From Candidatus Tritonobacter lacicola (GTDB taxonomy: Bacteria > Auribacterota > Tritonobacteria > Tritonobacterales > Tritonobacteraceae), in assembly GCA_030765135.1 (NCBI GenBank), contig JAVCDC010000145.1, forward strand, positions 1 through 64,000: DNA of 64,000 nt. The letters run 5' to 3'. Of this stretch, positions 1 through 64,000 are shown one piece after another. Position numbers and translations under genes: made by a program. Numbering within the stretch: position 1 is the first letter of the stretch; each line of letters opens with the position of its first letter. The notes below the pieces were generated by a model. It saw only the letters and a program-made list of their open reading frames with translations. It ran no database searches and had not been told where the DNA came from.

Positions 1-1902
1 CCCGACATGAGGCTGGAGAAGGACGACGGTCAGACCTATGTTAGCCCGACACATATCCTCACCTATACGATCACCTTCTGGAACGACGGCAACATCGTGA
101 CCGATCCGTCGACGCAGATCGTAGACACAATACCCGCGGACACGACGTACGTGGCAGGAGGCACGTCCTGCTCTCTCGCGGCGACGATAGAGTACTCCGT
201 GGGGGGCGCCCCCTACAGCGCCACAGAGCCCCCGACGGGCACGGCGAACGTGACCATCCGCTGGTCCATGCCTGCGGGCGTGCCGGCAACGAGCGGTCCT
301 TACACTGCGACGTTCCAGGTGCAGGTGGACGACGGCCTGGACAACGGGGACACGGTCACCAACGAGGCGACGATCTCCGACGGCGGGACGCACGGTGTGG
401 ACCCGACGCCGTGGAACAACACCGATGACGACGTAGACCAGGTCCAGGTGCCGGAGCTCTCGATACTCAAGGACGACGGCGTGACGCTTGTAGAGGCCGG
501 AGAAACGCTGACCTACGTTCTGACATACGCCAACAACGGCGACGCGAACGCCCCGAACACGGTGATCGAGGACGCCATCCCTGCCGGCACAACATACGTC
601 GCCGGCGGGACGAGCATCATCGACCCCACGGCCCAGATATGGTACTCCGTTGGCGGGGCGCCCTACGATACGACTGAACCGGCGACGGGGACGGCGGACG
701 TGACAATACAGTTCCGCATTCCCAACCTGGTTGCGAGCGACGGCGGAACGGCCCAGTTCCAGGTGCGGGTCGACACGCCCCTCACCGTCTCGACCATAAT
801 AAACACGTCCACCATCGACTACGACGGCTCCAACGGCAGCGATCCCAAGCCCTGGAACAACAGCGACACCGACACAGACTACGGCAAGCTGCCCCTCTTC
901 GTCATGAAGCGATGCGCCGGCGAGGTAACAGGTTACGATACGCCCAACCCCGGCGACTGGACTTACTGGGACGCTGAGGCAAGAAACCCGTCAGGGCTGG
1001 CGGGGGACTGGTGGGTCATCCCGGACGACCCCTGGGTCATAAGAAAAATGACGGAGGTGGACTCCGGCGATGGAGGCAGTCAGGAATTCGCAATCCTCAA
1101 GCTGGAGGGCGGCGATTTCTCCGACTATAACATCTACCTGTACAACGTACCGGTGATCGGGGACCTGACTTACTGGGATGCGATGGCCAGGAACCCCTCT
1201 CCGCTGGCCAGGGACCTGTGGCAGATACCCGGGGGCAACGATACGGCCCTGCTGGCGGACGGCGGGAACGATCATATGTTATCGATGAAGGACGAGGTTG
1301 GAGACTTCAACATTTACCTCTACAACAGTCTCCACCCCGGTGACTGGTCTTACTGGGACGCCGTGGCGAGGAATCCATCACCCCTGGCCAGGGACCTCTG
1401 GGTAATATCGGACGGTAACGATATAGTGGCGATGTGCGGCCTGGATACGACCGGGGACAAGGACAGCGACAGCCTTCTGGTCCTGAAAGACGAGTGGGGA
1501 GACTACAACCTGTACCTATGGAACATGCCCGCGACGGGCGACTGGACCTACTGGGACGCCGTGGCGAGGAATCCATCACCCCTGGCCAGGGACCTCTGGA
1601 TGATCCCGTCGAGCAACGACCTGCTCTTGATCACGGGAATAAACAGGGGCTCGACCTTTGACGAACTGGGTGTTTTCGTGGATGTTGGCGGCGACCACGA
1701 CCTCTACAAGTGGAATGACGGCGGAGACCAGAACTTCTATCTGTGGAACGCGCCCCGGCCCGGCGATTGGACGTACTGGAACGCGGCGGCTAGAAACCCA
1801 TCTCCGCTGGCCAGGGATTTATGGATAATACCCAGCAACAACAACATCTTTGCCATCTCCGCGCCGCGCCTTGGAGCCGCACCGCCAACGCCGACGCCCT
1901 GA
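1..1902 (+). CDS. DUF11-type repeat surface/secreted protein with C-terminal GDWTYWDAVARNPSPLARDLW repeats (5' end outside or near window edge)
   Basis: Two DUF11-like segments (DDGQTYVSPTHILTYTITFWNDGN; DDGVTLVEAGETLTYVLTYANNGDAN), then five copies of a GDWTYWDA.ARNPSPLARDLW.IP motif; ends in PPTPTP. ORF open at the window start. Confidence 0.8.
   Translation, partial: PDMRLEKDDGQTYVSPTHILTYTITFWNDGNIVTDPSTQIVDTIPADTTYVAGGTSCSLAATIEYSVGGAPYSATEPPTGTANVTIRWSMPAGVPATSGPYTATFQVQVDDGLDNGDTVTNEATISDGGTHGVDPTPWNNTDDDVDQVQVPELSILKDDGVTLVEAGETLTYVLTYANNGDANAPNTVIEDAIPAGTTYVAGGTSIIDPTAQIWYSVGGAPYDTTEPATGTADVTIQFRIPNLVASDGGTAQFQVRVDTPLTVSTIINTSTIDYDGSNGSDPKPWNNSDTDTDYGKLPLFVMKRCAGEVTGYDTPNPGDWTYWDAEARNPSGLAGDWWVIPDDPWVIRKMTEVDSGDGGSQEFAILKLEGGDFSDYNIYLYNVPVIGDLTYWDAMARNPSPLARDLWQIPGGNDTALLADGGNDHMLSMKDEVGDFNIYLYNSLHPGDWSYWDAVARNPSPLARDLWVISDGNDIVAMCGLDTTGDKDSDSLLVLKDEWGDYNLYLWNMPATGDWTYWDAVARNPSPLARDLWMIPSSNDLLLITGINRGSTFDELGVFVDVGGDHDLYKWNDGGDQNFYLWNAPRPGDWTYWNAAARNPSPLARDLWIIPSNNNIFAISAPRLGAAPPTPTP
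940..1860 (+). repeat. Intragenic protein-level repeat, 5 copies of about 60-65 aa (GDWTYWDAVARNPSPLARDLWxIP)
   Basis: Motif occurrences read directly in the translation; a roughly 50-bp near-identical DNA stretch (tactgggacgccgtggcgaggaatccatcacccctggccagggacctctgg) recurs about 198 bp apart. Confidence 0.85.
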
Positions 1903-2050
1903 CAGACCGGGCGCACCGCTCCAAGGAATGGGACGATAAACACCGTCGTCCCCTGCCCGGGCTACCCTTGAACGAGGCCGTTTATTCCACGCAGTCCTTG
2001 AAATACAGAACGTGATGGTGTAACGTGCTGATAAACCGAGGGGGGTTGCT

Positions 2051-3445
2051 ATGGGAACAAGGTCCATGTCTTTTCCAGCCATCTTCTGTGCATCACTGCT
2101 CGTCCTGGTGTTCGGAGGGTGCGGCGAGAAAAAGCCGGAGGGACCGGCCGTTCTATCGTACAAGGAGGCCGGCAAGCACATCGGCGAGGTGAGCACGGTA
2201 GAGGGCACCATCGTCTCAACGTACAGCGGGAAGAACAGCCTCAAGCTGAACTTCGACACCAACTACCGGCGCTACCTCTCCATAACGATACCCCTCAAAT
2301 ACCTGGAGCAATTCCCGGAGAACCCGCAGAGCTACTACAAGGGAAAGAAGATCCGGGCGACAGGAAGAATCACCAGGTACAGCGGGGCCCCGAGCATGCT
2401 CGTCACCGACGGCCCCCAGATCCGCCTCGCCAAGCCTGCGGAGGGGGAACCGCCCCCCCCCGCGGTTGTGCAACCCGTCTTCAACAGGGAGTACCTGCCG
2501 AAGGCCATCGAAATCATCGACGGGGCCGGAGATTCGCTCCGCATCATAATGTATTTGTACAAGTACAGCGGTCACGTAAAGAAGATCTACCGGGCCCTTA
2601 AAAAGGCGGAGGAGCGGGGCGTGGATGTCAAGATCATCATGGACGACGAAATCGCCTCCAACAGGGAATCGGCGCCCTACCTCGAGCAAGCCGGCGTCGA
2701 CGTCAAGATCGACGGGCCGGAGAAGAAGACACACTGCAAGATCATCATCGCGGACTCCGACAAGGTCCTCATGGGCTCGACGAACTTCAGCAACTCCTCG
2801 TTAGGAAGGAACAACGAGACGAACGTCTTCATCGAGAGCAGGGCCGTCGCGGGCTACTACGAGGACTATTTCAATAAGCTGTGGAAAGACCCCTCGCGCG
2901 AGCATCTCCTTTCGAGCAAGCCGGCCGTCGAGGGGATAATTCCCCTGGTAAACAGGGAGTACCTCTGGAGCCTCCTGCCGCGGCTGAACGGCGCGAAGAA
3001 GCGTATATGGGTGGTGATGTACGGGACGAAGCTCTTCGAGGAACCGGACAACCCGGTCCACATGGTCCTCTCCTCCCTCGTCAGGGCGACGAAACGCGAC
3101 GTGGATGTGCGCGTAGTCCTCGACATGGGACCCGACGAGGAATGGTGCAGGATCACAAACGAATTGAACCGGGAGGTGGCCGGCTATCTCTCGAAGAGGG
3201 GCGTGCCGGTAAAGTTCGAATCTCCGGATGTCATCACCCACGCCAAGCTCATCATCATCGATGACGAGGCATTCGTGGGGTCGACGAACTGGGGCTACGG
3301 CGGGTTCAAGCGGTACAATTCAACTAACGCCATAATCAGCGACCGGAAAGCCGTCGGGGCGTACGAAAAATACTTCCTGAATCTCTGGGAAGGAGAGCCC
3401 TACGGCATCGAGCAGGTGGAGATAGAAGAGAAAGCGGCCGCCTGA
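2051..3445 (+). CDS. Phospholipase D-like domain lipoprotein with two HKD motifs
   Basis: Two HxK(x4)D motifs: THCKIIIADSDKVLMGSTNFS and THAKLIIIDDEAFVGSTNWG; lipobox-like LVFGGCGEKK. Confidence 0.88.
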   Translation: MGTRSMSFPAIFCASLLVLVFGGCGEKKPEGPAVLSYKEAGKHIGEVSTVEGTIVSTYSGKNSLKLNFDTNYRRYLSITIPLKYLEQFPENPQSYYKGKKIRATGRITRYSGAPSMLVTDGPQIRLAKPAEGEPPPPAVVQPVFNREYLPKAIEIIDGAGDSLRIIMYLYKYSGHVKKIYRALKKAEERGVDVKIIMDDEIASNRESAPYLEQAGVDVKIDGPEKKTHCKIIIADSDKVLMGSTNFSNSSLGRNNETNVFIESRAVAGYYEDYFNKLWKDPSREHLLSSKPAVEGIIPLVNREYLWSLLPRLNGAKKRIWVVMYGTKLFEEPDNPVHMVLSSLVRATKRDVDVRVVLDMGPDEEWCRITNELNREVAGYLSKRGVPVKFESPDVITHAKLIIIDDEAFVGSTNWGYGGFKRYNSTNAIISDRKAVGAYEKYFLNLWEGEPYGIEQVEIEEKAAA

Positions 3446-3604
3446 CATCCATAAAACACTTGCCGAGCCCCCTCCCTCTCTGGAATAATCTCAAGCTTTC
3501 CGGCCACAGGAGCCGTACTGCTGACAATAATGGATAAACTTTTTCTCGGAAATAAATTAGCTCACTACGCTCGCAAATTTATGTGGCTCCGACTGCGTCA
3601 GAGC

Positions 3605-3704
3605 ATGGCGGTAGCCGTCCCGAATGCTTTCGGGGCGCACCCTACCCCGGTCCCGGTGGGACTTCCCTCCGGCGGGGTCCCTACCGGGAAAGGGTGCGGC
3701 TACC
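3605..3704. repeat. Complex multi-hairpin intergenic inverted-repeat element
   Basis: GGTAGC (3610-3615) + CGCACCCT (3636-3643) pair with AGGGTGCGGCTACC (3691-3704); nested CCCGAA/TTCGGG hairpin and TCCCGGTGGGAC/GTCCCTACCGGGA hairpin. Confidence 0.7.
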
Positions 3705-3739
3705 TTTGAAAATATAACAAGTTCCTATACGATAAATTT

Positions 3740-5140
3740 ATGGAGAACCAGATAGAGTACTACAGGGACCCGGAGGTCCGCGAGAGGATCGCCGAGTACT
3801 GCGGCGGCTCGGCCATGGAGCCGGAGCTCTGCACAGCCGAGTACCTCGTCGGCTACGGCCAGGCCATTGATTCTCCAGGGGGGTACGTCTCCACACCGAA
3901 GGACGGGTTCAGCTGGATACTGGAGCAGGGCCTCGACATCTTCCGGTCGATCTGGGACAAGAACCACACGCTCAGCGTCCTGGACGTGGAATATTTCAAC
4001 ATAGATTTCCCCGGCCGGGTCTACCTCCACCAGCGCGAAACGTTCGGGCTCCTGGAGCCAATCTACGAGGTCATCCTGGGCGTATTCGGACGCTTTGAAA
4101 TCCAGCCGATGGTCAACGTGACCGGGCAGGGATACCACTTCTCTTTTCAAATCCAGTCCGCCACGCGGGCGGACCTCCGCCTCGAGAAACTCGGCAAACT
4201 CATCGAATCGGTGGAGGCAAAATACGAAAGCTCGGGCAGCAAGAGGCACCGGCACGTATCGCTCCGCCACGGCCTCTCCTTCGACGGGATGGGCCGCGTC
4301 ATGGAGTACCTCACCCACACCATAATCAGGGAATCCGCCGGAAAGGTAGGCCTCCCCCTCACCGTCACCGACGTGGCCGTCGGAAAAGGCAAGACAGGCC
4401 GCGAGGCGATATCCCTCGACCTGTCGTGTTTCGGGGACCCGATCTTCATGCGGGACCTGAGGTGCCCGTTCTCGACGCACCAGAAACACAAGATGGACGT
4501 CTGGAAAGTCGGGAAAACCATATCCGACGGCACGCCCGTACAGGTGGCGATCCCCCGGAAGAACATCGAGATGGACCGCGTTTTCAGCCTCAGGCGGAAC
4601 TTCGCCGCGGCAGCAGCCTTTGCCCGGGACGTCCACTGCTTCATCCCCGACTATTCCGTGAACTTCAACAAGGTCATAGACGAGTACCTGGAATCCAGGC
4701 TGTTTGAATTCCACCGGTGGTTCGACAGCGTGGAGCAGGATCACTGGACGGAGTGGGACCGTACATACAGGGCGATGGACCTGAATATAGTCCCCCCGTG
4801 CGTCCGGCAGCCCCTCATCAGGCCCAACGACAATCTGCTCAAGCCCACGAACCTGCAGACCCTGACCCGCTGCCTCCTGGCGCGGGGGTGGCATCCGAAG
4901 CACATCGCCGGACTCGTGCGGGCGAAGTGGGAGGGACCCCACGGGTGGGGAGACCTGTGGTCCCAGTTCGACGCCGGATCGCGCTCCTCGTTCTACGTGA
5001 GGATGTTCAGCGGTCTGATTGCCGACGGAACGGACCGGCTCGTGGACCAGAACTGCATCTCCCACCAGGAGAAGGGATTTTGCATACAACCGAACTGCGG
5101 CTACAACCTGGCGGACTACCGCTGGGATGGCAGATTCTAA
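3740..5140 (+). CDS. Putative single-chain archaeo-eukaryotic primase (AEP)-like protein with PriL-CTD-like Cys domain, copy 1
   Basis: LDVEYF (D82/E84), GQGYHFSF (H133), ISLDLSCFGDPIFMRDLRCPFSTHQKHK (D227...H247), C-terminal VPPCV...DQNCISHQEKGFCIQPNCGYNLADY (C354, C439, C448, C453). Paralogous to the next gene. Confidence 0.6.
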   Translation: MENQIEYYRDPEVRERIAEYCGGSAMEPELCTAEYLVGYGQAIDSPGGYVSTPKDGFSWILEQGLDIFRSIWDKNHTLSVLDVEYFNIDFPGRVYLHQRETFGLLEPIYEVILGVFGRFEIQPMVNVTGQGYHFSFQIQSATRADLRLEKLGKLIESVEAKYESSGSKRHRHVSLRHGLSFDGMGRVMEYLTHTIIRESAGKVGLPLTVTDVAVGKGKTGREAISLDLSCFGDPIFMRDLRCPFSTHQKHKMDVWKVGKTISDGTPVQVAIPRKNIEMDRVFSLRRNFAAAAAFARDVHCFIPDYSVNFNKVIDEYLESRLFEFHRWFDSVEQDHWTEWDRTYRAMDLNIVPPCVRQPLIRPNDNLLKPTNLQTLTRCLLARGWHPKHIAGLVRAKWEGPHGWGDLWSQFDAGSRSSFYVRMFSGLIADGTDRLVDQNCISHQEKGFCIQPNCGYNLADYRWDGRF

Positions 5141-6602
5141 TGAGGACGCAGTAATGGCACCATCGGTAATGTCGGACAAGGAGGTCAGGGACCTGATCTC
5201 GTATTACAAATCGCGGGACGTCCGCAAACGCCTGGACGAATATTGCAACTACAGTGCAAAAAAGGAGTTGAGCTGCGAGTATCTCATCGGCTTCGGGGAG
5301 CCGTTGAAGAGGCTGGGGTACAACGTGCCGGTCATGGGAGTCCCGGCCCACCGCCTGGACGACCTGATCGATATGGGCCTCGACCTCTTCCGGTCCGTAT
5401 GGGACCACGAGGGGACACTGGCCATCCTCGACATAGAGTATTTCAACCTGGACTCCCTCGCCACCCTCTACGCGAACCCTGTAAAATATTTCAAGTTGCT
5501 GGAGCCCACCTACAGGGCCATAACGGACGTCCTGGACGGCTACGGGATAACCCATCTCAATAACACCACGCCATCGGGCTACCACTTCGAGTCCAAGATA
5601 CCGTTCTCGACAAAAGCACACAAGAAGCTGGAGAAAATCGGGCACCTCGAAAGCTCACTGAAATCCCAGTACGCCTCCCTTCCCGAAAGCGACCATAAGT
5701 GCACGAGAAAAATGACGGCCGGGGCCGCGCTCGGCTACAGTGCAATCGGCCGATTGATGGAGTTCCTCTGCCACAGGGTCATAGAAGCCGCCGGCCCGTC
5801 CAGCAAGCTCCCCATAACCATAGCCGACACGGCACCGGGCGAAAACGACATGCGGCGGGAAGGAGTAAGCCTCGACATCACGCAGTACGGCGACAACCTC
5901 AACATGCGCTCCATCAGGTTCGCTTTCTCCGGCCACCAGAAGCACAAGGTCTACGTGAACAGGTTCGGGGCCGATCTCGCCCGCAGGACACCGGTATACG
6001 CGTGCGTGCCGAGAAACGACCATACAATAAAAGAGCTCTACGACGTGAGGAAAGGCCTGGATTCAGCGCGCGAATATGCCGCCACCGTTTCGGCCAGGAT
6101 TCCCAAGGCCTCTCGAGGGTGGGCGAAGCTCGCGGACGACTACATGGCATCCTCCCTATTCGCGTTCCACAGGGAATTCGACTCCGTTAATCACGACCCG
6201 CGGGACAGGTGGACAAAGACATACCTGGATCTAGACCTGGAGAGGATGCCGGCGTGCGTTGCCATGCCCCTCATGAACGCCAACCCCTGGCTCCTGATGC
6301 CCACCAATATCCAGACGGTATGCCGGGTCTTCTACGCCATGGGATGGCACCCCAAGCACATCGCCGGGATGATAAGGGCACACTACAGCAGGGGACCGTA
6401 CTGGCCCATCGACTGGAACAAATACAACGCCGAGGTTAAAGCGAACTTCTGGGTGCGCGTCTACTGCGGCATGATCGCGACGGGAACAGATTCCCTCGAT
6501 GACCTCAACTGCGCCTCCCAGGCCTTCAAGTGGTTTTGCCCGAAACCCTTCTGCGGCCACAACCTGGCAGACTACAGGGCGAAGATAGAGTCGAGGGCCT
6601 GA
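5127..6602 (+). CDS. Putative single-chain AEP-like protein with PriL-CTD-like Cys domain, copy 2
   Basis: Same motifs as copy 1: LDIEYF, SGYHFESK, VSLDITQYGDNLNMRSIRFAFSGHQKHK, MPACVAMPL...DLNCASQAFKWFCPKPFCGHNLADY. ATG at 5127 or 5154 preferred over the track's 5019. Confidence 0.6.
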   Translation: MADSNEDAVMAPSVMSDKEVRDLISYYKSRDVRKRLDEYCNYSAKKELSCEYLIGFGEPLKRLGYNVPVMGVPAHRLDDLIDMGLDLFRSVWDHEGTLAILDIEYFNLDSLATLYANPVKYFKLLEPTYRAITDVLDGYGITHLNNTTPSGYHFESKIPFSTKAHKKLEKIGHLESSLKSQYASLPESDHKCTRKMTAGAALGYSAIGRLMEFLCHRVIEAAGPSSKLPITIADTAPGENDMRREGVSLDITQYGDNLNMRSIRFAFSGHQKHKVYVNRFGADLARRTPVYACVPRNDHTIKELYDVRKGLDSAREYAATVSARIPKASRGWAKLADDYMASSLFAFHREFDSVNHDPRDRWTKTYLDLDLERMPACVAMPLMNANPWLLMPTNIQTVCRVFYAMGWHPKHIAGMIRAHYSRGPYWPIDWNKYNAEVKANFWVRVYCGMIATGTDSLDDLNCASQAFKWFCPKPFCGHNLADYRAKIESRA

Positions 6603-6756
6603 GCGAGCGGATCCAGTCTTGCAAGTGCCGGGAGCGGCCTGAAAATGGCTGGAACAGTCACACTGAATGTGCATAATAAATAACTTCCCTGAGGTATCGA
6701 GATATCAACTACTGTAATAGAATGTATAACCGCCATGTCACTGAAGGAGAGAACGC

Positions 6757-8721
6757 ATGTTAGAACTGAAAAAGGGCATTGATATCCTTGCTGAAATCGG
6801 CGGGATCAACTCCCCGGAAGAGGCGACGGCCCTCTTCGAGAGTAAATGTGACCGGAAAAACCTGGAAAAACTGGGCAAGATAACCAATGAAGAAGCCCTG
6901 GTAAAAATCGCAAACGCCATCGCGATGACGGATCCCGATGCGGTCTTCGTGAATACCGGCTCGGATGAGGACGTTCAAAAAGTGAGGGAGATGAGCCTGG
7001 CAACGGGAGAAGAACAGCCGCTGGCAATGAGGGGCCATACGATTCACTTCGACCTCCCCCAGGAACAGGCGCGCATCGTCGACAGGACATTCTACATCGT
7101 GAACGAGGATGAAGACGTCAGCGTCCTTGCCAAGAAGATACTCAGGGAGGAAGCGTACGAGTACGTGAAAGACCACATGCCCGGAATCGCCAGAGGGAAA
7201 ACGCTGATGATCGGATTCTTCAGCAGGGGGCCCGTCGGCTCGCAGGCAGCGCTCCCCGCAATAGAGATCACGACATCGACATACGTCATGCACTCCGCAA
7301 ATATCCTGTACAGAAATGCCTATGACCACTTTGACCGGGAAACGCAGCGTGCCGGGCTGTTTTTAACCAATATTCACAGCGAAGGGCCGAACAGGCCGGA
7401 AGACCTGCCGAACGCGAGGGTCTTCATGGACAGGAGCTGGCTGACCACGTTCTCGATGTTCTGCACCTATGCCGGCAATACGCTGCTGCTTAAAAAGGGG
7501 AATCACCGGTTCGCGGTCGACCTGGCGACCTACTACCACAGGGGAGAAGAACTGTCCGAGCACATGTACATCACCGGCCTGACAGGCCCCGGAGGGAGGA
7601 AAACGTTCTTTGCGGGGGCGGCGCCGTCAGGGTGCGGCAAGACCGCGACAGCCATGGCGGGCACGGATTTCATCGGCGACGACCTCGCGCGGCTATGGAT
7701 CGCAGAGGACGGGACGCTGCGAGGCATCAACGCGGAGTTCGGTATCTTCGGGATCGTTCAGGACGTGAGCCTGGAAAGCGATCCGCACCTGATGAACTGC
7801 CTGAGGGAGGAGGGCGCGGAAGTTATATGGTCAAACGTGCTTATCGATAAAGACAAAGTGCCCCACTGGGCCGGAAACGGCGAAGAACATCCGAAAAGAG
7901 GCATCAACTTCCAGGGCGACTGGCAGGAAGGTAAGACGGATGAAGACGGAAAAGCCATTCCGCTCTCCCATCCGAACGCGAGGTGCACGCTCCGGAACAA
8001 CTCCATCGGGAATTACAGCGAGGAGGTGGGGGAAAACCCGGACGGGGCGCGAATCCAGGTGGTCACGTACAGCGGGCGCGACAGCGATACGATGCCGCCC
8101 GTCTGGGTCGCCAAGAACCCCGATCACGGCGTCGTCATCGGGGCCTCGATCCTCTCGGCGGCAACCGCAACCGAGGTCGGTGTGACGGGAGTCAGACGCC
8201 AGCCCTGGGCCAATGAGCCGTTCATCCCCGGTCCGCTCTCCGACTATATGGATGCGCAGTTCAAGTTCTTCAACTCAGGCAAGCTGAAGGCTAAACCCAT
8301 TATGGCCGGACTGAACTATTTCCTTACGCACGGCGCGCGCGGAGGGGAGGGGACGGGGCTGCTCGGCGAGAAGCGCGACGTGAAAGCATGGCTCGGGTGG
8401 CTCGAATTACGGGTGCACGGAGAGGTCGACGCGATTGAAACGCCGATTGGATTCATCCCCAAGTACGGGGATCTCAACAAGTTGTTCGCCGGAATAGGCA
8501 AAGAGTATCCGAAGAGCCTGTATGACAAGCAATTCTCTTTCCACATAGAAAATATCATGGCAAGAATTATTCTTCAGGAAGAAGCCTATAAGAAAGAGAG
8601 AACCCCCCCCCCCACATTGTTCGAGGTCTATGAAGAGCAGAAAAGGGGCCTCGAAGCGCTGAAGGCAAAGTACGGACCGGTCGTTACGGTTGAACAGCTC
8701 ATCGAGGGCGCCTGGAAATAG
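6757..8721 (+). CDS. pckG: Phosphoenolpyruvate carboxykinase (GTP)
   Basis: GAAPSGCGKTATAM P-loop/kinase motif, DDLARLWIAEDGTLRGINAEFGIFGIV, RCTLRNNSIGNYSEE, length 654 aa. Confidence 0.93.
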   Translation: MLELKKGIDILAEIGGINSPEEATALFESKCDRKNLEKLGKITNEEALVKIANAIAMTDPDAVFVNTGSDEDVQKVREMSLATGEEQPLAMRGHTIHFDLPQEQARIVDRTFYIVNEDEDVSVLAKKILREEAYEYVKDHMPGIARGKTLMIGFFSRGPVGSQAALPAIEITTSTYVMHSANILYRNAYDHFDRETQRAGLFLTNIHSEGPNRPEDLPNARVFMDRSWLTTFSMFCTYAGNTLLLKKGNHRFAVDLATYYHRGEELSEHMYITGLTGPGGRKTFFAGAAPSGCGKTATAMAGTDFIGDDLARLWIAEDGTLRGINAEFGIFGIVQDVSLESDPHLMNCLREEGAEVIWSNVLIDKDKVPHWAGNGEEHPKRGINFQGDWQEGKTDEDGKAIPLSHPNARCTLRNNSIGNYSEEVGENPDGARIQVVTYSGRDSDTMPPVWVAKNPDHGVVIGASILSAATATEVGVTGVRRQPWANEPFIPGPLSDYMDAQFKFFNSGKLKAKPIMAGLNYFLTHGARGGEGTGLLGEKRDVKAWLGWLELRVHGEVDAIETPIGFIPKYGDLNKLFAGIGKEYPKSLYDKQFSFHIENIMARIILQEEAYKKERTPPPTLFEVYEEQKRGLEALKAKYGPVVTVEQLIEGAWK

Positions 8722-8815
8722 CCCGCTTAATGTCCGGGGTCGGCGTGAGAGCCGGCGATAGCCGAACAAGTCCTGCCGTATCTACTCGATCGAGGCTGCC
8801 GGCATACCCCGCGGA

Positions 8816-9475
8816 TCAGGAAACTTTGTCCTCGAAGGCCTCGATCTTTTTCTCCTCGCCCACTATGATAAGCGTGTCGTCCTCCCTGATGACGTAACCG
8901 GCGGGGGGAAGGAGCTGCAGCTCCGAGTTGTGCGGCTGCCTGATGGCGAAGACGTATATCCCGAACCTGTTCTTCAGGTCGAGCTCGGCCAATGAACGGC
9001 CGTAAAATTTCTTCGGGGCGGGGAACTCGATCACATTGTATCCCTCGGTAAGCCTGACGAACTCCAGCACGTTCGGGTTGGCCACCGTCTTTGCAAGACG
9101 CTGGGCCTCGTCCTTTTCCGGGAAGATGATCTTATCCGCCCCCACAAGGCAGAGAACGCGGGAGTGGTCGTCGCTGATGGCCTTCGCGTAGATGGTGCCG
9201 ACTCCCAGTTCCTTGAGGAAGAGGGTCACCATCACGCCCAGGTCCAGCCTGGTCCCCAGGCAGACGACCGCCGCATCGACATCACCGACGCCCAGCTTCT
9301 CAAGGGTCTCCTTGCACGCGGCGTCCGCAAGGACGGCCTGGTTCACACTGTCCTTTATAGACTGGATCTTCCCCTTGTCGGTATCTATCGCTATAACCTC
9401 GCACCCCTCCTTGGCCAGCGAGACGGCGAGCGTGTAGCCGAAGTTACCCAGGCCTATCACGGCAATCTTTTTCAT
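8816..9475 (-). CDS. ktrA: Trk/Ktr potassium uptake regulatory subunit (TrkA-N/TrkA-C)
   Basis: MKKIAVIGLGNFGYTLAVSLAKEGCEVIAID Rossmann start and a C-terminal TrkA-C-like region (IREDDTLIIVGEEKKIEAFE); adjacent to TrkH-like gene. Confidence 0.9.
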   Translation of the reverse strand: MKKIAVIGLGNFGYTLAVSLAKEGCEVIAIDTDKGKIQSIKDSVNQAVLADAACKETLEKLGVGDVDAAVVCLGTRLDLGVMVTLFLKELGVGTIYAKAISDDHSRVLCLVGADKIIFPEKDEAQRLAKTVANPNVLEFVRLTEGYNVIEFPAPKKFYGRSLAELDLKNRFGIYVFAIRQPHNSELQLLPPAGYVIREDDTLIIVGEEKKIEAFEDKVS

Positions 9476-9476
9476 G

Positions 9477-10862
9477 TCAGCCTATCATAACATTTTCCTC
9501 TGCAAACTCAAACCCCTCTCCCCTGCCGAACCTGCGCGCGACCAGCAGTGCCAGCCACAGGGGGCCGAGCCTCCCCACGAACATCGTTATTATGATTAAG
9601 ACCTTGCCGGCCGGCACGAGCTCGCCCGTGCCGCCCATAGTCAGGCCGACCGTCCCGAAGGCCGATACCGTCTCGAAGAGCAGCTCGATAAATTTCTCCC
9701 GCGTCTCCGGCGTTGGAACAGCGGTGTGCTGGACGATCTGGAGTAACACCGTGACCGCAATAACAAGAACGAGGGCCAGGAAGAACACCGTTGCAGCCCG
9801 CGAGATAACACCCAGCGGTATCTTCCTTCTGAAAGCGGAGACGTTCTCCCTGCCCTTGATCCTGGTCAGGAAGACTGCGACAAGGACGGCCAGCGTCGTG
9901 GTCTTGATTCCCCCGGCGGTAGACGCCGGCGATCCCCCGATGAACATCAGGATCATCAGGACCACGATGCTGGAGTTGGAACACGACGATACCTCGATTG
10001 TGTTGAAGCCGGCCGTCCGGGCCGTGATCGACTGGAAGAACGACGCGGTAATGCTCTCTCCCCAGCCCATTCCAGCCATGGCGTTACGGCATTCCATAAC
10101 AAAGAAAAAGACGGCGCCCGCCAGAATCAGGATGACGGAGGAGGAGAGGACCAGCTTCGTGTGCAGGCTCAATGCCGGCAGGTCTCTCTTCATGACCCTG
10201 GCCCGTATGTACCTGCTCACGTCACCGTAGACGATGAATCCCAAGCCCCCGAGAACGATAAGCACCATCATCGTCACGTTCACAAGCAGTGAGGCCCTGA
10301 AACCGACGAAGCTGTCCGTGTAGAGCGAGAAGCCGGCGTTGCAGAAGGCGGAGACGGAGTGGAAAGCCGCGCTGTACAGGGCCATGCCGGTCGGACAGAC
10401 CCCGCGAAAATAGAGGAAGAGGAGGAGGAACCCGAGACCCTCTATGACGATCGTGACGACTAATATCCTCTTCAGTGCAAGGAGTATGCCCCTGGCACTG
10501 AGATCTTCAAGGCTGTCCTTGAACACCATGACCTCGCCGAAAGAGAGGCGACGGCCAAGCATCATGATGAAGAACGTGGCGAAGGTCATTATCCCCAGCC
10601 CGCCCAGCTGGATGAGGACGAGGATAACGATCTGGCCGAAAAGAGTGAAGTCCGAGCCGGTGTCCTTGACGATGAGGCCGGTTACGCAGACCGCCGATGT
10701 CGAGGTGAAAAGGGCGTCGACGAACGAGATATCGCCGCCGGCAGTGGAGCATGGCAGCTCAAGGAGGAGCGTCCCCAGTGCGATAACCGTGAGGAAGCTC
10801 ATGATCATGAGGGTCCCCGACCCCGGCTCCAACTTCCCGGCACCACCGGACCGCCTCAGCAT
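9477..10862 (-). CDS. ktrB: TrkH/KtrB family potassium transporter
   Basis: TSTSAVCVTGL, AFCNAGFSL, ARTAGFNT, PASTAGGIKTTT selectivity/pore motifs. Confidence 0.92.
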   Translation of the reverse strand: MLRRSGGAGKLEPGSGTLMIMSFLTVIALGTLLLELPCSTAGGDISFVDALFTSTSAVCVTGLIVKDTGSDFTLFGQIVILVLIQLGGLGIMTFATFFIMMLGRRLSFGEVMVFKDSLEDLSARGILLALKRILVVTIVIEGLGFLLLFLYFRGVCPTGMALYSAAFHSVSAFCNAGFSLYTDSFVGFRASLLVNVTMMVLIVLGGLGFIVYGDVSRYIRARVMKRDLPALSLHTKLVLSSSVILILAGAVFFFVMECRNAMAGMGWGESITASFFQSITARTAGFNTIEVSSCSNSSIVVLMILMFIGGSPASTAGGIKTTTLAVLVAVFLTRIKGRENVSAFRRKIPLGVISRAATVFFLALVLVIAVTVLLQIVQHTAVPTPETREKFIELLFETVSAFGTVGLTMGGTGELVPAGKVLIIITMFVGRLGPLWLALLVARRFGRGEGFEFAEENVMIG

Positions 10863-10945
10863 GTTATAGACACCTCCACAATCTTTTTACGGCAGAAGCT
10901 ACAAGCTCTTATAACAAACCGGAACAAGATGCCTCATCGTTGCCT

Positions 10946-11575
10946 TTACATCTCCCTCGAGAGCCGCTCGATGAGGCCGTCTATCGCCTTGAGGATTGAA
11001 GCCGGGACCACCCTCAATATCTCTCCTTCTTTCCGGACAGCCCTGAGGCTTGCTATAAGCCGACCCAGGTGCCGGGCGCGGCGCTCCCTCCCCGCGGCTT
11101 CCGGATCGGCCGCCTCCTTGAGGCTCTTGAAACGGCTGTAGACATCCCTGTGATCCTTTCCCTCGACCAGGACATCCCCCCTGAGAACCTGGAGGTCCGC
11201 CTCCGAGAGAACGCCGCTCTTCCTCGCGCGACGCAGGACGCCTATCGCATCCGGCGATGGAACTTTCCCCGGCGACAGATTTTCCGCGCGGAGAAAGTCC
11301 GGCTCCTCCTCTTCGAGGTAACGGTACGACAGGAGCAGCTTCGAGGCCGTCGCCCGACGGATCCCGACCTCCTTCGAGCAGTATCCCTCGAAGCTCAGGA
11401 ATCCCCAGCTTTTATACATTTTATCGCTCCGAACGACGTGGAGACAACGGGCCAGTTCTATCCAGGACGTCTTGAAGCTCCTGGCCGAGAGCAGGACCCG
11501 GTGACGCAAGGACCCTTCCTCGACTTCCGTCAGTTTACTCTCTATAGCCTGCAGGGACTTCGGCTTTGCCTGCAT
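10946..11575 (-). CDS. Hypothetical protein with possible HTH/coiled-coil content
   Basis: Open frame of about 209-219 aa, MQAKPKSLQAIESKLTEVEEGSLRHRVLLSARSFKTSWIEL...; basic/acidic helical composition. Confidence 0.55.
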   Translation of the reverse strand: MQAKPKSLQAIESKLTEVEEGSLRHRVLLSARSFKTSWIELARCLHVVRSDKMYKSWGFLSFEGYCSKEVGIRRATASKLLLSYRYLEEEEPDFLRAENLSPGKVPSPDAIGVLRRARKSGVLSEADLQVLRGDVLVEGKDHRDVYSRFKSLKEAADPEAAGRERRARHLGRLIASLRAVRKEGEILRVVPASILKAIDGLIERLSREM

Positions 11576-11753
11576 ATTGAATCCCCTTTCATTAACCCTT
11601 CCCAAAAAAACACGAAGGTGTTTAGTTTATAACATTCCGGTAAAAAGCAGTACCCGTAATAATTCCACGCAATTATCGATTGTCCGCAGAGATAATATCG
11701 TGTAGTCTTTCAAAAGAAAGCCATGGAGACCGTTAACCCAACGGAGGAAGAAC

Positions 11754-12056
11754 ATGCTCGGTAAACTAGGCGATATGGGCGGTATGATAAAAGCCATGAG
11801 CCAGATGAAGAAAGCCCGGAAGCAACTGAGGAGCCTCACCTTTTCGGCGACCGCCGGCGAGGTAACGGCAACCGTGAACGGGGAAATGGACCTCGTCGGC
11901 ATCGAGATCGACCCGCAGGCCCTCCAGCCCGATCGCGCGACGGCACTCGAGAGTCAGATCACAGGCGCGGTGAACGACGCCCTCAAGAAGGCGAAGATGG
12001 AATCGGCGAAAATGCTCAGCGGCATGACAGGCCTGAAGATCCCCGGGATGGGATAG
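11754..12056 (+). CDS. ybaB: YbaB/EbfC family nucleoid-associated protein
   Basis: 100 aa; TVNGEMDLVGIEIDPQALQ... and ALKKAKMESAKMLSGMTGLKIPGMG C-terminus typical of the family. Confidence 0.9.
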   Translation: MLGKLGDMGGMIKAMSQMKKARKQLRSLTFSATAGEVTATVNGEMDLVGIEIDPQALQPDRATALESQITGAVNDALKKAKMESAKMLSGMTGLKIPGMG

Positions 12057-12104
12057 GCGTACAGGCACAAGATGCAACACTTTGATAAAAATGGGAGAAA
12101 TAAC

Positions 12105-12545
12105 ATGAAAAAGGTCCTCTGCAGCTGCCTCGTACTTGCAATCTGTTTGTCCTGCGGATGCGCCCGGCTGCGTCTGTGTAAAAAAGAGGCCCCGGGAGAG
12201 ACGGAGCTTGTCTTAATATACCGGGACATCGTCGCGGGAGAAGATGCCCGGCCCCGCTACGAAACGAAGTTCAAGGTATTCATCGACGGCGAGCTCGCCG
12301 GCGAAAGCGATGCGGCGAAGAGGTTCGAGAAAAAAACCTTGCGCGTCGCGGTTGAGCCCGGCCCCCACGCTGTTATAGTCGAAGGATACGCCCTCAAGGA
12401 CGGCGTATGGGAGAAGAGAACGAAAGCAAAAGGCTATTCCGCCGACCATCGTCTCGAAAAGGAAATCGAGATAAGCCCGGGCGAACAAATGATCGTAAAT
12501 TTCATAGTTCCCGACAGGGCAAAACATCTAAAGATACGCTTGTAA
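12105..12545 (+). CDS. Hypothetical lipoprotein
   Basis: MKKVLCSCLVLAICLSCGCARL lipoprotein signal; start at 12105 preferred. Confidence 0.65.
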   Translation: MKKVLCSCLVLAICLSCGCARLRLCKKEAPGETELVLIYRDIVAGEDARPRYETKFKVFIDGELAGESDAAKRFEKKTLRVAVEPGPHAVIVEGYALKDGVWEKRTKAKGYSADHRLEKEIEISPGEQMIVNFIVPDRAKHLKIRL

Positions 12546-12647
12546 GTGAAAAGCTTCCCGGCCATTTTTTTCTTGACCGGATTCATAAGGAAGCATACAT
12601 TAAAAATGTTTCGCTGAAATACACAAAACGAATTAAGGAGGTCGATT

Positions 12648-13139
12648 ATGCCTAACGTTGCCTCGGTATTGAGGGAAGAGATAAAGAGACTGTCGCGCAA
12701 AGAGATCAGGCAGTCGACGACCCGGCTCAAGGGCAAGGTCATAGCCCTCTCGAAGACGGTAAGCCGCCAGAGGAACAAGGTCGCCGGATTGGAGAAAGAG
12801 ATCGCGCAACTCCGCAAGATGGTTATGGCCGGTAAACCCGCTCCCATCGCGGCACCGGCAGAGGCGCTGAAGAAAGCCCGCCTAGGCCCCAGGTCGATCA
12901 GGGCACAGCGAAATCGGCTGAAACTGACACAGGCACAGTACGCAAAGCTCCTCTGCGTGAGCTCACCGACCATCCTTGCATGGGAGAAGGGGAAGTCGAC
13001 GCCGAGGGGAGAAAAACTGGCCGCCCTCGTCGGCATCCGCAAAGTGTCGCCGGCCGAAGCCCGCCAGAGACTCGGCCTCCCGCCGGTTGCCCGGAAGAAA
13101 AAGAAAAGGAAGAAGGGAAAGAGAAAGAAGAAAAAATAA
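12648..13139 (+). CDS. Coiled-coil + XRE-like HTH protein with poly-lysine C-terminal tail
   Basis: NRLKLTQAQYAKLLCVSSPTILAWEKGKSTP HTH_3-like; ends ARKKKKRKKGKRKKKK. Confidence 0.8.
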   Translation: MPNVASVLREEIKRLSRKEIRQSTTRLKGKVIALSKTVSRQRNKVAGLEKEIAQLRKMVMAGKPAPIAAPAEALKKARLGPRSIRAQRNRLKLTQAQYAKLLCVSSPTILAWEKGKSTPRGEKLAALVGIRKVSPAEARQRLGLPPVARKKKKRKKGKRKKKK

Positions 13140-13171
13140 ATAGGGTGCATTTTATTATCCCTTTGCACACC

Positions 13172-13215
13172 GGCAGCCCGGAGCGAAAGATATCGTTCCG
13201 GGCTGCCGCTTTTTT
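13172..13215 (+). terminator. Intrinsic terminator
   Basis: GGCAGCCCGGA-N14-TCCGGGCTGCC followed by GCTTTTTT. Confidence 0.85.
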
Positions 13216-13278
13216 AGTTCTATTTACAACCGGAATTAATTACCATTTGATAGGGGAAACACATCGCGATTTGAGGTT

Positions 13279-13836
13279 GTGATGGTTATTATAATTATCT
13301 CACTGGTACTCGTACTTATCCTCTGGAGCGTCGTTACATTCAACAGGCTCGTACGCGGGAAGAACCTCGTGCGCGAGGCATGGAGCGGTATCGACGTCCA
13401 GCTCAAGAGGCGGTACAACCTTATACCGGCCCTCGTGGAGGCCGTGAAGGGCTACAGCGGGCACGAGCGGAAGCTCTTCGTGAAAATAGCGGAGATGCGC
13501 TCACGGTGCGTGGCCGCCGGGGGCGTGAGGGAGCAGGGTGAAGCGGAAAACCTGCTCTCGCGGACGATTAAATCCCTCTTCGCCGTGGCCGAGGCTTACC
13601 CCGACCTCAAGGCAAACCGGGGCTTTCTCAACCTTCAGGAAAACCTCTCTGAGATAGAGGACGAGATCCAGCTCGCACGGCGCTACTACAACGGAACTGT
13701 GAGAAACTTCAACATCAGGGTAGAGTCCTTCCCCGGCATGCTGGTGGCCGGGCTGTGCGGCTTCAGGCAGGCAGGCTTCTTCGAGATCGAATACGCCACG
13801 GAGCGCCAGGCTCCAGAGGTGAAGTTCCAGCAGTGA
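13279..13836 (+). CDS. LemA family protein
   Basis: N-terminal TM then LVREAWSGIDVQLKRRYNLIPALVEAVKGYSGHE; AYPDLKANRGFLNLQENLSEIEDEIQLARRYYNGTVRNFN. Confidence 0.93.
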   Translation: MMVIIIISLVLVLILWSVVTFNRLVRGKNLVREAWSGIDVQLKRRYNLIPALVEAVKGYSGHERKLFVKIAEMRSRCVAAGGVREQGEAENLLSRTIKSLFAVAEAYPDLKANRGFLNLQENLSEIEDEIQLARRYYNGTVRNFNIRVESFPGMLVAGLCGFRQAGFFEIEYATERQAPEVKFQQ

Positions 13837-13838
13837 CG

Positions 13839-15026
13839 ATGAAGGCGGCAGCCGTATTCCTTGCAATCCTTGCGGTCGCGGCCGCCGTCAGCGGTGAAAC
13901 ACCCATCGGTGAGACGGCGCCCCCGAGGAGGACCGTTCACCTCGCCGACCCAGAGCGCATCCTCGGCTTCCACTCCGACATCGTCCTTCTCGACGACGGC
14001 TCGCTGAAGGTCACCGAGACAATCGAGGTCATAGCACTCGGCCGGGAGATACGCCGCGGCATCTACCGCGACTTCCCGGCGCCGCGCGGTTCATCCGGAA
14101 AGGACAAAGAGAGCGGATTCAAGATCATCGAAGTCCTCCGCGACGGGGAGGCCGAGCCCTACCACACGGTCACGCTCAGCTCCTGCACGCGCGTCTACAT
14201 GGGGAAGGCGGACCTCTTGCTGGAGCCGGGCGAGTACACCTACACGTTTACCTATTTGACAAAGCGAGGAGCGGAGACAGCGGCCAGCGAAGAAGAACTC
14301 TACTGGAACGTGAACGGCCTTAAATGGCAATTTCCCATGGACAAGATATCGGCAACGATAACGCTACCTGAGGGCATATCAGCCGAGACGGTCCTCCGCG
14401 AAGGCTATACGGGCAAGCGTGGAAAAAGAGGATTGGACTATCGATCATGGATCAACGGGTCGGGCAGAATTCGTTTTGAAACGACCAGGCCGTTCCTGCC
14501 GGGCGAATGCCTTACCATACTGCTACGCTGGTCGAAGGGTATCGTGTCGGAGCCAACTTACAAGGGATACGCTGATAAGACTATAGAATTACCTCCTTTT
14601 CATGGAGAGAAGAAGAGAGTGGCAGTCCTTGATTTGACAATGACAGAAAATATTGATAAAGCGCTTGCGATACCACTCTCTGACCAGCTAAGGGCAGAAC
14701 TCTTTGAAACAGGACACTTTATTATGATGGACAGGAAAAATATGCAGGATATTTTAGAGGAACAAGACTTTCAGTACAGTGGACGATGCGATTCGATAGA
14801 GTCTCTTGTTAAGATAGGCAAAATCTTGAGAGTGCAGAAAATGGTTTCAGGAAGCTTGGGGAAAATTGGGGAAAGTTACCTAATCAGTTTAAAAATGGTA
14901 GATATAGAAACGGCTGAGATTAACAGTGTATCCAGGGAAAAGTGTATTGGTATGACAGACCAGCTAGTAGATGGAGTTTGTGTAGCTGCAAAGAAGCTCG
15001 TTCAAATATACGAGTCCGGGAAGTGA
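13839..15026 (+). CDS. DUF2207 N-terminal domain fused to CsgG/FlgO-like domain
   Basis: ERILGFHSDIVLLDDGSLKVTETIEV...RRGIYRDFPAP (DUF2207) then RVAVLDLTMTENIDKALAIPLSDQLRAELFETGHFIMMDRKNMQDILEEQDFQYSGRCDS (CsgG-like). Confidence 0.75.
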   Translation: MKAAAVFLAILAVAAAVSGETPIGETAPPRRTVHLADPERILGFHSDIVLLDDGSLKVTETIEVIALGREIRRGIYRDFPAPRGSSGKDKESGFKIIEVLRDGEAEPYHTVTLSSCTRVYMGKADLLLEPGEYTYTFTYLTKRGAETAASEEELYWNVNGLKWQFPMDKISATITLPEGISAETVLREGYTGKRGKRGLDYRSWINGSGRIRFETTRPFLPGECLTILLRWSKGIVSEPTYKGYADKTIELPPFHGEKKRVAVLDLTMTENIDKALAIPLSDQLRAELFETGHFIMMDRKNMQDILEEQDFQYSGRCDSIESLVKIGKILRVQKMVSGSLGKIGESYLISLKMVDIETAEINSVSREKCIGMTDQLVDGVCVAAKKLVQIYESGK

Positions 15027-15079
15027 AATGACTAACTTTTAAACAGCATAACAATGGTAAACACTGTGGAGGTATAGCA

Positions 15080-17059
15080 ATGATAAGAAAAAATGGATTG
15101 CATCGCTATATTTCAATTGTTGCGTCCACTTTCATCTGCCTTACGACTTCGATGGCTGAGCAGTCCTCCGCCGATGAAAGAATACTCTCCTACCACAGCC
15201 ATATCACCGTGCACGAGGATTCCTCCATGACCGTACGGGAGACCATTAAGGTCAGAAGCGAGGGAAAGAAAATAAAGCGCGGCATCTACCGGGACTTTCC
15301 CACGAGGTACAAAGACCATTTGGGCAATCGATATGTCGTCGACTTCAAGGTCAGAGAGGTTCTGAGGGACGGAAAGCCGGAGGCGTACCACACCGAGAGC
15401 CTGAGCAACGGCACGCGGGTAAAAATGGGGAAGAAGGACGTCCGCCTCCCGCCCGGGGAGTACACCTACGCCATCACGTATGAGACGAACAGGCAGCTTG
15501 GCTTCTTCGAGGACCACGACGAGCTCTACTGGAACGTCACGGGCAACGACTGGGAGTTTCCAATTGAGGAGGCCTCGGCGACGTTGGAACTGCCCGAGGG
15601 CATTTCCCGGAGCAGCCTGACCCTTCAGGGGTATACGGGCCCGGAGGGCTCTACAGCCGGCAACCTCATGATATCCGTCGATGATTATGAGTACCCGGCT
15701 TTTCACACGACAAAGCCGTTGAAATCCCTGGAGGGCCTCACGATCGTGGCCGCCTGGCCGAAGGGCTTCGTTGAGCCGCCGTCACGCGCCGAAAAGTTCG
15801 GCTATTTCGTCCGGGACAATCTTGGCGCCGGCGTGGGCGGACTCGGCGTCCTTGTCATCCTCGGATACTACCTGGTGACGTGGGCCATGGCAGGGAAGGA
15901 CCCCACCGGGGGGACGATCATTCCCCTCTACCGCCCGCCGGAGGGATTCTCCCCGGCGGCCATGCGCTACATCTTCAAGATGGGCTACGACAGCAAGGCC
16001 TTCACCGCCGCCCTTATCAACATGGCCGTGAAGGGATTCATAACCATCCGTGAGGAAGATGGTGTCTACACCGTGGTCAAAGAGCGCGCAGAGACAAAGG
16101 GACTCTCACCGGAAGAGAAGAAGATCGCCGCCAGATTGCTGAAGCCCCGACTGAAAAGCGAAGTGGAACTCCAGAAGAAGAACCACTCGAGAATAGGGAA
16201 GGCCGTCGTGGCGTTGAAGAAGTCTCTCAAGCTCCAGTACGAAACAAAATACTTCGTCACCAACAAGAAATACTTCATCCCGGGACTGGTGCTTTCCATC
16301 GTCGTCATCCTCGCCGCCGCCGTGTGCGCGGGGATCGCCGGAAACGCGCCCGCGGTGCTCTTCATGTGTGCCTGGCTCACCGGATGGAGCGTCGGCGTGG
16401 TCTTCCTCCTGTTCGCCGTGATATCCGCCTGGAAAAGCGTATTCCAGTGGAGCGGCGGAAGACTGCAGCACCTGGGGGTAGCGATACCAATTACCCTCTT
16501 CGCACTGCCGTTCCTGGCCGGCGAGGCCTTCGGTATATGGTTCCTCATCTCTCACTCGACCCCGCTGTTGATACCCCTCATGCTGGCAATCGTCTTCATC
16601 AACTGCCTCTTCTACCACCTGCTGAAGGCACCCACGCGCGCGGGGAGGATGCTGCTCGACAAGATCGAGGGGTTCAGGATGTATCTCGGCGTGGCGGAGA
16701 AGGAGCGCCTCGATCTCCTCAGCTCACAGAAAAAGACGCCCGAGCTTTTCGAGCGGTACCTCCCGTACGCCCTCGCCCTCGACCTGGAAAACAGGTGGTC
16801 CGAGAAGTTCGCCGACGTCCTCGCCCGGGCCAGGGAGGACGGCACGGAATACCGCCCCGTGTGGTACTCCGGCACCTCGTGGAGCAGCGCCAGACCCGGG
16901 ACCTTCGCGTCATCTCTCGGCGGGACATTCTCCTCCGCGATATCCTCCTCGTCCACCGCCCCCGGTTCGAGTTCCGGCCTCGGCGGTGGCGGATTCTCCG
17001 GTGGAGGCGGGGGATCCTCCGGGGGAGGCGGAGGCGGAGGCGGAGGCGGAGGCTGGTAA
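15080..17059 (+). CDS. DUF2207 membrane protein with Gly-rich C-terminus
   Basis: KIKRGIYRDFPTRYKD..., multiple TM segments, ends GGGGFSGGGGGSSGGGGGGGGGGGW; adjacent to LemA. Confidence 0.88.
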   Translation: MIRKNGLHRYISIVASTFICLTTSMAEQSSADERILSYHSHITVHEDSSMTVRETIKVRSEGKKIKRGIYRDFPTRYKDHLGNRYVVDFKVREVLRDGKPEAYHTESLSNGTRVKMGKKDVRLPPGEYTYAITYETNRQLGFFEDHDELYWNVTGNDWEFPIEEASATLELPEGISRSSLTLQGYTGPEGSTAGNLMISVDDYEYPAFHTTKPLKSLEGLTIVAAWPKGFVEPPSRAEKFGYFVRDNLGAGVGGLGVLVILGYYLVTWAMAGKDPTGGTIIPLYRPPEGFSPAAMRYIFKMGYDSKAFTAALINMAVKGFITIREEDGVYTVVKERAETKGLSPEEKKIAARLLKPRLKSEVELQKKNHSRIGKAVVALKKSLKLQYETKYFVTNKKYFIPGLVLSIVVILAAAVCAGIAGNAPAVLFMCAWLTGWSVGVVFLLFAVISAWKSVFQWSGGRLQHLGVAIPITLFALPFLAGEAFGIWFLISHSTPLLIPLMLAIVFINCLFYHLLKAPTRAGRMLLDKIEGFRMYLGVAEKERLDLLSSQKKTPELFERYLPYALALDLENRWSEKFADVLARAREDGTEYRPVWYSGTSWSSARPGTFASSLGGTFSSAISSSSTAPGSSSGLGGGGFSGGGGGSSGGGGGGGGGGGW

Positions 17060-17089
17060 AAATAGGGGACGGTGTTTACTTGTTAACTT
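17060..17089 (+). repeat. Left arm of a 30-bp inverted repeat (REP-like)
   Basis: AAATAGGGGACGGTGTTTACTTGTTAACTT; matches 27/30 the reverse complement of 18205-18234. Confidence 0.85.
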
Positions 17090-17157
17090 CTTTATTATGC
17101 ATACCGCCCCGTCTTTTTTCGATCTGCTGTAGAGACTGAAAATACGGAAAGAGGGTC

Positions 17158-18057
17158 ATGCTGCCGAGGCTGAACGGGTCATTCAAAACTTCATCTCTCT
17201 TCCTGCTCGCAGCCATTTTACTGTTCGTATGGGGGCCCGCCGGAGGACATGCGGAGCAGACGGTGATGGAGGTGATCCCGTTGAAACACCGCACCGCCGA
17301 GGAGGTCATTCCCATCTTGCAGCCGTTTATCAAGGAAGGGGGAGCTATCAGCGGGATGCAGAACAAGGTCATAATATCCACCACTCCCTCCAACCTCGCG
17401 GAGATCAAGAAGATCCTCAACTCCATTGACGGCGAGCTCCGCCGGCTCATGGTCACCGTAAAGCAGGACGAGTCCCGTGAGGAGTCAGGAGAGGAACTGG
17501 AGATCTCCGGCCGCGCCGCAATTGACGATATTGCCGGCGCAACCGTGGGGGGAAGCGGGGGGGATCGCGGCCTGACGGTCGAAAATAAACGCGGGGAAGA
17601 AAGCGTGCGCGTTCACGCCTTCGGTGTCCAATCACCGGAAGAGGACAACGTCATCCAGCAGGTGCAGGTGCTTGAGGGGAACAGCGCCTTTATCCGGAGC
17701 GGCCTTTCCGTCCCCCTCACCGCCTACGCCACGGAAAGATACATCAACGGCAGGCGCGTAATAGAGTCCCCGGAGTACCGCGACGTTATCACCGGCTTCT
17801 ATGTTCTGCCGCGCGTGAGCGGCGACCGCGTCACTCTCGATATCAGCACACACCGGGACAGGCTCGTCGATATCCGGACGGGCAGCGCCAACGTTCAGCA
17901 GATAGAGACATGCGTCTCAGGCCGCCTCGGCGAGTGGATGGAGATAGGGGGGCTGCTCCATCAAGTTTTCGGTAAGCGGTCGGGCATACTGCACGGCGCC
18001 GGAAAAGACATCCGGGATCGCCGCAGAGTCCTCATCCGGGTAGACGAGCTCAAGTAA
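17158..18057 (+). CDS. Secretin N-domain (NolW/STN-like) containing protein
   Basis: VMEVIPLKHRTAEEVIPILQPFIKEGGAISGMQNKVIISTTPSNLAEIKKILNSID is a secretin N1-like module. Confidence 0.75.
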   Translation: MLPRLNGSFKTSSLFLLAAILLFVWGPAGGHAEQTVMEVIPLKHRTAEEVIPILQPFIKEGGAISGMQNKVIISTTPSNLAEIKKILNSIDGELRRLMVTVKQDESREESGEELEISGRAAIDDIAGATVGGSGGDRGLTVENKRGEESVRVHAFGVQSPEEDNVIQQVQVLEGNSAFIRSGLSVPLTAYATERYINGRRVIESPEYRDVITGFYVLPRVSGDRVTLDISTHRDRLVDIRTGSANVQQIETCVSGRLGEWMEIGGLLHQVFGKRSGILHGAGKDIRDRRRVLIRVDELK

Positions 18058-18204
18058 GGAAGCAAGAGGGGACGGAGGAAATGGGGTTCAATTTAACAGA
18101 TGTGGGTTCTTTTCTCCGTATGGATAAATCCGCGGTTTTGAGAGCAGCAAGGAAAGGGAAAAAGATGGCCGAAAAAGGGGGTGTAACCTTTCCCTCAACC
18201 GCTA

Positions 18205-18234
18205 AAGTCAACAAGTCAACTCCGTCCCCTATTT
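18205..18234 (-). repeat. Right arm of a 30-bp inverted repeat (REP-like)
   Basis: AAGTCAACAAGTCAACTCCGTCCCCTATTT; see 17060-17089. Confidence 0.85.
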
Positions 18235-18654
18235 GAAGAGGTCAAAATAGAGTGCCAGGGCTATTGCTAAAACCGACGTGGCGAAGATGAAGAAGAAGTT
18301 TACCCGTTCTTTTCTCGAGCTCAGGCTGCAGAGAATAGCACCGAGGTTCTCATAGTCCTTCTCTTCGAGAACCTCCCTGCCGTCTATCTTGTCGACGAGC
18401 CCCGACCGCTCGATGTGCTTTTCGCGTTCGTGACCCACGCGAAACTTGTACAGAAAAAAGACAAAGAATCCCACCACACCGACATACCAGGCGACCTTCC
18501 CGTAGATCGGGGCTACATTCTGAAAGATAACTACGACCCTGATCGCTATAGTGGCTATAAGGCCTATAATGAAATATATCCACGAATGTAAAGAATCCCT
18601 GCACCTGGAATATTCCGTGCAGCTTTCACATTTCTCATCAAAAAGCGGCGACAT
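18229..18654 (-). CDS. Hypothetical membrane protein
   Basis: 141 aa with three predicted hydrophobic segments; stop codon lies inside the right repeat arm. Confidence 0.6.
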   Translation of the reverse strand: MSPLFDEKCESCTEYSRCRDSLHSWIYFIIGLIATIAIRVVVIFQNVAPIYGKVAWYVGVVGFFVFFLYKFRVGHEREKHIERSGLVDKIDGREVLEEKDYENLGAILCSLSSRKERVNFFFIFATSVLAIALALYFDLFK

Positions 18655-18747
18655 TGGAGCAATCCGACCTGTTCATGAATTCATAAAAGGAAGAAAGATA
18701 TTCTCCGTTTTGTCCTGTCATTAAGTCTGTATCATGTCAGGCGGAGT

Positions 18748-20229
18748 TCATGGCTTTTTGTTCAGTATGACCCTGTCAACGAACTTCTTGGGTCCGCTCG
18801 CCGCGGGCGCGGCCATTTCTTCCTCGGTCTTTTTGAGCAGCTTCCTTTCCCTCTCCAAAATACCGTCGGACGGCGTCACTTTTCTCGGCGTGAGCAGGAC
18901 AACTATCTCGGACGTCTTCTTCACGTCGATCTCGTGCCGGAAGAAATAACCCAGCATCGGTATCGCGCCGAGAATCGGCACGCGATCGTCCATCTTGGTT
19001 ACCTCATCCTTCCGCAAGCCAGAAAGGGTGAACAGTTCCCCGTCCATCAAGACCACATTAGCCGTTGTCGACCTCGTATTGATAATCGGTGTGCTGCTGG
19101 CCGCCCAGCCCATCAAGCTGTGGACCACCGCGTCGATCTCAAGCGACAATGAATGGGTGCCGATAATGGGCGTAATAATAAGTTCAATGCCCGTCTGGGC
19201 CTGCTTGTTCAGCGGCTCATCCGACGTGGAGTACGCCGTGTAGCTGATATTGTCCAGCGATGCGATTATCGCCTTCTGGCCGTTCATGGCGACAACGGTC
19301 GGGCGAGACAGCACTCGCGCCCTGCCGGTCCGGACCATGAAGTTGATCATGTTCGCCACCGCCTTCGGACGCATACCGCTGAGGTCCAGGCTTTGCGCCA
19401 AGTACTTCATTGTTCCTATCGTGTCTCCGGTTGCCGCTCGCGGTGCGTGGTCCTTCCCCCGCTCGAAGTCGAAGCTCATGTTGACTTCCTCGGGAAGACC
19501 CTCTTTCCACTGGTCAAGAGCAAGGCCGAAATTGAAGTCGCTATCCATTTCTATTTCAACAATCTGTACTTCGATGCGCACCATCTCCGGGGGCACGTCG
19601 AAGTCCTCAAGGTCGCTCAGCGCCCCCTGGTAATAGCTGGGCACATCACAGATGTGGAGCACATTAATCTCATCATCGGCATAGGCCGAGCCTATCGGGC
19701 TCAGGTCTCTGGCTACGATGAACTTTGCGACCTCCGAGGCAAGGCGGTGTTTCATCTTGTAATTTATGGACGGCTTACCGTTATTATCGTAATTCGTGCC
19801 CTCCTGGTCGAGAGTACTAATCACAGTCTCGAGATAGGGAAACTGGAATATCGGCGCTGTAATGACAAGGTAGTTAACGCCGGTTACCGTATTAACGGAC
19901 AGGTCTATCTGTCCGTTCTCCTTTGCCACGGTCGTCAGAAGGAACTCCCAGAGTTCCGAGCCGATATCGTGTTTCAATTTGTATATCTTGCAGATAAAAT
20001 CCGTGTCATCCTCGGTGTCGATGACCTTGATAGCAGAGCCCCTTGCCGGAGCAGAAGGAATGGCATTGTAGTAGAGGTCGCCGTCCTCGAATGCCTTTAT
20101 GCCTCCCTTCGGCGGTTTGCCCTGTGCATCAACATCAACATTGAGGCGCACTTCAGTAGTAACCTCGCCATACACAGTTACGCTGAAAACCATGAAAGCC
20201 GACAACGCGCTTAATAAAATTCTCTTCAT
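18748..20229 (-). CDS. Type II/III secretion secretin-like protein (GspD family)
   Basis: VRIEVQIVEIEMDSDFNFGL, ARVLSRPTVVAMNGQKAII, DRVPILGAIPMLGYFFRHEIDVKKTSEIVVLLTPRKV. Confidence 0.88.
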   Translation of the reverse strand: MKRILLSALSAFMVFSVTVYGEVTTEVRLNVDVDAQGKPPKGGIKAFEDGDLYYNAIPSAPARGSAIKVIDTEDDTDFICKIYKLKHDIGSELWEFLLTTVAKENGQIDLSVNTVTGVNYLVITAPIFQFPYLETVISTLDQEGTNYDNNGKPSINYKMKHRLASEVAKFIVARDLSPIGSAYADDEINVLHICDVPSYYQGALSDLEDFDVPPEMVRIEVQIVEIEMDSDFNFGLALDQWKEGLPEEVNMSFDFERGKDHAPRAATGDTIGTMKYLAQSLDLSGMRPKAVANMINFMVRTGRARVLSRPTVVAMNGQKAIIASLDNISYTAYSTSDEPLNKQAQTGIELIITPIIGTHSLSLEIDAVVHSLMGWAASSTPIINTRSTTANVVLMDGELFTLSGLRKDEVTKMDDRVPILGAIPMLGYFFRHEIDVKKTSEIVVLLTPRKVTPSDGILERERKLLKKTEEEMAAPAASGPKKFVDRVILNKKP

Positions 20230-20306
20230 AGTACTGCTCCTCTTTCTCGCTGTTTATAGAACCAGCACCTGAAATAATACGCAACCATATCATCCCCCCC
20301 TGGGAA

Positions 20307-20771
20307 TCACTCTTCCCCCATTCGGGAGGAGGGGATATTTGGAATGGGCGGATATACCTGCAAGACGGATTTAATATTATCAAGGCCTAACTTGTAATCA
20401 ACTCGCACATCTCCTATGATCGCTTTTCCCACCAGGTATTCAATATCACCCCTCATCTTAAGGCTGCCTGTCATGGACCTGCCATTGATCAGGGTTATCA
20501 TCCAATTTTTTTTGTCCACCCTCTCCACGCCTGCTATTAAACCTAAATCTATTCTCAACTCCGTCTCGCCCTCCACAAGAACGAGGTTGTTCACACGCTT
20601 GTTTCTCCTGCCCTCGATAAGGAAACTCAGGTCGGTCACTTTCGTCTTCGTTCCATCAATATCCGTTATCTCCGATACTACTTTACAAGGGACGGGTTCC
20701 TCGGCCGCCAAAGCCCCGTTAATTCCCATACTAACGACAGCCAACGCAATAAAGAAAAGATATACTTTCAT
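20307..20771 (-). CDS. Hypothetical exported protein
   Basis: Signal peptide MKVYLFFIALAVVSMGINGALAAEE; same strand, just downstream of the secretin-like gene. Confidence 0.6.
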   Translation of the reverse strand: MKVYLFFIALAVVSMGINGALAAEEPVPCKVVSEITDIDGTKTKVTDLSFLIEGRRNKRVNNLVLVEGETELRIDLGLIAGVERVDKKNWMITLINGRSMTGSLKMRGDIEYLVGKAIIGDVRVDYKLGLDNIKSVLQVYPPIPNIPSSRMGEE

Positions 20772-20866
20772 CAGATGCCTCCCTAATGTTATTATGCGTT
20801 CCCAAGGCTACAGCGAATTCCGGCTCTTTTTGCCTCCTGCCCGCTTCATTCCTCCTCTCGCTGCTT

Positions 20867-21751
20867 CTATGAGGATAGTACCGCCCAGGCGGGCTTCCTG
20901 AAAAGACCGATTATTATAGGCGCAGCGCACATGACAAGTATTCCTATTACTAAGAACGCCTCGTAGAAAAAGACGCTGCCGGTTTCAATCTGTGACGGGG
21001 GGAAGAAACCGACGGCAAACGCGAACATTGCCCCCAGAATGCCCACACCTCCCACCAGCCACATTCCGAAGTTTCCCAGCGGGACCCTGTAGGCCCGTAT
21101 CACATCCGGCCGGGAGTAACGCAAACGGATGGCCGAGCAATAGAGCAGTATATACATTATCAGGTAAAGAAGCACGCAGAGGGCCGAGAGTATCCAGTAG
21201 GAGCTGCTGACGTTTGGCATGAGCAGGAAGATAAAGGCCAGTACCGTGACGATGCCGCCCTGAACAATGAGAATGTGGGTGGGCACACCCTCTCTGTTCA
21301 CATACTGGAGGAATGGGGGAAGGTGGCCGTCCTCGGCGGTGGTATAGAGACCTTTACTCGGTCCGACAATCCAGGTGCTCAACTCACCAAGGGAGCCGAG
21401 GGCGACAAAGAAAGCTATGAAAGAGAGGACGGTGGGAAACCAGATGACATTCTGAATCCACTGGAGCCAGATGGCCACAAATCCCAAGCGCTCTCCGAAC
21501 GCTTCCCTAACCCAGATATAGACACCGCCCGGTCCATGCGGCGGCCACCCGGTAGCCAGTTCCGCCGAGATAAGCGAGACCGGAATCAGAAAGACCAGCA
21601 CCGTCACCAGGTAATAGAAGATAAGCGAAAAACCTTCCTCGGCCATCATCGGCAGGCCGCGGAGTGTACAGATAACGGCCACGTTCATCATCGCCAGCGT
21701 AAAGACGCCGAGAGTTCTTTTCGGTTTTAGTTCGGCCGTTTCGCCGGTCAT
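20867..21751 (-). CDS. APC family amino-acid permease lacking the central TM region (internally deleted)
   Basis: N-terminal 110 aa and C-terminal half align to the 493-aa paralog at 23482-24963; about 190-200 aa between WIQNVIWFPTVL and AFFVALGSLGEL are missing. Confidence 0.8.
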   Translation of the reverse strand: MTGETAELKPKRTLGVFTLAMMNVAVICTLRGLPMMAEEGFSLIFYYLVTVLVFLIPVSLISAELATGWPPHGPGGVYIWVREAFGERLGFVAIWLQWIQNVIWFPTVLSFIAFFVALGSLGELSTWIVGPSKGLYTTAEDGHLPPFLQYVNREGVPTHILIVQGGIVTVLAFIFLLMPNVSSSYWILSALCVLLYLIMYILLYCSAIRLRYSRPDVIRAYRVPLGNFGMWLVGGVGILGAMFAFAVGFFPPSQIETGSVFFYEAFLVIGILVMCAAPIIIGLFRKPAWAVLSS

Positions 21752-21853
21752 CTTACATCTCCACGTTGCAGTTCTTAAGACCCCCGGGACGCGCTTGGTC
21801 CTCCCCTGATTCCTCTTTTCCCCAATCTGCGTGGGAATAAACCTGCCGCAGTT

Positions 21854-21880
21854 TCGTTACGATGCCTGGCATCGTAACGA
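21854..21880. promoter_or_regulatory. 27-bp perfect palindrome, candidate operator
   Basis: TCGTTACGATGCC-T-GGCATCGTAACGA upstream of the short APC permease. Confidence 0.55.
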
Positions 21881-22013
21881 GAGGGGATCTCTCCGCGAAG
21901 AAGCACCTTCCGCGAAAACGTGCAGTGGTCTTTAGAACCCTGACCCACCACCTGCCGGGGGAAACATCCGGATTGCCAGCGAAATCCGCCGGCTTTCGTG
22001 GGTAAGCCGGATT

Positions 22014-23420
22014 TCAGCAGTGCTTGAATGTCCCCTTGCCTTTTTCCCTCTTCTTCGCCTTGTGCCCCGGGTGCGAGGCGTAAAACTCAAGCGCCCGGCG
22101 TATATCATTAAGGAGAAGGTCGGCCATGTCGCGGCTGAAGCCCTCTTTGACGACGACACGCTGGACGGTGAGATCCTCGCGGTTTTTCGGCATCGTGTAG
22201 GCGGGGACCAGCCAGCCGCGGTCGCGGATCCTTTCCGCCAGGTCGAAGAGGGTGAAGTTGGTCTCCTTCTTCAGCTTCCAGCAGAAGACCGGGATGTCGC
22301 TGCCGTCGGTGATCAGCTCGAAAGGCCCCAGCTTGGCGATCTCTCCCGACAGGTAAAGGGCGACGTCCTGGCAGGACTGCTGGATGCGCCGGTACCCGTC
22401 CCGGCCCAGGCGCAGGAAGTTGTAGTACTGTGCCACGATCTGGTTGCCGGGGCGGGAAAAGTTGATAGCGAAGGTAGGCATCTCTCCCCCGAGGTAGTTG
22501 ACGTAAAAGATCAGGTCCTCCGGCAGTTCCTCCCGGTCCCTCCAGACCACCCAGCCCACGCCCGGGTAGACCAGGCCGTACTTATGGCCCGAAGCGTTGA
22601 TCGACTTCACCCACTTGAGGCGAAAATCCCACTCCAGGTCGGTCTGAATAAAAGGGGCAATGAAGCCGCCGCTGGCCCCGTCGATATGGATGGGGATTTC
22701 CCACCCGGTCTTGCGATTCAGCTCGTCCAGGGCGTCGTTGATCTCCTTGACCGGCTCGTACTCACCGGTAAAGGTGGTCCCCATGATGCCGACGATCCCG
22801 ATCGTGTTCTCATCGCAGAGTTTCATCGCCTCTTCGGCATTGAGGCAGAAGCGGTCACCCTCCATCGGGACCTGGCGGGGCTCGATATCCCAGTAGCGGC
22901 AGAACTTATCCCAGCAGATCTGGACATTGATCCCCATTACCAGGTTCGGCCTGTCGTCCGGCTTTCCCTTCGCCTTCATCCGCTCCCGCCACTTCCATTT
23001 CATTGCCATCCCCCCCAGCATGCAGGCCTCGCTGGAGCCGATCGTCGAGCAGCCGACGGTGTTGGCGGCGTCCGGGGCGTGCCAGAGGTCCGCCAGGATG
23101 TTGACGCAGCGCATCTCCAGCTCGGCGGTCTGGGGGTACTCGTCCTTGTCGATCATGTTCTTGTCGAAGGTCTCCGCCATCAGCTGCCGGGCCTCCGGCT
23201 CCATCCAGGTGGTGACGAATGTGGCCAGGTTGAGCCGGGAGTTGCCGTCGAGCATCAGCTCGTCGTGGACCACGTTGTAGGCCGTCCGCGGCAACATCTC
23301 CACTTCCGGGATCTTGTACTTCGGGACGGTCGTGGTCAAGGCCCGCGCCGCGTAGGTCGGCGTGAGGACAGCGTCCTCGGGCCGCATTTTACTATGATCT
23401 ACTTTCTTGTGAAGAATCAT
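22014..23420 (-). CDS. gadB: Glutamate decarboxylase
   Basis: PLP site SINASGHKYGLVYPGVGWVVWR; HIDGASGGFIAPF; length 468 aa; ends GTFKHC. Confidence 0.95.
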   Translation of the reverse strand: MILHKKVDHSKMRPEDAVLTPTYAARALTTTVPKYKIPEVEMLPRTAYNVVHDELMLDGNSRLNLATFVTTWMEPEARQLMAETFDKNMIDKDEYPQTAELEMRCVNILADLWHAPDAANTVGCSTIGSSEACMLGGMAMKWKWRERMKAKGKPDDRPNLVMGINVQICWDKFCRYWDIEPRQVPMEGDRFCLNAEEAMKLCDENTIGIVGIMGTTFTGEYEPVKEINDALDELNRKTGWEIPIHIDGASGGFIAPFIQTDLEWDFRLKWVKSINASGHKYGLVYPGVGWVVWRDREELPEDLIFYVNYLGGEMPTFAINFSRPGNQIVAQYYNFLRLGRDGYRRIQQSCQDVALYLSGEIAKLGPFELITDGSDIPVFCWKLKKETNFTLFDLAERIRDRGWLVPAYTMPKNREDLTVQRVVVKEGFSRDMADLLLNDIRRALEFYASHPGHKAKKREKGKGTFKHC

Positions 23421-23481
23421 CTTTCCCTCCCTCCTTTGAGTAGGTTATGTTTTTCTTTTCTGCCAGGCTTTGGCAGGTATG

Positions 23482-24963
23482 TCATTGCGCGTTTGCCGCA
23501 GTACCGCTTTCATTCGAAACCTGGCGCCACTGCGGTTTTTTAAACGAATTTATCAAAAACGGCAGACCCACGAATATAATCAAACCGCCTGAAACAAGCC
23601 CCACATAAAGTGTGGGATTGCCTACCGGCAGGTTGCTCGGCGGGAAAAAACCGACAACAAGAGAGAAACAAACTCCGATCAAACCGATTCCGGCAACAAC
23701 ACAGACGCCGAAAATTCCACCCGGAATTTTGTAGGAACGGGGCAGGTCCGGCCGGGCTATCCGCAGTTTGATAGCCGCGGCATACATCAGAATATACATC
23801 ACCAGATACACGGTAATTGTCATAGCGGACAGAAGGAAAAATGCCACACTTACATTGTCCATAATAAAGTAGAGGCAAGCCAATATTGAAACAATAACTC
23901 CCTGGATTAAGAGTATATTGATCTGCATTCCGCTTTTATTTGTTTTTGCCATAAATGGCGGTATTTCGCCCTGTTTCGCTGTTTCAAGCAAGCCTCTACT
24001 GGGTCCGCTTATCCACGACATTACTCCCCCGATAGCGCCGAAAGCGGTTAATAAAGCTATTATCGGGGTCAGAAAACCGAGATGGAATTTATCCAGCAAG
24101 TCCTTGAAGGCCTGCATAACACCAGCGGTAAGACTAATTTTATTAGCAGGAAGCACGGTCGCAATTGCGAGTGACCCCAGCAGGAAAATTGCAAATATAA
24201 TACCCATTGCTATAAACATACTTACAGGAAATTGCTTGGCGGGATTTTCGAGTTCGTTGGCATGCACAGCGTGCACTTCAACGCCGGCAAACAGCAAAAT
24301 AATTCCGGCAAGAAAAGCGATACTTCCCAGCCCGGTAATGTGAGGGAAGAAGCTGGGATGGGGATGTTCTCCGAGTGCTTTTTCCGCAGTGGCAACCGCA
24401 GGGGAGGCTTCCATAAAACAAATTGGATTCCCCTGGGAGATCCAGATAATCGCGAGTACTATTATAATAATCCCCGGCAGTATAGTACCGACAAGCACAC
24501 CATATTGTGTAACCTTGCTGACGACGGATGTCCCGATCAAAGCGATAAGAGTGGCCAACCAGTAACAGATAAGAATGACTATTCCGGTATAGAGCCCTTT
24601 GTTCGCCAGTCCCGGGGCCATAACGACATATGCCAAAACCCCGGCAGCAAAAGCCAGAGTAGTAGGATACCACACCACGTTTTGGATCCATTGCAGCCAT
24701 ATTGCTGTAAATCCCCAACGGGAACCGAATGCTTCCTTGACCCAGGTGTACACTCCCCCGCCTTTTTTACTGAACGCGCCTCCAAGTTCCGCAGCAACAA
24801 GCGAGGCCGGTAGAAGAAACATTATTACGGCGAAAAGAATATAGGCAAGCATAGAAAGTCCCTCTTTCGCCATCATCGGCAACCCTCGCAGACTGGTAAC
24901 CACGGCAGCTACCGTCATCATACTGAGAGTGAAAACAGTTATCTTTTTCGTGCCCTTTTCCAT
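23482..24963 (-). CDS. gadC: Glutamate/GABA antiporter-like APC permease
   Basis: FTLSMMTVAAVVTSLRGLPMMAKEGLSMLAYI; ISGPSRGLLETAKQGEIPPFM; adjacent to gadB. Confidence 0.88.
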   Translation of the reverse strand: MEKGTKKITVFTLSMMTVAAVVTSLRGLPMMAKEGLSMLAYILFAVIMFLLPASLVAAELGGAFSKKGGGVYTWVKEAFGSRWGFTAIWLQWIQNVVWYPTTLAFAAGVLAYVVMAPGLANKGLYTGIVILICYWLATLIALIGTSVVSKVTQYGVLVGTILPGIIIIVLAIIWISQGNPICFMEASPAVATAEKALGEHPHPSFFPHITGLGSIAFLAGIILLFAGVEVHAVHANELENPAKQFPVSMFIAMGIIFAIFLLGSLAIATVLPANKISLTAGVMQAFKDLLDKFHLGFLTPIIALLTAFGAIGGVMSWISGPSRGLLETAKQGEIPPFMAKTNKSGMQINILLIQGVIVSILACLYFIMDNVSVAFFLLSAMTITVYLVMYILMYAAAIKLRIARPDLPRSYKIPGGIFGVCVVAGIGLIGVCFSLVVGFFPPSNLPVGNPTLYVGLVSGGLIIFVGLPFLINSFKKPQWRQVSNESGTAANAQ

Positions 24964-25142
24964 ATCTTCCCCTCCTTGTTATTTCATTTTCACACAAAAC
25001 TGCGGGATTATTTTTATTCTTTATTTACTTAAAATTGTAATTTCGAGATCGGTTCATGGAAAGAAAAATCCGCCAAATCCCTGCCCTGGTAGACAGGCGC
25101 GGTTTCAACCGGCTTCCGGTTCCGCATTTTCAGTCCGCCCCA

Positions 25143-26300
25143 TCACTTCTCCCTGTGCTCGTAGCCCCCGGTGTACGACGGGTAGGTGTATTCGCCCTTC
25201 AAGAAATCAGTTTTCAGGTTTACATCAGTGGCGCCGATATTCAGGAAATCCACCGTGGGGGAAATCAGTTCCTCGTACTGCTTCGGACGCCGGTCCTTGA
25301 GGTAGTAGTACTTCGGCGCCGGGTGGGTCATCCCGTAGTATGCGGGGAGGCAGTCAGCGACGAGGAGCGTGTCCTGCTGATGGGAGGCCTCGACGATTAC
25401 GTCCCCGTGCGGCCCGCAGACTATGGAGTTCCCCCCGTAATGCCACTCGTCCTTGCCCCGCTGCTCGTAGCCGCAGCGGTTGGCGTAGGCGAAGAAGATA
25501 TTGTTGGCGTAGGCGTAGGCCGGAAATAAAAGCCGGGCAACATCGGGATAGGGTACCTTGCTCCGTTCACCGTTGGGCAGGGTGTAATAATTGTCGGCGG
25601 CGGTCGGACCGACGATCAGCTTCGCCCCCTTGAGCGCCAGGATGCGCGCGAGCTCGGGAAACTCGCACTCGTAGCAGTTGAGAACCCCCACCGGGAAACC
25701 GAAGATCGCGTGGACAGGGTAGTTGCTGTTCCCGAAGCTCCAGTTATCACGCTCCTGCTGGCCGTAGAGGTGTGTCTTATTATAGCTATCGAGGAGCTCA
25801 CCCTTCTCGCTGATGACCGCGATGCTATCGTAATACTTCATGCTCACGTCGGGCTCTTTGACCTTCTCCGCGTAGGGGACGATAAGGGCCATGTTGTTAT
25901 TCTTGGCAATCTCGCGGGCTTTGGTAATGCTGGGGCCGTCCTTGAATTCCGCGACCTCCTTCGCCGCCTCGGGACTCAGCGTGTAACCCGGGACGTAGAG
26001 CTCGGGGAAGGCGAGGAGCTGCACGCCGTATTTCGTGGCGGTCTTGACCGCCTCCTCCAGGCGGGCCATGTTCTTCTCCGACGCCCCCTCCCCGCAGGCG
26101 GCCTGCGCCTGGTAGATACCAAGGCGGATGCCGGCTCCTTCCGGCGGGGTCCCGGGGTAGATCGAGGTCCGGACCTGGAGCTTCCGGTAGCTGTCAGTCA
26201 CCGATTTTCTATACCCCGGTGTGCCGTCGCATGATTCTTCCTGGGCAACCACCGGCAGAGCTACCAGTACGACCGTCAGCGCTGCCAGTACTCTCTTCAC
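25143..26300 (-). CDS. Exported carbon-nitrogen hydrolase (nitrilase superfamily)
   Basis: Signal peptide MKRVLAALTVVLVALPVVAQ; catalytic E-K-C: FPELYVPGY, NKTHLYGQQE, VLNCYECEFPE. Confidence 0.88.
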   Translation of the reverse strand: MKRVLAALTVVLVALPVVAQEESCDGTPGYRKSVTDSYRKLQVRTSIYPGTPPEGAGIRLGIYQAQAACGEGASEKNMARLEEAVKTATKYGVQLLAFPELYVPGYTLSPEAAKEVAEFKDGPSITKAREIAKNNNMALIVPYAEKVKEPDVSMKYYDSIAVISEKGELLDSYNKTHLYGQQERDNWSFGNSNYPVHAIFGFPVGVLNCYECEFPELARILALKGAKLIVGPTAADNYYTLPNGERSKVPYPDVARLLFPAYAYANNIFFAYANRCGYEQRGKDEWHYGGNSIVCGPHGDVIVEASHQQDTLLVADCLPAYYGMTHPAPKYYYLKDRRPKQYEELISPTVDFLNIGATDVNLKTDFLKGEYTYPSYTGGYEHREK

Positions 26301-26313
26301 TTCCTATCCTCCT

Positions 26314-27846
26314 TTACGGTTTGAGGGCTTTCTCTTCTTTCCCCCGGACCTTCTCGACCGCCAGGGTAAGGAAATTAACCAGGTAGGGAGTCCCCTGGTT
26401 ATAGTCTACCTTTACCTCCGCGTGAAACTGCTCGCCGTAGAGCATCCTCGATTTGCTCTTCAGCGTCTGGACATACCTTGATTTGGCCGTAATAACATAC
26501 TCTTCGGGCAGGGAAACGGGTGAGACCGCCCATCCGTGCACTTCGACAGCCGTGAAAGGGTTGGGAATGCCCTTGAAGATCGGGCGGTCTTCATATTCCT
26601 TTAAGATGGTTATCGGGTTCATCTTGATGTCTTCTTCGAGATCCAGGGAGGTGATGTCCGACCACCCCATGCTCCGCACAAAGGTGTAGCCGTGAGCTAT
26701 GCAGGTCGCCTGGTGGCCGAAGCATATGCCGAGCAGGGGGATGTCGGTTTCCCGTATGATTTCGAACTCACCGTTGTACTCGAACATCGGCAGGTTCTGC
26801 TGTCCCGCGTTGTCTCCACTGCAGATAATGGCGACGGGCTCCCTCTTCAGCTTCTTCAGCATATCCATCGACACCTCGTAATGTGGAACCGTCAAGGTCT
26901 CAAGCCCGAGGTCGAGCCCCTCCACGAACTTCGCGAGCTCGGTGAAGGTAAAACCGTTCATCTGGTTGCCGATGACCAGCACGTAGTCCTTCTCCGGGGG
27001 TTCCGGCACGGGGGGCTTCCCGGGAGAGTAGGGAATGAAGACATTGATCTGGGGGGCATAGCCGTACCACCTTTTAATCAGAAGCCGCAGGTAGCGGCAA
27101 GAGACGGGCTCTATATCGATGATGTTCCTGAAGGTGTCGTTTTTTTCTATATGCGTTCCCTCGATGTCCTTCCATGATCTCCCGTCGCTGCTCATCTGCC
27201 AGACGAAATCCCTGAGCCAACCGTCCTTGCCTCCGGATATGTTCGAAAGCATCCAGATTCGTGAGACTTCCGTCGTCCTGCCGAGGTCGAACTTCACCCA
27301 CGGCGTTGGATCGCCGGGAGGAGTCGAACGCCAGCACGTAACCTGGCCGGGGTCATCGATATCCACGATATTCTTCGGGTTTTCTCCGCTTGAAACCTCG
27401 ACCTTCCGTACGGGGACTCTCACCAGGTTCATGAAGGAATCATCGGAAGTTGTATCCAGATAAAAACGGGTCTGGCCCCAGGGCCCTTTTCCCCCGGTGG
27501 AGTCCACCGCCTGCGCGCGCCAGTAATACCGCGTTTTGTCAGCGAGCGCGTCTTTCTCCTCAACCCGCTTCTCGGTGATGTCCCGGTTTGTTTCGGGGAT
27601 GTTTCTATATTCGATCAAAGAGTCGCTGTCGAAAGTGGGGACTTTATCAACCTGATAGATGTAGGTTCGTTTGCCGCTTCCACCGGAAGCGTTCAATATC
27701 GACAGCAAGGGCCTTCTGTTCGTCGCGATTATGTCCCAACTGGGGTTGTTCGTTAAGCGGGGCGCGGTGAGCGGCTCCGAAGAGCCCCCGGCCACGCAAA
27801 AAACACTGACGGCGAAAACCAATAAATAGGGAAAAATCCGCTTCAT
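26314..27846 (-). CDS. Exported protein with FN3-like, F5/8 type C (discoidin) and class I glutamine amidotransferase domains
   Basis: Signal peptide; discoidin-like WVKFDLGRTTEVSRIWMLSNISG...SSDGRSWKDIEG...CRYLRLLI; GATase LLGICFGHQATC and EQFHAEV. Confidence 0.82.
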   Translation of the reverse strand: MKRIFPYLLVFAVSVFCVAGGSSEPLTAPRLTNNPSWDIIATNRRPLLSILNASGGSGKRTYIYQVDKVPTFDSDSLIEYRNIPETNRDITEKRVEEKDALADKTRYYWRAQAVDSTGGKGPWGQTRFYLDTTSDDSFMNLVRVPVRKVEVSSGENPKNIVDIDDPGQVTCWRSTPPGDPTPWVKFDLGRTTEVSRIWMLSNISGGKDGWLRDFVWQMSSDGRSWKDIEGTHIEKNDTFRNIIDIEPVSCRYLRLLIKRWYGYAPQINVFIPYSPGKPPVPEPPEKDYVLVIGNQMNGFTFTELAKFVEGLDLGLETLTVPHYEVSMDMLKKLKREPVAIICSGDNAGQQNLPMFEYNGEFEIIRETDIPLLGICFGHQATCIAHGYTFVRSMGWSDITSLDLEEDIKMNPITILKEYEDRPIFKGIPNPFTAVEVHGWAVSPVSLPEEYVITAKSRYVQTLKSKSRMLYGEQFHAEVKVDYNQGTPYLVNFLTLAVEKVRGKEEKALKP

Positions 27847-28003
27847 CGCACCCCCTTTTCGGTAAGGCAGCGGCCGAAGACAAGGCTCTCCTCGAACCTG
27901 CGTCTCCGCATTGAATATAATGTTAGTAACTAATTATCTATCAGGCAATAAATTTGCTTACTTCCTGCCTGCCGGCAGCAGGCGTTCGCGAATTCATTAA
28001 AGA

Positions 28004-28984
28004 TTACCTGCCCAGTGTAGCCACCATGACGGCCTTGATCGTATGGACCCTGTTCTCGGCTTCGTCGAAAACTTTCGAGTGCTTGCTCTCAAAGACCTCG
28101 TCCGTCGCCTCGCAGATGTCCGGGTACCGGCTCGAAAGCTCGGTGCAGGTGTTGTGGAAGCAAGGAAGGCAGTGCATGAAAATCACGTGCGGGTTCCCTG
28201 TTTTATCAAGCATGTCACGGTTGACCTGATACGGCCCGAGCAATTTTATCCGCTCCGCGATCTTGCTTTCCTCCCCCATGGAGGCCCACACGTCCGTGTA
28301 AATCACGTCCGCCCCTTCAACACCTTTTTCAACGTCGGAAGTTATCGTGATTTTCCCTTCGTTTTCGCCGGCAAATTCCTCCGCGTCCTTTACGAGTTCC
28401 TTGGCGGGGAAGAGCGCTTCGGCGGACACGATCCTGAAATCCATGCCCATCTTGGCGGCGCCGACCATAAGGGAATTGGCCACGTTGCTCCGGCCGTCCC
28501 CAACATAAGCAAAACGAACCCCTTTCAGACAGCCTTTGTTCTCTAAAACTGTCATGAAATCGGCGAGGACCTGTGTGGGATGAAACCTGTCCGTCAGGCC
28601 GTTCCAAACCGGAACGCCGGCGTACCGCGCGAGCTGCTCGACCGTTTCATGTTTGAACCCCCTGAACGCGATCCCGTCAAACATTCGTCCGAGAACCCTG
28701 GCCGTGTCTTTTACCGTTTCCTTCTTCCCGAGCTGGATATCTTGCATCCCGAGGTATTCGGCGTGCGCCCCTTCATCCACGCCGGCCACAACGAAGGCGC
28801 AGCGGGTTCTCGTTGACGGTTTCTCGAAGATCAGCGCGATATTCTTCCCTTCCAGGCTGTTTTCCCTCGATCCTGAATATTTGTCTTCTTTCAGCTTGAT
28901 AGAAAGATCGAGAAGGAACCGGATTTCCCGGGGCGAGTAATTCTCCAGCGTCAAAAAATGTCTCCCTTTCAGGTTGAACGGCAT
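28004..28984 (-). CDS. argF/arcB: Ornithine carbamoyltransferase (possibly catabolic type)
   Basis: [34 protein letters not shown]; 326 aa. Confidence 0.93.
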
Positions 28985-29164
28985 TTTATCCTCCTTCTTT
29001 CTTTCGGGATGATTGCTTATCCATTCAGCGCCTTTTACCCGTGGGATTATATCACAGGACAGAAAAGGGTTATAACGGGGAAAGTCCCTGCTGAATCATC
29101 TTGAACAGGCAGAGAAAAGATCGCGGTTCAATCTTACGATATATCGGAAGATATGTTCTGCCGC

Positions 29165-29794
29165 TCAGGGCGAGCGCCAGCCGTATTCCAGCGGATCTTC
29201 CAGTTCACCGCCGCCGGAGCCGCCGGGCGAACCGTAAGGAGAGCCGTCGTCCATGACATAGCCTTCCGGGATCCCGGAACCGGCCGGCTGGAAATTTATC
29301 TTCAAGCTGAAAGAAGCCGGAGTGGGTGTCGCCGTCGGCGAGGGAGTCTGTGTCGGTGTGAACGTTGGTGTGGGCGAGGGCGTGTTCGTCGGAGAAGGCG
29401 TCGGCGTAAAAGTAGGTGTGGCGGTCGGGGTAGGCGTAGGTGCAAGGGGGCAATATTTTAAAATTATACCTTTGTCTCCAACCGCCCAGCCGTTGTCATC
29501 ATCCGCAAAATCAACGCCGTTCAGTGTAACGTCGGTACCGCTCTCCTGCTCTTTCCACTCCCAGCCGCCGTCCTCGGTGCGGAGTATCGTCCCTTTTTCA
29601 CCTACCGCCCATCCCAGCTTTTCGGTCACGAAATCGACGCCGTTCAAACGGCATTCCACACCGCTTTCCAGGTGCTTCCAGCGCGGCTCGGCGAGCAGCT
29701 GGCATGCCGCGCTTGAAACCCAGGCAAGAGACAGGCCCAGAATCAGGATAACCCTGTAAGCCCATATTCTTTCTTGTCCTGGCCGGTTTTTCAT
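29165..29794 (-). CDS. Ycf48-like beta-propeller fragment with Thr-Pro linker and truncated C-terminal malectin-like motif
   Basis: VDFVTEKLGWAVGEKGTILRTEDGGWEWKEQESGTDVTLNGVDFADDDNGWAVGDKGIILK; (TP)n linker; FSLKINFQPAGSGIPEGYVMDDGSPYG...YGW. Confidence 0.75.
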   Translation of the reverse strand: MKNRPGQERIWAYRVILILGLSLAWVSSAACQLLAEPRWKHLESGVECRLNGVDFVTEKLGWAVGEKGTILRTEDGGWEWKEQESGTDVTLNGVDFADDDNGWAVGDKGIILKYCPLAPTPTPTATPTFTPTPSPTNTPSPTPTFTPTQTPSPTATPTPASFSLKINFQPAGSGIPEGYVMDDGSPYGSPGGSGGGELEDPLEYGWRSP

Positions 29795-29911
29795 AACACC
29801 AGATCATATAAGCAGGAACCGTGCCAAGTGAACAGGTGGGGCTGATATTCCGTAATTTCTTGCTGGACAATAAGTTATTAATAATTATAAGGATTGGGAT
29901 GGAAACAGATG

Positions 29912-29946
29912 TTTGTCATAATGACAATGTTTATCATTATGACAAA
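29912..29946. promoter_or_regulatory. Palindromic operator-like site upstream of the 29165-29794 gene
   Basis: TTTGTCATAATGA-N9-TCATTATGACAAA, 13-bp perfect arms; the left half contains TGTCATAATGACA. Confidence 0.6.
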
Positions 29947-30084
29947 ATTTCTGCGCTTCAGCTAAACCTGGTGATTAAGTGATGGGCAAAAGGGAAGATA
30001 AACTCAACCTCTCCCCCGCAGAGGGGAAATAAGATGATCAGGGGGAGAGAATGGGTAAGTAAAGGCCGCACACGGCCCTGTCAG

Positions 30085-30510
30085 TTAGCGACGGCCGCGC
30101 CTGCCGCGGCGATCGGCAGGCGCGTATCTTCGCTGGTGGATTGGCCGGGGCGGGGCGGCGGGACTGCGGAGTTCCTGCTGCATCTGCCGGTAACTTTCCG
30201 TGCAGAACTTCTCGACCTCTTCACCGGCATCCTTGCAAATGCGATCCATTTCCTTGTAGAGTTCCGGAGATCCCTGCCCCGCAGCCCTGTAAAGTTTCGA
30301 GGTTCTGCGCTCCACGGTCTTGCCGATTTCACCGCCCGCCTGGCCGACCCTGTCTGTCATCTCCGCGACATACCGCATGAGCGCCCTCTCTTTTTCTTTC
30401 CTTGTCCGGGGCGCTCCCGCCGGCATGGCCGCGAATGAAGGTATCGCGCCCGACATAAAGAGAGCAACGGCTGCGAGTACTGCCGTAATGTCTATTACGT
30501 TCTTCCTCAT
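30085..30510 (-). CDS. Hypothetical exported protein
   Basis: Signal-like AVLAAVALFMSGAIPSFAAMPAGA; Arg-rich C-terminus. Confidence 0.5.
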   Translation of the reverse strand: MRKNVIDITAVLAAVALFMSGAIPSFAAMPAGAPRTRKEKERALMRYVAEMTDRVGQAGGEIGKTVERRTSKLYRAAGQGSPELYKEMDRICKDAGEEVEKFCTESYRQMQQELRSPAAPPRPIHQRRYAPADRRGRRGRR

Positions 30511-30592
30511 TTTCCGGTCCGTTTCGTCAAATAACCGCTCATAGATGCAAGCGAGCGCAGAACGCGCTACTCGGTCTTTACCCGATTATGCC

Positions 30593-32038
30593 TCAGGTGA
30601 CACGGTTACGGCCAGCCTTCTTGGCCAGATAAAGCGCCTCATCCGCGCGGGATACCCACCGGTACAGGTCGGGGTCCTCCGGCACTATCTCAGCCGTGCC
30701 GAAGCTCGCGGTAACCGGGATGACAACATCGCCCCACTCGACAGGGTGGTCCTCTATGTACCGGCGAAGGCGTTCCGCTAGCTCGCGCGCACCCGATACA
30801 CCGGTGTCGGGCAAGATTATGATGAACTCCTCCCCTCCGAACCGCGCGCGGGTATCGACGTCCCTCGTGTTCTCCACAGTGTACCGGGCTATCTCCTGGA
30901 GAGTCCTGTCGCCGGCGGGGTGCCCGTACTCGTCGTTGACCGATTTGAAATGATCGATGTCGAATATAATGAGGGAACACGGGGCTCCGTGGCGCCTGGA
31001 CCTTTTAAACTGGATATCGAGTTGCTCCCCGGCGAATCTCCGGTTCCTCAAACCCGTCAGGCTGTCCGTGATCGACAGTTTTGCAAGCTCCTGCCTTGCC
31101 CGGAAAACCTGTTGAAAAAGGAGAAAAAAGAAATAGATGCCGGTGATTCCGAGAAATCCGACGATCAACAGGAGGATGTCCTGCGCGCTCTTGCTGTACT
31201 GCAGCTGGCTGTGGATACTCTTGATTGCATCGCCCGTACCGATACTCCCAAGCATGCTCAACTGCCGTTGAACGCCAAACCCCAGGCAGATCGCGATGCC
31301 GACAGGCACCACCAGAGAGATGATCAGGCAGGCGGTAATCCTCACGGGGGTGACCTCTTCAATGATGAACTTGCCCGCGCGGGATTCCTTCCAGCGCGCA
31401 ATTTTCCGGCCGGTCAGCCATAGAACAGGGCCGACTATCAGCAGGAAGTACAGCACGTTATTCAGTATCCACCCTTCCCACAGCGGAAAGAACATGCTGG
31501 TCTCCCCCACGCCCCGCAGCGCCCAGAGGAACGCGGCTGAAGACGATGCCGACGCCCCCAGGAGGACGCTGGCCGCGAAGATGGCCTTACTTCGGAAGTC
31601 GGATAAATCCGGTTCCGCCCTGAAAGCGGAGGCGAGCGTGTGCATCACGAACAGTCCGACCGGGTTGGCGAAAGAGAAAATAAGCGCGGGAGGAATGGAC
31701 ATGCCGGCGTCCACCGAGACAGCGAACGTGCCGACATATGCGGCCGCCGCCCCCCAGCCGATGCCGAACCAGAAGGTGAGAATCCCGCTGAGAATGATCG
31801 GCGGGTAAAACGTAAAGTAGATGGGTACGTCATGGACCGTCGCGATTTGCACCGCGTCAAAGCCGCAGCGCCGCGATAGTATCCCGAGGAATACAGACGC
31901 GACCGTAAAAGCAAGAAACGTCGCGCCGACGGACAACCTGAAACGACGCGGCAACTCTTCTGCAATGAGGACCCGTAACGGCAGGGACCTCAATAATGTC
32001 CTTCTTCCTTCCTCCCCTGCGACGGCATCAACCCTCAT
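30593..32038 (-). CDS. MASE1-GGDEF diguanylate cyclase
   Basis: N-terminal multi-TM MASE1-like region; SITDSLTGLRNRRFAGEQL, FDIDHFKSVNDEYGH, ARFGGEEFIIILP. Confidence 0.9.
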   Translation of the reverse strand: MRVDAVAGEEGRRTLLRSLPLRVLIAEELPRRFRLSVGATFLAFTVASVFLGILSRRCGFDAVQIATVHDVPIYFTFYPPIILSGILTFWFGIGWGAAAAYVGTFAVSVDAGMSIPPALIFSFANPVGLFVMHTLASAFRAEPDLSDFRSKAIFAASVLLGASASSSAAFLWALRGVGETSMFFPLWEGWILNNVLYFLLIVGPVLWLTGRKIARWKESRAGKFIIEEVTPVRITACLIISLVVPVGIAICLGFGVQRQLSMLGSIGTGDAIKSIHSQLQYSKSAQDILLLIVGFLGITGIYFFFLLFQQVFRARQELAKLSITDSLTGLRNRRFAGEQLDIQFKRSRRHGAPCSLIIFDIDHFKSVNDEYGHPAGDRTLQEIARYTVENTRDVDTRARFGGEEFIIILPDTGVSGARELAERLRRYIEDHPVEWGDVVIPVTASFGTAEIVPEDPDLYRWVSRADEALYLAKKAGRNRVT

Positions 32039-32083
32039 AATATAAATGAAAACCGGGGGCTCTTTTCCTTATTAATAAGACGT

Positions 32084-32452
32084 TCAATCTTCATTCCACA
32101 TCTCACACTCCTGCAGAGCGAGTTCGGCGTAAATCTCCAAGCCTTTGTCGGGCTTTTTATTGTACTTTTTAAGGGCTTTTAAAGCCTCATCGGAACCGTG
32201 ATGGGCTAGAATCATCATAACGGCCTCTTTCGTTGATCTTTTTACTTTTCTAGCCAGGAGAAGCTCGCCCATCTCGACTATCTTTTCTTTCGGAATCTTA
32301 TCGTAGTTCTCGGGCAGGAGAGAATGGCCGCCTATGTATCTTCCCTGTTCACGCAGTTCTGGAATATCACTGTCCCTCGTAAACGATATCTGCGGCTCTC
32401 TTCCCCGTTCTAAAGCATCTTCCAAAAACAGCCAGAACTCCTTCTCGGTCAT
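32084..32452 (-). CDS. Hypothetical protein, HEAT-like helical content
   Basis: MTEKEFWLFLEDALERGREPQISF...AVMMILAHHGSDEALKALKKYNKKPDK; ATG at 32452 preferred. Confidence 0.6.
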   Translation of the reverse strand: MTEKEFWLFLEDALERGREPQISFTRDSDIPELREQGRYIGGHSLLPENYDKIPKEKIVEMGELLLARKVKRSTKEAVMMILAHHGSDEALKALKKYNKKPDKGLEIYAELALQECEMWNED

Positions 32453-32489
32453 ATTATCCCCCTTTCCTGATGGTACATTATAAAACAAT

Positions 32490-33659
32490 TTAGCCCTTCG
32501 GCAAGCCCGGGATAAGTTCGCGCTGAACGGTCCATCGCCGTAAGACCTCTTCATTTACGGCAACACCCAGGCCCGGCCCCGGTGAAAACCCGGGCCGTCG
32601 ACCGCCATAGCCGAACTGGAGCACCGGTTCAAACGGGTCCTCCCTGAGAAGCAGCAGGCCGAAACAACCTTCCGCGTAGGTCACCTTACCGACGGCGGTT
32701 ACCAGTGCCATGTGGGCGGCCGAGAGAAGCGACGACTCCCCCACCTGGCACCCGGCCTGGACCACCAGGCCGGCCTCGAGCGCTTCTCGGCATCGGTTGC
32801 AGGCCGCCACCAGACCGCCGCACTTCGAGATCCGCACGTTGACCGCCGTACACGCGCGCTTCTCTATCAGGCGCTCCAGGGAGGCACGGTCGCTCAGGCT
32901 CTCGTCGGCCATGACTCCTAAACCCGTTTCCCGCACAAGCCTCGCAAGGCCATCAACGTCGCCTGCGGCAACCGGCTGCTCGAATGAACGCACACCGAAT
33001 GCCGACAATTCACGCATGGCTTTCAACGCCTCATCGACACTCCACGCCATATTGGCGTCAACCCGGATATCGCATCGCTTTCCCAGTACCCGCCGGGCAC
33101 GGCGGACAGCCTGCGCGTCGATTTCCTTGCCGACCTTCAATTTAACCTGGAGAATTCCGAAAAGACGTATTTTCAGCATGGTCTTTATATAGTTGACCCC
33201 ACGGTCAGCAGAGATGACAGGGCTGTAGCGGACACTATCGGGAAAGGTGTTCCGGTCAGCCAGCCGCACGGGCTCTTTGAATGCTCGTCCGAAGGTGTCG
33301 AGGAGGGCGAGATCAACAGCGCACCAGGCGGCGTTTTGCGGCCGGTCAGCGTCCACCCAGTCTGCCGGAGCTTTCCCGTCACATTCCTCGAGAAATGCTA
33401 GTACCTCCCGCATGGAATTGAATTCCGCACCCAGCAGCCGCGGCAGGAGGCTGCCTCGTAATAGTTCGAATGCCCCCTCCCGTGATTCCCCCGTCACGTA
33501 TTCACGGGGAAGGCACTCACCGAAGCCAGCGCGGCCGGCATCGGTAACACATTTCACGAATAGGCTTGAGGACGATTTTCGTTCCGCCGCGGCGTGCTTG
33601 AAGGGCTTGCGGAACGGCAGATCGACGCAGAAGATTTCAAATTTCGCTATGCGTGCCAT
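32490..33659 (-). CDS. Enolase-superfamily enzyme (mandelate racemase/muconate-lactonizing, dipeptide epimerase-like)
   Basis: LQVKLKVGKEIDAQ, DIRVDANMAWSVDEAL, SFEQPVAAGD, GVMADESLSD, VNVRISKCGG. Confidence 0.88.
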   Translation of the reverse strand: MARIAKFEIFCVDLPFRKPFKHAAAERKSSSSLFVKCVTDAGRAGFGECLPREYVTGESREGAFELLRGSLLPRLLGAEFNSMREVLAFLEECDGKAPADWVDADRPQNAAWCAVDLALLDTFGRAFKEPVRLADRNTFPDSVRYSPVISADRGVNYIKTMLKIRLFGILQVKLKVGKEIDAQAVRRARRVLGKRCDIRVDANMAWSVDEALKAMRELSAFGVRSFEQPVAAGDVDGLARLVRETGLGVMADESLSDRASLERLIEKRACTAVNVRISKCGGLVAACNRCREALEAGLVVQAGCQVGESSLLSAAHMALVTAVGKVTYAEGCFGLLLLREDPFEPVLQFGYGGRRPGFSPGPGLGVAVNEEVLRRWTVQRELIPGLPKG

Positions 33660-34546
33660 CAGTTGCGGGAACCTTCCTCTTCAAACCACCCCTGAAGATC
33701 GGCGAAGAAGGCCTCCCTTTCTTTGCTGAACTCGAGTATGTGCCGTGCGCCCCGATACGTGATGAGCCTCTTATAAATGGAGGGCAATCGCTTGAAAAAA
33801 GCACGGTTCTTCCCGTTGTCGCATATCCGGTCATTCCCGGCCAATGCCATGAATACCGGCATGGCAAGGCGGCCCGCATTCCTCGCTATGAACCGTCGCG
33901 CCCGCGGCACCTGGAAAAAGAAGCGCGCCGTCGCTTCCTTCAGCGAGAGCCTGTCTTCACGGATAAATGCCCGGTAGCGTTCGAGTTCCGAGAACATCTC
34001 GGTATCGAGGGGAACCGGAATATAAGTCTTGCCGCCGGTCATCATGGACAAGATGATGCGGATTTTCCGCACGAACCCTACAGTGGTGAATGTGTACAGT
34101 CCCGGTGTGGACAGGATCAAGGAACGGACCATTCCCGGATACCGGCAGGCGAATACCGCAGCCGGTATGGCGCCGAAGCAGTGACCCAGGACGTGTACCT
34201 GCCCGGCATCGTGCCGGTTCATCGCGTATTCCGCCACCGCCTGGACATCCGCCGCCATCTCCCTGAAATTACGGCAGTCGCCACGTTTTGCCCTGCTGAG
34301 GCCCGAGCCGCGGCGGTCCGTGGCGTAGACCGGCGCCCCTGTGCCGGCGATGAACTGTGCAGACTGCACGAACCAGCCGGAGTGGCTCTGCAATCCATGA
34401 GTCATGATCACAGGCACACCCGTTTCGTTCTCGCCGAAGATGCGCACCGGGATGACCTCCTCGCCCGCTATATATTCAACGCTCGAACATCGTTGGGCAC
34501 CGGCCGGCTCGAATGAGGCCTTGAATTTATCGGTATTCATTTTCAC
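33659..34546 (-). CDS. Alpha/beta hydrolase (monoacylglycerol lipase-like)
   Basis: VIMTHGLQSHSGWF, YATDRRGSGLS, VHVLGHCFGAIPA; C-terminal GARHILEFSKERE. Confidence 0.82.
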   Translation of the reverse strand: MKMNTDKFKASFEPAGAQRCSSVEYIAGEEVIPVRIFGENETGVPVIMTHGLQSHSGWFVQSAQFIAGTGAPVYATDRRGSGLSRAKRGDCRNFREMAADVQAVAEYAMNRHDAGQVHVLGHCFGAIPAAVFACRYPGMVRSLILSTPGLYTFTTVGFVRKIRIILSMMTGGKTYIPVPLDTEMFSELERYRAFIREDRLSLKEATARFFFQVPRARRFIARNAGRLAMPVFMALAGNDRICDNGKNRAFFKRLPSIYKRLITYRGARHILEFSKEREAFFADLQGWFEEEGSRN

Positions 34547-34719
34547 CCGTTTAATGAACGACGGCGGTGCTGCTTCTTGAAGTGGACGCGTACATCTTCA
34601 CTATATCCCGCGGATGGAGAAAGGTCAAACCCGGCAGCAGGATCCGATCGTGCTGGCCTTGCGACAGGGCGCCCGTTATAATAGCCGGAGATTGCTCGTT
34701 GAAACAGGAGGTATAACAA

Positions 34720-35715
34720 ATGGCTGCGCCAACCAAAGGGACCTTTCCGGTGTCGACCTTCCCGCCTGCAGTGAGACCTGCCGTTTCCGCCAACGGCCCG
34801 GGAATCGTGCCTGCCGGACTTCGATCAGCCCGCCACCTGCGTCACGGTATTCTGCGAAAAAGAGGATGCGCGGCTCTCCCTCTCGCTCTGGCGCTTCTCG
34901 TCGCTGGAGCGCCGGCGGCGGCCTCGGGGGAGAAGTACACCCCTCAGGTAGAATGGAGAGAGGATTACCGGACGCTGAGCATTAATTTCCTCGGGAAGGA
35001 GATCAGCTATCCCGGGGAGATGCTTAAGGGGGAGTTTCCGCCCGCGGGCGCCGAGCCGGAATTCCGGTTCGAGAAGGACTGGCCCGTCGTTACGATGCGC
35101 GCCCGGTGGACAATGCCGGGTACGGGATGGCCTTCCGAATACCGGCCTAACGCGATCGATCTCATCCTGATGTTCGCGTGCAACGCGCAGCTTTACGAAC
35201 ACATCGCCCCCGAGGCGGTCAGCTCGTCCTCCTTCACTCACCCCCCGGTATATCTGAAGGAGGTGAGGGATCCGGGCCATTACAACCTTGCCGAGAAGAT
35301 GCGAGGGAAAACGCTGGGGTACGAGGTCACGGCTAAGGCGGGTTTCGGCGCCGCGGATTATAAGATCAGGACGAAGATCCGTGTCGGACTGAGCGAGGAC
35401 GGAAAAACCGTTTTTTACTACGACAGGCCCGAGTACATCAGCGATTATCTCGAAAGAAAGGACTATTTTTTCGTTGCGCACGACGGGGGGAAGGAGATAC
35501 GCTTTGAAGCGAGGATGGTGGCCGTGTGCGCCCCGCGCCGCGCATTCAAAGGTAAGATGATGAGCCGCGTAGAAGACAGTGCCGGGTACTTCATAAAGCA
35601 AATTTACAAGTCCCTGGGTCATGCACCCACCGGAGAGAAGATTGAAAAATTCCTCGAGAGGGTCGAACAGGAACGTCAAAAGATCGAATCCCAATCCGGT
35701 AAGCGCAGGATATAG
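34720..35715 (+). CDS. Hypothetical exported protein
   Basis: Signal-like ALPLALALLVAGAPAAASG; 331 aa open frame. Confidence 0.6.
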   Translation: MAAPTKGTFPVSTFPPAVRPAVSANGPGIVPAGLRSARHLRHGILRKRGCAALPLALALLVAGAPAAASGEKYTPQVEWREDYRTLSINFLGKEISYPGEMLKGEFPPAGAEPEFRFEKDWPVVTMRARWTMPGTGWPSEYRPNAIDLILMFACNAQLYEHIAPEAVSSSSFTHPPVYLKEVRDPGHYNLAEKMRGKTLGYEVTAKAGFGAADYKIRTKIRVGLSEDGKTVFYYDRPEYISDYLERKDYFFVAHDGGKEIRFEARMVAVCAPRRAFKGKMMSRVEDSAGYFIKQIYKSLGHAPTGEKIEKFLERVEQERQKIESQSGKRRI

Positions 35716-35768
35716 ACAGGTTTCCGTTCTTGCAGCATTACCCATACGGGTGAAAGGAGTGATTTTAA

Positions 35769-36995
35769 ATGACCGGGCCGGAGAATAAGTTAAAGTTTCT
35801 CACCTTGGCGATTGCATTGGTGCTTCTGGCTTCGACCGTGACGGGCTGCAAGGGGAAGAAGGAAGCCGCGCCGAATCCTCCAACGGTCACCGTCGCCACT
35901 CCGGTCGAGAAAAACGTGCAGACCTACGCCGAATTCACCGGCTATACGGCTGCTGTGGAGTCCGTGGACATACGGGCCAGGGTCAGGGGGTTCCTCGACA
36001 AGGTCGCGTTCGAGGACGCCGCGCGCGTCAAGAAGGGAGACCTTCTCTTTATCATCGAGCAGGCCCCCTACAAGGCCCAGCGCGACCAGACCAAGGCCGA
36101 ACTCGCCTCGGCGAGGGCCGAGCTCGAGAGGGCGCAGATCGACCTCAAGCGCGTCGAGGTGGCGGCGAAGACCAACGCCGTCAGCCAGGAGGAGGTCACG
36201 AACCGCAGGGCGCAGCGCGACGTGGCGGCCGCCGCCGTCGATGAGGAGAAAGCGAAGCTCGAGCAGGCGAGGCTGAACCTGGGCTACACGGAGGTCCGCT
36301 CGCCGATAGACGGGAGAGTGAGCAGGAGACTGGTGGACGAGGGCAACCTGGTGGGCGCGGGGGAGAACACGCTCCTCACGACGATCGTCACGATGGACCC
36401 TATCTACGTCTACTTCGAGGTGGACGAGAGAACGCTCATCAAGGGCCTCAAGCGGAGCCCCCGGGCCTTCGATAATAAGAAGGATTATCCGTTCTATGTC
36501 GGCCTGGACACCGAGAAGGGCTATCCGCACAAGGGGGTGCTCGACTACTTCAGCAACATTGTGGACCAGAACACGGGGACGATCACTGCCAGGGGCGTAC
36601 TCCCCAACAAGGAGAAAGAACTCTATCCCGGCATGTTCGCCCGCGTGCGCGTGCCCGCGGAGGTCGCGAGCGACGCCCTCCTTGTCCACGAAAAGGCCAT
36701 AGGGACGGACCTCGGCGGCAAGTACCTCTACATCGTCAAGAGCGACAACACCGTCGAGCAGCACCGCGTCGAGCTGGGGCCCCTGGACGGTGAGATGAGG
36801 GTTATCAGCGAGGGCATCAAGAAGGGGGAACGCTACATCGTCAACGGACTCCAGTTTGCCCGTCCCGGTCTCCCCGTAACGCCCAAAAAGGAAGAGGAGA
36901 AGCCCTCCGCGAAAGCCGTCCCGCAGAAGCAGGGCGCCGCCGGCGAAGAAGAGGCGAAGCCTGATCCCTCACCGGAGCCCGAGAAACCCCAATAA
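35769..36995 (+). CDS. RND efflux periplasmic adaptor (AcrA/MexA family)
   Basis: VEKNVQTYAEFTGYTAAVESVDIRARVRGFL, LNLGYTEVRSPIDGRVSRRLVDEGNLVG. Confidence 0.95.
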   Translation: MTGPENKLKFLTLAIALVLLASTVTGCKGKKEAAPNPPTVTVATPVEKNVQTYAEFTGYTAAVESVDIRARVRGFLDKVAFEDAARVKKGDLLFIIEQAPYKAQRDQTKAELASARAELERAQIDLKRVEVAAKTNAVSQEEVTNRRAQRDVAAAAVDEEKAKLEQARLNLGYTEVRSPIDGRVSRRLVDEGNLVGAGENTLLTTIVTMDPIYVYFEVDERTLIKGLKRSPRAFDNKKDYPFYVGLDTEKGYPHKGVLDYFSNIVDQNTGTITARGVLPNKEKELYPGMFARVRVPAEVASDALLVHEKAIGTDLGGKYLYIVKSDNTVEQHRVELGPLDGEMRVISEGIKKGERYIVNGLQFARPGLPVTPKKEEEKPSAKAVPQKQGAAGEEEAKPDPSPEPEKPQ

Positions 36996-36996
36996 T

Positions 36997-39900
36997 ATGT
37001 TCAGCAAGTTTTTCATAAACAGGCCCATCTTCGCGTCGGTCATCTCGATCGCCATCGTTATCGCCGGGTCGATCACAATTCCCCTTCTCCCCATCGAACA
37101 GACGCCGGACATCACGCCCCCCACCGTCCAGGTCAAAACGAACTACCCCGGGGCGAGCGCCGAGGTGGTCGCGGAAACCGTCGCCACCCCCATCGAGGAA
37201 CAGGTCAACGGCGTGGACAACATGATCTACATGTACTCGACGAGCGCGGACGACGGCTCCATGAACCTGACGGTCGCCTTCGAAGTCGGGACCGACGTCG
37301 ACATGGCCACGGTCCTCGTCCAGAACAGGGTGAACATGGCCGAGCCGACGCTTCCGGAGGAGGTGAAGCGCCAGGGCATCACCACCCAGAAGCAGTCGAC
37401 CAACATCGTTCTCGTCGTGAACCTCATCTCACCCGGCGAGGAGTACGACGAGATCTACCTCTCCAACTATATCAACATCTTCATCAAGGACGTCCTCCTC
37501 AGGGTGCACGGCGTTGGTGACGTGAACGTCTTCGGCGCCAAGGACTACGGGATGCGCATCTGGCTCAATCCCGACCTTGTCAGGTCGCGCGGCCTGACGA
37601 CGGAGGACGTCATCAACGCCATCCGCGAGCAGAATGTCCAGGTGGCTGCCGGCCAGATTGGCGCGCCGCCCAGCCCGAAGAACCAGCAGTTCCAGTACAC
37701 GGTAAACACGCTCGGACGCCTCAAGACCGTCGAGCAGTTCGAGGACATCATCCTGAAGGTCGGCGAAGACGGACGGCTCGTTCGCGTCAAGGACGTCGCG
37801 AGGGTCGAGCTTGGCGCCCAGTCCTACACCTCCTACTGCCAGCTTGACGGCTCCCCGTCAATCGCGATGGGGGTCTACCAGCTTCCGGGAGCCAACGCCA
37901 TAGCCGTCGCCCAGGGCGTCAAGGAGGCGATGGACGAGCTGGCCAAGAGCTTCCCGAAGGGCGTCGAGTACCGGATCGCCTTCGACACGACGAAGTTCGT
38001 CCACGCCTCCATCAAGGAGGTAATCCAGACCCTGTTCATAGCGATAATCCTCGTCATCCTGACGGTCTATATCTTCCTCCAGGACTTCCGCACGACGCTG
38101 ATACCCGCCATAACCATCCCAGTCTCCCTGATCGGCACCTTCGCCGTGATGATGGCTGTGGGCCTCTCCATCAATACGCTCTCCCTCTTCGGCCTCTTGC
38201 TCGCGATAGGGATCGTTGTCGACGACGCCATCGTCGTCGTCGAGAACACCACGCGCATCATCAACGAAGAGGGGCTTCCCGCCAAGGAGGCCGCCTTGAA
38301 GAGCATGGAGCAGATCACCGGGCCCGTCGTCGCCACGACGCTCGTCCTCCTCGCCGTCTTCGTGCCGACCGCCATGACGGGCGGCATCACGGGGAGGCTC
38401 TACCAGCAGTTCGCCCTCACCATCTCGATCTCGACCGTCTTCTCCTCGATCAACGCGCTGACAATGAGCCCGGCCCTCTGCGGGCTCCTTCTTCGTCCGT
38501 CGAAGGGGCGGCACGGGTGGTTCTTCAACCTCTTCAACAAGTACTTCGACCGGACCACGAAGGGCTATCACCGGGTCGTCTCCCTGGTCGTCCACAGGAC
38601 GGCGGTGATGATGCTCATCTTTGCCGGCCTGGGCGTCCTCATGTTCCTCGGCTTCAAGACCGTGCCGGGAGGCTTCATCCCGGACGAGGACCAGGGCTAC
38701 GTCTTCATCAGCGTCCGCCTCCCGGACGGCGCGACGCTCGAGCGCACGAGGGTCATACTCGACCGCATCAACGGGGCCCTGGGGAACACGCCGGGGGTGG
38801 CGGACTACATTACCATCGGGGGCTACTCCATCCTGGACAACATGAACTCGACCAACACGGGGTCCTACTTCGTGACGCTGACGCCCTGGGACGACCGCAA
38901 GTCCAAAGCCCTCCAGGTGTGGGGCGTCCTCGAGAATCTGAACGCGCAGCTTTCACAAATCGAGGACGCGATATGCTTCGCGTTCGGGCCGCCTGCAATC
39001 ATGGGCCTTGGAAACGCCTCCGGCTTCGACTTCCGTCTCGAGGACCGCGCCGACCTCGGCCTGGTCATGCTCCAGGAGGTTGCCGAGGACCTTGTCTTCA
39101 ACGGCAACAACGATCCCGTCCTCACGCGTATGAACAACAGCTTCAGGGCCACGGTACCGCAGATCTATCTCGACATAGACCGCACGAAGGTCAAGACGCT
39201 CGGCATCCCGCTGAGCATGGTCTTCGATACCCTCCAGGTCTACCTGGGCTCACTCTACGTGAACGACTTCAACATCTTCGGACGCGTCTACAAGGTCATG
39301 GCACAAGCGGACTACGAGTTCAGGAGCCGCGTGGAGACCATCGGGCAACTGCAGGTGCGGGACAAGGAGGGGAAGATGGCCCCGCTCGCCACTCTTCTCA
39401 CGGTGCAGGAGACGGCGGGGCCCCAGGCCGTCTTCCACTACAACCTGTATACCTCGGCGCCGCTAACCGGAGAGCCCCGGGCGGGATACAGCTCGGGTCA
39501 GGCGATGAACGCCATGGCGGCGCTCGCAAAGAGGCTCCTCCCCCCCGGGATGGGGTACGACTGGTCGGGCATCAGCTACCAGCAGATCCAGGCGGGGGCG
39601 CAGACCGTCTTCATCTTCGGCCTCGCCATCGTCTTCGTCTACCTCTTTCTCTCCGCGCAGTACGAGAGCTGGTCGATTCCCCTGGCCGTGATGCTCTCCA
39701 TTCCGCTCGCGCTCTTCGGGGCGATCCTCTTCACCTTACTGCGCTCCTACGACAACAACATCTACACGCAGATAGGTTTGGTGCTCCTGATCGGTATGGC
39801 AAGCAAGAGCGCGATCCTCATTGTCGAGTTCGCCAAAACGCGCAGGGAGGAGGGGGAGTCGATCATAGAGGCGGCAGTCGAGGCGGCACGTCTTCGTTTC

Positions 39901-40164
39901 CGCGCCATACTCATGACGGCTTTCTCGTTCATCCTCGGCGTCATGCCCCTCGTCATCGCCGTCGGCGCCGGCGCCGTCAGCCGCCGTAACCTGGGAACCG
40001 CCGTCTTCGGCGGCATGCTAGCCGCGACGGTCTTCGGCGTGATCTTCATCCCCGTTCTCTACGTCGTAGTCCAGCGGACGGCCGAGAAGCTGGGAGGCAA
40101 AGGCAAAGAGGCACCGGAAAAAAAGCTGCAGTCCTCACCGAACGAGGACACGAAAGAGAGCTGA
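36997..40164 (+). CDS. RND efflux inner-membrane transporter (AcrB/HAE1 family)
   Basis: MFSKFFINRPIFASVISIAIVIAGSI, IGIVVDDAIVVVENTTRI, IGLVLLIGMASKSAILIVEFAK; 1055 aa. Confidence 0.97.
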   Translation: MFSKFFINRPIFASVISIAIVIAGSITIPLLPIEQTPDITPPTVQVKTNYPGASAEVVAETVATPIEEQVNGVDNMIYMYSTSADDGSMNLTVAFEVGTDVDMATVLVQNRVNMAEPTLPEEVKRQGITTQKQSTNIVLVVNLISPGEEYDEIYLSNYINIFIKDVLLRVHGVGDVNVFGAKDYGMRIWLNPDLVRSRGLTTEDVINAIREQNVQVAAGQIGAPPSPKNQQFQYTVNTLGRLKTVEQFEDIILKVGEDGRLVRVKDVARVELGAQSYTSYCQLDGSPSIAMGVYQLPGANAIAVAQGVKEAMDELAKSFPKGVEYRIAFDTTKFVHASIKEVIQTLFIAIILVILTVYIFLQDFRTTLIPAITIPVSLIGTFAVMMAVGLSINTLSLFGLLLAIGIVVDDAIVVVENTTRIINEEGLPAKEAALKSMEQITGPVVATTLVLLAVFVPTAMTGGITGRLYQQFALTISISTVFSSINALTMSPALCGLLLRPSKGRHGWFFNLFNKYFDRTTKGYHRVVSLVVHRTAVMMLIFAGLGVLMFLGFKTVPGGFIPDEDQGYVFISVRLPDGATLERTRVILDRINGALGNTPGVADYITIGGYSILDNMNSTNTGSYFVTLTPWDDRKSKALQVWGVLENLNAQLSQIEDAICFAFGPPAIMGLGNASGFDFRLEDRADLGLVMLQEVAEDLVFNGNNDPVLTRMNNSFRATVPQIYLDIDRTKVKTLGIPLSMVFDTLQVYLGSLYVNDFNIFGRVYKVMAQADYEFRSRVETIGQLQVRDKEGKMAPLATLLTVQETAGPQAVFHYNLYTSAPLTGEPRAGYSSGQAMNAMAALAKRLLPPGMGYDWSGISYQQIQAGAQTVFIFGLAIVFVYLFLSAQYESWSIPLAVMLSIPLALFGAILFTLLRSYDNNIYTQIGLVLLIGMASKSAILIVEFAKTRREEGESIIEAAVEAARLRFRAILMTAFSFILGVMPLVIAVGAGAVSRRNLGTAVFGGMLAATVFGVIFIPVLYVVVQRTAEKLGGKGKEAPEKKLQSSPNEDTKES

Positions 40165-40218
40165 CACGAGAGTAAACGGATAAGGTCATCGCATAAAAAC
40201 AGTAGCAGCCGGGCACCA

Positions 40219-41769
40219 ATGGAAGATATAAAGGAGTGTGATTTTACTGAGATGAAACACGTCGATTATACAAACCGTAACGGCCTTGGGCGATCCTCCC
40301 TGCCCGCGCTTCTCCTGGGGATTCTCTTTCTCGGCATGTTCGCGGGGTGCGCCGTTGGCCCACGCTATAGAACGCCGGAGATGAAATTGCCGGACGCCTG
40401 GCAGCAGAAAATGACAGAGGGAATTCTGGAAGAGGAGCCGAATATCCAGACCTGGTGGACCACTCTCCAGGACCCTACGCTCAACAGCCTTATCAAGAGA
40501 GCGGCGGCGGGAAACCTGAGCCTGCAAGAAGCGTTCGCCAGGATCAACGAGGCGCACGCAAACCTGGGGATCGCCCGGTCGGGCAGGTTCCCGGCCGTAG
40601 ACGGTACGGGGTATTTCGAAAGAAGCCGGAACAGCGAGGACTTCGGGCCCGGCAGCGCCGACGGCAAGCTCACGGACAACTACTACGGGACCGCGCTGGA
40701 CACGACATGGGAGGTAGACCTCTGGGGAAGGATCACCCGCTCCATCCAATCGGCGGACGCAAGCCTGCAGGCAATGGTAGACAACTACAGGGACGTCCTC
40801 GTGGTGCTCTACGCGGAGATAGCCTACAACTACATTGACGTGCGCACACTCCAGGAGCGTATCAAGTACGCCGAGGGAAATGCGGGTACGCAGAGCAAGA
40901 CGCTCCAGCTCACACAGGACCGCTTTAAAGCGGAGATAACCGGAGAGCTCGACGTGCGCCAGGCGGAGCTGAACCTGGCAAGAACGGAATCAGCCATCCC
41001 CACACTTAAGACCGACCTGGCACAGGCGATCAACCGGCTTGGAGTCCTGCTCGGGGAATATCCGGAGGCGCTTCACAAGGAGCTGGCACAAGCTAAACCC
41101 ATGCCAAGGGTACACGAGAAGATATCGGCAGGCCTTCCCGCGGAGCTTCTGCGACAGCGACCTGACATCCGCCGGGCAGAGCGCCAGCTCGCCGCGCAGA
41201 CAGCCCGTATCGGCGTGGCGACCGCTGACCTGCTCCCGCAGTTCAAACTCGACGGCGCCATCGGGTTCCAGGGCACCAAGGACTTCATCGACCATTCCCG
41301 CATGACGTGGGCGCTCAAACCCAATTTTCGCTGGAAACTCTTCGAGGGCGGCGCCGTCACGGGTCAGATCAAGGTAGAGCAGGCACGCACCGAGGAAGCC
41401 CTGGCGAACTACACGCGGACCGTCCTCGCCGGGCTCGAGGACGTGGAAGATTCCATGGTCGCATACATACAGGAGCGTGAACGCAGGGATATCCTGGCGC
41501 GCTCGGTAGTTGCCGCACGGAGGTCCGTACAACTCGTCGAAACCCTATACAAAACCGGCCTCACCGACTTCCAGAACGTCCAGGATATGCAGCGGACATT
41601 GTTCCTGCAGCAGGACGATTACGCCGAGAGCCAGGGCCAGGTCACGAAAGACCTGGTCCGGATCTACAAAGCCCTGGGCGGCGGATGGTCGCCGGACGAG
41701 CCTACATACAAAAAGGGCGTTCTCGACAAAGTCAAAGGCAAGCTCAAACTTCCAACGGGCGCGTTATGA
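40219..41769 (+). CDS. Outer-membrane factor lipoprotein (NodT/TolC family)
   Basis: GCAVGPRYRTPEMKLPDAWQ; LPAELLRQRPDIRRAERQLAAQTARIGVATADLLPQFKLDG. Confidence 0.93.
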   Translation: MEDIKECDFTEMKHVDYTNRNGLGRSSLPALLLGILFLGMFAGCAVGPRYRTPEMKLPDAWQQKMTEGILEEEPNIQTWWTTLQDPTLNSLIKRAAAGNLSLQEAFARINEAHANLGIARSGRFPAVDGTGYFERSRNSEDFGPGSADGKLTDNYYGTALDTTWEVDLWGRITRSIQSADASLQAMVDNYRDVLVVLYAEIAYNYIDVRTLQERIKYAEGNAGTQSKTLQLTQDRFKAEITGELDVRQAELNLARTESAIPTLKTDLAQAINRLGVLLGEYPEALHKELAQAKPMPRVHEKISAGLPAELLRQRPDIRRAERQLAAQTARIGVATADLLPQFKLDGAIGFQGTKDFIDHSRMTWALKPNFRWKLFEGGAVTGQIKVEQARTEEALANYTRTVLAGLEDVEDSMVAYIQERERRDILARSVVAARRSVQLVETLYKTGLTDFQNVQDMQRTLFLQQDDYAESQGQVTKDLVRIYKALGGGWSPDEPTYKKGVLDKVKGKLKLPTGAL

Positions 41770-41789
41770 ACCGCGGCTGAAGACTATAA

Positions 41790-42491
41790 TCAGAACTCCA
41801 GGAGCAGGCCGGTACCGATAACGTGAGAGCCATCCCAATCCCCCCCTCTCCCGGGGCGGAAAGCACGGCGCATATAAAAGAGATTCACAACCACTTTCTT
41901 ATAAAGCCTCACCCTGAAGCCGCCGCACAGCCTGTTCTCGTTGTAACCAATGTTATTCGTGAGGTTGTAGTAGAAGTCATTGCCCGCGTAAGGGGAGATG
42001 GTGAGATTTTCGGTCTTGAGTACCGGATAGGAAAGCGTTGGAAATATGCTATATCTCCAGGTTTGCGTATGGGCGGCGTAGGGCCTGATACGCCACCATA
42101 GCTGGTTCTGCAGCTGTAAAGTGAGCGGGCCAAGATAGCCATCTTTATCCACGCCCAGGTCGGCCATGCTGAAACTCGGCGTGACAAAAAACATGGGGCG
42201 GTGCTCCGTACGAAAATCCCCCGGGGGCCCGCTATTGACATTCGCGTACTGCGCGCTCAGCGTGAGCCACTTGAGCGGTTTATACTCCGGGCCAAAGTAG
42301 AAGTGATAATAATAAAACTCGTCCAAATCCTCCCGGAAACGGCTCTGAAAGGAACACTTGAGATACAGCTTTTCCTTTTTTATGGGAACTCTGAAAGCGT
42401 AATCGTTCCAGGTGCCCCAGTCATCGGCCCCGTTGGCCGCCAGGGGCGCTCCGAGTAAAAAGGCCATGCCACAGATAAAAATTTTGCTCAT
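41790..42491 (-). CDS. DUF2490-type outer membrane beta-barrel protein
   Basis: DDWGTWNDYAFRVPIKKEKLYLKCSFQSRFREDLDEFYYYHFYFGPEYKPLKWLTLSAQY; final hydrophobic LLLEF. Confidence 0.7.
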   Translation of the reverse strand: MSKIFICGMAFLLGAPLAANGADDWGTWNDYAFRVPIKKEKLYLKCSFQSRFREDLDEFYYYHFYFGPEYKPLKWLTLSAQYANVNSGPPGDFRTEHRPMFFVTPSFSMADLGVDKDGYLGPLTLQLQNQLWWRIRPYAAHTQTWRYSIFPTLSYPVLKTENLTISPYAGNDFYYNLTNNIGYNENRLCGGFRVRLYKKVVVNLFYMRRAFRPGRGGDWDGSHVIGTGLLLEF

Positions 42492-42559
42492 GAAGTCGCC
42501 GTTAAATTAACTCTACAAAATATTTCAGGCAACGGTCAGTTCAAAATAGCCGGCGCTGC

Positions 42560-42614
42560 AATGCCTCAGTTATGCAGCTGAGATTCCGGTTGTCCAGTCC
42601 ATAACTGAGGCATT
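42560..42614. repeat. 15-bp perfect inverted repeat with 25-nt loop
   Basis: AATGCCTCAGTTATG ... CATAACTGAGGCATT. Confidence 0.75.
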
Positions 42615-42893
42615 ACCCGGTGCCGCATCCGGCCAGTCACAGTGGTACCGCCGACGACACGCCATCGAGGAATATCCTGCAAAGTATCTGGTTCTTCTCC
42701 AGAATAGTCAATAATGACATGGTACTACAAATGTTTATTTTTTCGCCCTTATCAAACTACTCGACCCCGACGCGCCTCTTTAGAGCTTTGCCGGCCATCA
42801 AGAATACACTATAATCTCATCCGGGTATTTGGGAGCAATTAATCTTGGCACTCTATCTCAAAGAGAGTCTCTCGGAGTTCAGCACCTATTTTC

Positions 42894-45791
42894 ATGGAGG
42901 ACAGGATCATGCTTAAGAACAACGGGTTCCCGCCCGGCACGAATTCCGGACACCTTCGGCCTGTCCGGAACCGGGCCTTTCGTAACCTATGCGGCATTAT
43001 GACTGGCATTCTGACAGTGTTGCTGCTGCCGGCAGCGACTGTTCACGCGCAGGATCCGGGCATTCAACCCAAGGAGCAGACAGGCATAACGCAACCGGCC
43101 GATAAAGCCCTCCTGGAGGTATCCGGCCCGAACGAACGTATCCGGGAAGCCCGGGCGGTTCTCAAGATGGACGAGGCCGGGCAATGGCCCGGGTTCCTCC
43201 AGGAGATGGCCCGGAAGAACGTTTCCTATTCCAAAGACCTGGACGCGGTGAACAGCAGCGCAAGCAAGGTCGAGGACAACATCAGCCGGCTCAAGGAGAA
43301 ACTGGCCGAGGTCAAAGGCAACTACGAGCGCACCAGGAAGCGCGTGAAGTCGATGGGGCTGACCTCCACTGCGGGCGTTTTCTTTGAAAGGAGGCTTAGG
43401 GCACTGTCCAGGCTGAGGGCCCCGACAAGAGCCGTCGATACACGGCGGCGTGAAATCAGGCGCATTGCAAAAGAAGAGCTTATGCTCGAAGACCTGCGAG
43501 AGGAAGTTTCGTACTTGGATGCCGAAGAGTTGCATAGACATCTCGCGGATTTGAATATGCCCCCGGAGCGGGAAAAAGAATTGGAGCAGCAGAGCGAACA
43601 GTTGATCCAGCAAACGAAGCAACTTCTCAACGAGATCAGTGTTGCATATCCTCGATATCTTGCACTTCTGTCCGACGAGGGCTACGCAGAGCGAGCACTG
43701 CGCCTGGAGGTCAACTCGTATATCAACCTCCTCAAGGCCCAGCTGCTCTGGACAAGAAGCAACCAGGCGTTCAGCGGCGCCGACCTGCTGTTCGTCGGAA
43801 AAGCCCTCTCCCGCCTGTTCTCTCCCTGGAACTGGCATAACGTAATCAGCGACCTCATCGCCTCGATAAAGCGCTCTCCGTCGGGGTGGGGGATCTGTTT
43901 ATTGCTCGCGCTCATCTGGGCGGTTGCCTGCCCGCGGCTGGCCGGGCGCATCAGGGACCTGAACAGCCGGGCGGGCAGCACCGGGGACGATTCGATCCTG
44001 CCCACCGCCCGGGCGCTGATACTGGCGGTTATTCACGCGGGCGGATTACCGCTTCTCGTTTATCTTGCGGCAAGACAGTTATGGCTATTTCCCGGCTCAC
44101 AGGTATTCACCCGTTCGGTCTGCGCGGGGCTCATCGCGTCCGCCAAGATTCTGTTCGGGGCCAGGTTGGCTTTCGAGACCTTCGGACCGGGCGGCATCGG
44201 CCGGGCGCACTTCCACTGGCCCGAAGCTGTCTGCCGCGCGATCGGCCGGTGCGCGCGGCAGGTAATGCTCTTTGTTGTTCCCCTGGTTTTCTTCATGATT
44301 ATTCTGAATACCGGCATGAGCGCCGCGGAGCGAGGCTCTCTCGGCCGGTTCGTTTTCATGGCAATGATGATCGTGTTTGCCGTGATCCTCGCCCCCCTCT
44401 TCCGCTCCGGCAGCCCGGTGATGTCGCTCCCAGCATTCCTCAGGAGCAGAGGCCCCTGCGCGAAAATGAGCCGGCTCTTCCTCCCGGCGGCTGTAACGAT
44501 ACCGCTGCTCCTGCTGTTTTTCGCCTGGCAGGGCTATTACCACAGTGTCATCGGAATCGGCGGCGCTTTTCTGCGCACGATCGCCCTGCTGCTGGCGCTC
44601 GTGTTTATCAAGGCGTTTATGGTTCGCTGGTGGCAGCTTTTCAAGCAACGAATCGAGCTCCGGGAAAAGAAGCCCGGCGTTCAAACCGCCACCGGCGCCC
44701 CCCCCGCAGGCGGTTCGACTGAACCCGCGGAACAGGGAAAGACCGCATCTCAGCGCGAAGGAGCCCACTCCGATCCGGCCGACTTCAGTAAGCAGGCATC
44801 CCTGTTAATCAGATTGGTCATCATGGCGCTGGCCCTGGCCGGCCTGTACGTGATCTGGGGGATGAGCGTCCCCGTCCTGCAACTTTTAAACGGGATCATA
44901 CTATGGACCTACCAGCTGGGTATAAATGCTTCACAGCAGCTTTTGATCAAACCGGTAACCCTCGGCAACCTCATTCTCTGCTTTGTAATCCTCTGGTTAA
45001 CGGCGCTTATCTCAAAAAACATTTCCGGCTTTCTGAACGCGATTGTCTTCAGGCGCCTTAAAACGGACCCTGCGAACAGGCACGCCCTCGGGCTCATTTC
45101 CAGATACGCGGTGGTTATCGTAGGATTGATCCTGGCGATGAACGAGATCGGCATCGGGTGGTCCAAAGTTCAATGGCTGGTCGCCGCCCTGACCGTCGGA
45201 CTGGGCTTCGGCCTCCAGGATATCGTCGCCAATTTTGTCGCAGGCATCATTATACTTTTCGAAAAGCCCATACGCATCGGCGATACAATCACCATGCTCG
45301 GCACCAGCGGGAAGGTCACCCGGATACAAATTCGTTCCACCACTATCACCGATTGGGACCGCCGCGAAACGATAATCCCGAACAAGTCATTCCTCACGGA
45401 CAAGATCGTCAACTGGTCCCTGACCGATTCGATAATAAGAATCGACATTGAGGTCGGCATCGCCTACGGCTCCGATACCGCCAAGGCAGAAGAGCTGCTT
45501 CTGAAGACAGCCGGGAAGAACCCGCTCGTGATGAATGACCCGGCCCCGAGCGTGATGTTCTTCAATTTCGGTGACAACAGCCTCGACTTCAAGCTGAGGG
45601 CTTTTATCCACACAAAGGATCGCATTCTCGCCACGCATCAGCTTCACCTCGCGATTAATGAGGCGTTCAACAGGGCCGGCATCGAAATACCCTTCCCGCA
45701 GCGCGACACACACCTGGACGCGCCCCGGCCACTCGATGTCCGCATCGTCAAAGAGACGCCCGGCTCAACGCCCCCTGAACAGGAGGGGTAA
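42894..45791 (+). CDS. Large mechanosensitive channel (MscS/MscK-type)
   Basis: Periplasmic coiled-coil domain, multiple TMs, VAALTVGLGFGLQDIVANFVAGIIILFEKPIRIGDTI, ITDWDRRETIIPNKSFLTDKIVNWSLTD. Confidence 0.93.
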   Translation: MEDRIMLKNNGFPPGTNSGHLRPVRNRAFRNLCGIMTGILTVLLLPAATVHAQDPGIQPKEQTGITQPADKALLEVSGPNERIREARAVLKMDEAGQWPGFLQEMARKNVSYSKDLDAVNSSASKVEDNISRLKEKLAEVKGNYERTRKRVKSMGLTSTAGVFFERRLRALSRLRAPTRAVDTRRREIRRIAKEELMLEDLREEVSYLDAEELHRHLADLNMPPEREKELEQQSEQLIQQTKQLLNEISVAYPRYLALLSDEGYAERALRLEVNSYINLLKAQLLWTRSNQAFSGADLLFVGKALSRLFSPWNWHNVISDLIASIKRSPSGWGICLLLALIWAVACPRLAGRIRDLNSRAGSTGDDSILPTARALILAVIHAGGLPLLVYLAARQLWLFPGSQVFTRSVCAGLIASAKILFGARLAFETFGPGGIGRAHFHWPEAVCRAIGRCARQVMLFVVPLVFFMIILNTGMSAAERGSLGRFVFMAMMIVFAVILAPLFRSGSPVMSLPAFLRSRGPCAKMSRLFLPAAVTIPLLLLFFAWQGYYHSVIGIGGAFLRTIALLLALVFIKAFMVRWWQLFKQRIELREKKPGVQTATGAPPAGGSTEPAEQGKTASQREGAHSDPADFSKQASLLIRLVIMALALAGLYVIWGMSVPVLQLLNGIILWTYQLGINASQQLLIKPVTLGNLILCFVILWLTALISKNISGFLNAIVFRRLKTDPANRHALGLISRYAVVIVGLILAMNEIGIGWSKVQWLVAALTVGLGFGLQDIVANFVAGIIILFEKPIRIGDTITMLGTSGKVTRIQIRSTTITDWDRRETIIPNKSFLTDKIVNWSLTDSIIRIDIEVGIAYGSDTAKAEELLLKTAGKNPLVMNDPAPSVMFFNFGDNSLDFKLRAFIHTKDRILATHQLHLAINEAFNRAGIEIPFPQRDTHLDAPRPLDVRIVKETPGSTPPEQEG

Positions 45792-45863
45792 TACAGGCGC
45801 GGGATTTCTTATCGCGAGATAGATATGTAAGAGAGGGATCGAGTCACCCTCAAGCGATCTGCC

Positions 45864-46946
45864 ATGGCTTGTAAACTAGAATACATCGCGGAAGGGCTGA
45901 AGGAGCACCCCCCGCTCCCCTACTTCTTCAAGGAGCGCTTCGAGATATTCAAAGAGATCGACAGGATATTCATGGACGGCTCCCTGACTTCAAGGGGAGG
46001 TGACTTCGATATAGGGGGCGCGAACCGGCAGGTAAAGGCCAATCCGATACTGGACCTGTACGTGCATCAGATGCGCAAGGCCCTGTCCGAGATCGAATCA
46101 TGCAAGGTGGAAGAGGGCGTGGTCGTCTGGCAGCTATACAACATGGGCTACATTGTCAAGACTCCGGGTGTCACCATGGGCTTCGACGTCGTCGGTGGGC
46201 TCAGGTGGACTGACCGGGGATGGGATGTCCCGGCGGAAATAATCTCGGGGCTCTCCAGTTCCATGGACGTGCTCTTCGTGACTCATTACATCGACAATTA
46301 TTACGCCCACCCATCTTCCACATGGCGGCACGTGGACCACTGCGATAAAGAGATCATCGACCTGATGCAAAAGGAGGGTAAGCCCGTCTTCATCCCGACC
46401 GGACACGAGGCCTATTTCGAGGACGGGAAAAACATGATCTACGCACAGCACCACCGGAGCGTCGATATCCTTGGGCTTCACGTGACGTCCTACGGAGGGC
46501 CGCACGTCTATCAGGACAACCCCTTCGATACCCCTCTGATGGTTTACGAGGTCATCACGAAAGAGGGGAAGAAGCTATTTTTCACTGGTGATTTTGACTA
46601 TACCCTGTGCACGACCGTCCCCTACCGGGACAATATCGACGTCCTTTTTATGCGCTGCGGAGGCGTAAGCCCCCTGTATGACGAAGACCATCCCTACGAC
46701 CTGGGCGAGCTCAGCAAAGCCTTCTACTTCGGCGGCGACAGTGACGCGTTCTATTTCGGGCTGGAGGAGTTCGAGTCAAAGTTCGTAGTGGCGGGCCACC
46801 TGGCGGAGATGTCTCATCCGCCGGGAGGGGGCCGCGAAAGCTACACCGCAAGCTTCGATGTCTTCAACAAGCTGAAACTGGCGGGCGAGGACGACCTGAA
46901 ATACCTGATAATGTTCTGGGGAGAGAAATATCACTGCCTTGTTTAA
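45864..46946 (+). CDS. Metallo-beta-lactamase-fold-like protein with altered metal motif
   Basis: YIVKTPGVTMGFDVVGG; VLFVTHYIDNYYAH; GKKLFFTGDFDY; FVVAGHLAEMSHPPGGGRESY. Confidence 0.55.
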   Translation: MACKLEYIAEGLKEHPPLPYFFKERFEIFKEIDRIFMDGSLTSRGGDFDIGGANRQVKANPILDLYVHQMRKALSEIESCKVEEGVVVWQLYNMGYIVKTPGVTMGFDVVGGLRWTDRGWDVPAEIISGLSSSMDVLFVTHYIDNYYAHPSSTWRHVDHCDKEIIDLMQKEGKPVFIPTGHEAYFEDGKNMIYAQHHRSVDILGLHVTSYGGPHVYQDNPFDTPLMVYEVITKEGKKLFFTGDFDYTLCTTVPYRDNIDVLFMRCGGVSPLYDEDHPYDLGELSKAFYFGGDSDAFYFGLEEFESKFVVAGHLAEMSHPPGGGRESYTASFDVFNKLKLAGEDDLKYLIMFWGEKYHCLV

Positions 46947-46956
46947 CCCGAATTAT

Positions 46957-47253
46957 TCATGAATTCGATGCAATAAAATTGCATGTGCTTGATAGCTTGC
47001 CTCGAATCAGCAGCAGTTTCTTTCTCCTGCTCAGGCCTTTAAGACTGGATTCCCTTTTCAAGGCCGATGATCTATCCGGAAACTCCTCGACATACATAAG
47101 ACTTACAGGCCTCCTGCCCCTGGTGTAGCGGCAGCCTCTACCGCGGTTGTGCTCCGAGATTCTCTGCTCAAGGTTGTTCGTGATACCGGTGTAGAGAGTT
47201 CCGTCCCTGCATTTAACTATGTAAACGAACCAGATTTTTTTCATGGACACCAT
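46957..47253 (-). CDS. GIY-YIG nuclease superfamily protein (UPF0213/YhbQ-like)
   Basis: WFVYIVKCRDGTLYTGITNNLEQRISEHNRGRGCRYTRGRRPVSLMYVEEFPDRSSALKRE. Confidence 0.93.
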   Translation of the reverse strand: MVSMKKIWFVYIVKCRDGTLYTGITNNLEQRISEHNRGRGCRYTRGRRPVSLMYVEEFPDRSSALKRESSLKGLSRRKKLLLIRGKLSSTCNFIASNS

Positions 47254-47407
47254 TATAAGGACTCAACCAGGAGATATCGTGATGATAAGGTCAAATCATG
47301 AATACAAATACCGCCTGCAGAGGAATCCGCTCGTGACCCTTACGAGATTGTTGGATTCGCGAATTAACAACACTTGACCCAGGCCCCGCGCGATTTCCAC
47401 ATTCCCC

Positions 47408-48334
47408 TCAATACTCCAGGAACATCACTATGATTCTCGCCATTTCGTGGGGAAACTGGTACATCGCTCCATGGCCCCCGCCTTCTATTCTCACCAGCCA
47501 GGAGCCCGGGACCTTCCTTGCAATGATCAGGGAATTTCTTGCCGGGATCACGATATCCTCCGTACCCGTGATCAACAGAAGCTTCGCCTTGATGTCGCCC
47601 AACCTGTGGTATGTGCCATGGGCGGTCCACCAGTCGATCGCTTTTATTTCCTGAGCCAATTGCTCCGCCGTCAATGGAGTGTCGGTGACGGGGAATCGCT
47701 CCTCGAATTCCGGATGTTTCTCCAGCCATTTTTCAGGGACCAGCCATTGAATGGTCTTCTTTCTCGCGGCTACGTTGTCCGTCGATATGTTAAAAGATCG
47801 CGCCGCCTTATTACCCGAAGTGAAGACCTCTGCCTCTTCCACAAAATCCCGCAGCGGCGGCATTATTTCGTGAAACACCCCTCCGCACTCGGTGGCGTAC
47901 AACACCAGATGGTCGACTTTCTCGGGATAGTGGAGAGCGAACAACTGGGCTATGAACGTCCCCATCGACCATCCCAGGACATGAGCCTTTTCGATCTTGA
48001 GGGCGTCCAGTAGATGCGAGGCGTCTTCTATCGAGTGCTTGAAGGAGAATTCGGAATCCTTCGGCGCTCGCGTGGCACCCATGCCCCTGTAATCGAAGAG
48101 TATGACCTTGTATTTCCGGGATAGATCATGAATGAATTCCGGGTCCCAAGTGGGCATCGTGACGCTGAAACCGTTGAATATGAGCAAGGGCTCGCCCTCT
48201 CCTATCACTTTATATGCAATTTCAACTTTTCCGGTTTTCGCATACTCCGTTTTGATCTCCCTTAAACTGAAAGCTCCCGCAAGGGAGGGAGCGACGAATA
48301 ACAGCATGAGAACCAGATATATCTTTTTCATCAA
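47408..48334 (-). CDS. Exported alpha/beta hydrolase
   Basis: LLIFNGFSVTMPTWDPEFIHDLSRKYKVILFDYRGMGAT, VLGWSMGTFIAQLFAL, GGGHGAMYQFP. Confidence 0.88.
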   Translation of the reverse strand: MMKKIYLVLMLLFVAPSLAGAFSLREIKTEYAKTGKVEIAYKVIGEGEPLLIFNGFSVTMPTWDPEFIHDLSRKYKVILFDYRGMGATRAPKDSEFSFKHSIEDASHLLDALKIEKAHVLGWSMGTFIAQLFALHYPEKVDHLVLYATECGGVFHEIMPPLRDFVEEAEVFTSGNKAARSFNISTDNVAARKKTIQWLVPEKWLEKHPEFEERFPVTDTPLTAEQLAQEIKAIDWWTAHGTYHRLGDIKAKLLLITGTEDIVIPARNSLIIARKVPGSWLVRIEGGGHGAMYQFPHEMARIIVMFLEY

Positions 48335-48422
48335 TCATTCCTCCATCACGTGAAGTAGGACACGGCACACGCACGATGATAGCACAATTATTGGGGGATT
48401 TATTAATCGAAAAACCCGACCT

Positions 48423-48450
48423 GAAAAGGCCCCCACAAGAGGGCCTTTTC
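48423..48450 (-). terminator. Rho-independent terminator-like hairpin
   Basis: GAAAAGGCCC-N8-GGGCCTTTTC just downstream of the minus-strand gene ending at 48474. Confidence 0.6.
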
Positions 48451-48473
48451 AAGCTTGGTTCCCTGCCGGGGAA

Positions 48474-48803
48474 TCATTTAGGGCAGCACTGGATATTTTC
48501 CCGTATCAGTTTCTTATAATCCCCGAGGGCGTCGTGGACCCAGCAGTCATCGGAGCCGGCGCTCTCCCGGAAAGTAAGAGCCATAATGTAGGCGATCTCC
48601 TTCAATGTCGCGCCCGCCTCCAGTGCCCCTTTGAAATGCTTTTTCACGCAGGGGGCGGACCGGTTCTTGATCGATAGGGCCAGGCAGATGAACTGGTAGG
48701 TCTTTTCTTCGATGCTCCGCTTCTCCCGGTATAGCTCGTCGATTTCGTCGAACTTCCCTGCAAACTCCGGAAAATATTCCGCAAGCAGCCTCATAATCTG
48801 CAC
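48474..48803 (-). CDS. Carboxymuconolactone decarboxylase/AhpD-like protein
   Basis: ICLALSIKNRSAPCVKKHFKGALEAGATLKEIAYIMALTF. Confidence 0.8.
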   Translation of the reverse strand: MQIMRLLAEYFPEFAGKFDEIDELYREKRSIEEKTYQFICLALSIKNRSAPCVKKHFKGALEAGATLKEIAYIMALTFRESAGSDDCWVHDALGDYKKLIRENIQCCPK

Positions 48804-48872
48804 CTCCTTTGAGTTTTTATTGCTTTCGTTATCTTTCAGGGCAATCTATCACCCATCCACAGCGTTTCATTA

Positions 48873-49568
48873 CTACGCAATATAAATCATGTATAAGCCG
48901 CCTATGATGATCAGAACACCGCAAGCCTTTTTCAGCATGAGCGCCCCGCGGGAACGCTCATTCCAATTCAAGTAATGCTGAACCCCCTCGGCGAAGGTGC
49001 CGGCTGCAACGATCACCGAGCAATGGCCGATACCATAAACGAGCAAAAGCGACAAGCCGTAAAGGAGATTCGTTGCGGCCAGCTTGAACGTCACGGCAAG
49101 CATAGGGGCCATGTAAGCGAACGTGCAGGGGCCGAGAGCGATCCCGAACACGAGCCCGAGAATGAAAGCGGCTAAAAGCCCCTTGCGCTTCATCCCCACT
49201 CGCCCGGGGCCGGACCACGGCATGGGGAAGATGCCAAGGAGATGCAACCCGATCACGAGGAATATCACCGCGACAAAATAGTTGCCGAATCTCCCCACGT
49301 CACCAATCATTCTCCCCGCGGCGGCGGTCAACGCTCCGATCATCCCGATGGTCATCAGGATTCCAACCGCGAAGAGCAGCGAGAGGATAAACGCACGCCG
49401 CATGGATATGCGACCCTGCTCGTCAATGAAACCGACGATAAGAGGTATGCTCGCCAGGTGGCAGGGGCTGAGGATGATGCTGAACACCCCCCAGATAAAC
49501 GAGGCTCCCAGGGCGACAAGCGGCGTTCCCTCGATAGCACGTGATAAAGCAGCTAACATATCGCTCAT
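48873..49568 (-). CDS. ccdA: Cytochrome c biogenesis/thiol-disulfide transporter CcdA (DsbD TM domain)
   Basis: ILSPCHLASIPLIVGFI; FGIALGPCTFAYMAPMLAV. Confidence 0.88.
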   Translation of the reverse strand: MSDMLAALSRAIEGTPLVALGASFIWGVFSIILSPCHLASIPLIVGFIDEQGRISMRRAFILSLLFAVGILMTIGMIGALTAAAGRMIGDVGRFGNYFVAVIFLVIGLHLLGIFPMPWSGPGRVGMKRKGLLAAFILGLVFGIALGPCTFAYMAPMLAVTFKLAATNLLYGLSLLLVYGIGHCSVIVAAGTFAEGVQHYLNWNERSRGALMLKKACGVLIIIGGLYMIYIA

Positions 49569-49574
49569 TCTTCG

Positions 49575-50024
49575 CTATTTCTCCCGAGGCTTTTCAACCT
49601 TGACGCCGAAACGCCTGAAGGTCCCCAGGATATCCTCTTTTCCCATGAACCCTTCGTGACGGGTGAGTTCTCTCCCGCTCGCATCGTAGAAGATCTGCGT
49701 GGGGATGAGGCGAATGCCGTATTTAGGGCCTGCGGCCCTGTCCTTCCACACATCGATGAACTCGACATCGATAACACCATGGTATTCCTTCTTGATCTCT
49801 TCGAGTATCGGGGCCATCTTCTTGCAGGGGATGCACTTCCCGGCCCCGAGGTCGAGCAGCTTCGGAAGCACACGACTGTGACCAACCTCCCGAGAAGCAG
49901 CCGCTTCTGTTCTGTTCACCGAGCCCCCGGTGTGCGGAGTACGGTCTTTCTCCTTCAGCAGTATAAGACCCGCCGCGACAGCGAGTACCGCTGCAGACAC
50001 GGCGAACTTTATGAATCTGCTCAT
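49575..50024 (-). CDS. Exported thioredoxin-family protein
   Basis: LLDLGAGKCIPCKKMAPILEEIKKEYHGVIDVEFIDVWKD; YGIRLIPTQIFYDASG. Confidence 0.9.
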   Translation of the reverse strand: MSRFIKFAVSAAVLAVAAGLILLKEKDRTPHTGGSVNRTEAAASREVGHSRVLPKLLDLGAGKCIPCKKMAPILEEIKKEYHGVIDVEFIDVWKDRAAGPKYGIRLIPTQIFYDASGRELTRHEGFMGKEDILGTFRRFGVKVEKPREK

Positions 50025-50028
50025 CCTC

Positions 50029-50265
50029 TCACCCGATCAGCGCCTTGACCTCCGCGACGGAGGGGACCTTTCCGACGATCTTCACGTCACCGTCCACTAC
50101 CACCGCCGGCGTGAGCATCACCCCGTAGTCGGCGATGGCCTTGAGGTCCTTCACCTCAACCACCTCGGCTTCTTTGCCCAATTCGGAGAGAGCCGCCTTG
50201 ACGTTCTCTCTGGTCTTATGACATTTCGGGCATCCAATCCCTAAAACCTCGATCTTCATAATCAT
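50029..50265 (-). CDS. Small redox-active thioredoxin-like protein (MTH895 family)
   Basis: MKIEVLGIGCPKCHKTRENVKAALSELGKEAEVVEVKDLKAIADYGVMLTPAVVVDGDVKIVGKVPS. Confidence 0.92.
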   Translation of the reverse strand: MIMKIEVLGIGCPKCHKTRENVKAALSELGKEAEVVEVKDLKAIADYGVMLTPAVVVDGDVKIVGKVPSVAEVKALIG

Positions 50266-50312
50266 CCTCCTTTAGAACTTAGCCCTCACTTCGTTCGGGC
50301 AACTTTAATCAT

Positions 50313-50425
50313 TTTTTTGACAGGATTAACAAGATCTACAGGATTTTAGGAAGCAAATGCTTTAACTTTAAAACTAACCGCATTTTTTCTATCCTGTTAA
50401 TCCTGTATATCCTGTCTAATAACTT
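50313..50425. repeat. Inverted repeat built from ACAGGAT heptamers
   Basis: TTTTTTGACAGGATTAACAAGATCTACAGGATTTT ... TATCCTGTTAATCCTGTATATCCTGTCTAATAA. Confidence 0.7.
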
Positions 50426-50452
50426 TTAAATTCCTATACAGAAATTTGACTT

Positions 50453-51628
50453 CTATCCCCAGACAATTCCAAATATATACCCGCTGATGGTCGCCATCAC
50501 CACCACCAGGGATATGAAAACCAGTGTCTTCTTCGTCCCCATCACGCTCCTGATCACCAGCATATTCGGGAGGCTCAGAGCCGGTCCTGCCAGCAGCAGG
50601 GCCAGAGCAGGTCCCTTCCCCATTCCCGCCCCGATCAGTCCCTGGAGAATAGGGACCTCGGTCAGCGTGGCAAAGTACATCAATGCGCCGGCGAATGAAG
50701 CGAAGAAATTGGAAAAGAGTGAATTTCCGCCCACCAGGCCGGCTACCCATGTAGAAGGGATAAGACCTTCATGCCCGGGACGGCCGAGGAGCACACCCGC
50801 CACCAAAACCCCGATGAAGAGGAGCGGGAGAATCTGCTTGGCAAACGTCCAGGTGGAAGCGGTCCAGTCCTTCAACTCGTCCTTCTTGAACCATGCGATC
50901 AACATCCAGATCAGAGAAGCAAGAAAGAGTCCGGTCAGTACCCACTTGATCTTGAATATGAATACCCAGAAGCCGCCTTCTCCCTTTGCCGCGCCGCTCC
51001 AGTTGGCGAAGACTAAAATACCCACCATCGCGGCGAAGTAGAGGCCGTTCTTCCAGAGGGGGCGGGCTTCTTCTTCCCCGCCGGCGGCAAGGTCACCCGC
51101 ATTATTTGCCTTTTCGCGTTCTTCCTTGAGAAAGATGAAGTGCATCATCAAACCGATGACGACGCTGAAGACTACGGCTCCGACCGCCCGGGCGATGCCG
51201 AGCTCCATTCCGAGGACCCGGGCTGTGAGGATGATGGCCAGGACGTTAATGGCCGGACCGGAGTACAGAAAGGCTGTCGCCGGTCCGATCCCCGCCCCCC
51301 TTTTATAGATTCCCGAGAAAATGGGTAGAACCGTGCATGAACAGACGGCGAGGATCGTTCCGGAGATCGAGGCCACACTGTAGGCGAGGACCTTGTTCGC
51401 ATTCGCTCCGAAGTACTTGATCACGGCCTGCTGATTGACAAATACCGATATCCCCCCCGCAATGAAGAACGCGGGCACAAGGCAGAGCAGCACGTGCTCC
51501 CGGGCGTACTCCTGGAGCATGAGCAATGCTTCCTTGATCGGCCCTTCGAAAGGCAGTGTGCCGAACGGAAGGAAGTAGGCCAGCAGAAACACGACCAGGA
51601 TTATAAAAAACGTTGCCCACTGCTTCAC
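50453..51628 (-). CDS. YraQ/DUF318 family permease (ArsP-like)
   Basis: Multi-TM; GTILAVCSCTVLPIFSGIYKRGAGIGPATAFLYSGPAINVLAI; ALALLLAGPALSLPNMLVI. Confidence 0.9.
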   Translation of the reverse strand: MKQWATFFIILVVFLLAYFLPFGTLPFEGPIKEALLMLQEYAREHVLLCLVPAFFIAGGISVFVNQQAVIKYFGANANKVLAYSVASISGTILAVCSCTVLPIFSGIYKRGAGIGPATAFLYSGPAINVLAIILTARVLGMELGIARAVGAVVFSVVIGLMMHFIFLKEEREKANNAGDLAAGGEEEARPLWKNGLYFAAMVGILVFANWSGAAKGEGGFWVFIFKIKWVLTGLFLASLIWMLIAWFKKDELKDWTASTWTFAKQILPLLFIGVLVAGVLLGRPGHEGLIPSTWVAGLVGGNSLFSNFFASFAGALMYFATLTEVPILQGLIGAGMGKGPALALLLAGPALSLPNMLVIRSVMGTKKTLVFISLVVVMATISGYIFGIVWG

Positions 51629-51642
51629 GACTTTCTCCTACA

Positions 51643-51672
51643 TATCCTTATATCATAATATATCTATGTATT
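51643..51672. promoter_or_regulatory. AT-rich ArsR-type operator candidate upstream of permease
   Basis: ATATCCTTATATCATAATATATCTATGTATTA; similar to the site upstream of arsR. Confidence 0.4.
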
Positions 51673-51697
51673 AGCCGAAAAAAATGAGGACCAGCAC

Positions 51698-52042
51698 CTA
51701 TGTTGTCGTGCAAATCTCGTCCCGGCTGACCACGTAAGCTTGCTCTCTGTCCTCAATGATCCGGGGGTCTTCATTCCCCCATCTTCTCAGTCCGGTCATA
51801 ATAGTAGCGACGATGTCGTCCGTGCTCTGAACGAGTGCGTAGTTGACCCACAAACCGTCTTTTTCATCGTTGATGAAACCCGCGTCTCTCAAGATGCTCA
51901 AGTGGCGCGAGACGCTTGATTGAGCGATCCCCAGAATGTGCGTCACCTCGCACACGCACATCGGTTTCGCCTCCAGCATCTTCAGAATACGGATGCGGTT
52001 CCGGTCGGACAGTGCCTTAAATACTTTTTCCAATCTTCTCAT
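51698..52042 (-). CDS. ArsR family transcriptional regulator
   Basis: RRLEKVFKALSDRNRIRILKMLEAKPMCVCEVTHILGIAQSSVSRHLSILRDAGFI. Confidence 0.93.
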   Translation of the reverse strand: MRRLEKVFKALSDRNRIRILKMLEAKPMCVCEVTHILGIAQSSVSRHLSILRDAGFINDEKDGLWVNYALVQSTDDIVATIMTGLRRWGNEDPRIIEDREQAYVVSRDEICTTT

Positions 52043-52049
52043 GGCTTCT

Positions 52050-52078
52050 TATATATATCGAGATCTACCTATATATTA
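52050..52078. promoter_or_regulatory. AT-rich ArsR-type operator candidate upstream of arsR
   Basis: TATATATATCGAGATCTACCTATATATTA dyad immediately upstream of the regulator. Confidence 0.45.
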
Positions 52079-52578
52079 CCATAGTGATATCTTTTGTCAA
52101 GATCTAGGCATATTTTATTTTACCTGGGCGGGACTCCCCTCGGCAGTCCAGCAAAGCTCCCTTCGACAAGCTCCGGATCTCCGACAGTACCAAAATAGAA
52201 AGGCCTAACACAGGCAAATCCCGGCCGTCGCGGCTCTATCGGAACCCCATTTGCCTTGCGATAGAGTGGAAAAGAGCCCTTGCCATCGCCTACCGTGATC
52301 GAGAGGATGCTCAGGAAACTCGTCAATTTGCCCCAGGCGGAGCAAAAGCGGAGATTGAAGAAAATATTGGAACAAGCTGTCCCAGAAGAAAGAGTGGCCT
52401 CATCAAAAGCTACCCATTCACCATCCATCAAAGCGTAGCGGCTTCCTATCGTACCCGCCGCCTTTAGCGCCTTATCTTAATAATGCCATCGCTAACCGCC
52501 CGACAACATCTTTCTAATTGACGCAACGACTGGCCAAGGCAATAATTAAGACAAAATCCCTAAACAAAGGAGGGGGCT

Positions 52579-53076
52579 ATGAGAGGATTGATTTGTTGTG
52601 TGAGTATGTTTTTGCTTTTGGCAACGGCATATGCGGCCGACGACATTCAGGGAAAGATAACCGCCATTGACATCGAGGGGCGTACCATTGAGATCTCCGG
52701 CGTGAAAATCATCGCCAAGAACGCGAAAATAGAAAACCTGAACGATACAATATGCACTCTCGCTGATCTGAAAGTGGGGGACAGCGTGGACGTCGACGGG
52801 ATCTTCTCCGGGCCGGGCGAGATGACGGCAACGAAGATCGAGCAGGAAGGCGTTGTACAGGACCAGATCGAAGGGAGTCTGGAGGCAGTTGACAGCGCGG
52901 CGCGCACCCTGACGATCAGCGGCATCAAGGTTAAAGTCCCCGCAGGCGCCTTCCTGGAAGGAAAGAAAGACATGCCGATCACGCTGGAGCAACTAACTAT
53001 CGGAACTCGCGTTGAATGCGAAGGGACATGGACAGGCTCCAGAGAGTTAACCGCCAGCAAGGTTGAGGTAGATTAA
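52579..53076 (+). CDS. Exported protein with two DUF5666-like (OB-fold) repeats
   Basis: IQGKITAIDIEGRTIEISGVKII...LKVGDSVDVDG and IEGSLEAVDSAARTLTISGIKVKV...LTIGTRVECEG. Confidence 0.78.
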   Translation: MRGLICCVSMFLLLATAYAADDIQGKITAIDIEGRTIEISGVKIIAKNAKIENLNDTICTLADLKVGDSVDVDGIFSGPGEMTATKIEQEGVVQDQIEGSLEAVDSAARTLTISGIKVKVPAGAFLEGKKDMPITLEQLTIGTRVECEGTWTGSRELTASKVEVD

Positions 53077-53113
53077 ACTCTCCATTCCATATTTAAATTC
53101 GGCATTTATAAAA

Positions 53114-53154
53114 AATAAAGAAGGCCCCCTATATGGGCCTTCTTTATTTTTTTT
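53114..53154 (+). terminator. Intrinsic terminator
   Basis: AATAAAGAAGGCCC-CCTATAT-GGGCCTTCTTTATTTTTTTT. Confidence 0.88.
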
Positions 53155-53219
53155 GGCTCCACGGGCTGGACTCCCTCCGGCAAGTTCAGGATAAACTCAC
53201 CTGCGTTATAGTATCTCGA

Positions 53220-53774
53220 TCAGTCCAGAAAAGGCACTTTATAAAGGGCGCAACCTGGACTCCCGTCAAGTGTTGGCTCGGTAACCTCGTCTACAATGAC
53301 TCCGACGATCTTGATCGGGTCCTCAGACTCAACACGCGAAGAAGCTGAAACGCCGTCCCTCTTATTGGTTTCGGCTCGTTGCCTCACTGGTGGGGGCGAA
53401 GGGCGTAACCCGAGCACTGTTGTAACCAAATCTGAATAATGGCGATCGTAGGCTGCGGGTGTGCTTAGATCAATATAGTACTTACCCTTGAGCCATGAGG
53501 GAGATGCTTCTTTCCAAGTGCCTTTCGCAAGTATTGGAATGAACTTTCTATGGTTCTTCTTTGTGTGCACCTCCGCAGTCATGATATCACCCTCGTATCC
53601 GACGCCACCATCACGTTGGTCTGACTTCAAACAGTATCGTGGGGTACATACTATTAGGACATAGTCGTTCTCTCGAATTTCCCTCTCCATGAATGTTGGA
53701 AGTTGATCACCTGGCACAACATGCCACTGATCGAGAATGGATTCGACTCCGTCTTTGCGAAGCTGAATAGCCAA
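53220..53774 (-). CDS. SEFIR (TIR-like) domain protein, N-terminally broken
   Basis: Frame continues upstream to 53825 (NHYSWDDDDHKRWVADLAIQLRKDGVESILDQWHVVPGDQLPTFMEREIRENDYVLIVCTPRY), but the usual first strand (FISYS) is lost to an in-frame TGA at 53826-53828. Confidence 0.7.
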   Translation of the reverse strand: MAIQLRKDGVESILDQWHVVPGDQLPTFMEREIRENDYVLIVCTPRYCLKSDQRDGGVGYEGDIMTAEVHTKKNHRKFIPILAKGTWKEASPSWLKGKYYIDLSTPAAYDRHYSDLVTTVLGLRPSPPPVRQRAETNKRDGVSASSRVESEDPIKIVGVIVDEVTEPTLDGSPGCALYKVPFLD

Positions 53775-53802
53775 ATCAGCGACCCACCGCTTATGATCAT
53801 CA

Positions 53803-53964
53803 TCATCCCAGGAATAGTGATTCTTTCACCACCCCGATCCCGCGTTCAAGCATCAGTTCTGCGATAGCCTCGCCATCCAACAACAGTATGGTTATGGCGC
53901 CTTTCTTGTAGGAGGCTTCCTCGGCTTCCTTTGTGAATCGGCTGGTGGTCAGGGAGCACGTCAT
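53803..53964 (-). pseudogene. C-terminal remnant of a Mrr-like restriction endonuclease
   Basis: Manual translation: MTCSLTTSRFTKEAEEASYKKGAITILLLDGEAIAELMLERGIGVVKESLFLG*, resembling the Mrr_cat C-terminus (TsxFTKEAxxxA...IvLiDGexLaeLMiexxvGV). Confidence 0.65.
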
Positions 53965-54316
53965 AGAATGATTGAACTATTTTCAATATATCGAGTTGGC
54001 GAGCAACCGATCTATTGCCAAGGAACAAGGAGAGATTGGAAATTGCGTAAACCCTGTGTATAGTTACCGGAGAGAGAAGATCTCTATAATTGTAGAGGGC
54101 TGGGGCAGGAGGTAATCGTAATACCTCACTGGACGTTACAACTCCTTACGATAGCACCATGGTCCTCGTCCCGGTTCTGTACGCGACGTTCTACCGTATC
54201 CCGTCGCCGCACCCGGAGGATCGAGCCCCGTCCCGCGCCGATGACGAGAGCGAGGAAGGCTAAACAACTAGAACCGTTGTAAAACAAGCGGGGCAATCCG
54301 TGAGTTCTCGGAAGAT

Positions 54317-56212
54317 GTGACGCGCCGGGTTGAGGCAGCGGTGATAGAAAAGACCGGGAAGTATCTTAATCCCGCGCCGATCATGATGGAGCTGAGCGCG
54401 CGCATCACCGAAGCGGGAGTCCTTTCCCTGGCGGACAGTGACCATCTGGAGGCGTATGCCATCGAGGTGATGAAGGGCTACCCGCAGTTGACGATGTTCA
54501 ACATAGGGGATGAACAGGGGAACTTCCTGATGCCCAAGAGGCTTCCCGACGGCACGTTCGCGACAAAGATCATCGATCGCACCGTTACGCCGCCGACCGT
54601 TACCTGGAAATACCGTGACGAAAAGGGTGAAATAACAGGGATTGAGACCTCGACGGATGTCCAGTACGACCCGCGCGTTCGCCAATGGTACGTGGGGGCG
54701 AAGGAAGCGGGAAAGGCCTGCTGGACACCCCTCTATATCTTTTTTACCGATGGGATGCCTGGCATCACGGCGGCCTGTCCTGTATATGGCAGCGACGGCA
54801 AACTCATCGGCGTCTTCGGCGCGGATATAGAGCTGAGCGACCTATCGGAGTTCCTCCGGGGGCTCAAGATAGGGAAGACGGGCGTCGCAGTAATCATCAA
54901 TGAGAAGAACGAGATTGTTGCCTGCCCGGATGTGTCCCGCGTTGTTACACGAGATGGTAACGGTGAATTGCGTCATGCGCTGATTGATGAGCTGGGAGTA
55001 GGGTGGGTGACGGCGGCTTTCAAGGAATATGCGCGGCGCGGGGCCACGAGTTTCGCTTTCACGCATGAAGGAGATAGGTACAATGCGTCCTTCAAGCGTT
55101 TCCCGGATTACTTCGGACGGGACTGGACGCTCGGCATTGTCGTGCCGGAGAGCGACTTCATAGGCTCTATTATCGAGGCACACAAGAACATCCTTGTGAT
55201 CACGGGCCTTATTCTACTGTTGGCTGTTTTCATCGCCGTTCTCATCTCGCGCAGCATATCAGGGCCTATCGTGCGGCTTGCCGAAGAAACGGAAAAGATC
55301 AAGAGTCTCCATCTCGACGAGGAGATTGATATACGCTCCCCCGTAAAAGAGATCCAGCTGATGAGCAACGCGCTCTCCTCCATGAAGACGGGCTTGAAGG
55401 CCTTCGAGAGGTACGTGCCGGCTGCGCTTGTTCGCCAGCTCATCCGGACGGGCGAGGAGGCCCGCATAGGAGGACGGAAGAAGGAGCTCACCATTTTTTT
55501 CTCGGATATAGCAGGTTTTACGACGATCTCGGAGGGGCTGTCCCCGGAAGAACTCATGGTCCGGCTCTCCGAGTACCTCGACAAGCTCACGAAGATCGTG
55601 ATGGAGCAGAACGGGACGGTCGACAAATACATCGGCGACGCGATCATGGCATTCTGGGGAGCCCCGCTCGAGGATGACGACCATGCCTTGCACGCCTGCC
55701 GGGCCGCACTACTCTGCCAAAGGAAGGTGCGGGAGCTGACCGAGAGTTGGGAGCGGGAGGGAAAGGGTGCGTTTCCGACTCGTATTGGTATTCACACGGG
55801 AGAAACCATCGTGGGGAACATGGGCTCGCGGGAGCGGATGAACTACTCCGCCATCGGCGACAGCGTGAACGTGGCCAGCCGTCTTGAGGGGATCAACAAG
55901 GTATACGGCACAGGGGTGGTTGTAAGCCATGCGACGTACGAGAAAGTCGCCGGCGCGTTCGTCTTCAGGCCCCTCGACATGGTCACGGTGCGGGGGAAAA
56001 AGCAAGAGATCATGATATACGAGCTGATCGGCGAAAAGGGCGAGGACCTCGATCCACGGATACTGGAACTGTGCGAGGTGTTTACACTGGGTGTTGATGC
56101 CTACCTGAGGGGAGACCGTGAAGAGGCGGTGAGGATCTTTACCGATATTCGAGAAAGGTTCCCCGCCGACAAGGCGACAGCGATCTATCTCGATAGACTG
56201 GGTGTATCGTGA
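54317..56212 (+). CDS. Cache-HAMP-adenylate/guanylate cyclase, apparently truncated at the N-terminus
   Basis: dCache-like TSTDVQYDPRVRQWYVGAKEAG; TM; class III cyclase LTIFFSDIAGFTTISEGL, GDAIMAFWGAP, RIGIHTGETIVGNMGSRERMNYSAIGDSVNVASRLEG. GTG start; same frame open back to TAG near 54267. Confidence 0.88.
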   Translation: MTRRVEAAVIEKTGKYLNPAPIMMELSARITEAGVLSLADSDHLEAYAIEVMKGYPQLTMFNIGDEQGNFLMPKRLPDGTFATKIIDRTVTPPTVTWKYRDEKGEITGIETSTDVQYDPRVRQWYVGAKEAGKACWTPLYIFFTDGMPGITAACPVYGSDGKLIGVFGADIELSDLSEFLRGLKIGKTGVAVIINEKNEIVACPDVSRVVTRDGNGELRHALIDELGVGWVTAAFKEYARRGATSFAFTHEGDRYNASFKRFPDYFGRDWTLGIVVPESDFIGSIIEAHKNILVITGLILLLAVFIAVLISRSISGPIVRLAEETEKIKSLHLDEEIDIRSPVKEIQLMSNALSSMKTGLKAFERYVPAALVRQLIRTGEEARIGGRKKELTIFFSDIAGFTTISEGLSPEELMVRLSEYLDKLTKIVMEQNGTVDKYIGDAIMAFWGAPLEDDDHALHACRAALLCQRKVRELTESWEREGKGAFPTRIGIHTGETIVGNMGSRERMNYSAIGDSVNVASRLEGINKVYGTGVVVSHATYEKVAGAFVFRPLDMVTVRGKKQEIMIYELIGEKGEDLDPRILELCEVFTLGVDAYLRGDREEAVRIFTDIRERFPADKATAIYLDRLGVS

Positions 56213-56383
56213 CAGGCTCCCACGTTGCCCCTATGTACGCAAACTTCGAAGGGAAATTCACTCTCATTTAACAATTAATAGCGGGCGGCAATTGAACTGA
56301 AGTACACTATTCGTACTGGAACCCATGCAAAACGAAACCAGGCGCGGGCGGCTTGCCTTCGCCACAGACGCGGGAGATATCTG

Positions 56384-57223
56384 ATGGTACGACAAACGAT
56401 TTCCCTTTGTGCCTTGACCGGGCTTCTCGTGGTGGCCGGGGGGGGCGTCTCCGAGCCTGCGGCTACTGTGATCGACAAGGCGGAACCCGTCGCCCGGGAC
56501 GGCGTGGAACCCAAGGCCAACGAAATCCTCTATCGAGCATGCACGTATCTCCAGCAGGCCAAGACTTTCCAATTCCAGGCCGACGTGACGCGCGACGTGA
56601 TTCTCTATGACGGTGTGCGGGTGCAGTACGGCGGTGTCTCGAAGGTCACCGTGCAGAGGCCGAATAAATTGCGAGCGATCTTCAACGGCGACGAACGATC
56701 CCGTCGGAGCTACTTTGACGGGGAAATCCTCACCATTTATTCCCTCACCCGCAACAACTACGCCCAGGCGAAGATCCCGGGCACGATCGACGAGGCCATC
56801 GACCACGTGTTCGAGACATTCGGCTTCTCGGTCCCATTGGCGGACCTCGTCTACGCCGACCCCTACAGCGTGCTGATCGAGAACGTTAACGAGGGGCACT
56901 TCATCGGCCGGCACAAGATCGACGGCGTGGTGTGCGATCACCTTGCGTTCCAGCAGGAGCTGATCGACTGGCAGATATGGATCGAGACCGATAAAACCCC
57001 CCTGGTGCGGAAAGTGGTGATCACCTACAAGACGGAAGAAGGCTGCCCTGAATACGAAGCCGTGCTCTCGCACTGGAAGCTGAATCCCTCGGTGCGCGAC
57101 GCTGATTTCGAATTCACCCCGCCGGCGGATGTCGCGAAAATCGAATTCCTTCCGTGCGACGAGGGATCCGGGGAGGAAGAGGAATCCCAGGCCGTCGGAG
57201 CCGAAGAAGCGGAGGCGAAATAG
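56384..57223 (+). CDS. DUF2092 exported protein, copy 1
   Basis: TFQFQADVTRDVILYDGVRVQYGG...ELIDWQIWIETDKTPLVRKVVITYKTEEGCPEYEAVLSHWKLNP; paralog of 58890-59657. Confidence 0.8.
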   Translation: MVRQTISLCALTGLLVVAGGGVSEPAATVIDKAEPVARDGVEPKANEILYRACTYLQQAKTFQFQADVTRDVILYDGVRVQYGGVSKVTVQRPNKLRAIFNGDERSRRSYFDGEILTIYSLTRNNYAQAKIPGTIDEAIDHVFETFGFSVPLADLVYADPYSVLIENVNEGHFIGRHKIDGVVCDHLAFQQELIDWQIWIETDKTPLVRKVVITYKTEEGCPEYEAVLSHWKLNPSVRDADFEFTPPADVAKIEFLPCDEGSGEEEESQAVGAEEAEAK

Positions 57224-57225
57224 CC

Positions 57226-58443
57226 ATGAAACAGACAAATACCAGAAGTAGGATTGGACGGATTTTACCGATTCTCGCCGGCGCGGCCGCGGTGATAGCA
57301 CTGTGCTTTATGATGTCCAATGCCGACGCCCAACGCCGTGGTGGCGGCGGCCGTGGCGGCGGGGGCGGAGGCCGTGGCGGCGGAGGCGGAAGCCGTGGCG
57401 GCGGTGGCAGAAGCCGTGGCGGCGGCCGAGGAAGTGTGCGGCATTCAAGTGCGCGCTCACCAAGCCGACCCACCTCGCGACCGAGTTCGCCTTACACCCG
57501 GCCCTCCAGGCCCAGCACTCGCCCGAGCTCGCCATCGACCCGGCCCTCCAGGCCCAGCACACGGCCGAGTTCACCATCGACCCGGCCCTCCAGGCCCGGC
57601 ACACGGCCGAGTTCACCGTCCACCCGGCCCTCCAGGCCCGGCACACGGCCGAGTTCACCATCGACCCGGCCCTCCGGGCCCGGCACACGCCCGGGTTCGC
57701 CGTCCCAACTTCCCAGCCGTCCCTCACGCCCCGGCGGCGGAGATCGCCCCGGCGGCGGAACTCGCCCCAGCCATAGACCTTCCGGCGGCTACAAGGGTGG
57801 AAAGGAGTATCATAGTAGCAGTCACTATCACGGCAGTCATTATGGTGGCTACTACCGCGATAAGCACTACAAACACTGGAAAGATTGCCGACGCGATTGG
57901 TACCGGTACCGAACGATCAACGGCATAATCGCCGCAGGGGCCTATGTCGCGACCCGTCCCCGGTACTACTCGACAGTCGTGGTCTCCGACACGCCCTACT
58001 ACTACTGGGGCGGGACGTACTACGCTGGCTCGGGCTCCCGATACGTCGTGGTCAATCCCCCTGTCGGGGCGGTCGTCTACGCCGTCCCTGCCCCGACAAC
58101 GGTGGTCTACGCCGATTCCCAGCCGTATTACTATATCGACGGGACGTATTATGTAGCCACCGACCAGGAAGCCAACCTGCCCGAAGAAAATCCCGAATAC
58201 GAGGAGACGCAGGAGGACTCCGGGCAAGACGACCCCGAGATGATCGAGTCGGATGAGCACAACTACGAGGTCGTGGCTCCGCCCGTTGGGGCTACGGTGC
58301 CCTATCTGCCCGAGGAAGACGAGAAGAAGACAATCGATGAAAAGACATACTACGTCAAGGATGGCACATATTACCGGGCCTTCGCAAGCGACGGGGACAC
58401 CGTCTACATGGTGGTCGAAGACCCGACCAAGGCGGGTGAATGA
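57226..58443 (+). CDS. DUF6515-like exported protein with Gly/Arg and Ser-Thr-Arg-Pro low-complexity regions
   Basis: MKQTNTRSRIGRILPILAGAAAVIALCF; GGGGRGGGGGGRGGG; (PSRPSTRPSSPSTR)n; PYYYWGGTYYAGSGSRYVVVNPPVGAVVYAVP. Confidence 0.78.
   Translation: MKQTNTRSRIGRILPILAGAAAVIALCFMMSNADAQRRGGGGRGGGGGGRGGGGGSRGGGGRSRGGGRGSVRHSSARSPSRPTSRPSSPYTRPSRPSTRPSSPSTRPSRPSTRPSSPSTRPSRPGTRPSSPSTRPSRPGTRPSSPSTRPSGPGTRPGSPSQLPSRPSRPGGGDRPGGGTRPSHRPSGGYKGGKEYHSSSHYHGSHYGGYYRDKHYKHWKDCRRDWYRYRTINGIIAAGAYVATRPRYYSTVVVSDTPYYYWGGTYYAGSGSRYVVVNPPVGAVVYAVPAPTTVVYADSQPYYYIDGTYYVATDQEANLPEENPEYEETQEDSGQDDPEMIESDEHNYEVVAPPVGATVPYLPEEDEKKTIDEKTYYVKDGTYYRAFASDGDTVYMVVEDPTKAGE
57480..57710 (+). repeat. 42-bp in-frame tandem repeat (14-aa PSRPSTRPSSPSTR-type)
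   Basis: cggccctccaggcccagcacacggccgagttcaccatcgacc-type units repeated about 5 times. Confidence 0.8.
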
Positions 58444-58466
58444 TGTAAGGTCATGACGTACCACAC

Positions 58467-58512
58467 AGCCCGCATGCCTCCCCCACCACGGAGCCATGCG
58501 GGCTTTTCTTTT
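58467..58512 (+). terminator. Intrinsic terminator
   Basis: AGCCCGCATG-N18-CATGCGGGCT followed by TTTCTTTT. Confidence 0.8.
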
Positions 58513-58608
58513 GGTTCTGCCGGAAAACGCTGACACAGGCCCGGACGGCGCGTTCTGACAGCCCTGGAATAATCCGGAAAGATATAACTGATTTCCCGGG
58601 CCTGGCTT

Positions 58609-58893
58609 CTACTTTGGGCGGGCAGGAGAGCTCGTGCCGGCGACGGGGACCCGCCGTTGGGGGGGGTAATATGCGGCGCCGGTATGGGGCCTATTGTATA
58701 AAGAAGGCCGGTAACTACTGCGGCGGTTGTGATAGTGGACGGAGCCGTGTCGGGGATATTTATAGCCTCGCGAGCGGCTATACCCTCTACTGCTTCGGCT
58801 GCGTGCGAACGCAAGGCCGGCAGAAAGAATGAAGGCTATTATAATAGCTGAAAGGATTATCCGCGTATGTATTCGTGGAGAGAGCACTGTCAT
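58609..58893 (-). CDS. Small exported Arg/Ser/Tyr-rich hypothetical protein
   Basis: MTVLSPRIHTRIILSAIIIAFILSAGLAFARSRSSRGYSRSRG; stop/start overlap with the upstream DUF2092 gene. Confidence 0.55.
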   Translation of the reverse strand: MTVLSPRIHTRIILSAIIIAFILSAGLAFARSRSSRGYSRSRGYKYPRHGSVHYHNRRSSYRPSLYNRPHTGAAYYPPQRRVPVAGTSSPARPK

Positions 58894-59657
58894 TCCCCCC
58901 TTTCGATTTCGAGCAGAACGTCCATGTCCACCCGTTTGACGCCGGCAGAAGGCCGGAATTCGAAATTCGTATCCGGCAGCTTCGGCGAGAGATTCCAGTC
59001 GGAGAAAATCGCCTCGTACTGCGGGTGTTCCGGCTCATCGATGTATGTGATAAGGAACTTGCGCGGCACCGCCTCCTCGCCGGCATCGATCCATATCTGC
59101 CAGTCGATCAGCTCCTGGTGAAAAGCAAGCAGGTGGCAATCGTGGCCGTCGATCTCCTGCACGCCGAGGTACTCGCCGCTCTCTATTTTTGCAAAGAGCA
59201 CCTCGGTCGGCTTGTTGAAAAGGAGATCGGCGAAGGGGAGCACCAGATTGTACTCGTCCATCATGTGATTGAGCATGGCGTTGAGCCTGGAGGGCACCTC
59301 TATAGACGCGTAAACGTTTTTCTTCCTGTCCAGTATGGTCAGCTCCTTCCCGTCGTACCAGGCGGTGCGGTTGATGGTGTCGCCGCGCCTGGTCGCGAGC
59401 ATTTTATCGGGGCGCCTGATCTCCACATCGCATTCTCTGGCAAACTCGATCATGGTACCGTCATCGATAAACTCGTCTGTCCTGACTGTGCCCCGGAAGC
59501 TGAACTCCTCGGCGCCGGCCAGTGTCTTCTCCATTTTTCGCAGGGCATCGTCCACCTGCGGGTCGATTGCGCGATTCGATGACAGGGTGGCGCACCCGGC
59601 ACAGGTGAACAGGATAAGCAGTAAGGCGAGAACGAAAACAGTATTACAGTTTACCAT
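58890..59657 (-). CDS. DUF2092 lipoprotein, copy 2
   Basis: LLILFTCAGCATLS lipobox; ELIDWQIWIDAGEEAVPRKFLITYIDEPEHPQYEAIFSDWNLSP. Confidence 0.8.
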   Translation of the reverse strand: MVNCNTVFVLALLLILFTCAGCATLSSNRAIDPQVDDALRKMEKTLAGAEEFSFRGTVRTDEFIDDGTMIEFARECDVEIRRPDKMLATRRGDTINRTAWYDGKELTILDRKKNVYASIEVPSRLNAMLNHMMDEYNLVLPFADLLFNKPTEVLFAKIESGEYLGVQEIDGHDCHLLAFHQELIDWQIWIDAGEEAVPRKFLITYIDEPEHPQYEAIFSDWNLSPKLPDTNFEFRPSAGVKRVDMDVLLEIERGE

Positions 59658-59811
59658 CTCGGGTCCCTCCCGTTAGTGGTTCGACAGGCAGTTTGTGTCT
59701 TTATACATTATACCATACCGAATAGTCAAATAACGATTCGCGGAGGCGATTGACGGTGACCCGCGGGGCTGATACGATATCGGTCCTGAGGCGAGTGTAA
59801 CAGGAGGGCCT

Positions 59812-60627
59812 GTGGGAGTCCGGAAAATCGAGGAACGGGATATAGATCGACTGCTCTGGATCGAGTCGATTGCATGGCGGGACAGCGTCCAGTTCGACGA
59901 GAAGCATCTCAGGTCACAGATTGAAATTTTCCCGGAAGGCCAGTTGTGTTCCGAGGACGAGCAGGGCGAGATATGGGGCTTCGTAAATATGATGCAGTTC
60001 AGGTTCGACCCGCGCAGGCCCCTCGACGCATCCTGGAGCGAGATTACGGCGGACGGCTACATCACCACTCATGATCCCGGAGAGAACTGGCTGTTCGGGG
60101 TGAATCTCTCGGTGCACCCGCAGGGGTATTTCGCGGGGGCGGCGGATGCGCTGATAGTCGGCGCGGCGAAGGTGTGCGCGTCCATGCATCTAAGGGGTAT
60201 TCTGCTCGTCGGCCGCTTGCCCGGCTACTCCAGGTGGCTGCGCGACCAGGCGCGGGCGGGCAAGGACCTTAACGGCGCGGATATTGATCTGGCGCGCTCC
60301 TACGTGGACACGCGGGTTCACGGGGACAACGGAAACACGCGGCGGCTGGACCCCCAGGTCGAGCTTTACGAGAGCTTCGGCATGAATATCCTCGGACCGG
60401 TGGCGAATTTCATCCCCGACAAGAAGAGCCTCGACTTCGGTGTTTCGATGGTATGGCAAAACGTTTTATATTTCCCTTTCTATCTGTTTCCGTCGACGCG
60501 CGCGTGGAAAAAGATTATTTACGGGCCGGTCGGGAAGATGATGGAGCGGACTTATCTCGGTGTGTTGACCAAGGTTCAGAGTTCCCGATTCAAAGCTGAA
60601 ATCCCGGGGCCCGATCTCACGCCCTGA
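59812..60627 (+). CDS. GNAT-like N-acetyltransferase
   Basis: VRKIEERDIDRLLWIESIAWRDSVQFDEKHLRSQIEIFPEGQLCSEDEQGEIWGFVNMMQF; NLSVHPQGYFAGAADALI. Confidence 0.7.
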   Translation: MGVRKIEERDIDRLLWIESIAWRDSVQFDEKHLRSQIEIFPEGQLCSEDEQGEIWGFVNMMQFRFDPRRPLDASWSEITADGYITTHDPGENWLFGVNLSVHPQGYFAGAADALIVGAAKVCASMHLRGILLVGRLPGYSRWLRDQARAGKDLNGADIDLARSYVDTRVHGDNGNTRRLDPQVELYESFGMNILGPVANFIPDKKSLDFGVSMVWQNVLYFPFYLFPSTRAWKKIIYGPVGKMMERTYLGVLTKVQSSRFKAEIPGPDLTP

Positions 60628-60648
60628 CGATTCTAAGACAGGATATCG

Positions 60649-62085
60649 ATGCGAGTCTTGTTCATAAACCCTCCTGAGTGCGCCGCCTCCGGCTTGATCG
60701 ATCTGGCAGAGTTCGAGCCCCTCGGTCTCGAGATTCTGGCAGCGAGCCTTCCCCACCATGACACACATCTGATCGATCTCATTTTCGAGGAGAAGAGCGT
60801 CGAAACGGCGATATCCGAGTTCAAACCGGACGTGATCTGCATGGGATGCTTCACCTCCCAGGTTTACATGGTGAAGGAACTGCTCCGACTGGCTAAACGC
60901 TGCAAGCCGGATGTCGTGACGATAGTGGGAGGATACCACCCCACATTCATGCCTGGTGATTTCGATGAACCCTATATCGATATCCTGGGCATAGGGCCGG
61001 GCGTGCAGACGCTCGTCGAAGTTATCGATACGCTCGAAGACGGAGGCGACACGTGTACGGTTCCCGGGCTTTACGTGCGGCGCGATGGAGAAATGTTCAG
61101 AACTCCCGCTCGCGTATATCCTAAGACGCTCGATAACGAGCCTTTCCCCGATAGGCGTATATCGGCGAGATACAGAAAGAAATACCACGTCTTCGGCGTC
61201 GGTCCCATTGCGGTGCTGCGCACGAGCGAAGGCTGCCCCTATCGATGCAAGTTCTGCTGTATATGGAACTTCACGGGGGGGGCCTACAGGGTGCGCTCGC
61301 CGGAACTCGTCGCGGATGAACTGGAGCAGATTGAAGAGGATTACGTCTATATTTTCGACGACGATTTCCTCTTTTCCCGTCCGCGCGTGCAGGCCCTCTA
61401 CGATGCCATCGCATCACGGGGATTAAAGAAAAAGTACTGGTGCTTCGGTAGGGCGGATTTCATATGTGACAATACGGATCTGGTGGAAAAATGGGCCGGG
61501 CTGGGGATGACCAACGTCTATATCGGCATGGAAGCGTGCACCGACGCGGAACTGGACGCCCTCAACAAGCGCTCGACCGTCGAAATAAATACCGAGGCGG
61601 TTCAAATACTCAGGCGGAACGGCATCACGCCTGACCTGGGATTTATCATGAGGCCGGAGTCCACCAAGAAGGATTTTGATGCCCTCCTCGCCTATGTCAA
61701 ATCCCTCGGCATACACAGGGATGGCTACGCCGAGTACATGAGCCTGACTCCGCTGCCCGGGACGGAACTATGGGACGAGATGCAGGACGATCTTGTCACC
61801 AGGGACTTCCGCTTCTTCGACCTCATATATCCCGTCTTGAAGACGAAAATGCCGATAAAGCCATATTTCCGCGAGCTCACGAAGCTCTACGTGAGGACCT
61901 ACCTTAACCTTGGCCTCTTCAATAGGACAATACGGGGAAATCCGCTGGGGCTGAACCCGCTGGGCACGTTCAAGAGCGTGATTGCCTCTGCTAAGTTTCT
62001 GTGGAAGCTGCTGAAGGCGTGCTGCATGGGCACCCGCGGATACGTTCCCCGCAGTTTTGGGAGTTCGCGAGATCATGCCGACTGA
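60649..62085 (+). CDS. B12-binding domain radical SAM protein
   Basis: N-terminal cobalamin-binding-like fold (VLFINPP...VTIVGGYHPTF); RTSEGCPYRCKFCCIWNF CxxxCxxC. Confidence 0.93.
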   Translation: MRVLFINPPECAASGLIDLAEFEPLGLEILAASLPHHDTHLIDLIFEEKSVETAISEFKPDVICMGCFTSQVYMVKELLRLAKRCKPDVVTIVGGYHPTFMPGDFDEPYIDILGIGPGVQTLVEVIDTLEDGGDTCTVPGLYVRRDGEMFRTPARVYPKTLDNEPFPDRRISARYRKKYHVFGVGPIAVLRTSEGCPYRCKFCCIWNFTGGAYRVRSPELVADELEQIEEDYVYIFDDDFLFSRPRVQALYDAIASRGLKKKYWCFGRADFICDNTDLVEKWAGLGMTNVYIGMEACTDAELDALNKRSTVEINTEAVQILRRNGITPDLGFIMRPESTKKDFDALLAYVKSLGIHRDGYAEYMSLTPLPGTELWDEMQDDLVTRDFRFFDLIYPVLKTKMPIKPYFRELTKLYVRTYLNLGLFNRTIRGNPLGLNPLGTFKSVIASAKFLWKLLKACCMGTRGYVPRSFGSSRDHAD

Positions 62086-62662
62086 ACGCGTCGTGAAGAT
62101 AGAGAGAATGCCGGCCGACGAGATGTGGAAGCGCACGCTCGGGCCCTACGTGTGCCTGTATGGGAAGTCGATTGAATACATCGAGGAGCGCTTCGGCAGG
62201 GACGAGGCGGTCGAATGGGTGAAGCGCATGGAGCGGGACTACCGGGAGGAGCACAGGTCGCTACACCTGAGCGTCGCCAACGTCCTGGAGCGCTTCACGC
62301 CGGGGAAGGCGCTGCGCGACAAGGTGGGGCTGCTCATCCTCCGGGAAAAAGTCAAGCGTACGTTCTACGAGTACCAGTTCCTCTACAACGCCACGGAGTA
62401 CGTAGCGAAAGAGATTCTCGACAAGGGGGGCCGCATGATCGCGGGCAGGCTTGATTTTCAGCAGTGTCCCTATGTTGCTGCCATGAAGGACATCCCCAAG
62501 AAGGTCAGGCCTAAACGGGAGACCTTTTGCCGATATGACTGTCGGGGACCGTTTCACGACGAGTTTTGCAAGTTCATAGGGTTTCGCATCCGCATTGAGC
62601 CGGCAGGAGAGGGATGCGTGTGGTACATCGATCCGCCGGAAGATCTGATGCCGGAGGATTGA
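62075..62662 (+). CDS. Conserved hypothetical protein (possibly L-2-amino-thiazoline-4-carboxylate hydrolase-like family)
   Basis: ATG at 62075 overlaps radical SAM stop; Cys-rich FCRYDCRGPFHDEFCKFIGFRIRIEPAGEGCVWYI. Confidence 0.5.
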   Translation: MPTERVVKIERMPADEMWKRTLGPYVCLYGKSIEYIEERFGRDEAVEWVKRMERDYREEHRSLHLSVANVLERFTPGKALRDKVGLLILREKVKRTFYEYQFLYNATEYVAKEILDKGGRMIAGRLDFQQCPYVAAMKDIPKKVRPKRETFCRYDCRGPFHDEFCKFIGFRIRIEPAGEGCVWYIDPPEDLMPED

Positions 62663-62695
62663 ACATCCACCATTCTATTATCGAAAGAGGGCGAT

Positions 62696-63400
62696 ATGTG
62701 TAAAGAGACCCGGCGCATAGTTCAGCTGCGTAATGTATTCAAATCCTTTAAAACCGGCGATGTAGTAACGGAGGTGCTCAAAGGCGTCGACCTCGTTCTG
62801 GCGAATGGGGAATTTGCGGTAATCTTCGGTCCCTCGGGCTGCGGCAAGACCACGCTTCTTAACATTATCGGCGCTCTCGATACTCCTTCATCCGGCTCCG
62901 TCAATGTGGGCGGTCAGGAATTGGATCGGATGAACCGCACGCAGTTGACCAAATTCCGCAAAGATAAAATAGGTTTTATATTTCAAGCGTATAACCTGCT
63001 TCCCACTCTGACCGCACTGGAGAATGTGGAAGCGGCACTCGAGCTGCTCCCGTTTGCAAGTCGGAAGGAAATGAAGCAGCGCGCGCTCGACTATTTGAGT
63101 CGCGTGGAGCTAAGCGACAAGGCAGACAAGTTCCCGGCGCAGCTCTCCGGCGGCGAACAGCAGCGTGTCGCGATTGCGCGTGCCCTGGCGAAGCAGCCAC
63201 GGCTGGTGCTTGCGGACGAACCCACGGGCAATCTTGACGAGGCGACGAGTGAGCGCATCCTGGGAACCATGCGCACCCTTAATGCCGAAACGGGTGCGAC
63301 TTTCGCAATCGTCAGCCACGACCCCAACCTGGCGGAGCTGGCCGACAGGGTTGTCCAGCTTTCCGACGGGAAGATTGAGAGTGAAAAAACTCACCCTTAA
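62696..63400 (+). CDS. ABC transporter ATP-binding protein (LolD/MacB type)
   Basis: FGPSGCGKTTLLNIIG Walker A, LSGGEQQRVAIARALAKQPRLVLADEPTGNLDEATS. Confidence 0.95.
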   Translation: MCKETRRIVQLRNVFKSFKTGDVVTEVLKGVDLVLANGEFAVIFGPSGCGKTTLLNIIGALDTPSSGSVNVGGQELDRMNRTQLTKFRKDKIGFIFQAYNLLPTLTALENVEAALELLPFASRKEMKQRALDYLSRVELSDKADKFPAQLSGGEQQRVAIARALAKQPRLVLADEPTGNLDEATSERILGTMRTLNAETGATFAIVSHDPNLAELADRVVQLSDGKIESEKTHP

Positions 63401-64000
63401 AGCCTTCCGCGATCTGAAAGCAATGAAGCTGCGCGGGCTGATGATAGTACTTATCATCGCTTGTCAGGCCGCCATTTATTCCGGTGGACTATGTTCGAAG
63501 CTCACTCTCTCCCGCTCGGTCGACGATTTCTGCAATAATCATAACCTTGCCGACCTCCAGGTTACGTTCGACGTCACGACGGCCGACCGCCTGCCGGCGC
63601 TGGATGACGTCAAGGGCATCAGGAAAGTCGAGTCGCGCCTGGCTCTCGACGGCTCCATTAAACTCGAAGATAATACAACGATCCCCGCCGTCATCATTTT
63701 TATGCGCGACGGTGAAAATCCCGCCATCGACACGCTCGATATCGAAGACGGTGTGTTTCCCTCGAAAGGTGATCTCGGTGTCGTGATCGAGCGGGGACTG
63801 AAGGACAAAGGCTACACGGTCGGCGATAAAATCACCGTCAGCGCGTACGATTTTACATCGACGCAACCGATCGTCGGCATCGCCCGCAGCCCCGAGTTCC
63901 TCGTAAGCACGGCCAATCCGGAAATGCTGATTCCGACTCCCGGCTCTCTTGGCATTATCTACGCACCCGTCGAATGCGTCGAGAAGGAAATCAAAAAGCT
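63381..64000 (+). CDS. ABC transporter permease (FtsX/MacB-like), partial, runs off window
   Basis: Manual translation from GTG at 63381: VKKLTLKAFRDLKAMKLRGLMIVLIIACQAAIYSGGLCSKLTLSRSVDDFCNNHNLADLQVTF...; open to the window end and not in the supplied ORF track. Confidence 0.8.
   Translation, partial: MKKLTLKAFRDLKAMKLRGLMIVLIIACQAAIYSGGLCSKLTLSRSVDDFCNNHNLADLQVTFDVTTADRLPALDDVKGIRKVESRLALDGSIKLEDNTTIPAVIIFMRDGENPAIDTLDIEDGVFPSKGDLGVVIERGLKDKGYTVGDKITVSAYDFTSTQPIVGIARSPEFLVSTANPEMLIPTPGSLGIIYAPVECVEKEIKK

Follow-up and report, generated by a model that had tools for sequence, protein, structure and literature searches.

A tandem pair of genes in the window, the whole stretch of 64,000 nucleotides analyzed here, raises the question of what two proteins resembling AEP primases do on a bacterial chromosome. 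Enzymes of this type otherwise start DNA copying in archaea and eukaryotes; here they are encoded by ordinary chromosomal genes that occur in at least five bacterial phyla. A survey of the superfamily describes bacterial AEPs as LigD-type repair enzymes or mobile-element primases, and treats PriL as all but confined to the chromosomal primases (PMC5862659). By joining an intact AEP core to a four-cysteine, PriL-like domain, a chromosomal family in bacteria would bridge the LigD-type and mobile-element groups and would bear on the origin of the PriL and PriCT domains. Such small single-chain proteins would also help to test the part that the Fe-S domain plays in priming.

The gene pair and its surroundings

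The source assembly comprises 3.2 Mb and is 94% complete, and the window is part of a 74-kb contig. The two genes lie in tandem on one strand:

3740..5140, + strand: copy A (ORF A), a 466-aa AEP-like primase-polymerase with a C-terminal four-cysteine domain (from the ORF, predicted fold and alignment)
5154..6602, + strand: copy B (ORF B), a tandem paralogue of A with the same architecture (from the ORF and alignment)

The copies are 41% identical (E 2e-114), which confirms the two adjacent, paralogous ORFs described in an earlier note on this DNA, and a search of the whole source genome with copy A detected no third copy. The same note called the ORFs overlapping, which they need not be. The ORF B frame is open from a TTG at position 5019, and the overlap is an artefact of this mechanical upstream extension into copy A. 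Judged from the sequence, copy B most likely starts 13-28 nt past the copy A stop, either at ATG 5154, which has a GAGG ∼8 nt upstream, or at ATG 5169, which is conserved in relatives and corresponds to a Met at the matching residue of one B relative.

The neighbors of the pair in the window encode a PLD-domain lipoprotein, PEPCK, and Trk transport. The earlier view of a tandem duplication on a bacterial chromosome without plasmid or phage genes is supported. The predicted lipoprotein (2051-3445), just upstream of the pair, contains two PLD-type domains and is NucT/DrmC/cardiolipin-synthase-like, with all named families below cut-off; at locus L025, a PLD-domain protein likewise lies ∼7 kb upstream of its pair. 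Ahead of copy A, a 300-nt gap harbors a long GC-rich hairpin (3610-3704; predicted -64 kcal/mol, z -4.6 versus shuffles), the arm of which has no second occurrence in the window and which matches no Rfam family. Elsewhere, reading positions 22014-27846 by eye suggests a glutamate-decarboxylase-like enzyme, an amino-acid antiporter, a secreted carbon-nitrogen hydrolase, and a glutamine-amidotransferase-like protein, a cluster that resembles an acid-resistance (Gad) cluster.

The catalytic core

The identification of AEPs relies on three motifs, hhhDhD/E (motif I), GxH (motif II), and hD with basic residues (motif III), all of which are present in both copies:

3983..3991, + strand: copy A motif I, D82-x-E84; invariant in 33 homologues
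4130..4138, + strand: copy A motif II, G131-Y-H133; G and H invariant in 33
4418..4492, + strand: copy A motif III, D227 and R238-x-x-R241-x-P-x-S245-T-H-Q-K249; D227, R238, R241, S245, and K249 invariant in 33
5430..5438, + strand: copy B motif I, D-x-E
5577..5585, + strand: copy B motif II, GYH
5874..5948, + strand: copy B motif III, D and R..R...S..K

The nine residues D82, E84, G131, H133, D227, R238, R241, S245, and K249 remain invariant in these homologues, which span at least five phyla and go down to 25% identity, and D82 and E84 are the acidic residues whose conservation the earlier note anticipated. The fold was predicted with AlphaFold for copy A from a 23-sequence alignment (pLDDT 84, pTM 0.89), and a Foldseek search of the PDB with this model, the structural check proposed earlier, returns AEPs at all of the first 21 ranks. 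The best match is the LigD PolDom 2r9l (E 7e-3, prob 1.00); the leading matches, which also include Prim-PolC (6sa0 and 5op0) and CAPP (7p9j), have probabilities of 0.97-1.00, and PriS structures (9f26 and human PriS, 4mhq) appear lower in the list. Among BFVD viral models, the named matches include AEP proteins, one of them a phage TOTE-type primase domain. The E-values are modest (best 0.007 in the PDB and 0.001 in BFVD), which counts against the explanation favored below; the argument for an AEP fold is that the list consistently consists of AEPs, not the E-values. The model and the alignment show in A and B a predicted palm-type AEP core with an intact D-x-E / GxH / D...R..R...S..K pattern, and the PriS-like catalytic core first read from the letters agrees with both fold prediction and conserved motifs.

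Recognition, distribution, and evolution of the family

Copies A and B have no significant match in Pfam and NCBIfam, where only Terminase_5 appears for B (at 0.28). Searches of PHROGs with copy A and its alignments give noise, and PDB sequences yield no match by phmmer or profile search. DNA_primase_S and DNA_primase_lrg have no match in the whole source genome, with archaeal controls positive. Since the Pfam, NCBIfam, PHROG, and PDB-sequence searches are all null, the family goes unrecognized by these libraries; it is an undescribed family within the known AEP superfamily.

Within the phylum, 12 of 44 genomes are carriers: four families have the genes in every genome sampled (12/12), and the remaining families in none (0/32), a pattern that suggests vertical inheritance on the chromosome. 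When 384 genomes were sampled more broadly, carriers outside the phylum numbered 17 and belonged to 12 families (∼5% of the genomes sampled there), and phylum-wide searches around four of these outside carriers extend the family to at least five phyla. Relatives are found in Candidatus Erginobacter and in an Auribacterota, a PVC-group, and a Lindowbacteria MAG. A and B likewise stand in tandem in one outside genome (G276); most of the others are single-copy, and in some a further, diverged paralogue that lacks the cysteines is present. The tree splits A-like from B-like sequences by a well-supported branch (100/99), and both A and B are under purifying selection, as estimated from relatives (dN/dS ∼0.05-0.17 for A-like pairs and ∼0.10-0.22 for B pairs).

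A third, diverged class of paralogues (L069:3204-4472, L070:6356-7624, L071:8029-9297, and loci L098-L103) resides on a different contig from the main copy. Its three aligned members have kept the catalytic residues and lost the cysteines.

This distribution bears on two other roles. The pair could represent a domesticated or resident replication primase of a mobile element, similar to PolpTN2 or PrimPol-PV1, that primes an integrated element; the known bacterial PrimPol-PV1 AEPs reside almost without exception on mobile elements (PMC5862659), and the cysteine layout of PolpTN2 is similar. However, tblastn detects no homologue in 50,697 phage and 72,556 plasmid records, nor does a pattern search of IMG/VR; the readable genes around the pair are of chromosomal type, no helicase or Rep gene is recognized beside it, and the family-wise distribution is vertical, which together make this origin quite unlikely. 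A component of an anti-phage or conflict system, such as a TOTE-like or CRISPR-associated primase, is suggested by the Foldseek similarity to CAPP and to the phage TOTE-type primase domain. We regard it as highly improbable: the similarity lies in the common AEP core, the distribution within the phylum is vertical rather than patchy, and reading the loci examined revealed no defense neighbors, with no cas or TOTE genes recognized by eye among the conserved neighbors of the 31 clustered loci.

The C-terminal four-cysteine domain

Both copies end in a region with one upstream and three C-terminal cysteines:

4799..4801, + strand: copy A first cysteine, PPC354; Cys in 30/33 homologues
5054..5098, + strand: copy A C-terminal cysteine triad, C439, C448, and C453; spacing 9 and 5 in nearly all Cys-bearing members
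6255..6257, + strand: copy B first cysteine (PAC)
6510..6554, + strand: copy B C-terminal cysteine triad

These cysteines, their C-x8-C-x4-C spacing, and the catalytic acids D82 and E84 are all present where the earlier note placed them. The PPC cysteine and C-terminal trio, in the order seen in PriL, are found in 30 of the 33 members, with spacings of 78-86, then 9 (16 once), then 5; the corresponding values are 80/17/40 in human PriL and 90/6/9 in PolpTN2, and the cysteines of an Asgard (Gerd) PriL are C252/C334/C343/C388 (PMC12770985). In L068, the last cysteine is displaced. The predicted conservation of the cysteines thus holds for 30/33 homologues and fails in three divergent paralogues that lack all or most of the four. 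Because the acids are invariant in 33 sequences and the four cysteines occur in 30 of them, neither set is a product of chance.

Whether this region derives from PriL is less easily read. Two homologues match DNA_primase_lrg (PF04104) at E 0.009-0.02 with 15-16 bits versus a cut-off of 22.4, over the region with the first cysteine; the curated cut-off of DNA_primase_S or DNA_primase_lrg is not reached. Folded alone, the C-terminal domain is predicted to be a separate helical domain (pLDDT 89, pTM 0.85) that has no Foldseek match in the PDB. Neither hhalign of the family against human and yeast PriL-CTD (the yeast row held a few wrong letters) nor HMM scoring against human and yeast PriL with 2,000 shuffles each is significant. 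The hhalign comparison with PolpTN2 (E 0.09) is not significant either; in it, motifs I and II each line up with their PolpTN2 counterparts.

These null results, in which a CTD-only model of pLDDT 89 meets no PriL-CTD in the PDB and the profile tests against human and yeast PriL are negative, would suit an AEP core joined to a zinc-binding, helix-turn-helix-like DNA-binding domain of unrelated origin, as would weak Terminase_5 (gpP-like) matches in 6/39 members (best E 0.036). That reading is possible, but we lean away from it: the cysteine order and first spacing agree with PriL and PolpTN2, the domain begins with the PPC motif, and PF04104, which was named beforehand, is among ∼14 noise-level Pfam matches and falls in the expected region. 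The C-terminal domain is plausibly, and somewhat more likely than not, a true PriL-CTD homologue, and it seems about as likely that the cysteines hold an Fe-S cluster. Of the PriS-PriL-CTD fusion originally proposed, the PriS-like core and the cysteine order and first spacing stand, while the fold search with the C-terminal domain and the PriL profile tests lend it nothing.

Genomic neighbors and a probable role in repair

Clustering of the genes around 31 loci reveals one recurrent neighbor. In seven genomes that do not belong to the phylum, the next gene downstream, in the same orientation, encodes an AP_endonuc_2 TIM barrel:

L057, L058, L060, L062, L063, L065, and L068: AP_endonuc_2 neighbor, an uncharacterised PF01261 subfamily

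Of the named models, those of CbiR, which is among the best NCBIfam matches, of sugar epimerases, and of endonuclease IV come closest, and none of them reaches its cut-off. The nine metal ligands of endonuclease IV (H, H, E, D-x-x-H, H, D-x-H, E), the positions of which are listed for a chlamydial enzyme (PMC13113976), are invariant in all seven sequences, which are only ∼25-29% identical to the first of them. CbiR, a phosphodiesterase of the endonuclease-IV superfamily, likewise has conserved metal-binding residues (PMC7733943); the neighbor could be CbiR-like or act on another substrate, which counts against a repair role. In two further genomes, an HhH-GPD glycosylase is encoded ∼1-2 kb downstream. 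At L057 and L060, the TIM barrel is followed, by reading, by hisS and aspS.

Two roles are ruled out by gene content. All 26 of the carriers tested encode a normal DnaG, so the proteins do not substitute for it. Ku is encoded by only one of the 26 and is absent from the source genome; since it is so rare among carriers, the proteins are not polymerases of LigD/Ku-dependent NHEJ.

An auxiliary replicative primase, acting for the chromosome beside DnaG on the lagging strand or under stress, for example, would account for an intact AEP active-site pattern in chromosomal, conserved genes that sometimes lie near housekeeping genes (read as hisS-, aspS-, and Clp-like ATPase genes). It is nevertheless unlikely. 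DnaG is found in 26/26 carriers, the gene is dispensable, as no copy occurs in the rest of the phylum's families, and the recurrent neighbor is nuclease-like rather than replisome-like.

Repair synthesis or repriming is favored because the neighbors include endonuclease-IV-type and glycosylase genes and because mycobacterial Prim-PolC, which works together with EndoIV and glycosylases during base excision repair (PMC5663958), provides a precedent. On balance, we therefore favor A and B as diverged copies of an undescribed AEP family that would act as chromosomal repair primase-polymerases in gap filling or repriming. Repair is the likeliest role as judged from neighbors in other lineages; no repair gene adjoins the pair in the window itself, which counts against it. 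Of the replication, repair, or defense functions suggested earlier, repair gains from these neighbors, whereas replication is disfavored by the universal DnaG and defense found no support on reading the neighbors.

A possible mechanism

In a repair primase-polymerase of this kind, the four cysteines of the PriL-CTD/PriCT-like module would hold an Fe-S cluster, or zinc, and the module would position the template and initiating nucleotide for the catalytic core of the same chain. Once an endonuclease-IV-type nuclease or a glycosylase had carried out the excision, the enzyme would fill short gaps or re-prime, much like mycobacterial Prim-PolC, and would act alongside DnaG without replacing it. 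The phylum has the gene as a diverged tandem pair, and as both copies keep the active site, A and B may be separate enzymes or partners in a heterodimer. The complete picture, in which single-chain primases with a genuine PriL-type Fe-S domain are inherited vertically on the chromosomes of several bacterial phyla, with two specialized, cooperating copies in this phylum, and serve an undescribed excision repair coupled to an EndoIV-type enzyme, is a tentative one that we put forward with considerable doubt.

Comparison with known systems

The best structural matches of the copy A core are mycobacterial Prim-PolC and LigD PolDom, at 10-13% identity. We know of no comparable four-cysteine C-terminal domain in either. 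LigD works with Ku, which is absent from 25/26 carriers of the A/B family. CAPP (7p9j) has the AEP fold in common with A and B; it is CRISPR-linked, whereas no cas genes were recognized near the loci examined.

PolpTN2 of the Thermococcus nautili plasmid pTN2 (NC_014115), like A and B, is a single chain with an AEP core and a C-terminal part containing four cysteines, in the order C-90-C-6-C-9-C. Unlike them, it is plasmid-borne and archaeal, extends over 917+ aa with additional domains, has Gln in place of the motif II His, and shows no significant sequence similarity in the profile comparison above. The parallel drawn in the earlier note holds for the cysteine order and first spacing and not for the profiles; as far as sequence can tell, the likeness is an analogy and PolpTN2 is not a detectable close relative.

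The fused PriS-PriL of DPANN Cluster 2 and Undinarchaeota (PMC7414124) is likewise a single-chain cellular primase with a catalytic and a PriL-type part. It differs in its archaeal origin and in serving its host as the replicative primase, and the two families that describe the DPANN type, DNA_primase_S and DNA_primase_lrg, are without match in the source genome. PrimPol-PV1 enzymes are nearly exclusive to mobile elements and often fused to a helicase (PMC5862659), unlike the A/B family, which is chromosomal and has no helicase. They resemble A and B as bacterial AEP cores that often have an alpha-helical PriCT domain, for which kinship with the Fe-S domain of PriL has been proposed (PMC5862659).
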